Below, in pieces: positions 1 to 50,159 of a DNA stretch of 50,159 nt (positions are counted from its first letter, which is position 1; each line of letters begins with the position of its first letter). The notes under the pieces were generated by a model. It saw only the letters and a program-made list of their open reading frames with translations. It was not told the DNA's origin and searched no databases. Made by a program: the position numbers and the translations under genes. This stretch comes from Gemmatimonadota bacterium (GTDB taxonomy: Bacteria; Gemmatimonadota; Gemmatimonadetes; Gemmatimonadales; Gemmatimonadaceae). The DNA is taken from assembly GCA_003136975.1 (NCBI GenBank), contig PLEG01000017.1, positions 5,069 to 55,227 on the forward strand, in the 5' to 3' direction.

Positions 1-263
1 CCCCATTCGGTCCGTCCCCATTAGGTTTCGACCGCTTCCGGCTCCTTGCTTGTTGGCTCCATGGCACCCTCTTTCGAAGCGAGGCGTTGGTTAGAGCTTA
101 CGAGTTACGGTTGCGCTTGATGGACTCGGCTCCATGGTAAGATTAAAGCAGAGACGCTCTTCGTTGCCATAATTTGAACCGTGCATTACGGCCTTTCGGC
201 TGAGTCCAGCCAAGCGATGTATATCCATCAGTGAAGCCATCGACCATCAGGGGCAGCATGGAT

Positions 264-3200
264 TCATTGTGGCAGTTGCAGGGGTTCCGTAGTCGGTGGC
301 GCTAGACTCAGCGCGGCGCGGAGTTTCGGCATATCGTTGGTGAGTATCTGGTGCACCTGCGCGATATTGCTGCTGATGTCGGCAGCCGTGAAATCGAACA
401 CGCGTTGCTCCGCCTCCGTGGGAGTCGCGGACGAAGATCCGAGACCGCCCAGCAGGTCAAACAACTCGCCTATTGGCGTGGCTCCATATCCTCCGCCACT
501 TTTAGGGTTCAGCTTCTCTATCTGCGCAGCGACATTTGTGCGCAGGCTATCGAGTGCCGGTGATAACTGGCGTCGCTCGAGCAACAGATTCAGGTGTTTG
601 AACTCAGTATCGAGCGCCGCGAGAGTTTTCCTTCCTTCGGCAAAAACCCGGTTGAGGGAATCAATTCGTACTTGAAGCGCATTGCGCGCGCGAAGAGCCT
701 CCTGCGTGGTGATTGCGCGCGGATCGGTTCGCACCTGAACAGTTTGGCTCACCGTCTGACCGCGCGCGCTCAACTTCACCACGTAAGTACCAGCCGACAC
801 GTATGGCGCGCGTGAAATGCCATACCATCCCGAGTCGGAGGGCGGTGCGACAAACGCCAGTTGCGAGCGTAGGTCCCAGACCACACGATGCATGCCAGAC
901 GTCGCAGGGCCCGACATATCTCTTACAATGGAGCCGTCAGGCGCTGTCACTTGGATGTGCACGGCAGTGGTCGTCGTGTCGCTATCCTGCTGCTTTAGAG
1001 CGTAGTTTATCAGAACTCCGATCGGAGCGTTTGGCGCGTAGAACTTCCGCCCACCCAATGGCATGTCCCGCCACTGGTACACCTCCGTCGCAGCGCGGAG
1101 CGGGAAGAGGTGCACCTCGTCCACGGACTGCGCCGGATCACCAGCCTCGAGCGACCGAATGTCATCAAGGATGATGATACTGCGCCCGTAAGTCGCGAGT
1201 ATAAGATCGTTATTGCGCTCGTTGACGAGAATGCGATAAACCATCACCCGCGGCAGACTTCCACCAGGAAATGCCCAGTGCCGTCCGCCATCGAATGACC
1301 AGTAAAGACCGAACTCGGTTCCTGCGATGAGAAGGTTGGGATTGCGCGGATCTTCTGCGAGTGTCTTGACCGATCCGCCCGTCGGAAGATCGCTAGATAT
1401 GGAAGCCCATGTCGCGCCGCCGTCTGTGGTCCTGAAGACGTACGGTTTCATGTCGTCGTCAGCATGGCCGTCGAACGTAACGTAGGCGGTTCGAGCGTTA
1501 TGACTCGACGCGACTACCGTGCTCACCCAGCGAGGCGATGATAGGTGAAAGCGTGGAGTAAGATTTGTCCAGTGGCTGCCTCCATCAGTCGTCATCTGCA
1601 CGTTGCCATCATCCGTGCCGACATAGATGGTGCCTGCCGCCCTCGGCGACTCGCTGATGGTCGTGATATTACCGTATGCGCCAACACCATCATCTCGCGA
1701 AAGTGTTGTGCTGTCACGTGGTGGTATCCCCGGGCCCATGTTAAGCTTCGTGCCGTCTTGGTTCCGTGTAAGATCCGGACTCATCACCTGCCATGTGGTA
1801 CCATGGTCCGTAGTCTTCAACAGCTTGTTGGCACCGTAGTAATAAACGTGCGGATCGTTCGGTGACACCAGGATTGCCGTGTTCCAGTTGAATCTGTAGG
1901 GTGCTTTGCGGTCCGACGAAACTGGCGTGATCCGGCGTTCCTCGCGCGTCTCGATGTCGGCGACATAGCCGCGGCCATTCTGTGCGTTAGTATAGACTAG
2001 ACGCGGGTTAGTAGGATCCGTCGCAACATGAAACCCGTCGCCGTAACCAATGAGCATTACCTGATCATCGGTGAAAGGTCCCTTCGAATGTGTACCACTC
2101 GGAAATGCGTACGTGCCGTTGTCTTGGGCACCGCCGAAGACCCAGTACGGATCTCGGTCGTCAATTGAGACGTCGTAGAACTGCCCGATTGGAAGATTGT
2201 TGACGAAATCCCAGGTGCGAGACCCGTCGTACGTGATGAAGACCCCCCCGTCCGTACCCTGCATCATGTGCTCGGGATGGTTGGGATCGATCCAGAGGGC
2301 GTGCCGGTCAACGTGCGTTTTCGCCGCAACTGAATCCGTCGTGAAAGTCTTCCCGCCGTCGATAGACAGATACATGTCCATCGCAATGAACCAGACGCGG
2401 TTGGGGTTCTTGGGATCTACACGAATTTGGCTGAAATAGGACGGACGCTGACTGACAGGATTCTGCCTGGTCCAAGTCGAGCCGCGATCTGCAGAGCGAA
2501 ATACTCCGCCATCATGGTTCTCGATTACGGCATAAACGATGTTCTCATCACTCCGCGCAATGTCGATTCCAATGCGTCCGGTGCTGCCCGTCGGGAGGCC
2601 CTTAGTCAGGCGTTTCCATGTGTCGCCACCGTCGAGGGAGCGCCATAAACCGCTCCCTGCTCCGCCGCCGACAAATCCCCACGCGCGACGACGGCGCTCG
2701 TAGGTCGCGGCGATAAGGGTCCGTCCGTCGCTGGCGATTGCGACATCCGTTACGCCGGTATTGTCATCAACTCCAAGTACTTTCTGCCACGTTTTGCCTG
2801 CATCTTTTGTGCGATACAGCCCACGTTGTTCGTTGGGTCCCCATAAATGTCCGACTGCTGCAACGAACACCGTGCTTGGGTTGTGTGGGTCGATCACGAT
2901 ACGGCCGATGCTCTGCGTCTCGCGCAGGCCCATATTCTGCCACGTGGTACCGCCATCAAGTGAGCGGTAAACTCCGTCCCCCCATGTGGAAGTCTGACGG
3001 TTATTGGGCTCGCCCGTACCGACCCATACGACATTGCGATCGCTCGGTGCGATGGCGATGTCGCCAATCGACATGGCCGTGCCATCCGTGTCGAATACGG
3101 GGTCCCACGTCACGCCGTTATTCAGACTGCGGAACACACCGCCTGATGCGGTCCCAACAAAGATGATATTAGGATCATCCGCGACCGCCTCAATATCATC

Positions 3201-3416
3201 AACACGACCTCCAAACGACGCTGGGCCAATCTCGCGCCAGTCGCGATCCGGCCACGAACGCGGATGCAACGAAGCCGACTCGTTAGGTAACGATACTGCG
3301 GACGGCTTTCGGGGTTGTTGCGCGGCAGAGACCATCGGAAGCATCGTTAGCAGTACGAGCGACGTTATGGCCGGCGAGAGACAATCCCGGATTCGTTGGA
3401 TGGGTATCAGTGACAT
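264..3416 (-). CDS. Secreted BNR/Asp-box (sortilin/VPS10-like, WD40/YVTN-type) beta-propeller protein, copy 1
   Basis: ORF 264..3503; likely start at MSLIPIQRIR (3416) followed by a hydrophobic signal and VSAAQ. Many S.DGG.TW Asp-box repeats and a C-terminal Ig-like segment (GTYVVKLSARGQ). Confidence 0.85.
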   Translation of the reverse strand: MSLIPIQRIRDCLSPAITSLVLLTMLPMVSAAQQPRKPSAVSLPNESASLHPRSWPDRDWREIGPASFGGRVDDIEAVADDPNIIFVGTASGGVFRSLNNGVTWDPVFDTDGTAMSIGDIAIAPSDRNVVWVGTGEPNNRQTSTWGDGVYRSLDGGTTWQNMGLRETQSIGRIVIDPHNPSTVFVAAVGHLWGPNEQRGLYRTKDAGKTWQKVLGVDDNTGVTDVAIASDGRTLIAATYERRRRAWGFVGGGAGSGLWRSLDGGDTWKRLTKGLPTGSTGRIGIDIARSDENIVYAVIENHDGGVFRSADRGSTWTRQNPVSQRPSYFSQIRVDPKNPNRVWFIAMDMYLSIDGGKTFTTDSVAAKTHVDRHALWIDPNHPEHMMQGTDGGVFITYDGSRTWDFVNNLPIGQFYDVSIDDRDPYWVFGGAQDNGTYAFPSGTHSKGPFTDDQVMLIGYGDGFHVATDPTNPRLVYTNAQNGRGYVADIETREERRITPVSSDRKAPYRFNWNTAILVSPNDPHVYYYGANKLLKTTDHGTTWQVMSPDLTRNQDGTKLNMGPGIPPRDSTTLSRDDGVGAYGNITTISESPRAAGTIYVGTDDGNVQMTTDGGSHWTNLTPRFHLSSPRWVSTVVASSHNARTAYVTFDGHADDDMKPYVFRTTDGGATWASISSDLPTGGSVKTLAEDPRNPNLLIAGTEFGLYWSFDGGRHWAFPGGSLPRVMVYRILVNERNNDLILATYGRSIIILDDIRSLEAGDPAQSVDEVHLFPLRAATEVYQWRDMPLGGRKFYAPNAPIGVLINYALKQQDSDTTTTAVHIQVTAPDGSIVRDMSGPATSGMHRVVWDLRSQLAFVAPPSDSGWYGISRAPYVSAGTYVVKLSARGQTVSQTVQVRTDPRAITTQEALRARNALQVRIDSLNRVFAEGRKTLAALDTEFKHLNLLLERRQLSPALDSLRTNVAAQIEKLNPKSGGGYGATPIGELFDLLGGLGSSSATPTEAEQRVFDFTAADISSNIAQVHQILTNDMPKLRAALSLAPPTTEPLQLPQ

Positions 3417-3518
3417 ATTACGGTTAATAAGTGATCGTGGTTCGAACAGATCGCGCAACGATGATTCCGCATCCGTTGCACATCTTGTCTGGATAAGGAG
3501 CAAATGGTCGGAGAACGG

Positions 3519-6221
3519 TTACGCGTCGGGATCCTTCCGTACAGTGAGTTTCCCGGTTTGCACTACGCCATCGACCGAGAGCGTAACGGTGTAAGTTCCG
3601 GGCGTCGCCAACGCCGCGCGCGCACGTCGACCTTCACCAGCCTGCGCCTGGCTACCGGTTGCCTCCTTCGGTGCCTCGCCGCGAAGGTTCCACCAGATGC
3701 GATTGATTCCTGCCGATTTCGGGCCATCGAGCACGCGGATTGTCTTTCCCTTGTCATCGACAATCGTCAACTGCACCGCGCCGGCGGCCGGCGAGCGCAG
3801 GTAATAATTGATCGATGCGCCATAAGGCGGATTATGCCCGGTGGTCGAGGGTGGATCGAACTCGGCGGCGAAGCTTTCCGTTGTGGTAGGGGCGCGCAGT
3901 GCGAATGCATACGCCGGCCGGAGATCGAAGAGATACGCTCGTTCTTTTAGAATCGTCGGGGTCAGCTGCTGTAAGGGCCCGATGTCATCCAGGATCCAAA
4001 AGCCCCTTCCCCATGTCCCCACTACGAGGTCATTAAAGTCTTCCTGAACGACAAGTCCGGCGATCGGTGTATGCGGCAGGTTGTTCTGTAACGGCAACCA
4101 GGTGGCGCCATCGTCCACGGTGACGTACAGGCCGTTCTCGGTGCCGAGATAGATCATGCCTTTGCGATGCGGATCTTCACGGACGGCGCGTGCGTACGCG
4201 AATACGCTCTTGGGGATGCCGCCTCCAATCGCCCGCCATGTGCGGCCGTAGTCTTCGGTCTTGAACACATACGTATTGTTGTCTGCTGCACGATGACGAT
4301 CCACTGTGATGTATGCAGCACCCAGCGCGTGCCGCGATGGCTCGATGCTCGTCACTGTGCCCCATGACTGCAGTCCGGGAAGATTAGCCGTAACGTCGGC
4401 CCACGTCTTCCCGTCATCCCGTGTCACGTGCACGAGTCCATCGTTGCTGCCAGTCCAGATAACACCGCGCTCAATTGGCGACTCGGCGATAGCGAAGAGT
4501 GAACATGGTACGTCCTGCGTTTCCGGCCCTACTCCGGCCGGAATCTGCTGCTTGGTTTTGTCATTGGTCGTGAGGTCGGGGCTGATAATACTCCAACTGC
4601 GCCCGCCGTCGGCGGTCGCATGCACGTACTGACTACCGGCGTAGACTACTCGCGAGTCGTGCGGAGATAGCGCAAGAGGAATGGCCCAGTTACGGCGAAA
4701 TTTCCGGTTAGCGACTGAGCCGCGCTCGCTCGAGTCCGCACCAAACACCGACCACGGACCGGTACCTTGCATCTTGCCAGTGCGCATGTCGACGTGCTGC
4801 ACATTGGAACCACTGCTGACCCAGATGATGTCGTCGTTTCCGCGATCTGGAATTGCCCAGCCACTCTCGGCGCCGATCGTCCATTCCCAGAAGTCAGGTG
4901 CGATCAATCCGATACCTTCGTCCGCGTCCCCGACACCAGTGCTCTGAGCAAGACTGTTGCTCGGCCCACGATATGCCGGACCATCCTGGCGGCTGCCGTA
5001 TACGTTGTATGGGATCCGGCGGTCGACCGCGACACGATTCACCTGAGCATTCGGCAGATTCGCGTGGAGCCAGCCGCGGCCACGTGTCGTCGTGATATTA
5101 ACGTACCGATCGTTGGCGATGATGATGCGATTCGGGTTCAGCTGATCGAACCAGATGTCGTGATGATCTGGAAAGAGCTCGGGAATGATTTTCGTGCTCG
5201 CGCCACCGTCGAGCGAACGGTACAGCCCCTGAGCCAGAAAGTAGACCTCGTTCGGATTATCCGGCGACACGCCGATCCGTGAGAAGTAGCGCGCCCGTCG
5301 ATTAATATTCGGGTCGTGACTAGCGATGGACCAGTTCACGCCGCCGTCATCGGATCTCCACAGATTGCCCGGGGCGGCAGTCTCTATAAGCGCGTACACC
5401 CGTTTCGGGTTGCTCGGCGCGATGGCTAGTGCGATACGCCCGAGCGGCGAAACAGGGAGTCCGTGCCCAGTGAGATGACTCCATGTACTGCCGCCATCGC
5501 GCGATACGTATATACCGCTACCCGGTCCGCCACTCTCGCTGGTCCACGGATGAATTGTGAGCTGCCAGGTAGCTGCGAAGAGAATTGACGGATTGGTGGG
5601 GTCCATCGCTATGTCGATTACACCAGTGTTCTCGTCGACAAACAGTACGCGCTCCCACGTTTTCCCGCCGTCGCGCGTGCGAAAGACTCCGCGCTCCTGC
5701 TGCGGGCCGTAACTGTGTCCCATTGCAGCCACGTAGACCACCGACGCGTTCCGCGGATCGATCACAACGCGTCCAATGCGCCCGGTTTTATCGAGCCCCA
5801 TGTGGGCCCAGGTCTTGCCGGAGTCGGCGGATTTGTACACGCCGTCGCCGATCTCGATGTTCGGGCGGATAAACGGATCTCCGGTGCCAGCCCAGACTAT
5901 ACCGGCGTCTGTGCGGGCGACGGCGAGTGCCCCAATTGAGGCAACGTGTTGACTGTCGAAGATCGGCCGCCAGTGAAGGCCCCCGTCATCGCTCTTGAAG
6001 ATGCCGCCAGACGCTGCTCCCGCGTAGATGACACTGGGATCGCCCGCAACGCCGGCGACTGCGTTGATGCGATTCCCCGGCGGTCCGATGTGACGGAATT
6101 GCAACGACTGGTACGTTGCTGGGGTGATCTCCTGTCCGCGCGCGATCGTGAACGCCGGCGCGATGGATAGCCATGTCAGCGACAGAAACAGAACGCGCCG
6201 AATCGAAACCTGCTGGGACAT
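3519..6221 (-). CDS. Secreted BNR/Asp-box beta-propeller protein, copy 2
   Basis: ORF 3519..6434; likely start MSQQVSIRRVLFLSLTWLS (6221) with a signal peptide. Repeated SxDGGxTW boxes and C-terminal GTYTVTLSVDG. Confidence 0.85.
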   Translation of the reverse strand: MSQQVSIRRVLFLSLTWLSIAPAFTIARGQEITPATYQSLQFRHIGPPGNRINAVAGVAGDPSVIYAGAASGGIFKSDDGGLHWRPIFDSQHVASIGALAVARTDAGIVWAGTGDPFIRPNIEIGDGVYKSADSGKTWAHMGLDKTGRIGRVVIDPRNASVVYVAAMGHSYGPQQERGVFRTRDGGKTWERVLFVDENTGVIDIAMDPTNPSILFAATWQLTIHPWTSESGGPGSGIYVSRDGGSTWSHLTGHGLPVSPLGRIALAIAPSNPKRVYALIETAAPGNLWRSDDGGVNWSIASHDPNINRRARYFSRIGVSPDNPNEVYFLAQGLYRSLDGGASTKIIPELFPDHHDIWFDQLNPNRIIIANDRYVNITTTRGRGWLHANLPNAQVNRVAVDRRIPYNVYGSRQDGPAYRGPSNSLAQSTGVGDADEGIGLIAPDFWEWTIGAESGWAIPDRGNDDIIWVSSGSNVQHVDMRTGKMQGTGPWSVFGADSSERGSVANRKFRRNWAIPLALSPHDSRVVYAGSQYVHATADGGRSWSIISPDLTTNDKTKQQIPAGVGPETQDVPCSLFAIAESPIERGVIWTGSNDGLVHVTRDDGKTWADVTANLPGLQSWGTVTSIEPSRHALGAAYITVDRHRAADNNTYVFKTEDYGRTWRAIGGGIPKSVFAYARAVREDPHRKGMIYLGTENGLYVTVDDGATWLPLQNNLPHTPIAGLVVQEDFNDLVVGTWGRGFWILDDIGPLQQLTPTILKERAYLFDLRPAYAFALRAPTTTESFAAEFDPPSTTGHNPPYGASINYYLRSPAAGAVQLTIVDDKGKTIRVLDGPKSAGINRIWWNLRGEAPKEATGSQAQAGEGRRARAALATPGTYTVTLSVDGVVQTGKLTVRKDPDA

Positions 6222-6235
6222 AGTGAACACTCTTC

Positions 6236-8941
6236 TTAGGGCCTGATGTCGGAGGGCCACTCGCGATTGTAATTCTTCAACGGGCCAGGTCCCGACCTCA
6301 CCTCCAGACGCTGCGTGCTGCTGGCTGCGCCATCTGTCACTGTCACTGTGTAAGTGCCCGGCGGCACGAGGTACCGCGCACCCAGCGTGCCCTGGAACGA
6401 CGCGCGCATATCGCGCGTTTGCCGTAGATCCCACGTCACACGATTGAGCCCCGAGACTGCTGGCCCCGTGAGATTCGCTACAAGCTCGCCGCTAGCCGAC
6501 TTGACCACGATGTCAACATCCCGGTGGCCAGAATCCTTGATGTAGTATGTAAGTACGGCCCCCATCGGTGGATTCTGGCCACTGTACTGATTCCCCTGTG
6601 CTCCTTCGAGCAGGCCCTCTATGTACTTGAGCTGTATCGCAGGTTCGGGTGCAAAGAGGTGCACCGTTTGGCTAAGGATCTGTCGCGTCATCTGTGCAAA
6701 GGGCCGAGCCTGATCGATGATGTACAGGCTACGTCCCTGCGTCGCGATCACAACATCATGCGTGCGCGGTTCGATCAGGATATCGTCCACGGCTACAGTT
6801 GGCAGGTTTCCGAACCGGGACCACGAGTGACCGCCGTCGAGGGTCAACCACAAACCAAATTCGGTACCGGCATACAGCACGTTGCTGTTGTCTGGATCCT
6901 CACGCACTACACGCACCGGTTCCGTTCGCGGCAGATTTCCGGCAATATCAAGCCACGTGCGCCCGCTATCCTTGGTGGCGTACACGAGCGGCGCACGGTT
7001 CCCGTCACGGTATGCTGAAATGACCACGTAACCAGCAGCGGCGTTGGAATGGCTCGCCTCAACACGATTCACCCAATGTCCTCGCGCGACTTCCGGAAGA
7101 TTGCCGCTAACATCAGTCCAGTGCACACCCTCGTCGGACGTGCGCCAGATCTTTCCGTTGTCCGTCCCCGCCCACAGTACACCCGACTGGACAGGCGATT
7201 CGATGAGCGTCGAGATCGCAGGACGTCCACCTTGCACTCCACCACGGGTGAGGTCAGGTGAGATAGCCTCCCATTGCTCCGCATGATCGGACAGTTTGAT
7301 TACTCGATTCGCACCGAGATAGATAACGCCGCGATGGTGGTGGCTCCCGATCAATGGCGGCGTCCAGTTAAGCGGCAATGCAGATGTGGGACCACTTTCG
7401 CTCGATCCCGGTGTTACATCTGCATTGTGGCCGCTTCCGAAGTCCGTGCGACGCAGCTTGCTGTTCGTTGACCAGTAGAGAATCGCCGAGTCGTTGTCAT
7501 CGAAGACGCAGTAGCCGCCATCATTCATTGCAGCAATGCTCCAATCACCATTGCGAATGCCGATAGTGTTCAGGACAGTACTAGGTCCGACCCATGTCCC
7601 ATTGTCTTGCAAGCCACCGCAAACGCGGTAAGGTATAGAACGATCTACGTTAACACTGCGAAACTCACCAACGGCAAAACGGGCGAGATGTTCCCAGGTC
7701 ACGCCACCACTGAACGATTGATACACACCACCGTCGTTGCCCTCGATCAGGTGCTTGGGATTGATTGGGTCGATGACGAGCGCGTGGTGGTCTGGATGTA
7801 GTTGTGAGATGTCCTCACGCCAGGTCTTCCCGCTGTCCTCCGATACTACGATCGACGCAGACAGATTGTATACGCGCCGATCGTCCGTAGGGTCAACCCG
7901 CATCTGGCCAGCGTAGTCTGGGCGATTCAACAGCGCGCTCATACGCCGCCAGTGTGCACCTCGGTCGTCTGATCGAAACACACCGCCGGTAGGACTCATG
8001 GAGACCGATGGCCCGGTGCTTCCGCCAGCGTTCGTGTTGGTGGTCGCCACAGTCGCGTAGAGAATGCTCGTATTATTAGCGTAGATTGCCAATCCGATGC
8101 GTTCGGTGTGGGCTGGCAGGCCGTTCGCGAGCTTGTGCCATGTCGTGCCGGCGTCCTCGCTCTTGAAGATTCCGCCTTCGTCCTTTCCGCCTGATGCCGC
8201 TTCACCGGCTGCGAAGCTGGTCGGCCGTCGTTGTCGTGCATACAACACGGCGTACACAATGTTTGGATTCGACGGATCGATCGCCACATCACCGGCGCCC
8301 ACCCGTGTATCGTTGGGAGCAAGTGCCGAAAGGACCTTGCTCCAGGTTGTGCCGGCATCAATAGTCTTGTACAAGCCGCGCTGAGCGCTGGGCTGCCACA
8401 GGTCACCAACTACGGCAACGTACGCGGTCCGCGGGTCCGTTGGGTGGACCGCTATGCGCGCGATCGCGCGGCTATCAATAAGGCCGACATGACTCCACGT
8501 GCGACCGGCATCGATCGAGCGGTAGACTCCACCGCCCCAGGTTTCCGTGTTCCGGTCGTTCGCCTCGCCAGTGCCTAGCCATACCACGCGCGCGTCCGAC
8601 GGCGCTACGGCAATAGCGCCGATAGACGCAACCGCTTCATGATCAAAGAGGGCATCGAAGGTAACACCACCATCCGTCGTCTTGAACACGCCGGCCATGC
8701 CACCGCCGACGTAGAAAGTCGTTGGATCGCCGGGGGCCATCGCAATGGCGGATACGCGACCGCCGACAATTGCAGGCCCAATACTCCGAGCGGTGATTGT
8801 GTTGCGCACAGTCAAGGGCAGGCTGTCGACCACCGTTGTGCGGGCGTTCTGCGCGGTGGTGACGCAGGGGAGCATCGCCAGGGCCACGAGTAAGCTCACA
8901 CAAGCGCGGTGTCGCATTTTAAGCGACATCAGCACTGTCAC
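6236..8941 (-). CDS. Secreted BNR/Asp-box beta-propeller protein, copy 3
   Basis: Signal peptide MRHRACVSLLVALAMLPCVTTAQ, repeated Asp-boxes, C-terminal GTYTVTVTDG; 15 bp from the start of copy 2. Confidence 0.85.
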   Translation of the reverse strand: MTVLMSLKMRHRACVSLLVALAMLPCVTTAQNARTTVVDSLPLTVRNTITARSIGPAIVGGRVSAIAMAPGDPTTFYVGGGMAGVFKTTDGGVTFDALFDHEAVASIGAIAVAPSDARVVWLGTGEANDRNTETWGGGVYRSIDAGRTWSHVGLIDSRAIARIAVHPTDPRTAYVAVVGDLWQPSAQRGLYKTIDAGTTWSKVLSALAPNDTRVGAGDVAIDPSNPNIVYAVLYARQRRPTSFAAGEAASGGKDEGGIFKSEDAGTTWHKLANGLPAHTERIGLAIYANNTSILYATVATTNTNAGGSTGPSVSMSPTGGVFRSDDRGAHWRRMSALLNRPDYAGQMRVDPTDDRRVYNLSASIVVSEDSGKTWREDISQLHPDHHALVIDPINPKHLIEGNDGGVYQSFSGGVTWEHLARFAVGEFRSVNVDRSIPYRVCGGLQDNGTWVGPSTVLNTIGIRNGDWSIAAMNDGGYCVFDDNDSAILYWSTNSKLRRTDFGSGHNADVTPGSSESGPTSALPLNWTPPLIGSHHHRGVIYLGANRVIKLSDHAEQWEAISPDLTRGGVQGGRPAISTLIESPVQSGVLWAGTDNGKIWRTSDEGVHWTDVSGNLPEVARGHWVNRVEASHSNAAAGYVVISAYRDGNRAPLVYATKDSGRTWLDIAGNLPRTEPVRVVREDPDNSNVLYAGTEFGLWLTLDGGHSWSRFGNLPTVAVDDILIEPRTHDVVIATQGRSLYIIDQARPFAQMTRQILSQTVHLFAPEPAIQLKYIEGLLEGAQGNQYSGQNPPMGAVLTYYIKDSGHRDVDIVVKSASGELVANLTGPAVSGLNRVTWDLRQTRDMRASFQGTLGARYLVPPGTYTVTVTDGAASSTQRLEVRSGPGPLKNYNREWPSDIRP

Positions 8942-8959
8942 CGCCTCCGAATCTGGCGA

Positions 8960-10213
8960 TCACTGCGGGAAGTTGTGATTCGCTTGAGTCTCTACCAGCG
9001 GAAGCGGGATGCACATCTGGTCTCCGAACGACTGCCCGCTCGACAGATAAAACAGCGTTCCTGCTGGTTGGATGTACGGCGTCGCCGTTGGATTCCGCAC
9101 GAAATCCGCGATGTGCTTACCTTCCATGTAGAAGTCGCGCGCGCGCTGGGCCATCAATTCAACGAGAACCTCCGAATCCGACACGCCTGTAAACGGCGAC
9201 TGACCACCTGCCGCGCGCCTCACTGGAATCAGTGCTAACGCCGCTGCATGATCACCGAGCTTCAGGTTCGCCTCAGCCACGATATAGCTAGCCTCGAGCC
9301 CTGACGCGATGCGAATGGGCGAGCCAAATCCAGTGTACTTGAGTGACTGAATGGCTTCTATCGTATCTCTCGCAACATGCTTGAGGTCTACCCATGGCAC
9401 GCGCGGATCGTTCAGTGCCTGATAGGTCGGCGGCACTACCCAACCTGGAGAGCCGGTGCCTGTAATGCCACTGAACACTCTATTCGACACAAGAGCACGA
9501 TTACTGAGGTCATCGACATAAGCCGCATTGTATACGAACGATGCCGGAATCACGGCTGCCGCCACTGCTGCACTCGTATTGTTGCCGCGCTGGAGATAAG
9601 CCTGCGCCAGTCCTACGGTTGACGCTTTCACGATTGTGTCACCAGTCGCACCGCCCACCGTCGTTGCAATGGCGATCGCACGCTTGAAGCGTGTGATTGC
9701 CGTGTCCAGTGTCTGTGCTTGCGTGAGCGGCGGTCCGCCGAGGATGACGCCTTGACACATGGCCTGACCCATGTGCTCAAGTGTGAAGGCAGAGTTCATC
9801 GCCGCACGGGCTACGTTAATGTCTGACGCCTGGCCAGGCAACCCGCCTAGTAGTGCAAGAACATTCTCATTGGCTGCGAGAGAGCGAGAGAGCGGAGACC
9901 AGATAAAGTTGGACTGTTGCTGTGTAGACGGCGTCACCTGGCGCCGTGCGATGTCGGGCGACGTGCTATTGACATCGGTTACCCACGCCTCTCCTGAGAA
10001 CCATCCCTCCGCGACAATCGACAAGCTCATGCCATTCCAGAACGCGGTCTGCGCCGACATCGTCAACAGTACGGCGCTGCTTGTCGGATTAATGGTCGAA
10101 GCATCAATGATCGATGGACTTGCCACGTCTAACTGACAACCAGTCAAAGCAACTGCTGCCGTTGCCGTCAACAACAGCGATATACCGTACGTTAAACGCT
10201 CGTGATCACGCAT
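8960..10213 (-). CDS. SusD/RagB-like outer-membrane lipoprotein
   Basis: Lipobox LTGC in MRDHERLTYGISLLLTATAAVALTGCQLD; directly downstream of a SusC-like receptor; helical repeat-like body. Confidence 0.8.
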   Translation of the reverse strand: MRDHERLTYGISLLLTATAAVALTGCQLDVASPSIIDASTINPTSSAVLLTMSAQTAFWNGMSLSIVAEGWFSGEAWVTDVNSTSPDIARRQVTPSTQQQSNFIWSPLSRSLAANENVLALLGGLPGQASDINVARAAMNSAFTLEHMGQAMCQGVILGGPPLTQAQTLDTAITRFKRAIAIATTVGGATGDTIVKASTVGLAQAYLQRGNNTSAAVAAAVIPASFVYNAAYVDDLSNRALVSNRVFSGITGTGSPGWVVPPTYQALNDPRVPWVDLKHVARDTIEAIQSLKYTGFGSPIRIASGLEASYIVAEANLKLGDHAAALALIPVRRAAGGQSPFTGVSDSEVLVELMAQRARDFYMEGKHIADFVRNPTATPYIQPAGTLFYLSSGQSFGDQMCIPLPLVETQANHNFPQ

Positions 10214-10223
10214 ATTGTCCTCC

Positions 10224-13200
10224 TTAGAATTGATAGCTGAGACGCGTGAACCACTCGCGCGGTGCGGGCGTCGCGAAGACGTCCTCCAAAACGATCTGTG
10301 CAATATTTCCGGTTGCACCGAACGACGTTGCCTCCGGATCGGAACCCTTGTATGGTCCGCGATATTTCGTCCAAAGTGCGAGGTTGCGACCGCCGGCCGT
10401 AATAGTCATTCCCGTCGTACCGAGCCGACGAGCAAGTGACGATGGCACTGTGAGCGACGCCGAAAGTTCTTGCAGCCGAAGGAAGTCACCTTTCCGCGTG
10501 TAGTCAGGAAGAAAATTCGTCGGGCTGAATACTGCGCCACTGGTCTCGTGTACGTGCGTTCCGAACAGGCGCACCCTCTCCAGAGCTGTATAGCCACCCT
10601 GGGCTTCCGACAGTAAACGGTTCCCCGAGTTCGCCAACACGACATCGCGGTAGTAATCGGCGAAGTCATTCACCACGAAGCCCACCTTGCTTAGCATGAG
10701 CCCATACAGACGAAGGTTCTTGAACAGAGTGACCGTCGTGCTAAACGAGCCTTCGAACTTCGGCAGGACGGTACCATCGTACTCGAGGGTATCGCTCATC
10801 ACAGCTCTATTGTTCGCCACGTCGATACTCCGGAAGTGGTACGACGCCGTCGCACCGAGCGGTAAGCCCGGCTTGAACACTGTGTTCAGGTTGCCGAAAG
10901 GAGCGATACCACCCAGCGACACAAGTCTGTTCTTCAGCGTAGACGCGTTGGCGGTCATCTCCCACGCCAGATTGCTCCGATCAATGGCCGTAGCACGCAG
11001 TGACACTTCGATACCCTTGTTGGACACCTTACCGGCGTTAGCAAAGGTGTAGCCAGTCTGTCCGCTGGCGAACCCAAGCGATGGTGGCTGCGGTACCTGC
11101 AGCAGCAGATCCTTGGTCTCCTTGTCGAAGACAGTGAACTCGAGGTTCGCCCGCTCCCCCAAGAATGACGCGTCGAACCCGTACTCCAGTTCCGTACCAC
11201 GCTCCGGTTTAAGATTGGGATTGCCTGCATTCAGTAGACTGAGCCCGGGCAGAATTGCGCCACCGGCCCCGATATATGGTGCGGAACTGTAGGTAGCGAG
11301 CGTGGCACCCGGCACCGGGGAACGACCGGATGTGCCATACGCGGCGCGCAGCCGCAACGTCGGAATCACTGACGACACACCGCTCCAGAATGGCTCCTTG
11401 GAGACCACGTACGATACGCCCACTTTGGGGAGGATGAACGTCGGCGCGTTTTTACCGAATGATGAGTTCTTGTCGACGCGCGTGCCAAGCTGTAGGTAGA
11501 GACGATCACTGAACGAGAGATCCTCCTCGAAGATCAGGCCGAGCGATCGTTGATCCGTCTGCTGCTGGCCACTAATTGCGGTCTTTGCAGCGAGTCCGGC
11601 AAGATTATTGTCGTTCGTGAGCAAACCTTGGCCAAGCGTGGTGAGCACGCTGATACTCTGCTTCGTGTACTGGGCACCGACAGTGAAGTCTGATGACATC
11701 TGGCCAGTGGCTCCGAAGTCCCGATGGATCTTTCCTGCATAATCGATAGTGTACAATGTCTGGCCAGATGCTACGTCGTTAACCGACCCCGCTGCAGGCA
11801 CACCGGTACCCAGTGGGTTAATCGGTGTGAATAGATGCGCCTTGGTCTGATCGACATCCGCGCCAGCGGTTAGTCGGTGACTAAACCAAGGCAGTGGGCT
11901 AAAGTTGATTGTCATGTGCGGAGTTGACTTAATCGTGTAGTAGTCGCCGATGACAGTCGCGAGATATGACATGGGTGTTGTTGGATCTGCCAGACCGCCA
12001 GAGAGAGACCCATCTGCGTTCTGCGTAACCGTCGTCGGCCTACCCAAATACGCGTTCAACATGGGCGAGGCACTGCCTTGATCTCCTACGGGAAGCTTGT
12101 TGTCTGCAAGGCTGAGCCCGAATCCCGCATCGATCAGCAGCTTGGGCGTCGCTGTCCAGTTGAAATTCGTGCGCCCGTTCTGTCTCGTAATTGAATTATT
12201 GGACCTTGTTCCAGGCTCGTTGGTCGCGGCGACGGATGCGAAGTACCCATAATTCTCGCCTCGTCCTACAACGTTATAATTGAACTTCGCACCAGTTCCG
12301 TTGTGGAAAACGTTATCGCGCTTCAAGACGTTCGTCGATATGACCGTACCTGGTGCCAGACCTTTGCAGAGCACAGCGCTGCTTGTGGGCGCCACCAGCG
12401 CTGCTGAGCAGACGCCGTAGGTACTCGGTGGATCGAAACCGGGAGTCGAACCGACGACGTCAACCGTCGCCGTCGATGACATACGCTGCGCACCGTTTCT
12501 CCCTTTCTTGGTTATGATCTGGATAACGCCTGAGGATGCTTCAGCCCCATATAAAGTCGCAGCAGCGGGCCCCTTGACGACTTCCACGCTCTCGATGTCG
12601 TCAGGGTTCAGACCACTCAACGGATTCTGCTGCTGACCGCCGACATCGATGAGACTTCTGGGCGCCGCATCGACGCGCACTCCGTCGATGAACACAAGTG
12701 GGGTATTGGAGAGCGAGATCGTGGACGGACCGCGAATGTAGGTACGCGGTGCGGCGCCCGCCGAACTATTTGGGGCTACGATATTCGCGCTACCGACACG
12801 GCCAGCAAGCATCTGAGACACATCGGAGACAGGTGCCTTGCTCTGAACGTCTGCGGCGTTAACCGAAGCGATTACCGCGGGCTGCGACACCCGCGTTGCG
12901 GGCCCCACTGTTCCAGTGACAACCATCGCCGTAAGGCTGGTCGCCACTGCGGGGAGCACGAAATCAAGCGTCACGGAGCCATTGGCTGGAACCGTTACCG
13001 ACCTAGTCAACGGCTGGTAGCCGATGCGCCGCGCCGTCACGGTATGCTGTCCAGCAGTGACACCGGAAATGCGATAGGTTCCCTCGTTGCCGGTGGTGGC
13101 ACCGAGACCTGTTCCGTTAACCTGTAGAGTCACTGCTGCTAGCGGGGTGCTCCCACCCCCCTCGGTCACTCGGCCGATGATCGTACCCACATCAGCGTCA

Positions 13201-13646
13201 TGGGGCGCCAGTGCCGACTTCGCCCATTTCACCAGAGTGGCGCGCCCGTCTGTTGTAAAGACTACATCCACTTCCGTGCTTGATAGCACACTCGTGAGTG
13301 CCGCAGCTACAGTGATCTCCTTCGCCCGAAGGCGCACACGTGTATCAAGCGGAATACTTCCGTCACTGTAAGCCAGGTACAGTCCAGCACGCTCCGAGAT
13401 CGTATCCAATGCGTGCTTCAGCGTGACGTTGTCCATCTCCAGCGTTATGCGTCGCTGTAACACCGGTGTTCGATTTACGTCGATCGGTACGTAGCTCGAT
13501 CCAGATTCAAGTAAAAGAGCTGGACTGCGCTGCGTACTGCTAAAGTTGAGATCCTGCGCCTGTACACTATCGCTACCCAGTACAGTCACAGCACACATAA
13601 CGATCCAGACAGACGAAACCATGCGATACACGATTGTCCTCTCCAT
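10224..13646 (-). CDS. SusC/RagA-family TonB-linked outer-membrane receptor with N-terminal STN domain and CarboxypepD_reg-like domain
   Basis: STN-like LEMDNVTLKHALDTISERAGLYLAYSD; IIGRVTEGGGSTPLAAVTLQVNGTGLGATTG; plug FIDGVRVD and SVEVVKGPAAATLYG; C-terminal LSYQF. Confidence 0.92.
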   Translation of the reverse strand: MERTIVYRMVSSVWIVMCAVTVLGSDSVQAQDLNFSSTQRSPALLLESGSSYVPIDVNRTPVLQRRITLEMDNVTLKHALDTISERAGLYLAYSDGSIPLDTRVRLRAKEITVAAALTSVLSSTEVDVVFTTDGRATLVKWAKSALAPHDADVGTIIGRVTEGGGSTPLAAVTLQVNGTGLGATTGNEGTYRISGVTAGQHTVTARRIGYQPLTRSVTVPANGSVTLDFVLPAVATSLTAMVVTGTVGPATRVSQPAVIASVNAADVQSKAPVSDVSQMLAGRVGSANIVAPNSSAGAAPRTYIRGPSTISLSNTPLVFIDGVRVDAAPRSLIDVGGQQQNPLSGLNPDDIESVEVVKGPAAATLYGAEASSGVIQIITKKGRNGAQRMSSTATVDVVGSTPGFDPPSTYGVCSAALVAPTSSAVLCKGLAPGTVISTNVLKRDNVFHNGTGAKFNYNVVGRGENYGYFASVAATNEPGTRSNNSITRQNGRTNFNWTATPKLLIDAGFGLSLADNKLPVGDQGSASPMLNAYLGRPTTVTQNADGSLSGGLADPTTPMSYLATVIGDYYTIKSTPHMTINFSPLPWFSHRLTAGADVDQTKAHLFTPINPLGTGVPAAGSVNDVASGQTLYTIDYAGKIHRDFGATGQMSSDFTVGAQYTKQSISVLTTLGQGLLTNDNNLAGLAAKTAISGQQQTDQRSLGLIFEEDLSFSDRLYLQLGTRVDKNSSFGKNAPTFILPKVGVSYVVSKEPFWSGVSSVIPTLRLRAAYGTSGRSPVPGATLATYSSAPYIGAGGAILPGLSLLNAGNPNLKPERGTELEYGFDASFLGERANLEFTVFDKETKDLLLQVPQPPSLGFASGQTGYTFANAGKVSNKGIEVSLRATAIDRSNLAWEMTANASTLKNRLVSLGGIAPFGNLNTVFKPGLPLGATASYHFRSIDVANNRAVMSDTLEYDGTVLPKFEGSFSTTVTLFKNLRLYGLMLSKVGFVVNDFADYYRDVVLANSGNRLLSEAQGGYTALERVRLFGTHVHETSGAVFSPTNFLPDYTRKGDFLRLQELSASLTVPSSLARRLGTTGMTITAGGRNLALWTKYRGPYKGSDPEATSFGATGNIAQIVLEDVFATPAPREWFTRLSYQF

Positions 13647-13660
13647 GAGGAATGAGAAAA

Positions 13661-14719
13661 TCAGGATGGCCACAACGTGACCACACGTCCGTGGCGCTCA
13701 ACGCGTAGGTGGAGCGCCAGCGCCAGGCGCCGTAGTGCATGCTCGGCGGACTCATCTTCGAATGACGCGGTCACTCTTCGTTCACTCATGGTGCGGTCTC
13801 TCAGGGTCACGTCCATGTCGTACCAACGCGACAGCTCGGGGACTACCTCTCGCAATTGCGTGCCATTGAATACAAGAGCGCCGCGCGTCCATGCCAGGTA
13901 CGATTGTAGGTCTACGTTCTGCATGACCTTCACTGTCCCCGCGGTGTCGAGTCGCGCGAGCATTCCTTGTGTGAGAGTTACTAGCGGCGGCGTACTGGCA
14001 GCGGCACTGCTTCGACGGACTGCCACAGTACCGGATGCCACTACCACGCGCATTCCGTGCATCTCCGGATAGTCCGTCACTACGAACTCGGTCCCGACAT
14101 CTTCAATGACGCCAGCGCTCGTACGTACCCGGAAGGGACGAGTGACGTCATGCTTGATGGAGAAGAACCCCGTGCCTTGCAGTAGCACCTCGCGCACACC
14201 AGAACCAGTGCCGAGCGTGGTCGGGAGCAGCAACCTGCTCCCAGGTCCAAGTCGCACGCGACTGCCATCCGCGAGGTCCAGCACAGCCTGTTGCCCGGGG
14301 AGCGTCACTACCTCGCGCATTCCGGTGGCCATCTGAGTTCCCGGATGTGTCGACGATCGTTCGCGCCACACCGTGGAACCGACGGCGAGCACCAGGATTG
14401 CCGCAGCCGCAAGGGCGCTGACGCGCCAGAGCGAATGCGGGCTCGATGGCGCGACGCTATTCGACTTCAGGCGACGTACCAGCATCGGCCGGGCTGGCTC
14501 TCCTTCCATGCGCGACTCGATGCGCCGCCAGACTACATCATTTGCATCGAAATTGACAGCGGGAGGGCGCGCCCAAGCCGTTCGCAATGCGTCAAGCATT
14601 ACGCGATGCTCTGGATCAGAGGCTATCCAGTGCTCGATCTCAGCGGACTCCGCTGGGCTGCACTCTCCGCTCAGGTAACGAGCGAGAATCGCCGGCGGGA
14701 CGTTATCGGACATGGTCAA
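13661..14719 (-). CDS. FecR-family anti-sigma regulator
   Basis: DUF4880-like N-term (ILARYLSGECSPAESAEIEHWIASDPEHR), single TM, FecR core (RVRTSAGVIEDVGTEFVV), STN-like C-term. Confidence 0.9.
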   Translation of the reverse strand: MTMSDNVPPAILARYLSGECSPAESAEIEHWIASDPEHRVMLDALRTAWARPPAVNFDANDVVWRRIESRMEGEPARPMLVRRLKSNSVAPSSPHSLWRVSALAAAAILVLAVGSTVWRERSSTHPGTQMATGMREVVTLPGQQAVLDLADGSRVRLGPGSRLLLPTTLGTGSGVREVLLQGTGFFSIKHDVTRPFRVRTSAGVIEDVGTEFVVTDYPEMHGMRVVVASGTVAVRRSSAAASTPPLVTLTQGMLARLDTAGTVKVMQNVDLQSYLAWTRGALVFNGTQLREVVPELSRWYDMDVTLRDRTMSERRVTASFEDESAEHALRRLALALHLRVERHGRVVTLWPS

Positions 14720-14816
14720 TACAGTGCGTACTTGGCATTGCCTGGAGTACGCCTGAGACTATCCCCGACCCTTACACGAGTTTTCCGAACGCCCACATCG
14801 TGGGCCGTTCCATGCC

Positions 14817-15497
14817 TTACTTACGCCATGGGGCGAGGCGTTGACGTAGCGCCGCAAGTGCACGCCCCATCTGCACTTCAACAGTCTTGACGGAGATCCC
14901 CATCATCCCCGCGACTTCTGCGTAGCTCCGGTGATGGTACCGATTGAGGACGAACACTTCGCGGCACCTATCTGGAAGACAATTCACCGCCCGCTCGATC
15001 GCGCTCTCCAAGTCCTGCGCGTCCAATAACTCTCCGACACTGGGGGTAGGAACGCCTGGAATGTCATTACGCTGCTCATGGAACAGTCGTTCGCGAAATC
15101 TGCTCTCGACCCGCTCGTGCCGGAGATAGCTTATCGCGCGATTGCGGGCTGCGCGGAAGAGATACGCATTGAGTGGTCCCGCGAAGTGCCAGTCGTATCG
15201 CTGCTCCCACAGGTGCAGGAACAGTTCTTGGAGTATCTCCTCAGTAACAGCGCGGGACCGCACGTGGCTCTCCACGAGAGCGCCGAGGTCGTTCTTGTAC
15301 TCCCTGAATACCGCTTCGAACGCGGCCGCATCACCCGTGCAGATACGCGCAACCCAGTCCCGATCTCGTTCCGCCACGTCATCTGCGACGATATAGGCAT
15401 CGGTATTAGTAGGGCCAATCTCCGTAGCGAGCTCGATGCGATGCGGGGAAGTCACTAGCGTATGCCGTGATATGGGCTGGGGCTGAAACACGAGCAT
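14817..15497 (-). CDS. ECF RNA polymerase sigma-70 factor
   Basis: Region 2 (FEAVFREYKNDLGALVESHV..TEEILQELFLHLWE) and region 4 (LPDRCREVFVLNRYHHRSYAEVAGMMGISVKTVEVQMGRALAALRQ). Confidence 0.93.
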   Translation of the reverse strand: MLVFQPQPISRHTLVTSPHRIELATEIGPTNTDAYIVADDVAERDRDWVARICTGDAAAFEAVFREYKNDLGALVESHVRSRAVTEEILQELFLHLWEQRYDWHFAGPLNAYLFRAARNRAISYLRHERVESRFRERLFHEQRNDIPGVPTPSVGELLDAQDLESAIERAVNCLPDRCREVFVLNRYHHRSYAEVAGMMGISVKTVEVQMGRALAALRQRLAPWRK

Positions 15498-15979
15498 ACA
15501 AGCTCATGCCCTAAAGATCGCGGCAACATACGACGAGAGTCCAGGCAATGCAAGTTTCACGGTGATTCATGCGATCACCTTGACGCCTGTGCTCTGCTCC
15601 ACAATTCAGCGAGACAGTTTCGGATGAGATATTGTCAGTCAAGCCCCTATCCGACCAGACCGCCGGCGGGCACGGAACCGGCCGCTGGACTTTGCGCGCT
15701 GATCTTAGATGGCACCCACATGCTGGACGCTGCAGCGACGGCAGATGCAATGAGTGGTAGCCGTATACACCGTTGTGCAGATCGCGCGAAGCGCAATCGA
15801 AGGACTCGCCCCGTTGAAAGCTGCGGGATCGAACGAACGCGGAAGATTTGGCTCATGACGGATCTCGGTGGTCGTACGTGATGACAGCGTAGACTGTCTC
15901 CCGCCAACGCACGCTGAGTGCCGCACGCGTCCGTTCCCTAAATCATGAATCCACAACAACTTGGCGATTCTATGGACGT

Positions 15980-16016
15980 GTATTGTCGCGTATTGTCGCG
16001 TATTGTCGCGCGACAA
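15980..16016. repeat. Three perfect 10-bp direct repeats (GTATTGTCGC) running into a 14-bp palindrome TTGTCGCGCGACAA
   Basis: Direct reading: units at 15980-15989, 15990-15999, 16000-16009; palindrome 16003-16016. Confidence 0.95.
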
Positions 16017-16061
16017 CACTTGCTCACAATGCGACTAGAAACCTGGCCGCTCGTCCCGGTA

Positions 16062-16130
16062 AAGCTGATATTAAAACCAAAAACCGCGCACCCGCACTCA
16101 CAGGTTTCCCCTGAGTGCGTGTGCGCGGTT
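16062..16130 (-). terminator. Strong long-stem intrinsic terminator for the DUF4142 gene
   Basis: AACCGCGCAC-C-CGCACTCA / TGAGTGCG-T-GTGCGCGGTT stem (16082-16130), followed on the minus strand by GGTTTTTGGTTTTAATATC. Confidence 0.85.
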
Positions 16131-16291
16131 CATGTCTGCAAGGAACGTCGGAGCCGTCCTCTGAATAAGGTACTTGAGCTCTGCCCTCTGCGTCGATCGC
16201 ATCGCCACGATCAAGCCATGCAGAATCGCTCGCGAGCGACGTTCCACTCCATCCAGGTACACGCGATCGATGTCGCGCCCCGTTGGGGCGC

Positions 16292-16912
16292 TTACATCTT
16301 CATCTTGCCTTGGATGGCCGTGATTCGGTCCAAGTGCGCCTGCACTTGTGGCTCAGTTGCAGTGAGTGCGGCCTTTAGGTCGGCGTTCTGCGCTGCACCT
16401 TCCGCGCGCTTCACCATGTCCAGAACGTATTGATGTCCCGCGACCTGCGCATTCACGTACGCTGAATCGAACGTGGCGCCCTTGGCGTCGGCGGTGAGCG
16501 CGACCGCTGTGGACTGATTCATCGCCATGATCGAATCGGCAGCGGCAGAATCAGGCGTGATGTTCAGCCGCTTGGCCAGCGCCACTCCGTCGTTCAGCAT
16601 CTTGGTGTGCGCGGCGACCATGTCGCGCGCAAACGATTTCACCGATGCATTGGTTGCCTTGCTCTCGGCCATCTTGCCCGCCGCGATCTCACCCTGGTTC
16701 GCGGCTCCCAACATCGCGAAGATTGCAGCGTCAGACATCGTTGCGGCCGGCGCCGGCACGTTCGTCGTGCTTGATGCAGCACCGGCAGCCATCGAAGTGT
16801 CGGCGCTGGCCATGGTCGTATCGGCCGCGTTATCGGTCTTCTTGCACGCTCCAAGCACCGTCACTGCGCCTAGCGCGAGTGCGAATGCAGTTTTCTTGGT
16901 CCCACGTACCAT
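16292..16912 (-). CDS. DUF4142 domain-containing (ferritin-like helical) lipoprotein
   Basis: MVRGTKKTAFALALGAVTVLGACKK lipobox; AKNDAxxxFAR-like body ESKATNASVKSFARDMVAAHTKMLNDG. Confidence 0.85.
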   Translation of the reverse strand: MVRGTKKTAFALALGAVTVLGACKKTDNAADTTMASADTSMAAGAASSTTNVPAPAATMSDAAIFAMLGAANQGEIAAGKMAESKATNASVKSFARDMVAAHTKMLNDGVALAKRLNITPDSAAADSIMAMNQSTAVALTADAKGATFDSAYVNAQVAGHQYVLDMVKRAEGAAQNADLKAALTATEPQVQAHLDRITAIQGKMKM

Positions 16913-16994
16913 GGTTGCCACCTCTTCGAGTTTGCCAGTTATGCCGTATTGGGCCTGCACTCGAAGAGGGGGCAAAATCCGTGCTAAACGCGGA

Positions 16995-17573
16995 TTACTC
17001 CGCCTTATGCGTGAGCTCCACATCCACGGTGAGCTTCACGTCGTTGGAAACCATCACGCCGCCTGCCTCGAGAACCTGGTTCCAGGTAAGGCCAAAATCC
17101 CGCCGATCGACGCGAAGTGTCGCGCTGAAGCCGGCCCGGTCGCTGCCCCACGGATCGCGACCCGTTCCCTCGCGAGTGACGTCCATCTCCACGGGCCGAG
17201 TTACGCCGCGAATGGTGACATCACCGGTGATGCGAAACTCACCGTCGCCCTTGGGCTTGATGGCCGTGCTGACGAACAGGATCTTCGGGTACTTTTCCAC
17301 GTCGAAGAAGTCGGCCGAGCGCAGATGCGTGTCGCGACCATCGTCGTGCGTGTTGATGCTGGCGGCCCCAATCTCAACCTTGATCCGGGATCCCTCAGGA
17401 GTGCCGTCCGTCACGACTGTCCCGGAAATGTCGGAAAAGCGACCCCTTACCTTGGAGATCATGAGGTGTGTGACGGCGAACTCGACGCCCGAATGGGCGG
17501 CGTCGATCTGCCATGTGCCAGCAGCCTGATTCGATGCTGCGGTCCCTGCGCTGCTTCCTGATGTGGCGGCCAT
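16995..17573 (-). CDS. YceI family protein
   Basis: GTWQIDAAHSGVEFAVTHLMISKVRGRFSDISGTV; DFFDVEKYPKILFVST; GDVTIRGVTRPVEMDVT. Confidence 0.93.
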   Translation of the reverse strand: MAATSGSSAGTAASNQAAGTWQIDAAHSGVEFAVTHLMISKVRGRFSDISGTVVTDGTPEGSRIKVEIGAASINTHDDGRDTHLRSADFFDVEKYPKILFVSTAIKPKGDGEFRITGDVTIRGVTRPVEMDVTREGTGRDPWGSDRAGFSATLRVDRRDFGLTWNQVLEAGGVMVSNDVKLTVDVELTHKAE

Positions 17574-17621
17574 TTTTCTGCTTCCTGGAAAACGGTTGGA
17601 GTAATTGAGTCTTGAAGATTC

Positions 17622-17675
17622 GAGTGACTAATCTTATACGAGCTACTATATTTCAATAAGTAACTATTGTCAATG
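17622..17675. promoter_or_regulatory. Three 18-bp-phased imperfect direct repeats (RAGYNACTA...) in the yceI/hxlR divergent intergenic region; candidate HxlR operator
   Basis: GAGTGACTA (17622), GAGCTACTA (17640), AAGTAACTA (17658). Confidence 0.5.
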
Positions 17676-17701
17676 CCCCACTATCCACTTACATACACTT
17701 T

Positions 17702-18046
17702 ATGAGCCAGGAATCGATTTGCCCCAGGTATCACAAGGCGGTCGAGCTTATTGGGCGTAGGTGGTCTGGCGCCATCATCAGCGCAATGCTGGGGGGTGAC
17801 ATCCGATACCACGAGATCCGCGATTCCGTCCCCGATATCAGCGACCGGATGCTCGCTGAGCGGCTGCGCGAGCTCGAAGCCGAAGGTGTGGTCGATCGCC
17901 ATGTATTCCCAACCACGCCAGTTCGAATCGAATACGAACTGACCGCCAAGGGCCGCGCACTCGAAGCGGCGATCGTCGCGATCGAGCAGTGGGCGAACAA
18001 GTGGATCGAGCCGGCCGCGGTAGTCGCCGGATCCAGCGGCCGCTGA
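17702..18046 (+). CDS. HxlR-family winged-helix transcriptional regulator
   Basis: CPRYHKAVELIGRRWSGAIISAMLGGDIRYHEIRDSVPDISDRMLAERLRELEAEGVVDR. Confidence 0.93.
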   Translation: MSQESICPRYHKAVELIGRRWSGAIISAMLGGDIRYHEIRDSVPDISDRMLAERLRELEAEGVVDRHVFPTTPVRIEYELTAKGRALEAAIVAIEQWANKWIEPAAVVAGSSGR

Positions 18047-18110
18047 TCCATCTTCGTTGCGGGCCGCCAGAAGTCGTGGCGGCGTAGTCCTTGAACAATC
18101 GGACCGCGGC

Positions 18111-19454
18111 ATGATTATGACCGCACCCCCGCCCCCAGCATCCCCCATCTCCCATCGCCGCGGGCCCAGTATTGGCCGCGCGCTCAGCAGCCGCAACTAC
18201 CGCCTGTTCTTCAGCGGCCAGACTGTCTCACTGGTTGGCACCTGGATCACCAGGATCGCCACAAGCTGGCTGGTCTATCGGCTCACTGGCTCCGCCTTCC
18301 TGCTCGGCCTCGTCAGCTTCTGCAGCCAGATCCCCACGCTGCTGATCACTCCCTTCAGCGGTGTTCTGATCGACAGATGGAACCGTCACACGGTTCTGGT
18401 CGTGACGCAGCTGTTGTCGATGCTACAATCGCTGGCGCTCGCGGTATTGGCGTTCAGCGGCAAGATCACGGTCACGGAGATCCTGATTCTTCAGTTGGTT
18501 CAGGGATGCATCAACGCATTCGACACGCCGGCTCGGCAGGCCTTTGTTGTGGAGATGGTGGAGGATCGCAGCCATCTCTCCAACGCGATAGCGCTCAATT
18601 CGACCATGGTGAACGCGAGCCGCATCATCGGCCCGTCCATTGGCGGCGTGATAATCGCCCTCGCTGGCGAGGGGTGGTGTTTCATGATCGACGCGATCTC
18701 GTACGTAGCGGTCATCGCGTCGTTGCTGGCGATGCACGTGACGCGCGCCGAGCGTGAGCCGCGAACCACGCGTGTACTGGAAGAGCTGCGGACAGGATTG
18801 CTGTACATCAAGGGATCACTACCAATTCGCACGTCGCTGATTCTTCTCGCGATAGTCAGCACGATGAGCATGCCATATACAGTGCTCATGCCAGCAATCG
18901 CGACGCAGACGTTGCACGGCGGCGCCCACACACTCGGTTTTCTGATGACCGCGTCCGGAGTTGGCGCGCTCATTGGCGCGCTCTATCTCGCGTCGCGACT
19001 GTCGGTGGTTGGGCTCGAAGACGTGAGCGCCGCGGCAACCGTGTGCTTTGGGCTCGGGTTGATCGGATTCGCGCTGTCGCATGTGTTGTGGCTATCGCTC
19101 GCCATTCTTCCCATTGTTGGCGCGGGATTCATGGTGCAGATGGCGTCAATGAACACAATAATCCAGACGCTCGTGGAAGAACGCTTGCGTGGACGCGTGA
19201 TGGCGTTCTACGTAATGGCGTTCCTCGGAACGGCTCCAATCGGGAGCCTCCTCGCGGGAATAGTCGCCGCGAGGATCGGATCGGAATACACGATCCTGTT
19301 CGGTGGCTCGGTATCGGTAGCGGCTGGAATCTGGTTCGCGAGCAGGCTACCGAAGCTGCGTGCCGTGATGCATCCGATCTACGTAACGCGAGGTGCAATG
19401 CCCGCGCCGTCGGTCGCGGACATGGACGACGGGGCGGAGTCGCTCATACCGTAA
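18111..19454 (+). CDS. MFS transporter (EntS/MFS_3-like)
   Basis: SRNYRLFFSGQTVSLVGTWITRIATSWLVYRLTGSAFLLGL; about 12 hydrophobic segments. Confidence 0.9.
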   Translation: MIMTAPPPPASPISHRRGPSIGRALSSRNYRLFFSGQTVSLVGTWITRIATSWLVYRLTGSAFLLGLVSFCSQIPTLLITPFSGVLIDRWNRHTVLVVTQLLSMLQSLALAVLAFSGKITVTEILILQLVQGCINAFDTPARQAFVVEMVEDRSHLSNAIALNSTMVNASRIIGPSIGGVIIALAGEGWCFMIDAISYVAVIASLLAMHVTRAEREPRTTRVLEELRTGLLYIKGSLPIRTSLILLAIVSTMSMPYTVLMPAIATQTLHGGAHTLGFLMTASGVGALIGALYLASRLSVVGLEDVSAAATVCFGLGLIGFALSHVLWLSLAILPIVGAGFMVQMASMNTIIQTLVEERLRGRVMAFYVMAFLGTAPIGSLLAGIVAARIGSEYTILFGGSVSVAAGIWFASRLPKLRAVMHPIYVTRGAMPAPSVADMDDGAESLIP

Positions 19455-19471
19455 CCCGCACGCGCAATCGG

Positions 19472-20413
19472 TTACGGATGCGGTAGATGTGGTGCTGGCA
19501 GGCTTACCAACACGCCGGTAACGACCAGCACCAACGCCGCGAAGAAGAGCTCCTTTGTCGCGCTGCTCCGTATCTCGTGCGCCGCGGCTTCTGAGCCGAG
19601 CCGAGGCCGCATGCGCCGCCAGTTCCAGGCGCCGAGTGCGACGACCATGGCGACGAGCAGGAGCTTGATGTCGAGCGCGTAGCCGTACGGAGTTGTCCAG
19701 AGAGCCGCGACGAACTTGAGATGGCGCCACGCGGTGGTGACACCTGTGATCACGAGCAGCAACGACGCGCCGATCGCGACTGGCGAAAAGTTCCCGATCA
19801 TTTCGGTCACGAGCGAGCCGCGTTGCTCGGTTGATATTCCGCTGCGCAGGACCGCCGGCAGACCAGCGATCACGAGAACGAAGAGAGTGCCTATCCACAG
19901 CGATGCCGCAACTTCGTGTAGTGGATTGACGAGTGATGTCCACTTGCCGGATGTGATGCTTCTGAGCGCGAACGCAACGCCCGCCAATGCCGCGATTGTC
20001 CAGGCTGCGCGTACGCGCTTCATTGCAACCGCGAACGAAACAAGGAACAACGCCGCGAATATGAAGGGAATTACGATTCTGTTACCGCCTGCGGCAAGCG
20101 CGTCGGTGAAGGAAATTCCCTTGCCCGCAGCGTTCGCAGATATGCCCATGAACAGATTCACCAGCATGAACAGCGCACCGACGACGCCGATGCGGGCGGC
20201 ACCGACTTCCGCGGACTCGAGCGATGCGGTAACCGCAGCGTCAGGCACGGTACCGACCGACTGGCGCGGGCCGGTGCGAAGGAGGACAAACCAGTGGAAT
20301 CCAAGTGCTCCGAACACGCCGAAGTATGCGAGGAAACCGGCGTACTCGAGCGCCAGTCCTGAGGCGGTAATCTGCTCCTCGGCGGCTTGCAGCAGGGGAT
20401 GAATAGTCAGCAT
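19472..20413 (-). CDS. CopD-family copper resistance/export membrane protein
   Basis: Multi-TM; LHEVAASLWIGTLFVLVIAGLPAVL; NFSPVAIGASLLLVITGVTTAWRHL; YGYALDIKLLLVAMVVALGAWNW. Confidence 0.85.
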   Translation of the reverse strand: MLTIHPLLQAAEEQITASGLALEYAGFLAYFGVFGALGFHWFVLLRTGPRQSVGTVPDAAVTASLESAEVGAARIGVVGALFMLVNLFMGISANAAGKGISFTDALAAGGNRIVIPFIFAALFLVSFAVAMKRVRAAWTIAALAGVAFALRSITSGKWTSLVNPLHEVAASLWIGTLFVLVIAGLPAVLRSGISTEQRGSLVTEMIGNFSPVAIGASLLLVITGVTTAWRHLKFVAALWTTPYGYALDIKLLLVAMVVALGAWNWRRMRPRLGSEAAAHEIRSSATKELFFAALVLVVTGVLVSLPAPHLPHP

Positions 20414-20569
20414 ACCAGAATCTACGCGCCGTCGATCTCGAGTGTTGTGGACCGTGCCGGCTGTTCGCCCGTGCGCAAACGCCTGTTGCAGACAGGCTCG
20501 GCGCGGTATTGTTCGTGATGGGCACTGGTGCTGGCGCCCGGAAGGTCACCCTGCTTTTCAGGAGAGCGT

Positions 20570-21151
20570 ATGAAATCGTCTGCGATCATGGGTCTGCTCG
20601 TTGTCATGGCTTGCGCTAGCAGCGGTGGGAGTGGGAGTAGCAGCAACGGATTGGGTAGCGTGGGCGGTGGAGATCAGGACGCAAACATCAAGCGGGTCTC
20701 GATCGCCGGCGTCGACCTGCAGGCGGATGGACGATCCACTTCGCCAGTGGTCTGGCATGACGTTCCTGGGTCAGTGTCTCACACATGGCAATCGCTCCCT
20801 GTCGCGTTCCACAAGCTGGGACTCACAATCACGAGATATGATTCCACAGCCTACATCATTGAAGGAGAGCGGCTGCGTTCTCGAGCGGACTTCGGTGGCA
20901 AGCAGCTCACATCACTGCTTGATTGTGGCGACGTGGCTGGAATGCCGAATGCGACGCGTTTTGACGTGAACATTCAGGTGCGCACCGCACTCAGAGGATC
21001 TGCTACGGCGAGCAGCGTAGCGAGCGCCGTTGTTGCGTCAGCGAAGCCCAGTGACGTTTCCGGCGTGCTGATGCCGTGCGTGGTCAATTCCAGCGCCGCG
21101 GACAGAGTAGCTGTTGCGATAACAGAAGCGGCGATCGCTGGCAACAAGTAA
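20570..21151 (+). CDS. Putative exported lipoprotein of unknown function
   Basis: MKSSAIMGLLVVMACASSGGSGS lipobox-like; RBS ggaga; intact ORF. Confidence 0.65.
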   Translation: MKSSAIMGLLVVMACASSGGSGSSSNGLGSVGGGDQDANIKRVSIAGVDLQADGRSTSPVVWHDVPGSVSHTWQSLPVAFHKLGLTITRYDSTAYIIEGERLRSRADFGGKQLTSLLDCGDVAGMPNATRFDVNIQVRTALRGSATASSVASAVVASAKPSDVSGVLMPCVVNSSAADRVAVAITEAAIAGNK

Positions 21152-21207
21152 GGCGGGCCAAGGTTCTTCGCTTCAGGACATTTGCAGCAAGATGCGAGAT
21201 CACGAAC

Positions 21208-21247
21208 AACCGTCTTCATCTATTACGTGTAGGAGATGAAGACGGTT
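21208..21247. terminator. 14-bp perfect hairpin between convergent genes
   Basis: AACCGTCTTCATCT - 12 nt - AGATGAAGACGGTT; no strong T-tract. Confidence 0.55.
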
Positions 21248-21495
21248 CCGTAGTCACGCTCCGCTCTTCTGATGACACGGCGAACCCATGCAGGTTCCCA
21301 TCCACATTGTAAGGCGATTGCAAACGCATACTCGGTGTCATGCCCGGTAAGCCTCCCGACAGCTTCGTTTGTAATACTGCTGACAGATGCGCACAGCTCA
21401 CGGAACCTCCAAAAAATCGAACGCGCAACTTTCCTGCGACCAGGTGTAGATGCTACAGGCGCAGTGATCACCGATACGCGCCACCTCGACCGCAT
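21223..21495 (-). CDS. Small hypothetical protein
   Basis: 90 aa ORF with protein-like C-terminal composition (GRLTGHDTEYAFAIALQCGWEPAWVRRVIRRAERDYGTVF); convergent hairpin at its 3' end; start uncertain. Confidence 0.4.
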   Translation of the reverse strand: MRSRWRVSVITAPVASTPGRRKVARSIFWRFRELCASVSSITNEAVGRLTGHDTEYAFAIALQCGWEPAWVRRVIRRAERDYGTVFISYT

Positions 21496-21557
21496 GTGCG
21501 CGCGGAGTTGCTACCAACGCGCGCTGGCAGTCGGCTCACCGATTGGAGGATCGTATA

Positions 21558-22151
21558 ATGCAACGTATGAGCAGCAAGTCGATCAGGCGGTTCGTGATGG
21601 CGGCGGCAGCGCCAGCTGCATTGCTTCTTGGCACGGGTACGGCAGGCGCGCAGTGGGGTGGGCAGCAGTCGCAACGAAATCCGCAACAGCAGCAGCCCTA
21701 TCCCGGCCAGCAGCAACAGGCGCGCAACGGCGGGCAGCAGGAGTTGTTCGAGTGGCAGGGACGCGTGGATCGTGAGATCAGAATTCAGATGAATGGCGGT
21801 CGCGCATCGGTCCAGCAAATCGGGAACAACGAGCGCACCAACGGCCGCGTGCGCACCGTCGCGGCCGTGCCCAACCAGGATGGAATAGTCACCATCCAGC
21901 AACTCGAGGGGCGCGGGAACGTGGACGTCGTGCAACAGCCAACACGCGGTAACGGCTACACAACGATCGTTCGCCTGCGTGATCCACGCTCCGGTGCGGC
22001 GACTTACCGCATTGCCGCCTATTGGCAGCCGACCGGAAACTCGGGGGTCTATAGAAACGGCAACCGGCGTGGGAATGGTAACCGCGGCAACAGCAACGGA
22101 GAATACGATACCGGAGGTTACGGACAGAACCGCGATCATCGCAACTATTAG
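21558..22151 (+). CDS. Exported Gln/Asn/Gly-rich hypothetical protein
   Basis: Signal peptide MQRMSSKSIRRFVMAAAAPAALLLGTGTAGAQ; RBS ggagg; followed by a hairpin at 22167-22198. Confidence 0.65.
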   Translation: MQRMSSKSIRRFVMAAAAPAALLLGTGTAGAQWGGQQSQRNPQQQQPYPGQQQQARNGGQQELFEWQGRVDREIRIQMNGGRASVQQIGNNERTNGRVRTVAAVPNQDGIVTIQQLEGRGNVDVVQQPTRGNGYTTIVRLRDPRSGAATYRIAAYWQPTGNSGVYRNGNRRGNGNRGNSNGEYDTGGYGQNRDHRNY

Positions 22152-22166
22152 TCTGCTTCCAGTCAA

Positions 22167-22198
22167 CCCGCGGTTGCATTATCCTGTGCAATCGCGGG
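22167..22198 (+). terminator. Stem-loop terminator candidate
   Basis: CCCGCGGTTGCA-ttatcctg-TGCAATCGCGGG (12-bp stem, one mismatch/wobble), 16 nt after the stop. Confidence 0.55.
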
Positions 22199-22287
22199 CT
22201 TGCCGTTAACTGTGACGTATCCGAGAGAGAGTATCCTAGCCGGCGCTCGGCGGCTGCTACGCGACGGTCGATCGCCTAACCGTCGGC

Positions 22288-22363
22288 CGTGGATTCCCGC
22301 ATTCGCGGGAATGACGAGTCGTGCGACGGGGCGTGGATTCCCGCATTCGTGGGAATGACGAGT
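22288..22363. repeat. Two copies of a 32-bp REP/dRS3-like element, CGTGGATTCCCGCATTCGYGGGAATGACGAGT
   Basis: 22288-22319 and 22332-22363; both contain ATTCCC-N8-GGGAAT. Confidence 0.85.
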
Positions 22364-22382
22364 TCCCGGATCGTCGCGAAAT

Positions 22383-23042
22383 CTACTCGGCCAGTAATCC
22401 CAGCTTGAGCGCGAAGGCGATGTATTCCGCACGATGTGTCAGGCCCAGCTTGTCACCGATGCGTTGCTTGTAGGTGTCCACTGTCTTGGGACTGATGAAA
22501 AGCCGCTCGCCAATTTCGGGTGCTGAGTAGCCCTGAGCCGTGAGTCGCAGCACGTTCTGCTCGCGATCCGTCAGCCGCTCGAAACGCGCGCGTTCGGCGT
22601 TGAGCGGATCCTTCTTGGTTATTCCCTGCGCCAGAATCCGCGCGGCGCTCGGGCGGATGAACATGTCGCCGCGCGCGACTGTGCGAACTGCATCAACAAG
22701 CTCGCGATCAGCGGCGTTCTTCATGAGATATCCAGCAGCGCCCGCTTCCAGCACGGGCAACAGATAATCTTCCTCAGAGTGCATCGTTAGCACGAGCACG
22801 CGCGCGCGCAAGTGCTTTGCGATGATCTCGCGCGTAGCAGCCGTACCGTCCATTCGATCCATTGTCAGATCCATGATCACGACGTCCGGATCGAGCCGCT
22901 CGGCCAGCTCGACTGCTTCCGCGCCATCCGACGCCTCGCCAATGACTTCGATGTCAGGTGAAGCGCCAAGTACTGCTCGTAACCCGGCGCGTACCACCGC
23001 GTGGTCGTCAGCGAGGATCACGCGAATCGGGTCTGCACTCAT
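22383..23042 (-). CDS. NarL/FixJ-family response regulator (REC + LuxR HTH)
   Basis: VILADDHAVVRAGLRAVLGASPDIEVIGEASDGAEAVELAERLDPDVVIMDLTM; LTDREQNVLRLTAQGYSAPEIGERLFISPKTVDTYKQRIGDKLGL. Confidence 0.96.
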   Translation of the reverse strand: MSADPIRVILADDHAVVRAGLRAVLGASPDIEVIGEASDGAEAVELAERLDPDVVIMDLTMDRMDGTAATREIIAKHLRARVLVLTMHSEEDYLLPVLEAGAAGYLMKNAADRELVDAVRTVARGDMFIRPSAARILAQGITKKDPLNAERARFERLTDREQNVLRLTAQGYSAPEIGERLFISPKTVDTYKQRIGDKLGLTHRAEYIAFALKLGLLAE

Positions 23043-24319
23043 GTGTGAAGTCCAGCTAGAGGAGTGTACGGCGCATTGTGCAAAGGTACTGACGCCGACA
23101 CCGACGTGCCGCCGCCGAGCCTGCTGCGAATATGAAACTCGCCGTCCACGAGAGCTACGCGTTCCCGCATCGTGAACAGGCCTATGCCAGTCCGCTCATC
23201 CCTCAAGGCGTCCGGATCGAAGCCGCGTCCGTCGTCCATTACTTCGAGTGTCGCTGTCTCGTCATCGGTGCGCAGATTGATCTCGACGTGTTTGGGTACC
23301 GCGTGCCGGCGTGCGTTCTGAACCGCCTCCTGCGCTACTCGATAGAGCACCGACATCACCGGAGCGGGAATGGCTGCGTCGCTGCCTTCTCGTGCGATGA
23401 CGTCAATCACAACGCCATTGGCTTCGGCAGAATTCGCGAAGTTGGCCAGGTGATCCGTGGTGTCGCGAGCGAGCCGCTTGAGTGCCGCAATGAGTCCCAG
23501 GTCATCCAGGACTCGCGGATGCATGGTATGCGCGAGTAGGCGAACTTCCTCGAGCGTATTCGTCGCGAGCGTTCTAGCGTCTTCAATTCGCCCCTTGAGG
23601 ACTTCGCGAGAAGCGTTGTCCGCGCTCTGCGCGACGACACTCAGCTGCATTACCAACGCGGCCAGCGATTGCGCCGCCGAGTCGTGCAGCTCGCGCGATA
23701 TCGCGGCACGTTCCTTGTCGGAGGCATTGATGAGCTCAGTCGCGAGCCGGCGCGTGCGCGCACGGTCGGAGACCAGTCCGTCGAGCAGAATGTTGAACAT
23801 GCGCGCGACGCGTGTTACGTGACGATCCGCGAGTAGCGACGTGGGCACGCGCGCGTCAAGGTCACCGTGCCATATCGTGTCGACCGTCTTCTCGAGAACG
23901 CGCAGTGGACGCACAGCAAGCATTACGAGACCTGTGTTCAGCAGAAGCGCGGTAACAAAGGCGACGGTCACGACGGTGAGTACAGGTGCCGTACTCAATT
24001 CACGATGACGAATGACCAGCGCAGTGGCGGCAGCCGCAACGAGCAGGATGACATTGGCTCCGACCAGCTTTACCGGGAGCGGGGTGCGCAACAAACCGCG
24101 CAGCCACCGTGGAACGCCTGCGTACAGGCTGCCTGGAATGGCTGCCGGCGCCTCTTCGCATACCGAGCAGAGGCTATCTCCATCGTGGCTGGAAGGCCTC
24201 CCGGGCGTGACGAGGCCGCGCTCGAGCCGCGTCAGCAATGCCGCGGGCGGCATCGCCGGTGAACCGGTGTCACCGTGCCCAGTGCCCGGTATAGCCGTCA
24301 GTTTAGGGACCGCACTCAT
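23039..24319 (-). CDS. HisKA_3-type sensor histidine kinase with HAMP and N-terminal CxxC motif
   Basis: KERAAISRELHDSAAQSLAALVMQL; C-terminal HATPase (DDGRGFDPDALRDERTGIGLFTMRERVALVDGEFHIRSRLGGGTSVSASVPL); HAMP-like region; LCSVCEE; ATGA overlap with the response regulator. Confidence 0.94.
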   Translation of the reverse strand: MSAVPKLTAIPGTGHGDTGSPAMPPAALLTRLERGLVTPGRPSSHDGDSLCSVCEEAPAAIPGSLYAGVPRWLRGLLRTPLPVKLVGANVILLVAAAATALVIRHRELSTAPVLTVVTVAFVTALLLNTGLVMLAVRPLRVLEKTVDTIWHGDLDARVPTSLLADRHVTRVARMFNILLDGLVSDRARTRRLATELINASDKERAAISRELHDSAAQSLAALVMQLSVVAQSADNASREVLKGRIEDARTLATNTLEEVRLLAHTMHPRVLDDLGLIAALKRLARDTTDHLANFANSAEANGVVIDVIAREGSDAAIPAPVMSVLYRVAQEAVQNARRHAVPKHVEINLRTDDETATLEVMDDGRGFDPDALRDERTGIGLFTMRERVALVDGEFHIRSRLGGGTSVSASVPLHNAPYTPLAGLHT

Positions 24320-24376
24320 GGATCAAAGCTAGCTGTGTCTTGCGCTGTCCAAAGTCGGGGAGCAGCCACAAGATAG

Positions 24377-24393
24377 GTAAGGGATTCCCTTAT
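24377..24393. promoter_or_regulatory. Palindrome GTAAGGGATTCCCTTAT, candidate NarL/NreC-type operator
   Basis: TAAGGG-ATT-CCCTTA perfect dyad; matches 24973-24989 at 13 of 17 positions. Confidence 0.55.
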
Positions 24394-24551
24394 AATATGC
24401 GACTGGAGCGGGGCGGTGGGCTGCACGGGCGTATTCCCCTACAAAAATTCAGGCCGTCACTGACAGCGTCGCCCGCTTCCGGTTCCTAAACTGCGACATT
24501 CTGGTTTCCGGCCCAGGAAATCGACTTAACTCGGCCCACGGAGTGGCGGCG

Positions 24552-24968
24552 ATGGAGTGGTTCGTAAAAGCATTCTTGAAATCGAGCATCAGTTGGCTCG
24601 GCCTCGGCGTGACGCTGGGTGTCGCGATGGCGGTGCATCCGCAATTCATTGTCTACCGGCCGGCACACGTTCACATGAATCTGCTTGGCTTTGTAACGAT
24701 GATGATCTACGGCGTGGCGTATCATGTGATCCCGCGATTCACAGGTCACCAGCTCCGCAATCGTCGCCTTGCCGCGGTTCAGTGGTGGCTGGCGAACGCT
24801 GGTCTTCTTCTAATGGTCGTGGGCTTCTGTCTTGCACCGCACGCTGTTTCGGCGGCGCCTGTAGCGCTCGGCGCGGGCGGCGTTTTGTCGGCGACCGCGG
24901 CTTACTGCTTTGTGTACAATATCTGGCGCACAATAGACGGAGCACAACATCCAGCTGTGCGCACGTGA
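24552..24968 (+). CDS. Small haem-copper oxidase subunit I-like (CcoN/NorB-like) membrane protein
   Basis: Four TM segments; PAHVHMNLLGFVTMMIYGVAYHVIPRF with HCO-like histidines; upstream of nirK. Confidence 0.7.
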   Translation: MEWFVKAFLKSSISWLGLGVTLGVAMAVHPQFIVYRPAHVHMNLLGFVTMMIYGVAYHVIPRFTGHQLRNRRLAAVQWWLANAGLLLMVVGFCLAPHAVSAAPVALGAGGVLSATAAYCFVYNIWRTIDGAQHPAVRT

Positions 24969-24972
24969 TTTC

Positions 24973-25011
24973 GTAGGGGTTTTCCTTACCGCGACGGGGG
25001 AATTTTCCCTA
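24973..25011. promoter_or_regulatory. nirK upstream operator region: GTAGGGGTTTTCCTTAC (24973-24989) plus dyad GGGAATTTTCCC (24998-25009)
   Basis: Direct reading; same motif as 24377-24393. Confidence 0.5.
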
Positions 25012-25129
25012 GCATTTTTCAACTTTAGCCCGACAGATTTACGAGGCCGTTTGGCCTACGTTCCAGATGTCACACGCGGACACAACCGCACGCGAGAAGG
25101 TATGAGTCTCGCATCATCTGGAGAATATC

Positions 25130-26149
25130 ATGAAACGCACACAAGTCCTTTCAGCGCTCGTCATAACTGGTGTACTTACAGTCGGAGTGCTTGGATTTAC
25201 AGATAATGCAATCCGGTCTCACAAGATCGACCGGATTGACTTTGATAAGGTCGTAACCGCGACTACTCCGGTGTACGATGCCACGCTGCCGGAAGTGTCA
25301 GACGCGGGGATCAAGGAATTTCGCATTCCGATCAAGAACGCGGTCATCGAGATAGCGGACGGCGTGAAGTATCAGGGCTGGACATTCGGCGGTACCGTTC
25401 CGGGCCCTATCATTCACGTGCGAGAGGGCGATCACGTTCGCATCAACGTCGTCAATGAAGCTGACATGCCGCACTTTATCGACTTCCACGCTGCGCAGAT
25501 TGCGGCGAACGTTGCTTATCGAATGATACTCCCGAAAGATTCCGTGTCCTTCGAGTTCATCGCCCGCAATCCAGGCGCGTTCATGGTTCACTGCGGCACA
25601 CCGCCAGTGACCATGCACATCATGCAGGGGATGTATCTTCCGATCATCGTCGATCCAAAGGGCGGTTGGGGCACAAAGGCAGACAAGGAATTCGTGATAG
25701 TTCAGAGCGAGTTCTACACCCGGCCCACTGCTGACAGCACCGTGGTTCAGGCGGATTGGGATTCGGAGCGCGCGAAGCAGGCGAGCTATGTTGTCTTCAA
25801 CGGACGCGCGGGACAGTACAAGGCACACCCACTAAAGGTTGCCGTCGGCGACCGCGTGCGCTTCTACGTAGTCAATGCCGGCCCGAACTTCGATAGCGAT
25901 TTCCATCTCGTAGGTGCAATATTTGACCGGGTATATCCTGACGGCAATCCGCAGCATGCGCTGGAAGGCGTGCAGACTTACCCGGTACCCGCGGGCGGCG
26001 GTGTAGTATTCGAGGCGGTGTTCAACAAGGATGCGAGCGGCGAGGGTATCTATCCGTTCGTCACTCACTCTTTCGCGGACGCCGAGAAAGGCGCGGTCGG
26101 GATGATTCAGGTTGGGACACCGAAGCAGTTCACAACAATGTCGCACTAA
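25130..26149 (+). CDS. nirK: Copper-containing nitrite reductase
   Basis: MPHFIDFHAA (H-x2-D-x-H), FMVHCGTPPVTMHIMQGMY (type 1/2 Cu ligands), DFHLVGAIFD, VTHSF. Signal/TM N-terminus. Confidence 0.88.
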   Translation: MKRTQVLSALVITGVLTVGVLGFTDNAIRSHKIDRIDFDKVVTATTPVYDATLPEVSDAGIKEFRIPIKNAVIEIADGVKYQGWTFGGTVPGPIIHVREGDHVRINVVNEADMPHFIDFHAAQIAANVAYRMILPKDSVSFEFIARNPGAFMVHCGTPPVTMHIMQGMYLPIIVDPKGGWGTKADKEFVIVQSEFYTRPTADSTVVQADWDSERAKQASYVVFNGRAGQYKAHPLKVAVGDRVRFYVVNAGPNFDSDFHLVGAIFDRVYPDGNPQHALEGVQTYPVPAGGGVVFEAVFNKDASGEGIYPFVTHSFADAEKGAVGMIQVGTPKQFTTMSH

Positions 26150-26169
26150 CGGACATTGAAGGAGTAGCA

Positions 26170-26394
26170 ATGCAGCGAGATGTGTGTGCAGGGCCGGCGA
26201 TCCCCAAAAGGATCGTCGGCTTTCATCAGGATGAGGAGAACCACTGGGTCGCGGATCTCGAGTGCGGCCACACGCAACACGTACGACACGATCCGCCATG
26301 GCAAGTGCGTCCATGGGTCACAAATGAATCAGGACGCGCGACGTTTCTGGGTAGGACGCTCGAATGCGTGAAATGCTGTCAACCGGACGCGTAG
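26170..26394 (+). CDS. DUF3565 domain-containing protein
   Basis: RIVGFHQDEENHWVADLECGHTQHVRHDPPWQVRPWV..LGRTLECVKC. Confidence 0.85.
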   Translation: MQRDVCAGPAIPKRIVGFHQDEENHWVADLECGHTQHVRHDPPWQVRPWVTNESGRATFLGRTLECVKCCQPDA

Positions 26395-26419
26395 AACGCA
26401 GGCTGACGCGCGCTCTACC

Positions 26420-26728
26420 TCACCAGGCTCCGGGTGCGATCATCCCCGAGTGCCACATGGGATCCCAGACGAGGTTGGTTTCCACCGCATCGACTCCTGA
26501 AACGCGTCCAACCGCCGAGCGAATCCCGGATGTGATGACAGCTTCCATCGGGCAACCCGGCGTCGTGAGGGTATGTGTGACTCGTGCGCTCTTACCCACG
26601 CCAGGCGCTTCGCTCACCGCGACATCGTACACGAGGCCAAGCGTTACTATGTCGAGACCGATTTCCGGATCTATGACTGTGCGAAGCGCATTCCAGATGT
26701 CGATCGTATCGATCTCTTTTGTTTCCAT
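26420..26728 (-). CDS. DUF59/MIP18 (PaaD/SufT-like) metal-sulfur cluster assembly factor
   Basis: [52 protein letters not shown]. Confidence 0.92.
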
Positions 26729-26785
26729 CGGGATCAGTGTTGTCAGCGGCTAGCGATGAAAGATTTGTTTGCACATTCGAACGTT

Positions 26786-26845
26786 CACAATTGTGTAGAT
26801 TGAATGATCGCGCCGCGCTCAGACGGGGAACGTGACTATTGTCAC
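26786..26845. promoter_or_regulatory. Palindromes CACAATTGTG (26786-26795) and GTGAC-TATT-GTCAC (26832-26845)
   Basis: Divergent intergenic region between DUF59 and the dsbA-like/crp genes; the second has the arm-N4-arm geometry of Crp/Fnr/Dnr boxes. Confidence 0.5.
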
Positions 26846-26911
26846 AGTCTGATGCTGGTATCATCGAGCGTTGATCCGCATGCTCGAGCTCTCAACGGAG
26901 GGTCGCGAACA

Positions 26912-27694
26912 ATGAGTGACCAATCGATCGCCGAGTTATGGGAATGGGCCGAGTATTACTGCCCGTGGTGTTACGTCGCCGCAGTGCGCCTGTATCGGGC
27001 GCAGAGGGAATACGAGGGCCGCGTTCGGGCTTTCACTCGTTTTTTCCCCCTGGAACTGGTGAACGGAGAGGAGCCGCCGCGCGACATCCTGGAACAGGAA
27101 TGGTGGCTCGCCGCCATGCAGGAGCCAGCCGCCTCGTTTGTCCCCTACACCGCGGCTGACTGGCCGACCACAACGCTCCCCGCCTTCGATGCGGTGTGGG
27201 CAGCGCGGCAGCAAGGTTGGAGTGTCGCGATGGATCTGGATCTCAGAATAAGGCGCGCATTCTTCGGAGAAAGCCGGAATATCGGCAAACCCGATGTCTT
27301 GTTGGAGATCGCGCGCGACGTCGAAATCGATTTCGCTCGCTTCGAGCGAGACTTCGCGAGCCCCGCCGCGCGTGTTGCCGTGACGGAGGAAAGTGCACTT
27401 GGCCGCGGGAAGTATGGAGTTCGTGGCACGCCGACACTGATGCTGGCTGATGGAACGCGGTTACGCACGCCGATCGCGATGCCAAAGATTCGCAATCGTA
27501 GAATTGTCTCGATGTCTCCGCTCACCTGCTTCGGTGATGGATGTGTGGATGAGACGCGAGCGCTGTTCGACGCGGCGATCGCACAAAGCCGGAGTGCCAA
27601 CCACGGCGCGGACGTGGCATCGGATAGTACGATCGACAGCTTTCCGGCGAGCGACGTTCCGGCGTGGTCGCCGCTTATCGCTGGTGGTCCGTGA
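26912..27694 (+). CDS. DsbA/FrnE-like thioredoxin-fold protein
   Basis: WAEYYCPWCYVAAVRLYRAQREY; ALGRGKYGVRGTPTLMLADG; C-terminal extension. Confidence 0.82.
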   Translation: MSDQSIAELWEWAEYYCPWCYVAAVRLYRAQREYEGRVRAFTRFFPLELVNGEEPPRDILEQEWWLAAMQEPAASFVPYTAADWPTTTLPAFDAVWAARQQGWSVAMDLDLRIRRAFFGESRNIGKPDVLLEIARDVEIDFARFERDFASPAARVAVTEESALGRGKYGVRGTPTLMLADGTRLRTPIAMPKIRNRRIVSMSPLTCFGDGCVDETRALFDAAIAQSRSANHGADVASDSTIDSFPASDVPAWSPLIAGGP

Positions 27695-27696
27695 CG

Positions 27697-28413
27697 ATGG
27701 AGAGATCGTCGAACGAGTCATCGGCTGACGTTGCGGCACTGCTTCGCCGACTTCCGATTTTTTCCGAGCTCGATGAGCCGGTCATTCGCCAGCTCGCGGA
27801 TCGGTGTGTCGCCCGCGATTTTGCTGTAGGGCGCGTTCTGTTCGCCGCTGGCGACGCCTGCCGCGGTTTGTATGTGATCGAGACTGGACGGGTGCGCATT
27901 TATCGAACGAGTCCGGACGGCAAGGAGCAGGTTCTTCATATCGAAGGGCCAGGCCGTCCTGTTGCGGAGCTGCCGCTGTTTGATGGAGGCGTATACCCGG
28001 CGTCCGCGATCACGGCAGAGCCGTCGCGTCTGATCTTCCTCGCCAGAGACGATTTCGAATCGATGTACAGAACGCATCCGGATGTTGCGCAGGCGATAAT
28101 CCGCGGATTGGGCAAGAGATTGAGACATCTCGTTCACGTCACCGAGACTCTCGCATTCCATGATGTCGCGGCGCGTCTCGCGATGTTGTTCGTTGGATAC
28201 GCGGAACGTGCAGGGACGAAAACGGCGGCTGGTATCGAGCTGACGATTGATCGCACGCAGGAAGAGTTGTCGCTGGAGATCGGGACGGCGCGGGAGTCGG
28301 TATCGCGCGCCATGCGACAATTGAAGCGTGGCGGGTTGATAGAGTCGCTGTCCCGCAGCCGGATGCTCATTCCAGACGTCGCCAAGCTGTGGGCTCGCGC
28401 ACAGGGACGTTAG
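27697..28413 (+). CDS. Crp/Fnr-family transcriptional regulator (no FNR-type N-terminal Cys cluster)
   Basis: cNMP-binding fold (GRVLFAAGDACRGLYVIETGRVRIYRTSPDGKEQVLHIEGPG); HTH EELSLEIGTARESVSRAMRQLKRGGLI. Confidence 0.93.
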   Translation: MERSSNESSADVAALLRRLPIFSELDEPVIRQLADRCVARDFAVGRVLFAAGDACRGLYVIETGRVRIYRTSPDGKEQVLHIEGPGRPVAELPLFDGGVYPASAITAEPSRLIFLARDDFESMYRTHPDVAQAIIRGLGKRLRHLVHVTETLAFHDVAARLAMLFVGYAERAGTKTAAGIELTIDRTQEELSLEIGTARESVSRAMRQLKRGGLIESLSRSRMLIPDVAKLWARAQGR

Positions 28414-28504
28414 GCGCTACGAGGGGCGCTGGCGTCAACGCTGTTTGGACCGACGTCCCTCGCCGTGGCGCCGCGCGACGTCACTGAATACATTCAGTCC
28501 TTGA

Positions 28505-28582
28505 CCGGGGTGCCTGCCCACTAAGGGAGCAGGCTGAGAGAGTCCCGTAGAACCTGATCCGGTTTGTACCGGCGTAGGGAGT
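28505..28582 (+). ncRNA. TPP riboswitch (THI element)
   Basis: ccGGGGTGCctgcccactaagggagcaggCTGAGAgagtcccgtagAACCTGATCCGGTTtgtaCCGGCGTAGGGA; the RBS-like GTAGGGA falls in its 3' part. Confidence 0.93.
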
Positions 28583-28588
28583 CATGAA

Positions 28589-30688
28589 ATGAGTGTAGTT
28601 GATCTAATCGCGCGCCGTCGGCGCGCCCCGACGTTCGCTCTGGCGACGTCCGTTATCGTCGCTTTCGCGTCCGCAGCCCAGCTCGCCGCGCAAGCCACAC
28701 ACACAGATACAACTTCCCACGCAGACTCGGCGCGTGCCCGCAAGTTGGAGCGAGTGATGATCTCGGCGGTACGCGAGTCATCAGCGCCGATCTCACAGAA
28801 GACTGTAACCCAGGCTGAGATTCAACAGCACTATTTTGGGCAGGATATCCCATTGGTGCTGCAGGGTACTACCCCTTCGCTCACGTCGTACGCCGAGACG
28901 GGGAACTATTGGGGTTACAGCTACATTCGATTGCGGGGACTTGATCAGTCCCGCATCAACATCACGCTCGATGGCATTCCGCTCAATGATCCGGAAGATC
29001 AGGTACTGTACTTCGCGGATTTCCCCGATCTCGCGAACAGCCTGCAGTCGATACAGGTGCAGCGTGGCGTTGGAACGAGCAGCAATGGCACCGCGTCGTA
29101 TGCGGGCTCGATCAACATGGAGACCATTTCGCTGACTGGATCGCCGCGCGGCGGTGCGGTGCAGTTGGATGGTGGTTCGTTTGGCTCGCGTCGCGCGAGT
29201 GTGGACTACAGCACCGGACCACTGGCCAATCATTTCGCGCTGTACGGGCGGCTTTCCGCGTTGCATACCGACGGCTATCGGTACCATTCTGGCGTTGAGG
29301 GGCGCTCGGGATTCCTGAGTGGCGGCTATTTCGGTGATCGCGACATCTTGAAATTCACGATGATCGCCGGATCCATGCGCGACACGATGGCGTATCTCGC
29401 GGTACCACAGGCGGATCTCGACACCAATCGACGCATCAACCCGCTATCACCACGCGAGCGTGACGGTTTTGGAGAGCGGCTTGCGGCTCTTTCGTACACG
29501 CGATTGCTGAACGCCAACTCATCGCTTACAACCACGCTCTATCGGTTATCCGCGACTGGCGATTACGACGTTCTTCTCGATTCACTGGAAACGCTGCACC
29601 TGGACTTTGTATCGTACGGCGTGATGAGTGCGTGGAGCTACCATCGCGACGGATTCAAGCTCGATCTGGGTGTCAACGCTGACAGCTACGCGCGTGATCA
29701 CTACGCATTCATGCATCCTGATGTCAACAATCCGTTGTATTTCAACACCGGGCACAAGCAGGATCAGGCCGGCTATGCCAAGATCGCCTATGTACTTGGA
29801 CGTGCAACGTTGTTCGGCGATCTTCAGGCTCGGCATGCCGAGTTCAGGTACGCACCGGACGTGCACGCGGACATTGCGGGCAGCTCGATCTCCTGGTCGT
29901 TTCTCAACCCTAAAGCGGGTGTGACGTACCAGCTCACGCGGCCGCTCTCAGTCTATGCGTCGTACGGTAAGACAACACGCGAGCCCGCGCGGACTGACAT
30001 GTTCGCCGGCTTCGACAATCTGGATACGTCGAATGTAGCATTTGTCGGTGGCCTCGATCGCGTCAAGCCCGAGACGGTGCACGACGTGGAGATCGGGACC
30101 AATTACCGCACTCCGTCGCTCGATATTCAGGCGAATCTGTACTCCATGGATTTCCGCAATGAGATAGCGCCGATTGGCGCGCTCAGCTACATCGGAAGTC
30201 CGCTCAACAAGAACGTCGCGGCAAGCTACCGGCGTGGTGTCGAGGCTGACGTGACGTATCGCGGGATCCCGCGGTGGCTGCTGACCGGCAATGCGACAGA
30301 GAGCGTCAATCGAATTCGCGAATATACCGATTCGACCGGCGACGTTCCCGTCACGTATCACAACGTGGAGCCGCTTCTCACGCCGCGCTTTCAGAGTTTT
30401 GGTCGCGCGCAGTTCTCGGCGACGCAGTCCATCGACCTTGCCATGCAGGCGCGTTACCAGAGTGTGGCATTCCTTGAGAACACGAGCGACCGGAGGTACG
30501 TGCTTCCGCCGGCGTTCGACATGGATGCCTCAATCGCGTGGCGCATTGGCCACAACGAGCTGCTCGTTCGCGCCAACAATCTCACGAACAGCAGGAAATA
30601 CGGAAGCGGCTATGCCAGCGACGGAGTGTCGTACTACTTCGTCCTTCCACCACGCAACGTGTTCGTCACGCTCAAGATCGGGATATGA
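28589..30688 (+). CDS. TonB-dependent receptor, TPP-riboswitch controlled; probable thiamine(-phosphate) uptake
   Basis: Plug RLRGLDQSRINITLDGIPLNDPEDQVLYFADFPDLANSLQSIQVQRGVGTSSNG; beta-barrel C-term PPRNVFVTLKIGI; TPP riboswitch immediately upstream. Confidence 0.88.
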   Translation: MSVVDLIARRRRAPTFALATSVIVAFASAAQLAAQATHTDTTSHADSARARKLERVMISAVRESSAPISQKTVTQAEIQQHYFGQDIPLVLQGTTPSLTSYAETGNYWGYSYIRLRGLDQSRINITLDGIPLNDPEDQVLYFADFPDLANSLQSIQVQRGVGTSSNGTASYAGSINMETISLTGSPRGGAVQLDGGSFGSRRASVDYSTGPLANHFALYGRLSALHTDGYRYHSGVEGRSGFLSGGYFGDRDILKFTMIAGSMRDTMAYLAVPQADLDTNRRINPLSPRERDGFGERLAALSYTRLLNANSSLTTTLYRLSATGDYDVLLDSLETLHLDFVSYGVMSAWSYHRDGFKLDLGVNADSYARDHYAFMHPDVNNPLYFNTGHKQDQAGYAKIAYVLGRATLFGDLQARHAEFRYAPDVHADIAGSSISWSFLNPKAGVTYQLTRPLSVYASYGKTTREPARTDMFAGFDNLDTSNVAFVGGLDRVKPETVHDVEIGTNYRTPSLDIQANLYSMDFRNEIAPIGALSYIGSPLNKNVAASYRRGVEADVTYRGIPRWLLTGNATESVNRIREYTDSTGDVPVTYHNVEPLLTPRFQSFGRAQFSATQSIDLAMQARYQSVAFLENTSDRRYVLPPAFDMDASIAWRIGHNELLVRANNLTNSRKYGSGYASDGVSYYFVLPPRNVFVTLKIGI

Positions 30689-31217
30689 CACTATCGATCG
30701 ACTTGCGCGCAAGTTCCAGCCGCTGATCCCAGGAGCCACGGATAACGGCGTACGGTGAGCCTGATGCAACGACCGCCGTCCGGAAGAGTTGCTGCATCTC
30801 CTCGCGCCGAGTCTCCCGGTCACGCACATCATCGCGCACCCAGGGCACGTCAATCTCCAGCAACATGTACAGATCGGGCCTGCGATCCACGGCGGCTTTC
30901 TGAATCCACTCGACGCACTGGCCATAGTAGTGATTGCAGTAGACCACGGTGCTCAGCAGATCCGTATCCTGGATGAGAAGCTGGCGCGCGCGTAGGGCGT
31001 GTTCCTCTTCGAGCGCGATCTGACCACGCGCTATCTCGTCGGTATCGGCAATATCGATGGGCCTTCCCTTTCGCATCGCGAAGTCGCGCACGAACTCCGG
31101 AGCCAGCTCCGCGCCGTAGTGATCTGCAAGTTGGCGTGCGAGCACGGTCTTGCCGGTCGACTCAGACCCGGTCAGGACGACACGAATCAGGCCGTGGTCG
31201 CGAGCGATCGTTTCCAT
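30672..31217 (-). CDS. NadR-like AAA ATPase/nucleoside kinase
   Basis: Walker A TGSESTGKTVLARQLADHYGAELAPEFVRDFA; DTDLLSTVVYCNHYYGQCVEWIQ; overlaps the pnuC 3' end. Confidence 0.85.
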   Translation of the reverse strand: METIARDHGLIRVVLTGSESTGKTVLARQLADHYGAELAPEFVRDFAMRKGRPIDIADTDEIARGQIALEEEHALRARQLLIQDTDLLSTVVYCNHYYGQCVEWIQKAAVDRRPDLYMLLEIDVPWVRDDVRDRETRREEMQQLFRTAVVASGSPYAVIRGSWDQRLELARKSIDSVISRS

Positions 31218-31783
31218 GCTACGTAACCGAGCACCGCGAGGGCGAGATAGATCCCGTAATTGAATGCGGTGAGATAGAGACCCTTGTAAATGAACATTCC
31301 AACGTACACCACGTCAACGGCGATCCAGATCAACCAGTTCTCGATCAGTTTCCTTGTCATCATCCACTGAGCTATCAGACTTACCGTGGTAGTCGCGGCG
31401 TCGACATACGGGAGTGCAGTGCCGGGAAGGCGCGACGTTATGGTGCCAAGTGCTGCCCATACCACGATGCCGATACCGCCGAGCGTGATCCAGGTGGTTT
31501 GGGTCGTGCGCGATACGGTTATGGCGGTACGACCGGCGCCGCCGTACAGCCACTCGTACCATCCGTACAGCGAAAGGACGAAGTACACAACCTGCAGCCC
31601 GGTGTCCGAGTACAGACCAGACTCGAGAAAGAGCGCAGAGAATAGCGATACGTTGATGAGCGCCGTGGGCCAGCTCCAGATATTCTCGCGCGTGCTCAGA
31701 TAGACGCTGATTATCCCGAACACAACCGCGACAAGCTCCAGGCAGCTGGAACCATGTGCGCTGAGCCAGACGCAGATCCCCAT
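31187..31783 (-). CDS. PnuC-family vitamin transporter (nicotinamide riboside or thiamine)
   Basis: Multi-TM; LELVAVVFGIISVYLSTRENIWSWPTALINVSLF; VVYFVLSLYGWYEWLYGG; NWLIWIAVDVVYVGMFIYKGLYLTAFNYGIYL. Confidence 0.88.
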   Translation of the reverse strand: MGICVWLSAHGSSCLELVAVVFGIISVYLSTRENIWSWPTALINVSLFSALFLESGLYSDTGLQVVYFVLSLYGWYEWLYGGAGRTAITVSRTTQTTWITLGGIGIVVWAALGTITSRLPGTALPYVDAATTTVSLIAQWMMTRKLIENWLIWIAVDVVYVGMFIYKGLYLTAFNYGIYLALAVLGYVAWKRSLATTA

Positions 31784-31933
31784 GCTCACGTCGTGAACGT
31801 TGTCATCGCGTGCAATTTGCGGTGCGGCCGGCGCCGAGGGAAGCGGGGCAACACATTGGTTCCGCGACCGATCTTCGTCGTTGCTGAGACATCCGTCACA
31901 CCTCGACACTATCGGCCAGGCTAGCGTTCGGGA

Positions 31934-33046
31934 ATGGCGACCGCTGAGCCCAAAGTTGCGCTCGACGCAGATACCGTCCGCAGCGCGCTTGGGGACGTTC
32001 CGTATCCCGGGCTGACACGGGATCTCGTGTCGTTCGGGATGGTGAAGCACGTAAGCGTGTGTGGTACCCAAGTAAAGGTACAACTTGCGCTTCGCACTGA
32101 GGACGCTTCCATCCCCGACCGGCTCGGGGTGGCAATCAGAGATCGGCTAGCGTCGATGGGCGCTTCGCTCGTGACGGTCGAGATCGTAAAGCCACAGCCT
32201 CCAACTCGGCCGCTTCCGCACTCGCCGAATGTCAGAACTCCCCGCGAAGGAGTCCCTGATCCGTGGGCTGAGCAGGTACGATTGACTAGTGTGCGCGATG
32301 TGATAGCCGTGGGCGCTGGGAAGGGCGGCGTCGGCAAGAGCACGGTAGCTGTAAGTCTCGCGCTCGCGCTCGTTCGCGCCGGATTCGTCGTGGGACTGCT
32401 CGACGCTGATATCTACGGGCCAAGCATTCCAATTCTACTCGGCATCGAGAATGGTTCGCAGCAGGTCAAGATGACGGCCGACAAGCACATCATTCCGGTC
32501 GAGATACACGGACTGACGCTCATCAGTTTCGGATTTTTTCTCGGCGAGGGATCGCCAGCGATCTGGCGCGGGCCGATGGTGTCGAAAGCAGTCAAGCAGT
32601 TCGCGCGCGGCGTGGAGTGGCCGCAGCTCGACGTCCTGATAGTCGATCTGCCACCCGGTACCGGCGACATACCGCTGAGTCTCGTGCAGGCGATCGAAGT
32701 GTCGGGCGCCGTAGTGGTCACTCAGCCGCAACGACTCGCCGGTGTCGAAGCGCAGAAAGCGGGCGAGATGTTCGCACAGCTCGACGTTCCAGTGCTCGGC
32801 GTTGTAGAGAACATGACGGGTGCGTTCGGACGCGGTGGCGGAGACATCGTCGCCAAGGCGCTTGGCGTTCCATTCCTCGGCACGGTGCCGTTTGATGAGG
32901 CAGTCGTGAACGAGGGCGACTCCGGAACTCCTACAGTGCTCACCCGGAGCGAAAGCGAGTTTGCAAAGAGCTTCGACTCCATCGCGCATCAGGTTGTGGA
33001 AGCACTGGGCTGGCAATTATCGGGTTCAGCCGAGCATGCGTCGTGA
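31934..33046 (+). CDS. Mrp/NBP35 (ApbC)-family Fe-S cluster carrier ATPase with N-terminal DUF59-like domain
   Basis: GAGKGGVGKSTVAVSLALALVRAGFVVGLLDADIYGPSIPILLG; PPGTGDIPLSL; VLGVVENMTG. Confidence 0.93.
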   Translation: MATAEPKVALDADTVRSALGDVPYPGLTRDLVSFGMVKHVSVCGTQVKVQLALRTEDASIPDRLGVAIRDRLASMGASLVTVEIVKPQPPTRPLPHSPNVRTPREGVPDPWAEQVRLTSVRDVIAVGAGKGGVGKSTVAVSLALALVRAGFVVGLLDADIYGPSIPILLGIENGSQQVKMTADKHIIPVEIHGLTLISFGFFLGEGSPAIWRGPMVSKAVKQFARGVEWPQLDVLIVDLPPGTGDIPLSLVQAIEVSGAVVVTQPQRLAGVEAQKAGEMFAQLDVPVLGVVENMTGAFGRGGGDIVAKALGVPFLGTVPFDEAVVNEGDSGTPTVLTRSESEFAKSFDSIAHQVVEALGWQLSGSAEHAS

Positions 33047-34401
33047 CCGCACCCGCGGTCGCGCTGGGAGTGGGCGGCTTGGGTGGCCTCACCATGCACG
33101 GAACTCCGTCGTTGCGCCTCCCCGGAGAGCACTTTGCGGCAGCACTGTTCTTTTTGAGCGCTGGTGCTGTCGGGCTCGTGTGGATCGCACCAGAGCTATC
33201 CGTGGGCATGTATCTGTCGCCGCATGTCGCCGGCGTAACGCATTGCTTCACGCTGGGCTGGCTCAGCATGACAATCTTCGGCGCGCTATACCAACTACTG
33301 CCAGTTGCTCTCGGTGTTTCAATTCACTCGGAGAGCGCTGGCCATGCAAGCTTCTGGACGTTCGCGCCAGGCGTGGCACTTTTTGCTTCTGGTGTGGCGT
33401 TCAGCTCATTGACGCTGCGTTACATCGGAATCGCGTTGATATCGATTGGCGTTCTCTGCCTCGTGATCAACGTAACACTGTCGCTCCGGCGAGTCGTCGC
33501 GCGTGATGTTATCTGGACAGCGGTCACGATCGCACTGTCATTCCTCACCCTCACACTGTTCATTGGCGCTCTGCTCGCGGAAAATCTGCACATCGGATTC
33601 CTGGGCAGCTGGCGCGTTCGCGTGTTGGCGACGCATCTCCATGTTGCGCTGCTCGGATGGGTGCTCATGATGATCGTCGGCATATCGCATCGGCTCCTGC
33701 CGATGTTTTTGCTGGCGCACACCGCCGATACACGGTGGACGCGTCGTGCGCTCACGTCGCTGGCAAGTGGTGTGGTGGTGCTCGGATTGGGACTCACCAT
33801 CAATCAGACATTTCTATACACGACGTTGCCATGGATTGGACTCGCGCTCGTCGAAGCCGGAATCGTCTGCTTTCTGATTCAGGCGACACTGTTCTTCAAG
33901 GCGCGCAAACGTCCGCGCCTGGATGCGGGATTGCGCCACGCCGCGACCGCGCTGGTATTTCTCGCGATGACGGCGGCACTCGCGCCAGTCGTGTTGTTGA
34001 GAGGGATCGAGCACAGACAACTTGATACCGCGTATGTGCTGTTGGGGCTGCTTGGAGGACTCACGCTCTACGTGATTGGCCAGTTCTACAAAGTTGTGCC
34101 GTTCCTCGCATGGATGGCGCGGTTCCGCGACGACATGGGGAAAAAGCGCGTGCCAACAGTTGCCCAGTTGTATTCACCGCGTGTCGCACACACCGACCTG
34201 GTGTTGCTTGTGACAGGAATCGTGGGAATGACTGCTGGCATCGCGACGGGCGTCGAGTTGGTAGTGCGTGTTGCAGCAATTCTTTTCGCCGCTGGTATCG
34301 CGCTATTCGTCAGTCAGATCATACGCGTGGCGTTTGGCACGTCGTTCGGAGGTATCGTCCCATTGGCTCCAGCAACCACCACCGCAAGGGCGCTCGGATG
34401 A
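33043..34401 (+). CDS. Haem-copper-oxidase-subunit-I-like/NnrS-like multi-TM membrane protein
   Basis: About 12 TM; VTHCFTLGWLSMTIFGALYQLLP and ATHLHVALLGWVLMMIVGISHRLLPMFLLAH; ATGA overlaps with both neighbours. Confidence 0.7.
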   Translation: MTAPAVALGVGGLGGLTMHGTPSLRLPGEHFAAALFFLSAGAVGLVWIAPELSVGMYLSPHVAGVTHCFTLGWLSMTIFGALYQLLPVALGVSIHSESAGHASFWTFAPGVALFASGVAFSSLTLRYIGIALISIGVLCLVINVTLSLRRVVARDVIWTAVTIALSFLTLTLFIGALLAENLHIGFLGSWRVRVLATHLHVALLGWVLMMIVGISHRLLPMFLLAHTADTRWTRRALTSLASGVVVLGLGLTINQTFLYTTLPWIGLALVEAGIVCFLIQATLFFKARKRPRLDAGLRHAATALVFLAMTAALAPVVLLRGIEHRQLDTAYVLLGLLGGLTLYVIGQFYKVVPFLAWMARFRDDMGKKRVPTVAQLYSPRVAHTDLVLLVTGIVGMTAGIATGVELVVRVAAILFAAGIALFVSQIIRVAFGTSFGGIVPLAPATTTARALG

Positions 34402-35252
34402 ACAACAGCGTTACCCCAATCAAAGCCTCCGACAAACTACAGAGCCTGTTCGCAAGAGACGATCGATTAATCGATGTCGTTGCGGGCCACTCGCCACAAC
34501 TGGCCAAGCTTCGCAACTCTCCCATGCGTCGCATCATGGCACGTGTTACGACGGTGGCGCAGGCGGCCCGGCTCTGCAACATGCCGGCTGAGTCGCTGGT
34601 CAGGGAACTGAATCTCGTACTGGGAATCGAGACTGTCCCTGCCGATATCCTGGATACCAGCGGGACAGCAGCGATTCCTGAGGATTTGTCGTCGCTGCCA
34701 TCGTTTGCATCTGCGGTGGAGCTCGACGTACGCGACGACTTGAGTAAGGGTGGCGAGCCGTTCTCGAGAATCATGGCCGCCGTTGCGGCCCTTGGCGAGA
34801 ATGAAGTGTTGCATCTCCGCGCTCCGTTCGAGCCGGTGCCGCTTCTTGCCGTGATGCAGAAGCGGGGCTTTGGCCACAAGACAGAACAGCACGCGGCCGA
34901 CGATTGGTCAGTCTGGTTCTTCCGTCAGAATACTGCATCGCAACATCCAGCTGTCACTCAAGCGAGGGCGACACACGTACCCAACGGATCTGTAAATCGA
35001 AATGAAGGCGACACAGCCATCGACGCGGTCCGAACTGAAGTGCGGCTCGACGTGCGCGATCTGGAGCCGCCTGAACCGTTGGTGCGAACACTCGAGGCGT
35101 TGGAGAGTTTACCAATCGGCAGCGTACTCGTGCAAGTAAACATGCGCATCCCGCAGTTCCTCCTACCCATTCTCAGAGAGCGAGGTTTTCACTTTACGAT
35201 AGACGAGTCGCAACCGAACGAAGTACAGGTCAGAATCTGGCGCAACGAGTAG
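34398..35252 (+). CDS. DUF1858 + two DUF2249 domain protein
   Basis: N-terminal ASDKLQSLFARDDRLIDVVAGHSPQLAKLRNSPMRRIMARVTTVAQAARLCNM; repeats VELDVRDDLSKGGEPFSRIMAAVAAL and VRLDVRDLEPPEPLVRTLEALESLPIGSVLVQVNMRIPQFLLPILRERGFHF. Confidence 0.82.
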   Translation: MNNSVTPIKASDKLQSLFARDDRLIDVVAGHSPQLAKLRNSPMRRIMARVTTVAQAARLCNMPAESLVRELNLVLGIETVPADILDTSGTAAIPEDLSSLPSFASAVELDVRDDLSKGGEPFSRIMAAVAALGENEVLHLRAPFEPVPLLAVMQKRGFGHKTEQHAADDWSVWFFRQNTASQHPAVTQARATHVPNGSVNRNEGDTAIDAVRTEVRLDVRDLEPPEPLVRTLEALESLPIGSVLVQVNMRIPQFLLPILRERGFHFTIDESQPNEVQVRIWRNE

Positions 35253-35296
35253 ATACTCGAATTGCGTGTTGTTTTTTCGATCATCATTTCCACTCA

Positions 35297-35566
35297 ATGG
35301 AGCAATACATGCCACAGCCACCGACACCATCAGATACTACTTCACCGATCGAACTTGACGCCCGTATCATACCGCCGCGCGACAAGCACCCAAAGATCTT
35401 TAGCACGTTCGACAGCCTCAAGAGCGGCCAGTCCATGATCCTCATCAACGATCATGACCCGCGCCCACTTCGTTATCAACTTGCCGCCGAGCGGCCGGAT
35501 AGTTTTGAGTGGGCATACCAGGAAGAGGGACCGACAGTCTGGCGTGTTCGTATTGACAGGAAGTGA
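35297..35566 (+). CDS. DUF2249 domain protein
   Basis: IELDARIIPPRDKHPKIFSTFDSLKSGQSMILINDHDPRPLRYQLAAERPDSFEWAYQEEGPTVWRVRI. Confidence 0.88.
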   Translation: MEQYMPQPPTPSDTTSPIELDARIIPPRDKHPKIFSTFDSLKSGQSMILINDHDPRPLRYQLAAERPDSFEWAYQEEGPTVWRVRIDRK

Positions 35567-35732
35567 CCACGGCAAGCCCAATTTCTGGCGGAACCGCCCC
35601 AACCAGGCGTACGGACTCGAGCCGATTCTGGCTGCGACGGATGTCACGATCGCGCCTGGTCGGGGATTCCCTCATGAATTTTCCACCTTCCCCCGACTAA
35701 ATCGAGTGGAGGAAATGGCATAGGTTTCTGCA

Positions 35733-37247
35733 ATGATTACTGCGTCTGAACGTGTTGCGCTTCCGCCCGTCATTCAGGGTGGAATGGGAGTGGGGGTCTC
35801 GAACTGGATGCTCGCGCGAGCTGTCGCTCAGAGGGGACAGCTCGGCGTGGTATCGGGGACGGCGCTTGACACGGTGTTCGTGCGACGCCTGCAGGATGGC
35901 GATCCAGGCGACCATATGCGGCGTGCGATCGATCACTTTCCTATCCCGCAAGTGGGCGCGGACGCGCTGAAGCGCTATTTCCTTGACGGCGGCAGAGCAC
36001 CAGGCCAGCCGTATAAGATGCTCCCCATGTACAAGCAGGTAGTGAGTGTTGCGCGCCAGCAGATCACAATGCTCGCCAACTTCGTGGAGGTGTACCTGGC
36101 GAAGGAAGGCCACGACGGTGTGGTGGGCGTGAATCTTCTCACGAAAGTCCAATTGCCCAATCTCGCGTCGTTGTGTGGCGCGATGCTCGCTGGCGTTGAT
36201 TACGTGTTGATGGGTGCGGGGATACCGCGCGAGATACCTGGCGTGCTTGACGCTTTCGCGGAACACCGCACCGCCTCGATCAGGTTCGACGTCGAAGGAG
36301 TGCCGTCCGCCGAGCCTGAGTATCTCACGTTCGACCCGCAGGCCCACGGCGTTGGTCTGGACATACCGATGAAGCGGCCCCGTTTCATCGCAATCGTCGC
36401 GGCCAGCTCGCTAGCTGCGACACTTGCACGGAAGGCGAATGGGCGCGTCGATGGCTTTGTGGTCGAGGGTCCAACCGCCGGCGGCCACAACGCGCCGCCC
36501 CGCGGCAAGTTGCAGCTTGACGAAAGAGGAGAGGCAATTTACGGAGAGCGCGACGCTGTCGATCTGGAGAAAATTATGGCTCTTGGCGTTCCGTTCTGGC
36601 TTGCCGGAGGATATGGTTCGCCCGAGAAGCTTGCGGAAGCGCTAAACGCGGGAGCGACAGGCGTGCAGGTCGGTACGGCATTTGCATTCTGCGACGAGTC
36701 AGGCCTAAAGAACGACTACAAGCGGGCACTCTTGGAAAAGGTCCGTTCGGGCACGGCACGAGTATTCACCGACTCAGTGGCTTCACCGACAAGTTTCCCA
36801 TTCAAAGTTGCACAATTGGAAGGGTCGCTTTCCGAGGACCAAGTCTATTCCGCTCGCCCCCGCATCTGTGACCTGGGTTATTTGCGCGAAGCATACAGAA
36901 CGCCGTCGGGAGCGATCGACTACCGCTGCTCCGCAGAACCCGTGACCACGTATTTGTCAAAGGGCGGACGGCTCGAAGACACATCGGGGAAGAAATGCCT
37001 CTGCAACGCTCTCCTGGCGAACATCGGACACCCGCAGGTACGAAACGGAAAATACACCGAGCAGGCTCTGATTACCTCGGGAAATGACTTGGTGGGTGTC
37101 GATCGGTTCCTGCGGCCTGGTGCCTCAACTTACAGCGCGGCGGATGTGATTGCGAAACTGATAACCGGCGTCGGCTCTCGCGTCAGGTCAAGCGGAGATG
37201 CGAGCCATCCGCGTCCAGCTTGTGCTCGTGACCTAAGTCATTGCTGA
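35733..37247 (+). CDS. Nitronate monooxygenase/2-nitropropane dioxygenase-like flavoprotein
   Basis: PPVIQGGMGVGVSNWMLARAVAQRGQLGVVSGTALD; GFVVEGPTAGGHNAPPRG; FWLAGGYGSPEKLAEALNAGATGVQVGTAFAF. Confidence 0.85.
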   Translation: MITASERVALPPVIQGGMGVGVSNWMLARAVAQRGQLGVVSGTALDTVFVRRLQDGDPGDHMRRAIDHFPIPQVGADALKRYFLDGGRAPGQPYKMLPMYKQVVSVARQQITMLANFVEVYLAKEGHDGVVGVNLLTKVQLPNLASLCGAMLAGVDYVLMGAGIPREIPGVLDAFAEHRTASIRFDVEGVPSAEPEYLTFDPQAHGVGLDIPMKRPRFIAIVAASSLAATLARKANGRVDGFVVEGPTAGGHNAPPRGKLQLDERGEAIYGERDAVDLEKIMALGVPFWLAGGYGSPEKLAEALNAGATGVQVGTAFAFCDESGLKNDYKRALLEKVRSGTARVFTDSVASPTSFPFKVAQLEGSLSEDQVYSARPRICDLGYLREAYRTPSGAIDYRCSAEPVTTYLSKGGRLEDTSGKKCLCNALLANIGHPQVRNGKYTEQALITSGNDLVGVDRFLRPGASTYSAADVIAKLITGVGSRVRSSGDASHPRPACARDLSHC

Positions 37248-37275
37248 TGCGGACGCCGACTCCCTAGAATCTGCT

Positions 37276-37617
37276 GTGAATTCCCCCATGGGGTACCAAC
37301 TGGGGAGGACAGGAGAGGTGTGCGTGGTGGTCGGCAAATGGATGCCCATCATTCTTGCGGATCAATGCACAGGATGTGGTTTGTGTGAGGACGCTTGCGG
37401 TCCCAAGTCTTTAGCAATGGTGGACGGGCTTGCGGTGCTTGTGCTCCCAGATACATGCGGAAGTGAGGAGCATTGCATCTCGGCTTGCCGCGACGAAGCC
37501 ATCCAAATGGCTTGGCTGCCCTTCTCCGGAGACAGAGCCATCGGTCGATGGAGCGATGAAACGGAGCGAGAAGCAGTGACAAAGAATCCTGACGGCAGCG
37601 ATTCCTTGGGAGATTAG
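37276..37617 (+). CDS. Ferredoxin-type Fe-S protein
   Basis: IILADQCTGCGLCEDACGPK and DTCGSEEHCISACRDEAI; start uncertain (GTG 37276 or ATG 37342). Confidence 0.75.
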   Translation: MNSPMGYQLGRTGEVCVVVGKWMPIILADQCTGCGLCEDACGPKSLAMVDGLAVLVLPDTCGSEEHCISACRDEAIQMAWLPFSGDRAIGRWSDETEREAVTKNPDGSDSLGD

Positions 37618-37679
37618 GCATCAACTATTTTTCGATGAACGGCTGTGTCGCCCGTGAATTCCGCGATTTTGTCAGAGCG

Positions 37680-37997
37680 CTAACGCCGCGACTTATCTGC
37701 CATCCAAGTGAAGGCACGGGTGGCCGCGGGCAAGCCCAGGGTACTCACGGCCAGCACGGCAACATGGTTAATTTCTGCTGTCGTGACGCCCGACTTCCGC
37801 GCATTTCGGACCGCGGAATGCGTCGCGCCTTCCAGGCCCGCGCCAATCGAGAGAGCGACCTTTACCAAACGCCTGGTCTTTTCGTCCAGCGGACCTGCAT
37901 CGTGGCACTGGTCACCTAGTTGATTGAAGGCTTTCCATACATCAGGATAGCGCTTCCTGAAGTCCTGCACAGGTTTTGGCAATGATCCTCGCGGCAT
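37680..37997 (-). CDS. Carboxymuconolactone decarboxylase (AhpD-like) family protein
   Basis: YPDVWKAFNQLGDQCHDAGPLDEKTRRLVKVALSIGAGLEGATHSAVRNARKSGVTTAEINHVAVLA. Confidence 0.88.
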   Translation of the reverse strand: MPRGSLPKPVQDFRKRYPDVWKAFNQLGDQCHDAGPLDEKTRRLVKVALSIGAGLEGATHSAVRNARKSGVTTAEINHVAVLAVSTLGLPAATRAFTWMADKSRR

Positions 37998-38112
37998 TTG
38001 CGTGATCCCCTCTCATGGTTCTTGACCCTATCTCTAGATTAGCGCATTTCCACCTCTCTTCACGGTTCGCGAATCGCCGAGAATGCGGTGAATGGAGTCG
38101 GTCGGGGTGTAT

Positions 38113-38155
38113 ATCGTGTCGCGACGCGATCACACGCAAGTGTGATCCTAATCAC
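38113..38155. promoter_or_regulatory. Stacked operator-like dyads upstream of rrf2-nar-act
   Basis: ATCGTGTCGCGACGCGAT (38113-38130, 16/18 symmetric), GATCACAC-GCAA-GTGTGATC (38128-38147, perfect 8-bp arms), GTGAT-CCTA-ATCAC (38142-38155). Confidence 0.65.
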
Positions 38156-38230
38156 GCAGATATAGGACAACAATCACAGACGCGATTAGTCGGAGGAGAT
38201 TAAAAAGACTTGTACATCCAGAGATCAACA

Positions 38231-38698
38231 ATGCTCTCCACTACTTCGGAATATGCTCTCAGGGCTCTGGCGCATCTGGCAGGTCAGCCTCAAGGGGCGG
38301 CCCTTCTGGGCAGAGATCTCGCCAAGGCGGCGGACATCCCCGCAAACTACCTCTCCAAGATCCTGCTCACGCTGCGCAATGCCAAGCTAGTGGATACGAC
38401 TCGAGGTTCAGGCGGTGGGTATCGTCTGCATAGGCCAGCGGGAGAGATCTTCTTGATCGACGTGGTCGAATTGTTTGACGGTATATCTCGAAATAAGCCG
38501 GCCTGTTTTCTCCAACACCAGAAGCCGTGTTCGAGTACGTCCTCCTGCAACGCCCATATTTTGTGGGCCGACGTCCAAGCAAGATACCTGGGTTTCTTGG
38601 TTTCCACTCCGCTCTCAACCCTGGCTCCGCAAATGCCACCCCCCGGCGGTATTTCTCCGTATGCCGCGGATCTTCCAGTTGCAGGAGGTCAGGGATGA
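38231..38698 (+). CDS. Rrf2-family transcriptional regulator (NsrR/IscR-like, three conserved-type Cys)
   Basis: MLSTTSEYALRALAHLAGQ...LAKAADIPANYLSKILLTLRNAKLVDTTRGSGGGYRLHRPAGEIFLIDVVELFDG; CFLQHQKPCSSTSSC. Confidence 0.92.
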   Translation: MLSTTSEYALRALAHLAGQPQGAALLGRDLAKAADIPANYLSKILLTLRNAKLVDTTRGSGGGYRLHRPAGEIFLIDVVELFDGISRNKPACFLQHQKPCSSTSSCNAHILWADVQARYLGFLVSTPLSTLAPQMPPPGGISPYAADLPVAGGQG

Positions 38699-39597
38699 AA
38701 TCGAGCTACGGACTGCGCAATCGGGGCACGGCAGAGACGAAGCCTTTTCTGTGCTCACGCGTTCCTCTTGTCATTGCCGCGCTGGCGGTCCTTCTGTTCT
38801 GTGCAAATGCGAACTCTTGGGGGCAGGACGCCGCAGCATTCTTCAAGCAGAACTGTACGAGTTGTCACACCATTGGTGGCGGGCGGCTCACCGGGCCAGA
38901 TCTCAAGGACGTTACGACTCGCAAGGATCGTGCGTGGTTTGTCCAGTTCCTGCAGAGCCCGAAAGCAATAATCGATAGCGGTGATCCCTACGCCGCGAAG
39001 CTGCAGCAGGAAGCACGCGGCGTCGTGATGCCGAACATTGCGAACCTGAGCCCACAGCAGGCGCAGGCGCTGCTCGACATGATTGCTGCCGAATCCAAGC
39101 TGCCGCGCTCGCAGTTCGCTGGAATGCAGATCAGCGACCGCCCGCTGACGGCGCAGGACGTGGCGAAAGGGAAGCTGGTTTTTCTGGGTGAGCAGCGGTT
39201 GAGCGGTGGCGGCCCGGCGTGCATGTCCTGTCACACGATGAAAGGACTGACGTTGCTCGGCGGCGGACGGCTCGGTCCCGATCTCACACGGGTTTATGAG
39301 CGGCTGCTGGGGCGCAAGGGATTGGCGGCGTGGTTGTCGTCGCCGGCAAGTCCCACGATGTCACCGGTATTCAAAGACCACGCGATCCAGCCCGATGAGA
39401 TCCTCTCGCTCGTGGCCCTATTTGAAGACTCCGCGAAAAAAGGCGGGCAGGATGACACTACTTCGTTGCTGAATTTCTTCCTGCTCGGAGTGGGCGGCAT
39501 GGTGCTGGGCCTGATTTCGCTGGACGCGCTTTGGAAAACGCGGCTTCGGGGAGTGCGCCGGAGCATGGTCCACAAAGACGACCGAGGTGAAGGATGA
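38695..39597 (+). CDS. Membrane-anchored dihaem cytochrome c (NarC-like position)
   Basis: Signal anchor, CTSCH and CMSCH haem motifs, C-terminal TM; ATGA overlap with rrf2 and with narG. Confidence 0.9.
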
Positions 39598-42500
39598 AAA
39601 CCCGAGACGCGATCTCGTGGATCCGGGACGAAGTCGATCCCAAGCTGCGCAATTGGGAGGAGTTCTACCGCAACCGCTGGCAGCACGACAAGATCGTGCG
39701 CTCGACGCATGGCGTGAACTGCACGGGCGGCTGCACCTGGCAGATCCACGTCAAGGACGGCATCGTCACCTGGGAAATGCAGGGACTGGATTATCCTCTG
39801 CTCGAAAGCGGCCTTCCTCCCTATGAGCCGCGTGGCTGTCAGCGCGGTATTTCCTACTCCTGGTACCTCTACAGCCCGCTGAGGGTGAAGTACCCATATG
39901 TGCGGGGCGCGTTGCTCGATCTGTGGAAGCAGGCCCGGGCTCGGCACGAGGATCCGGTCGAGGCGTGGAAGTCACTGGTGGAGAATCCCGAGTCGCGGCA
40001 GCGCTGGCAGAAGGCCCGGGGCAAAGGCGGTCTGCGCCGCGCCGACTGGGACACCATGCTGGAGTTGATCGCGGCCGCCAACATCTACACCATCAAGAAG
40101 CATGGGCCGGATCGCATTGCAGGGTTTTCACGCATTCCTGCGATGTCGATGATCAGTTACGCCAGTGGCGCCCGGATGCTGCAATTGATGGGCGGAGTGT
40201 CCCTTTCTTTCTACGACTGGTATTCCGATCTGCCTTCGGCCTCACCTGAGACCTGGGGCGAGCAAACGGATGTGCAGGAATCGGCCGACTGGTACAATGC
40301 AAAACTGCTGGCGGTGGTGGGCTCCAATCTGAACATGACCCGCACGCCCGATTGCCACTTCGCCGCAGAAGCTCGTCACAACGGCTCGAAGATGTGGGTC
40401 TTCTCGCCGGACTTCTCTCAGGTCTCGAAGTACGCCGACGAGTGGGTGGCGATCAATGCGGGACAGGACGGGGCCTGGTGGATGGCGGTGAACCACGTCC
40501 TGCTCAAGGAATTCCATCATGAAAAGAAAATCCCATATTTTCTGAACTATGCGAAACAGTACACCGATTCGCCCTACCTGGTGGAACTCACAGAACACGA
40601 CGGGAAGTGGCAGGCGGGGAAGTTGCTTCGGGCCAACCGGTTGGATGGCTACAAAGACATAGAGAACGGCGACTGGAAATTCCTCATGTGGGATGCGGCT
40701 GCGAACCGGCCGAAGATGCCGATGGGCAGCTCTGGCTTCCGTTGGGGAAAAGAGAAAGGCAAGTGGAACCTGCTGCTGAAAGACGGCGTCGATGGCTCGG
40801 CCATCGACCCCATCCTGACTTTTCTGGAGCAGAGCGATGGGGTAGTTCCCGTGGCGCTGAATGACTTCGGCGACGGGCGCACGCTCACCCGCTCTGTACC
40901 GGTACGACGTGTCAAGAGTGCGAGCGGAGAGACAGTAACCGTCACCACGGTTTACGACCTGCTGATGGCGCAGTACGGAGTGTCGCGCGGGCTGGAGGGC
41001 GAGTATCCCGCAAACTACGACGACGAGAGCCAGCCCTACACGCCTGCCTGGACCGAAAAATACACGGGCATCAGCCGGCAAGTATTGCTGCGTTTCGCTC
41101 GCGAATGGGCGAGCACGGCGGAACTCACCAACGGCAAGTGCACGGTGATCATCGGCGCCGGCATCAATCACTGGTACCACGCCAACCTGATGTATCGCTC
41201 CGCGATCCACGCCTTGATGTTCTGCGGCTGCATCGGCGTGAACGGCGGGGGATTGGCGCACTACGTCGGACAGGAAAAACTGGCGCCGGGAGAACCGTGG
41301 TCGGCGATTGCGTTTGGCCGCGACTGGTTCCCCGCGGCCCGGCTGCAGAATGCGCCTAGCTGGCACTATGTGCATACAGACCAATGGCGCTACGAGCGCG
41401 ACTTTACCGACTACCACACGGTTCCTCCTGCCAACGGCAACGGGTCGTCCTCCGCGAACCTTGCTCATGGACACACCATGGACCTGCAGGTGCGAGCGGT
41501 GCGCTCGGGATGGCTGCCGTTCTATCCGCAATTTCAGAAGAGCCCGTTGGAGGTGGTGAAAGAAGCGGAAGCCTCCGGAGCCAAGAGCGACGAAGCGGTT
41601 GTGAACTATGCAGTGGAGCAACTGAAAGACCGCAAGCTGAAGTTCTCAGTGGAAGATCCGGACGCGCCGGAGAACTGGCCGCGGATATGGTACATCTGGC
41701 GCGGCAATGCGCTTATGGCCAGCGCCAAGGGGCACGAGTATTTTCTCAAGCACTACCTGGGCACACACAACAACGCGATCTCCGATGACAACTTGGCGGA
41801 AGGCAGTGCGCGCGAGGTGGAATGGCACAAGAACGCACCCCAGGGAAAGATGGACCTGGTGGTGGACCTCAACTTCCGCATGGACACGTCCGCGCTCTAC
41901 TCGGACATCATTTTGCCCGCCGCTACCTGGTACGAGAAGGCCGACCTGAACACCACCGACATGCACAGCTTCATCCATCCGTTGTCGGCGGCCGTGCCGC
42001 CGGCCTGGGAGTCCAAGAGCGACTGGCAAATCTTCCGCGCGATCGCGAAGAAGTTCTCGGAACTGGCGGAGAAGCATTTCCCCGAGCCGGTGAAAGATCT
42101 GGTGGCCTCGCCCTTGGCGCACGATTCGGCGGCGGAGATCGCGCAGCCCGACATCAAGGACTGGCTGAGCGGAGAAGTGGAAGCCATTCCGGGCAAAACC
42201 ATGCCGGGATTGAAGGTGGTTACGCGCGATTACAAGAACCTCTATAAGCAGTACATCTCTTTCGGTCCACTGGCGCGGTCGGGCGGACTGGGAGCGCACG
42301 GCACGCACTACGGGATTGAGGACGAATACGACGCGGCCCTCAAGACGTGTCCGACGGTTGCGTGGGACGGCAAGAAGTATCCATCGCTGCTCGAAGACGA
42401 GCAGGCCTGCAACATCGTTCTGCGCTTCGCCAGCGTAACCAACGGCGAACTCGCGTATCGCTCCTACAAGGAGATGGAAGAAAAAGCGGGCGTGCCCCTG

Positions 42501-43253
42501 GTGCACCTGGCGGAGAAGAACCGCGGGGTACGACTGAGCTACAAGGACTTGCAGGCACATCCGCATCGCTTGCTCAACAGCCCCATGTGGTCTGGGCTGA
42601 CCGAGAACGGACGCGCTTACTCACCCTTCACCTACAACGTGGAGTGCCTGATGCCGTGGCGCACGCTAACCGGGCGGCAGCATTTCTATCTCGACCATCC
42701 GCTTTACATCCAGTTCGGCGAACACCTGCCGACGTACAAGCCCAAGCCGTTACCCACACAGTATGCCGACCTGAAGTTCAGCAAGGAAGTTGGGAAGACC
42801 AAGATGCTTAACTACCTGACGCCGCACGGGAAGTGGCATATCCATTCGACTTACGGCGACAACCAGCGCATGACCACGCTGTCGCGCGGGGTCGAGCCGT
42901 TCTGGATTAACGACAAGGACGCAGCCGAAATCGACATCGTGGACAACGACTGGGTCGAAGTGCACAACGACAACGGAGTCGTGGTCACGCGTGCCGCCGT
43001 CAGTGCCCGTATTCCGCGGGGCATTTGCATTCAGTATCACTCGCCGGAGCGCACTTACTCGGTGCCGACTTCACCATTGCGCGGCAACCGGCGTGCTGGC
43101 GGCCACAACAGCCTCACACGCACGCGGCTAAAGCCGAACCTGATGGCAGGCGGCTATGGACAATTCACTTTTCACTTTAATTACTGGGGCCCGACCGGAT
43201 GTAACCGCGATACGCACGTGCTGGTGCGCAAGCTGCCGGAATTGAAGTGGTAA
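39594..43253 (+). CDS. narG: Respiratory nitrate reductase alpha subunit
   Basis: [40 protein letters not shown]; 1219 aa, no Tat signal; followed by narHJI. Confidence 0.97.
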
Positions 43254-43273
43254 CTGTGCGCTTCGACGAAGCA

Positions 43274-43306
43274 ACTGAGAACCGACAACCGGGAATTGAG
43301 AACTGA
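43274..43306. repeat. Degenerate GAGAACTGA-type low-complexity repeat between narG and narH
   Basis: actgagaaccgacaaccgggaattgagaactga. Confidence 0.6.
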
Positions 43307-43308
43307 CC

Positions 43309-44799
43309 ATGAATGTACGCTCGCAAGTTTCGATGGTGTTTCACCTCGACAAGTGCATTGGTTGCCACACCTGCTCGATCGCCTGCAAGAACATCTGGAC
43401 CGATCGCAAAGGCACGGAATACATGTGGTGGAACAACGTGGAAACCAAGCCCGGCACGGGTTTCCCCACGCGTTGGGAAGACCAGGAGCGGTACAAAGGC
43501 GGCTGGGAAAAGAAGAATGGCGATCTTGAGCTCAAGTCCCAGAACAAGAGTAGCGCCCTGTTCAACATTTTCCACAATCCCAACCAGCCCACCCTGGACG
43601 ATTACTACGAGCCGTGGACCTACGATTACCAGAACCTGTTCAATGCTCCCGAAGGTGCGGACCAGCCCACGGCCAAGCCGATCTCCATGATCACGGGCGA
43701 GTACATCAATGTGGAAGCCGGACCGAACTGGGATGACGACCTGGGCGGGTCGCCGGTGTACGCGCAGAACGATCCGAACCTGGAGAGCCTGACACCCGAG
43801 CAGCGCGAGCAACTCTTCGCTACCGAGCGCCTGGTGTTCTTCTACTTTCCGCGCATCTGCAATCACTGTCTAAATCCGGCGTGCGTGGCGGCGTGTCCGT
43901 CGGGCGCGCTCTACAAACGCGGGGAAGACGGCATCGTGCTGATCGACCAGAAGCGCTGCCGGGGTTGGCGTGCCTGCGTGGCCGCGTGCCCGTATAAGAA
44001 GACCTATTTCAACTGGTCCACCGGAAAATCGGAGAAGTGCATCCTGTGCTATCCGCGCCTGGAAACCGGGCAAGCGCCGGCATGTTTCCACTCTTGCGTC
44101 GGACGAATTCGCTACCTCGGCGTGTTGCTCTACGACGCGGCACGAATCGAGGAAGTTGCCAAGCTGCCGGACGATCAGCTGATTGAAGGACAGCGCTCAC
44201 TCATTCTCGATCCTTTCGATCCTGAAGTGATCGCGGGGGCTCGGGCCAATGGAATACACGACTCGGTCGTCGAATCGGCGCAGAAGTCTCCCGTCTACCA
44301 GTTTGTGAAGGTCTGGAAGCTGGCGTTGCCGCCCCACCTCGAATACCGAACCTTCCCGATGCTGTTCTATGTGCCGCCGATGTCGCCGGTCATGGCAAGC
44401 AAAGAGGGCGGTGTGATCGACCATGTGTCGGGTGACCTATTCCACGATATCGAGCAGTCGCGCGTTCCCGTGGCCTATCTGGCCAAGCTGCTGGGTGCGG
44501 GCCAGGAAAACAAAGTGCGCTACGCCCTGCGCAAACAAAAAGCGGTGCGCTGGTACCGGCGCGCGTTGACCGTAGGCGACGTGACGATGGAAGTCTCCAG
44601 CCGCATGCTGGCTGAGGCGGACTGCTCGTCCGAGGAGGCTGAGGCGATCTACCGGCTCACTTCGCTCTGCACCTTTGAAGACCGCTTCGTGATTCCGCCG
44701 ATGCACCGCGAAGAAGCGATCCAGATGATGGAAGATCCGCTGGAGCACAAGGCCAGTGCGGGCTTCGGTTTTGTCAGCGGGCCACAGAGGGGAATGTGA
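43309..44799 (+). CDS. narH: Respiratory nitrate reductase beta subunit
   Basis: HLDKCIGCHTCSIACKNIWT; CNHCLNPACVAACPSGALYKRGEDGIVLIDQKRCRGWRACVAACPYKKTYFNW; KCILCYPRLETGQAPACFHSC. Confidence 0.98.
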   Translation: MNVRSQVSMVFHLDKCIGCHTCSIACKNIWTDRKGTEYMWWNNVETKPGTGFPTRWEDQERYKGGWEKKNGDLELKSQNKSSALFNIFHNPNQPTLDDYYEPWTYDYQNLFNAPEGADQPTAKPISMITGEYINVEAGPNWDDDLGGSPVYAQNDPNLESLTPEQREQLFATERLVFFYFPRICNHCLNPACVAACPSGALYKRGEDGIVLIDQKRCRGWRACVAACPYKKTYFNWSTGKSEKCILCYPRLETGQAPACFHSCVGRIRYLGVLLYDAARIEEVAKLPDDQLIEGQRSLILDPFDPEVIAGARANGIHDSVVESAQKSPVYQFVKVWKLALPPHLEYRTFPMLFYVPPMSPVMASKEGGVIDHVSGDLFHDIEQSRVPVAYLAKLLGAGQENKVRYALRKQKAVRWYRRALTVGDVTMEVSSRMLAEADCSSEEAEAIYRLTSLCTFEDRFVIPPMHREEAIQMMEDPLEHKASAGFGFVSGPQRGM

Positions 44800-45353
44800 T
44801 GCCGGATGCCGCCATCTACAACGCGCTGGTTGCTTTGTTGACCTATCCCGAGGCGGACTATCCGCAGCGGATTGAAGCGAGCGTGCAGGTTGCTCCGCAA
44901 GAGTGCCGCGGGCAACTGGAGGCGTTTGCGGCCCAGATGCGGGGCCTGAGAACCGACCAACTCCAGGAGCTGTTCACCCAGACGTTGGATCTCAATCCGG
45001 TGTGCTCCCTGGAATTGGGATGGCATCTGTTCGGCGAGAACTACGAACGCGGGCTGCTGATGGTCCGGATGAGAGAGGAGTTGCGGCGGCATGGGCTGGA
45101 GGAATCCACCGAACTTCCCGACCACCTTACCCACGTCTTGCGATTAGTGGAGCGGATGGAGCACGAAGCGGCCGCCGACTTCGTTGCGGCTTGTGTGCTG
45201 CCGGCGCTGGAGAAGATGCTCCAGGCCATGCGCGGCAAGGAGAATCCGTTTGAAAACCTACTGCTGGCGGTCCGGAGTTTGTTACACAGCCAGTTTCCGG
45301 AGATACCGCTGGCCTCTCCGGAGACTGAACCGTTACTCAAAGTGTTGGCTTGA
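44799..45353 (+). CDS. narJ: Nitrate reductase molybdenum cofactor assembly chaperone
   Basis: Position between narH and narI; NarJ/TorD-like LLTYPEADYPQ...LELGWHLFGENYERGLLMVRMREELRRHGLEESTELPDHLTHVLRLVERM. Confidence 0.93.
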   Translation: MPDAAIYNALVALLTYPEADYPQRIEASVQVAPQECRGQLEAFAAQMRGLRTDQLQELFTQTLDLNPVCSLELGWHLFGENYERGLLMVRMREELRRHGLEESTELPDHLTHVLRLVERMEHEAAADFVAACVLPALEKMLQAMRGKENPFENLLLAVRSLLHSQFPEIPLASPETEPLLKVLA

Positions 45354-45365
45354 AGGACCAAAGCG

Positions 45366-46088
45366 ATGACGAATCCAACCATGAACTTGCTGCTCTTCGC
45401 GATGCTGCCTTACGTGGCCCTGTTCACATTTTTCCTGGGCACGATCCTTCGCTATCGCAAGGCGCCGTTTACCTACTCCAGCTTGTCGTCGCAGTTTCTG
45501 GAAAACAACCAGCACTTCTGGGGATTGACCGCGCTCCACTACGGCATCATCGCAATCCTCTTGGGACACTTGCTGGGACTGCTGATCCCGCGCCAGATCC
45601 TGCTCTGGAACAGCCGACCGCTGAGGCTTTATGTGCTGGAGATCTTCAGCCTGGCCTTTGCCCTGATGGCGCTGGTGGGTTTCGTGGGCGTGATCGAGCG
45701 CCGCATCCGCTATCCGAAAGCTAGAACCGTGACCACCCCCGCCGATTGGATCATTGAGTCCATGCTCATACTCCAGGCGGCTGCCGGAATCTACGTGGCA
45801 ATTTTCTATCCGTGGGGAACTTCCTGGTATTCGACGTCCGCGGCCCCCTATCTGCATTCCATTTTCTTGTTCCGGCCGGACATCAGCTATCTCGTGACGA
45901 TGCCCTTCATCGTGAAGTTTCACGTGGTCAATGGCTGGCTGATTGTCGGATTCTTCCCCTTCACCCGTCTGGTGCACGCGCTGGTTGCGCCGGTGCCCTA
46001 CCTGTGGCGCAAACCTCAGTTGGTGCGCTGGTATGGGATCGGGATTCTGCCGGTGTGGCCGCGCCGGCCGAGCGGGGCGAGGGACTGA
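45366..46088 (+). CDS. narI: Respiratory nitrate reductase gamma subunit (cytochrome b)
   Basis: YRKAPFTYSSLSSQFLENNQHFWGLTALHYGIIAILLGHLLGLLIP; FIVKFHVVNGWLIVGFFPFTRLVHALVAPVPYLWRKPQLVRWYG. Confidence 0.96.
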   Translation: MTNPTMNLLLFAMLPYVALFTFFLGTILRYRKAPFTYSSLSSQFLENNQHFWGLTALHYGIIAILLGHLLGLLIPRQILLWNSRPLRLYVLEIFSLAFALMALVGFVGVIERRIRYPKARTVTTPADWIIESMLILQAAAGIYVAIFYPWGTSWYSTSAAPYLHSIFLFRPDISYLVTMPFIVKFHVVNGWLIVGFFPFTRLVHALVAPVPYLWRKPQLVRWYGIGILPVWPRRPSGARD

Positions 46089-46092
46089 CGGG

Positions 46093-46845
46093 ATGGCAAG
46101 GCCACAAGCAAAACCGTCGGGCATACTGCGGTACCTCGCCAGCCCATTCGTGACGCTGGTGCTTCTGACCGCGCTGGGGTTCAGCTTGCTGATCCTGGCG
46201 CCCAAGTTCAACGCGTACGCCTTGCCCGGCAATCAGCTGGGCTACGAGCCAACACAGCCGGTGGCTTTTTCCCATCGTCTGCACGCCGGCGAGTTGCAAG
46301 TGCAGTGCCTGTACTGCCACTCGGGAGCGGAGAAGAGCCGCCACGCCGGGATACCGGCCGCGAACGTCTGCATGAACTGTCATCGGTTCGTTGCCGCTCC
46401 GCTGGGAGCAATCCGAGCGGAAGACGAATTGGCGAAGAAAGAGAAGCGTGAACCCCGGCGAGTGGTTTCTCCGGAAATCCAGAAGATCTACGACGCGTTG
46501 GCGCTCAACGAAAAGATGCAACCCGACCCGGCCAAACCGACCGCCCCGATCGCTTGGATGAAGGTTCACAACCTGCCGGACTTCGTCTATTTCGACCATC
46601 GCCCACACGTCAATGCTGGAGTCGCGTGCCAGAAGTGCCACGGTCCGGTTGAGACCATGGAGCGCGTTCGCCAAGTTGAGGATTTGAGCATGGGATGGTG
46701 CGTGAATTGCCATCGCGGAGTGGATCGCGCTGGACTGGATGGCAATGGAAACTTCACCAGCGCGCCGGCTCCAGCGGCACAGGGACCGATGTCCGTGACG
46801 CATCGGGTGTATGCCTCCATCGACTGTTCCACCTGCCACTACTGA
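46093..46845 (+). CDS. actA: Alternative Complex III subunit A (pentahaem cytochrome c)
   Basis: Single N-terminal TM; five CxxCH motifs: CLYCH, CMNCH, CQKCH, CVNCH, CSTCH; 4 bp after narI. Confidence 0.9.
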   Translation: MARPQAKPSGILRYLASPFVTLVLLTALGFSLLILAPKFNAYALPGNQLGYEPTQPVAFSHRLHAGELQVQCLYCHSGAEKSRHAGIPAANVCMNCHRFVAAPLGAIRAEDELAKKEKREPRRVVSPEIQKIYDALALNEKMQPDPAKPTAPIAWMKVHNLPDFVYFDHRPHVNAGVACQKCHGPVETMERVRQVEDLSMGWCVNCHRGVDRAGLDGNGNFTSAPAPAAQGPMSVTHRVYASIDCSTCHY

Positions 46846-46855
46846 GGAGAGTTGT

Positions 46856-49800
46856 TTGAGCAAGCGAAGAACAAAGCGGTACTGGAAGAGCCTGCAAGAG
46901 CGGGATGCTGGCCCCGGCGTTCTGAAGACTCTTGCGGACGAGTTTCCGGAAGGCGGGCCGCGCCAGTTCCGCCGCCGCGATTTCCTGAAAGCGACCGGAT
47001 TCACGCTGGGAGTGGCTTTTGCTACAGGTTGCAGCCGCGCTCCTGTGCAGCGGGCAATTCCTCTACTTTCGCAACCTGAGGAAATGGTTCCCGGACGCGC
47101 GCTTTTCTATGCCTCCACGTGCGGCGGTTGCAGTGCCGGTTGCGGCTTACTCGCCAAAGTGCGGGACGGTCGGCCCATCAAGCTGGAAGGCAATCCTCAG
47201 CACCCGGTCTCGCGCGGGGGATTGTGTGCTACAGGGCAGGCGAACATTCTCGGTCTCTACGACTCGCAGCGTCTGCAGCACCCTTTGAAGGAAGGAAAGA
47301 GATCCTCCTGGGCCGAAGTTGACCGGGAGATCCAGGCTGGGCTCGCGAGTATTCGTGGTGATCGCGGAGCGGTTCGTTTCTTGAGTGGAACCATCACTAG
47401 TCCAACTACGCGCGCCACGATCCAAGAATTTCTCAACGGTTTCCCCGATGCGCGGCACATCGTTTACGACCCGCTGTCAAGTTCCGCGCTGCTCGATGCC
47501 CATGAGCAAACGCACGGCGTTCGCATCCTGCCGCAGTTTCACTTCGATAAAGCCGAAGTCATTGTCAGCTTCGATGCAGATTTTCTGGGGACGTGGATCT
47601 CGCCTGTGGGATACACCGCGGACTATCGCGCCGGACGCGATCTGGAGGCAAAGCGCGGCTCCTATCACGTACAGTTCGAACCGCGCATGAGCGTGACCGG
47701 CAGCAAGGCCGACCGGCGATTTGCGGTTGCGCCGGGAGAGATGGGTCTTCTGCTCACGCACCTGGCGCAGAGAATTGCGCGTAAAACGGGAACGGCGGTT
47801 CCTTGTGACGAGCCAGAGACTGCTTCTTCTGTCGGTGCGGCATTCCTGGATGAACTGGCGGACCGCCTTTGGCACGCGCGCGGGCGAAGCTTGATCGTGT
47901 GCGGCAGCAACGATCTACAGCAGCAGCTTCAGAGCAACTACCTCAACCACCTGCTGGGGAACTACGGCTCAACGCTCGATGTCGAGAAGCCGTCCCTGCA
48001 GGTGCAAGGAAGCGACAAAGAACTGGGCGGACTTCTCGCTGAATTGCAGGATGGCAATGTAAAGGCTCTCTTTGTCTACGGAGCGAACCCGGCCTTCGAT
48101 TTGCCGGGCGGTGACGGTCTGGCGGGGGCGCTGCGAAAGGTGCCCCTGCTGGTCAGCTTCGCGCAGCGCGTGGACGAAACCGCCGCCCTGGCGCGCTACG
48201 TTCTGCCCGAGCAACACTATCTGGAATCGTGGAATGATGCCGAGCCGGTGAGCGGGCTGGTCAGTGTGTCTCAGCCAACGATTCATCCGCTGGGGGACGC
48301 GCGATCGCTCGTGGAAACGATCGCAACCTGGAACGGAAAACCCAAGTCGGCCTATGACCTCCTGCGAGAACACTGGAAGGCAGACATCTTCCCTCGTCAG
48401 AAGAGAGAATCGAACTTCGATGCGTTCTGGGACCGCGCGGTGCACGATGGGTTTGCCGAGGTTGAACCACTTCCGATCAAGTCAAAAGAATTCAATGCGC
48501 AAGTAGCCCGGCCAATTCTGAAAGCTCCGCGGTCGGAGACAGGCGCTTTTGCCCTCGTGCTCTACCCCACCGTCGCAATGCTCGATGGCCGGAATGCATA
48601 CAACCCATGGCTGCACGAACTTCCCGACCCAATCACCAAGGTGACGTGGGACAACTACGCGTGCATCGCGCCAGCCGCTGCCCAACGGCTCGGTGTCGAG
48701 GATGGAGACGTGGTTTGCCTGGGGAGCAGCGGTGGCCAGGTGTTCGAACTTCCGGCGTACATCCAACCCGGCCAGCAGGATCAGGTTGTGGCCGTCGCTC
48801 TGGGCTATGGCAGCAAGTTGAGTGCCCGCTTCGCGAAGGTCGGGCCGCAGTGGCTCGACGCCTTAGTCAGCGTCGGAGACAACGGTGTAGTCGGCGTGAA
48901 CGCCGCTCCGCTTCTGAGATTGAGTGAAGGCGGTCTAAAATACGACGGCGTTCAGGTCAAGGTCAGCCGCACTGGTAAGCAGCGCGAGCTGGCATCTACG
49001 CAGACGCACAATACATTGACTGTTCCCAAGAAGCTCACGCCTCCGGGTAGTGGGCCCCGGCAGATCGTTCAGGAAACGACTCTGGCGAGTTTTCTGAAAG
49101 ACCCGCATGCCGGTGTGGAAGACCACGAAGAAAAAGAGGATCTGTGGCCCACGGACCATCCCTACACTGGGCCGCGCTGGGGCATGGTGATTGATCAAAA
49201 CGCCTGCACCGGTTGTTCCTCCTGCGTGATCGCCTGCCAGGTGGAGAACAACATTCCGGTCGTTGGCAGGGACGAAATTCGCCGCAACCGCGAGATGCAC
49301 TGGATACGCATTGACCGCTACTACTCGGAAACAGAATCTGGCCAGATCGAAGTTGCCTACGAGCCCCTGATGTGCCAGCAGTGTGAAAACGCGCCTTGCG
49401 AAACGGTATGCCCGGTGCTGGCAACCGTGCACAGCGAAGACGGTCTGAACCAGCAGGTCTACAACCGCTGCATTGGGACCCGCTACTGCGCCAACAACTG
49501 TCCGTACAAGGCGAGGCGCTTCAACTGGTTCAACTACGCACACGACGACCAGCTGCAGAACCTCGTTTTGAATCCCGATGTCGCAGTGCGTTCGCGCGGC
49601 GTGATGGAGAAGTGCACGTTCTGCGTACAGAGGATCCAGGAAGCCAAGATCGAAGCCAAGCGGCGGGGCGAAAGAGTTTCAGACGGCGTCGTCGAGACCG
49701 CGTGCCAGCAATCCTGTCCGGCGCGGGCGATCTTCTTCGGCGACCTGAACGACGCAAACAGCCACGTCAGCAAAATGATGGCGAACCCGCGGCGCTACCG

Positions 49801-49906
49801 TGTTCTGGAGGAACTCAACGTGCGCCCTGCCGTGGGATATCTGACCATCGTGCGCAATCGCCCCCAAGAGGGAAAAGAGGAGAGCAAGGAAGAACATCAT
49901 GGCTGA
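46856..49906 (+). CDS. actB: Alternative Complex III subunit B (molybdopterin-oxidoreductase-like + Fe-S domains, Tat-type signal)
   Basis: RRRDFLKATGFTLGVAFATGC; C-terminal CTGCSSCVIACQVENNIPVVG, CQQCENAPCETVCP, CIGTRYCANNCPYKARRFNW, KCTFC; probable TTG start. Confidence 0.93.
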   Translation: MSKRRTKRYWKSLQERDAGPGVLKTLADEFPEGGPRQFRRRDFLKATGFTLGVAFATGCSRAPVQRAIPLLSQPEEMVPGRALFYASTCGGCSAGCGLLAKVRDGRPIKLEGNPQHPVSRGGLCATGQANILGLYDSQRLQHPLKEGKRSSWAEVDREIQAGLASIRGDRGAVRFLSGTITSPTTRATIQEFLNGFPDARHIVYDPLSSSALLDAHEQTHGVRILPQFHFDKAEVIVSFDADFLGTWISPVGYTADYRAGRDLEAKRGSYHVQFEPRMSVTGSKADRRFAVAPGEMGLLLTHLAQRIARKTGTAVPCDEPETASSVGAAFLDELADRLWHARGRSLIVCGSNDLQQQLQSNYLNHLLGNYGSTLDVEKPSLQVQGSDKELGGLLAELQDGNVKALFVYGANPAFDLPGGDGLAGALRKVPLLVSFAQRVDETAALARYVLPEQHYLESWNDAEPVSGLVSVSQPTIHPLGDARSLVETIATWNGKPKSAYDLLREHWKADIFPRQKRESNFDAFWDRAVHDGFAEVEPLPIKSKEFNAQVARPILKAPRSETGAFALVLYPTVAMLDGRNAYNPWLHELPDPITKVTWDNYACIAPAAAQRLGVEDGDVVCLGSSGGQVFELPAYIQPGQQDQVVAVALGYGSKLSARFAKVGPQWLDALVSVGDNGVVGVNAAPLLRLSEGGLKYDGVQVKVSRTGKQRELASTQTHNTLTVPKKLTPPGSGPRQIVQETTLASFLKDPHAGVEDHEEKEDLWPTDHPYTGPRWGMVIDQNACTGCSSCVIACQVENNIPVVGRDEIRRNREMHWIRIDRYYSETESGQIEVAYEPLMCQQCENAPCETVCPVLATVHSEDGLNQQVYNRCIGTRYCANNCPYKARRFNWFNYAHDDQLQNLVLNPDVAVRSRGVMEKCTFCVQRIQEAKIEAKRRGERVSDGVVETACQQSCPARAIFFGDLNDANSHVSKMMANPRRYRVLEELNVRPAVGYLTIVRNRPQEGKEESKEEHHG

Positions 49907-50159
49907 AGCCGCAATCGCGCTGCCACAGCCTCTCATCGAGGGCGACAAGTCGATCGCGCAGGTCACGCACGATGTGTGCGCGCCCATGGAGGCGCGCCCC
50001 ACCGCGCTGTGGTGGGTGGCGTTACTGATCTCGTCCTCGTTCCTGTTGCTGGGAGCCGCCGCCATCGCCTACCAGATTTCGGTAGGTGTGGGAACGTGGG
50101 GACTGAACCGCACCGTGGGCTGGGCCTTCGACATTACCAACTTCGTCTTCTGGATCGGT
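49899..50159 (+). CDS. actC: Alternative Complex III subunit C (NrfD-like), truncated by window end
   Basis: ATGA overlap with actB; MAEAAIALPQPLIEGDKSIAQVTHDVCAPMEARPTALWWVALLISSSFLLLGAAAIAYQISVGVGTWGLNRTVGWAFDITNFVFWIG. Confidence 0.88.
   Translation, partial: MAEAAIALPQPLIEGDKSIAQVTHDVCAPMEARPTALWWVALLISSSFLLLGAAAIAYQISVGVGTWGLNRTVGWAFDITNFVFWIG

Follow-up and report, generated by a model that had tools for sequence, protein, structure and literature searches.

A 17-bp palindrome, GTMRGGnWWWnCCYKAC, is very probably the operator at which a NarL-type response regulator, the product of the gene at 22383-23042, would exert class II-type activation of a regulon. The motif, its positions, the array that extends from it, its conservation, and its link to the regulator gene can be established from the DNA sequence; binding, phosphorylation, activation, and the signal are inferred. 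In the mechanism that we propose, the partner kinase would phosphorylate the regulator, probably in response to oxygen limitation or to a shift in the redox state of the membrane. Regulator dimers would then occupy the full palindrome and, cooperatively, the half-sites that follow it on the gene side every 22 bp (two helical turns). The last of these, whose end is separated by 22 bp from a -10-like [TC]ANNTT element, would take the place of the -35 box, and the regulator bound there would recruit RNA polymerase in the manner of class II activators. Putative targets in its own genome are its own operon, nirK, a nitronate-monooxygenase (NMO)-like gene (starting at 35733), and a multicopper-oxidase-like gene located near nosZ, with a COX1-like gene as a less certain addition; in relatives, the cbb3 oxidase (ccoNO) and nosZ would be added. 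The initial annotation of this DNA had proposed that a shared palindrome mediates autoregulation of the two-component system and control of nirK; new here are the 22-bp-phased arrays pointing at the gene, the 22 bp that separate them from [TC]ANNTT, and the wider regulon.

Genes and palindromes of the window

The window, i.e., the whole stretch of 50,159 bp that was analyzed (G000:C301:5069-55227), belongs to a Gemmatimonadaceae MAG of 3.65 Mb in 414 contigs. On the minus strand lie the genes of the NarL-subfamily response regulator (22383-23042; Response_reg and GerE domains, from Pfam, NCBIfam, and the translation), the inferred binder of the motif, and of a HisKA_3/HATPase_c sensor kinase with two transmembrane helices and a short loop (23039-24319; Pfam, hydropathy, and alignment), which overlap as in an operon. 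The plus strand encodes a small COX1/CcoN-like membrane protein of 141 aa (24543-24968; Pfam), the copper nitrite reductase-like nirK (25130-26149; Pfam and NCBIfam), a CRP/FNR-type regulator 1.5 kb downstream of nirK (27664-28413; Pfam and NCBIfam), and the NMO-like protein (35733-37247; Pfam PF03060). The NirK of the window scores 192 bits against TIGR02376, not reaching the cutoff of 296, and its closest named relatives are from Gemmatimonadaceae and Gemmatimonadetes MAGs. A REP-like palindromic repeat, GTGGATTCCCGCATTCGYGGGAATGACGAGT, is present in two copies (22290-22365) downstream of the regulator gene, and a similar repeat also lies beside a nirK remnant in G076, a relative described below.

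All four sequences quoted in the initial annotation were found exactly where it had placed them: GTAAGGGATTCCCTTAT in the kinase-regulator promoter (P1, 24377-24393, no strand assigned), GTAGGGGTTTTCCTTAC in the nirK promoter (P2, 24973-24989, plus strand), a further dyad, GGGAATTTTCCC (24998-25009), and a half-site, ATTCCCCTAC (24433-24442, plus strand). The IUPAC word given there was derived from P1 and P2 themselves, and its zero-mismatch matches are circular for that reason. We scored sites with a palindromic weight matrix trained on 20 kinase-promoter sites, all from other genomes. With this matrix P1 and P2 score 22.6 and 22.8, and the next best match in the 50 kb, GTCGGGGATTCCCTCAT (P3, 35659-35675, plus strand), scores 17.0; shuffled windows (40 shuffles) contained a mean of 0.05 matches at a score of at least 17 and none at 20 or above.

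The center of P3 lies 66 bp upstream of the NMO-like gene, and the corresponding distance is 67 bp for the orthologs in G030 and G055; this gene is a predicted regulon member. A nitrate-reductase-type cluster occupies 37276-44799, with a cytochrome c (38527), a molybdopterin subunit (39594), and a NarH-like subunit (43309); it was probably acquired, since narH is present in only 3 of 118 family genomes. We considered this cluster as the target of P3 and rejected it, given the rarity of narH, the absence of the site at the nar locus of G011, and the position of the site at the nar locus of G029, where it lies 388 bp before another gene. The NMO-like gene is the better candidate.

The initial annotation had also held that a genome-wide frequency no higher than expected by chance would refute the motif. 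A strict word, GTMRGGNWWWNCCYKAC, occurs 71 times in the 118 family genomes versus 15 times for its reversed control, whereas a loose word, without the AT core and with one mismatch allowed, is not over-represented in the source genome (58 versus 109 for the reversed control). Raw abundance is weak evidence; the strong signal is positional, in which leaders carry the site and at what distance.

Conservation of the site and its inferred binder

Lack of conservation upstream of orthologous nirK genes would likewise have spoken against the motif, but the kinase-trained matrix detects sites in 17 of 18 orthologous leaders, L067 being the exception. Where nirK is not beside the kinase, 12 of 13 leaders score at least 10, compared with a mean of 3% for column-permuted matrices, and with the kinase-trained matrix a site was found in 1 of 12 leaders of distant nirK-like paralogs. 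An anchored comparison was used for the nirK leaders; MAFFT alignment misplaced the sites. Sites are also present in 32 of 50 nosZ leaders (64% at a score of at least 10 versus 2% for the permuted matrix) and in 27 of 30 leaders of the fused cbb3 oxidase gene ccoNO (shuffle P ≤ 0.01), including those of G022 and other Gemmatimonas-like genomes; the same matrix found none in 28 leaders of the control gene mrp. Strict sites additionally precede genes for UspA-like (L162), radical SAM, Rieske, cytochrome b, and YceI-like proteins, a multiheme cytochrome, and other NarL-type regulators, the identities of these genes being taken from their sequences. No clear nearby site was seen in 18 of 50 nosZ leaders and about 21 of 49 kinase leaders; the matrix was trained on kinase leaders, which makes the statistic for that set partly circular, and leaders of related species are not independent.

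One locus of G020 (L184, contig C36, 3554-16304) forms a regulatory island, with six matrix sites within 13 kb that precede genes for a kinase, a NarL-type regulator, a CheB-like protein, a YceI-like protein, and nirK. P1 and P2 are 596 bp apart in the window, and the corresponding two sites are 31 to 38 bp apart in relatives. The longer distance reflects a rearrangement, as the COX1-like protein, which is encoded between P1 and P2 in the window, is found elsewhere in the neighborhood in G030 and G055 (L224, 15389-15787; L225, 13728-14123; 85% identical).

Three lines of evidence bear on the identity of the binding protein. P1 is conserved upstream of kinase orthologs in many genera, and outside the family the site also stands upstream of the paired kinase and regulator genes in f2, f4, f5, and f7. 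Five g24 species carry the regulator gene without an adjacent kinase, with a near-perfect palindrome 73 to 74 bp upstream. In G076 (L181, G076:C64, about 12,390-12,590), nirK is a 3' remnant directly beside the kinase promoter, which keeps a perfect palindrome, GTAGGGGAATCCCCTAC; this is a natural loss of nirK with the operator kept. Because solo regulator genes, the pairs of other families, and G076 all retain the site, these comparisons point to the response regulator at 22383-23042 as its likely binder, although binding itself is inferred. Both functional proposals of the initial annotation gain support in this way: autoregulation from the sites at kinase orthologs, at solo regulator genes, and at the kinase of the nirK-less relative, without binding or expression data, and control of nirK from the orthologous leaders, including those away from the kinase, on sequence evidence only.

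The recognition helix of the regulator, ISPKTVDTYKQRI (from the translation), is nearly identical across the regulator family and identical in several NarL-type paralogs, so that paralogs may share the site. Relatives of the regulator at E ≤ 1e-45 occur in 99 of 118 family genomes; the kinase, at 140 bits or more, occurs in fewer (63 genomes), and in many genomes no more than about 15 kb separates it from nirK or nosZ. It is possible, if somewhat unlikely, that the main binder is another NarL-type regulator, a paralog whose recognition helix is the same (for example, that on contig C18, with 59% identity), and that the adjacent pair is only one of several regulators that share the site. A number of genomes have two or more such regulators with identical recognition helices, sites precede other NarL-type regulators without a kinase (L112, L114, and L155), and Gemmatimonas proper (g23) has a regulator gene without a site and no kinase, yet keeps the ccoNO site. 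What favors the adjacent regulator over such a paralog is that the site is repeatedly attached to that regulator's own operon, also where the regulator gene stands alone and in families other than this one.

Phased half-sites and the -10-like element

The leaders share a spacing that extends beyond the palindrome. In each of three sets (nosZ, kinase, and ccoNO), the best offset for a second site is +22 bp, on the side of the gene, and exceeds 100 of 100 flank shuffles; in the small solo-regulator set, it is +22 in one calculation and +23 in another, for which only three leaders were usable. Half-sites of the form C[CT][GT]AC end at +44 to +46 in nirK leaders (12 of 16 at 45 ± 1), and half-sites ending at about +22 are present in 7 of 16, against a shuffle maximum of 4. 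From the last half-site to [TC]ANNTT the spacing is 22 bp in 18 leaders, with the next best spacing found in 3; in the ccoNO leaders of g23, a half-site at +22 is followed 20 bp further by CCTA.

Within the window, this grammar fits the kinase, nirK, and NMO-like genes, and less certainly the COX1-like gene. At the kinase, the half-site CCCCGAC (24354-24360, minus strand) ends 23 bp downstream of P1, a spacing identical in L179-L182, and a -10-like TAGCTT (24326-24331, minus strand) starts 22 bp further on and ends 6 nt short of the ATG, four relatives being alike. At nirK, the second array element, TTCCCTAG (25005-25012, plus strand), ends at +23 and the third, CCGAC in the context GCCCGAC (25030-25034, plus strand), at +45; a -10-like TACGTT (25057-25062, plus strand) starts 22 bp after the third element, and the predicted transcription start is near 25069. 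At the NMO-like gene, CCCCGAC (35691-35697, plus strand) is at +22 from P3, and a -10-like TAGGTT (35721-35726, plus strand) lies 6 nt before the ATG. With only 6 nt between the -10-like element and the start codon, leaderless mRNAs are predicted for the kinase and NMO-like genes. Towards the COX1-like gene, the half-site at 24433-24442 is the first element of a series that continues with CACTGAC (24458-24464, plus strand; +22 from 24442) and a -10-like TAAACT (24487-24492, plus strand; +22 from 24464); no counterpart of this series was found at the COX1-like copies of G030 and G055. The further dyad and the half-site reported in the initial annotation are thus real, but their reading has to be amended: the dyad at 24998-25009 overlaps the middle element of the nirK array, and the half-site opens the COX1-like series.

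Elsewhere in the source genome, the palindrome upstream of the multicopper-oxidase-like gene near nosZ (contig C66) shows the full grammar, as does a similar palindrome in G030. The grammar is absent from chance palindromes inside genes. A strong palindrome (score 19.2) was also observed on contig C6 (L221, 959-975), between fatty-acid desaturase and aldo/keto reductase genes; neither this palindrome nor one on contig C387 has the array or the -10 grammar.

Only the position of the sites is known, and autoregulatory sites can be negative; the regulator may therefore repress through them, for instance by negative autoregulation. We consider this unlikely, because the last half-site in nirK and kinase leaders stands at the -35 position, a rigid 22 bp from the -10 element, which is the layout of class II activation, and because a primary site 44 to 45 bp further upstream would be unusual for a repressor. 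Activation by the NarL-type regulator also has to be weighed against control of nirK by the CRP/FNR-type regulator at 27664-28413, with the palindromes incidental. Regulators of this type control nirK in many bacteria, and the gene is close to nirK; even so, this explanation is very improbable, as the TTGAY-N4-RTCAA box occurs in 0 of 17 nirK and 0 of 50 nosZ leaders, whereas the GTMRGG palindrome is conserved. Readings of the palindromes as chance dyads or as an RNA-level hairpin are scarcely credible even though short palindromes are common in GC-rich DNA and the loose word is not enriched genome-wide, since conservation is specific to leader, position, and spacing, the negative controls are clean, and a transcript that starts from the -10 element would not include sites located upstream of it.

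Signal input and comparison with known systems

With binding inferred, the site looks like the docking site of an undescribed Gemmatimonadota master switch for low-oxygen and N2O respiration; we found no published account of a regulator or motif of this kind in Gemmatimonadota in the open-access literature. Gemmatimonadota are important soil N2O consumers. Their nosZ genes reportedly appear to rank with the most abundant ones in soil (PMC10581226), and in cultured G. aurantiaca N2O reduction has been tied to prior O2 availability (PMC9530729). Our analysis provides a named regulator gene, an operator with an explicit grammar, and a list of targets, testable also in cultured Gemmatimonas, and it suggests that high-affinity O2 respiration and N2O and nitrite reduction are linked to one switch. 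We regard it as an evenly balanced question whether this holds in its broadest form, in which a class-wide NarL-type regulator would be the main low-oxygen respiration switch of Gemmatimonadota, in the role of FNR/FixJ, with 22-bp-phased operator arrays replacing the -35 box, cbb3 oxidase, N2O reductase, and nitrite reductase controlled together, and an intramembrane-sensing kinase whose input is unknown.

The two transmembrane helices and short loop of the kinase are accompanied by a HAMP-like linker; Pfam identified only HisKA_3 and HATPase_c-type domains and no PAS or GAF domain. A CxxC at residues 51-54 was considered as an Fe-S sensor and rejected as not conserved: of 18 kinases compared, only those of the window and G076 have it. 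The wider inferred regulon (cbb3 oxidase, nosZ, the NMO-like gene, and others) makes hypoxia or membrane redox a more plausible guess for the signal than nitrate.

The initial annotation had called the system NarL/NreC-like. Membership of the NarL subfamily is borne out (PF00072, 92.9 bits; PF00196, 60.1 bits), but the regulator is not an ortholog of NarL, NarP, or NreC, and the kinase lacks the sensor domains of NarX and NreB. Against the NCBIfam models, the regulator scores 153.8 for NarL (cutoff, 250) and 121.9 for NarP (cutoff, 343), and the kinase scores 75.9 for NarX (cutoff, 578) and 70.8 for NarQ (cutoff, 553). The closest full-length solved structures to the regulator are VraR (147 bits), NarL (1a04; 124 bits), and DevR (3c3w; 113 bits).

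By analogy, DosR/DevR of Mycobacterium tuberculosis would be the closest functional counterpart. It is likewise a NarL-subfamily regulator, with hypoxic targets that include a universal stress protein (here, the UspA-like L162), and its palindromes are of the GGG..CCC type. As in a DosR-like regulon, the palindromes found here, often tandem, precede hypoxic respiratory genes and the regulator itself. DosR/DevR promoters have one or more boxes, and a weaker site next to a box is bound cooperatively (PMC3029386). The two systems differ in the palindrome and its outer bases, in the GAF (heme/redox) sensor of the DosS/DosT type, which is absent from the window kinase, and in the regulon, which here comprises cbb3, NosZ, and NirK behind a rigid 22-bp array leading to a [TC]ANNTT -10 element.

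Enterobacterial NarXL and NarQP have a regulator of the same subfamily. The consensus NarL site consists of heptamers in a 7-2-7 layout; the site described here has no NarL heptamers so arranged, and the window kinase has no NarX-type sensor region. NreBC of Staphylococcus shares the layout of a sensor kinase with a NarL-type regulator, and phosphorylated NreC reportedly binds a palindromic, GC-rich region at narGHIJ, nir, and narT; NreB, however, is a [4Fe-4S] O2 sensor (PMC8139620), and the window kinase has two transmembrane helices, no conserved cysteines, and no PAS-family match. The intramembrane-sensing systems LiaSR and VraSR differ in their targets, which are cell-envelope stress genes rather than the respiratory genes found here, but they share the kinase architecture of two transmembrane helices and a short loop, and the window kinase scores 93.5 bits against the LiaS model.
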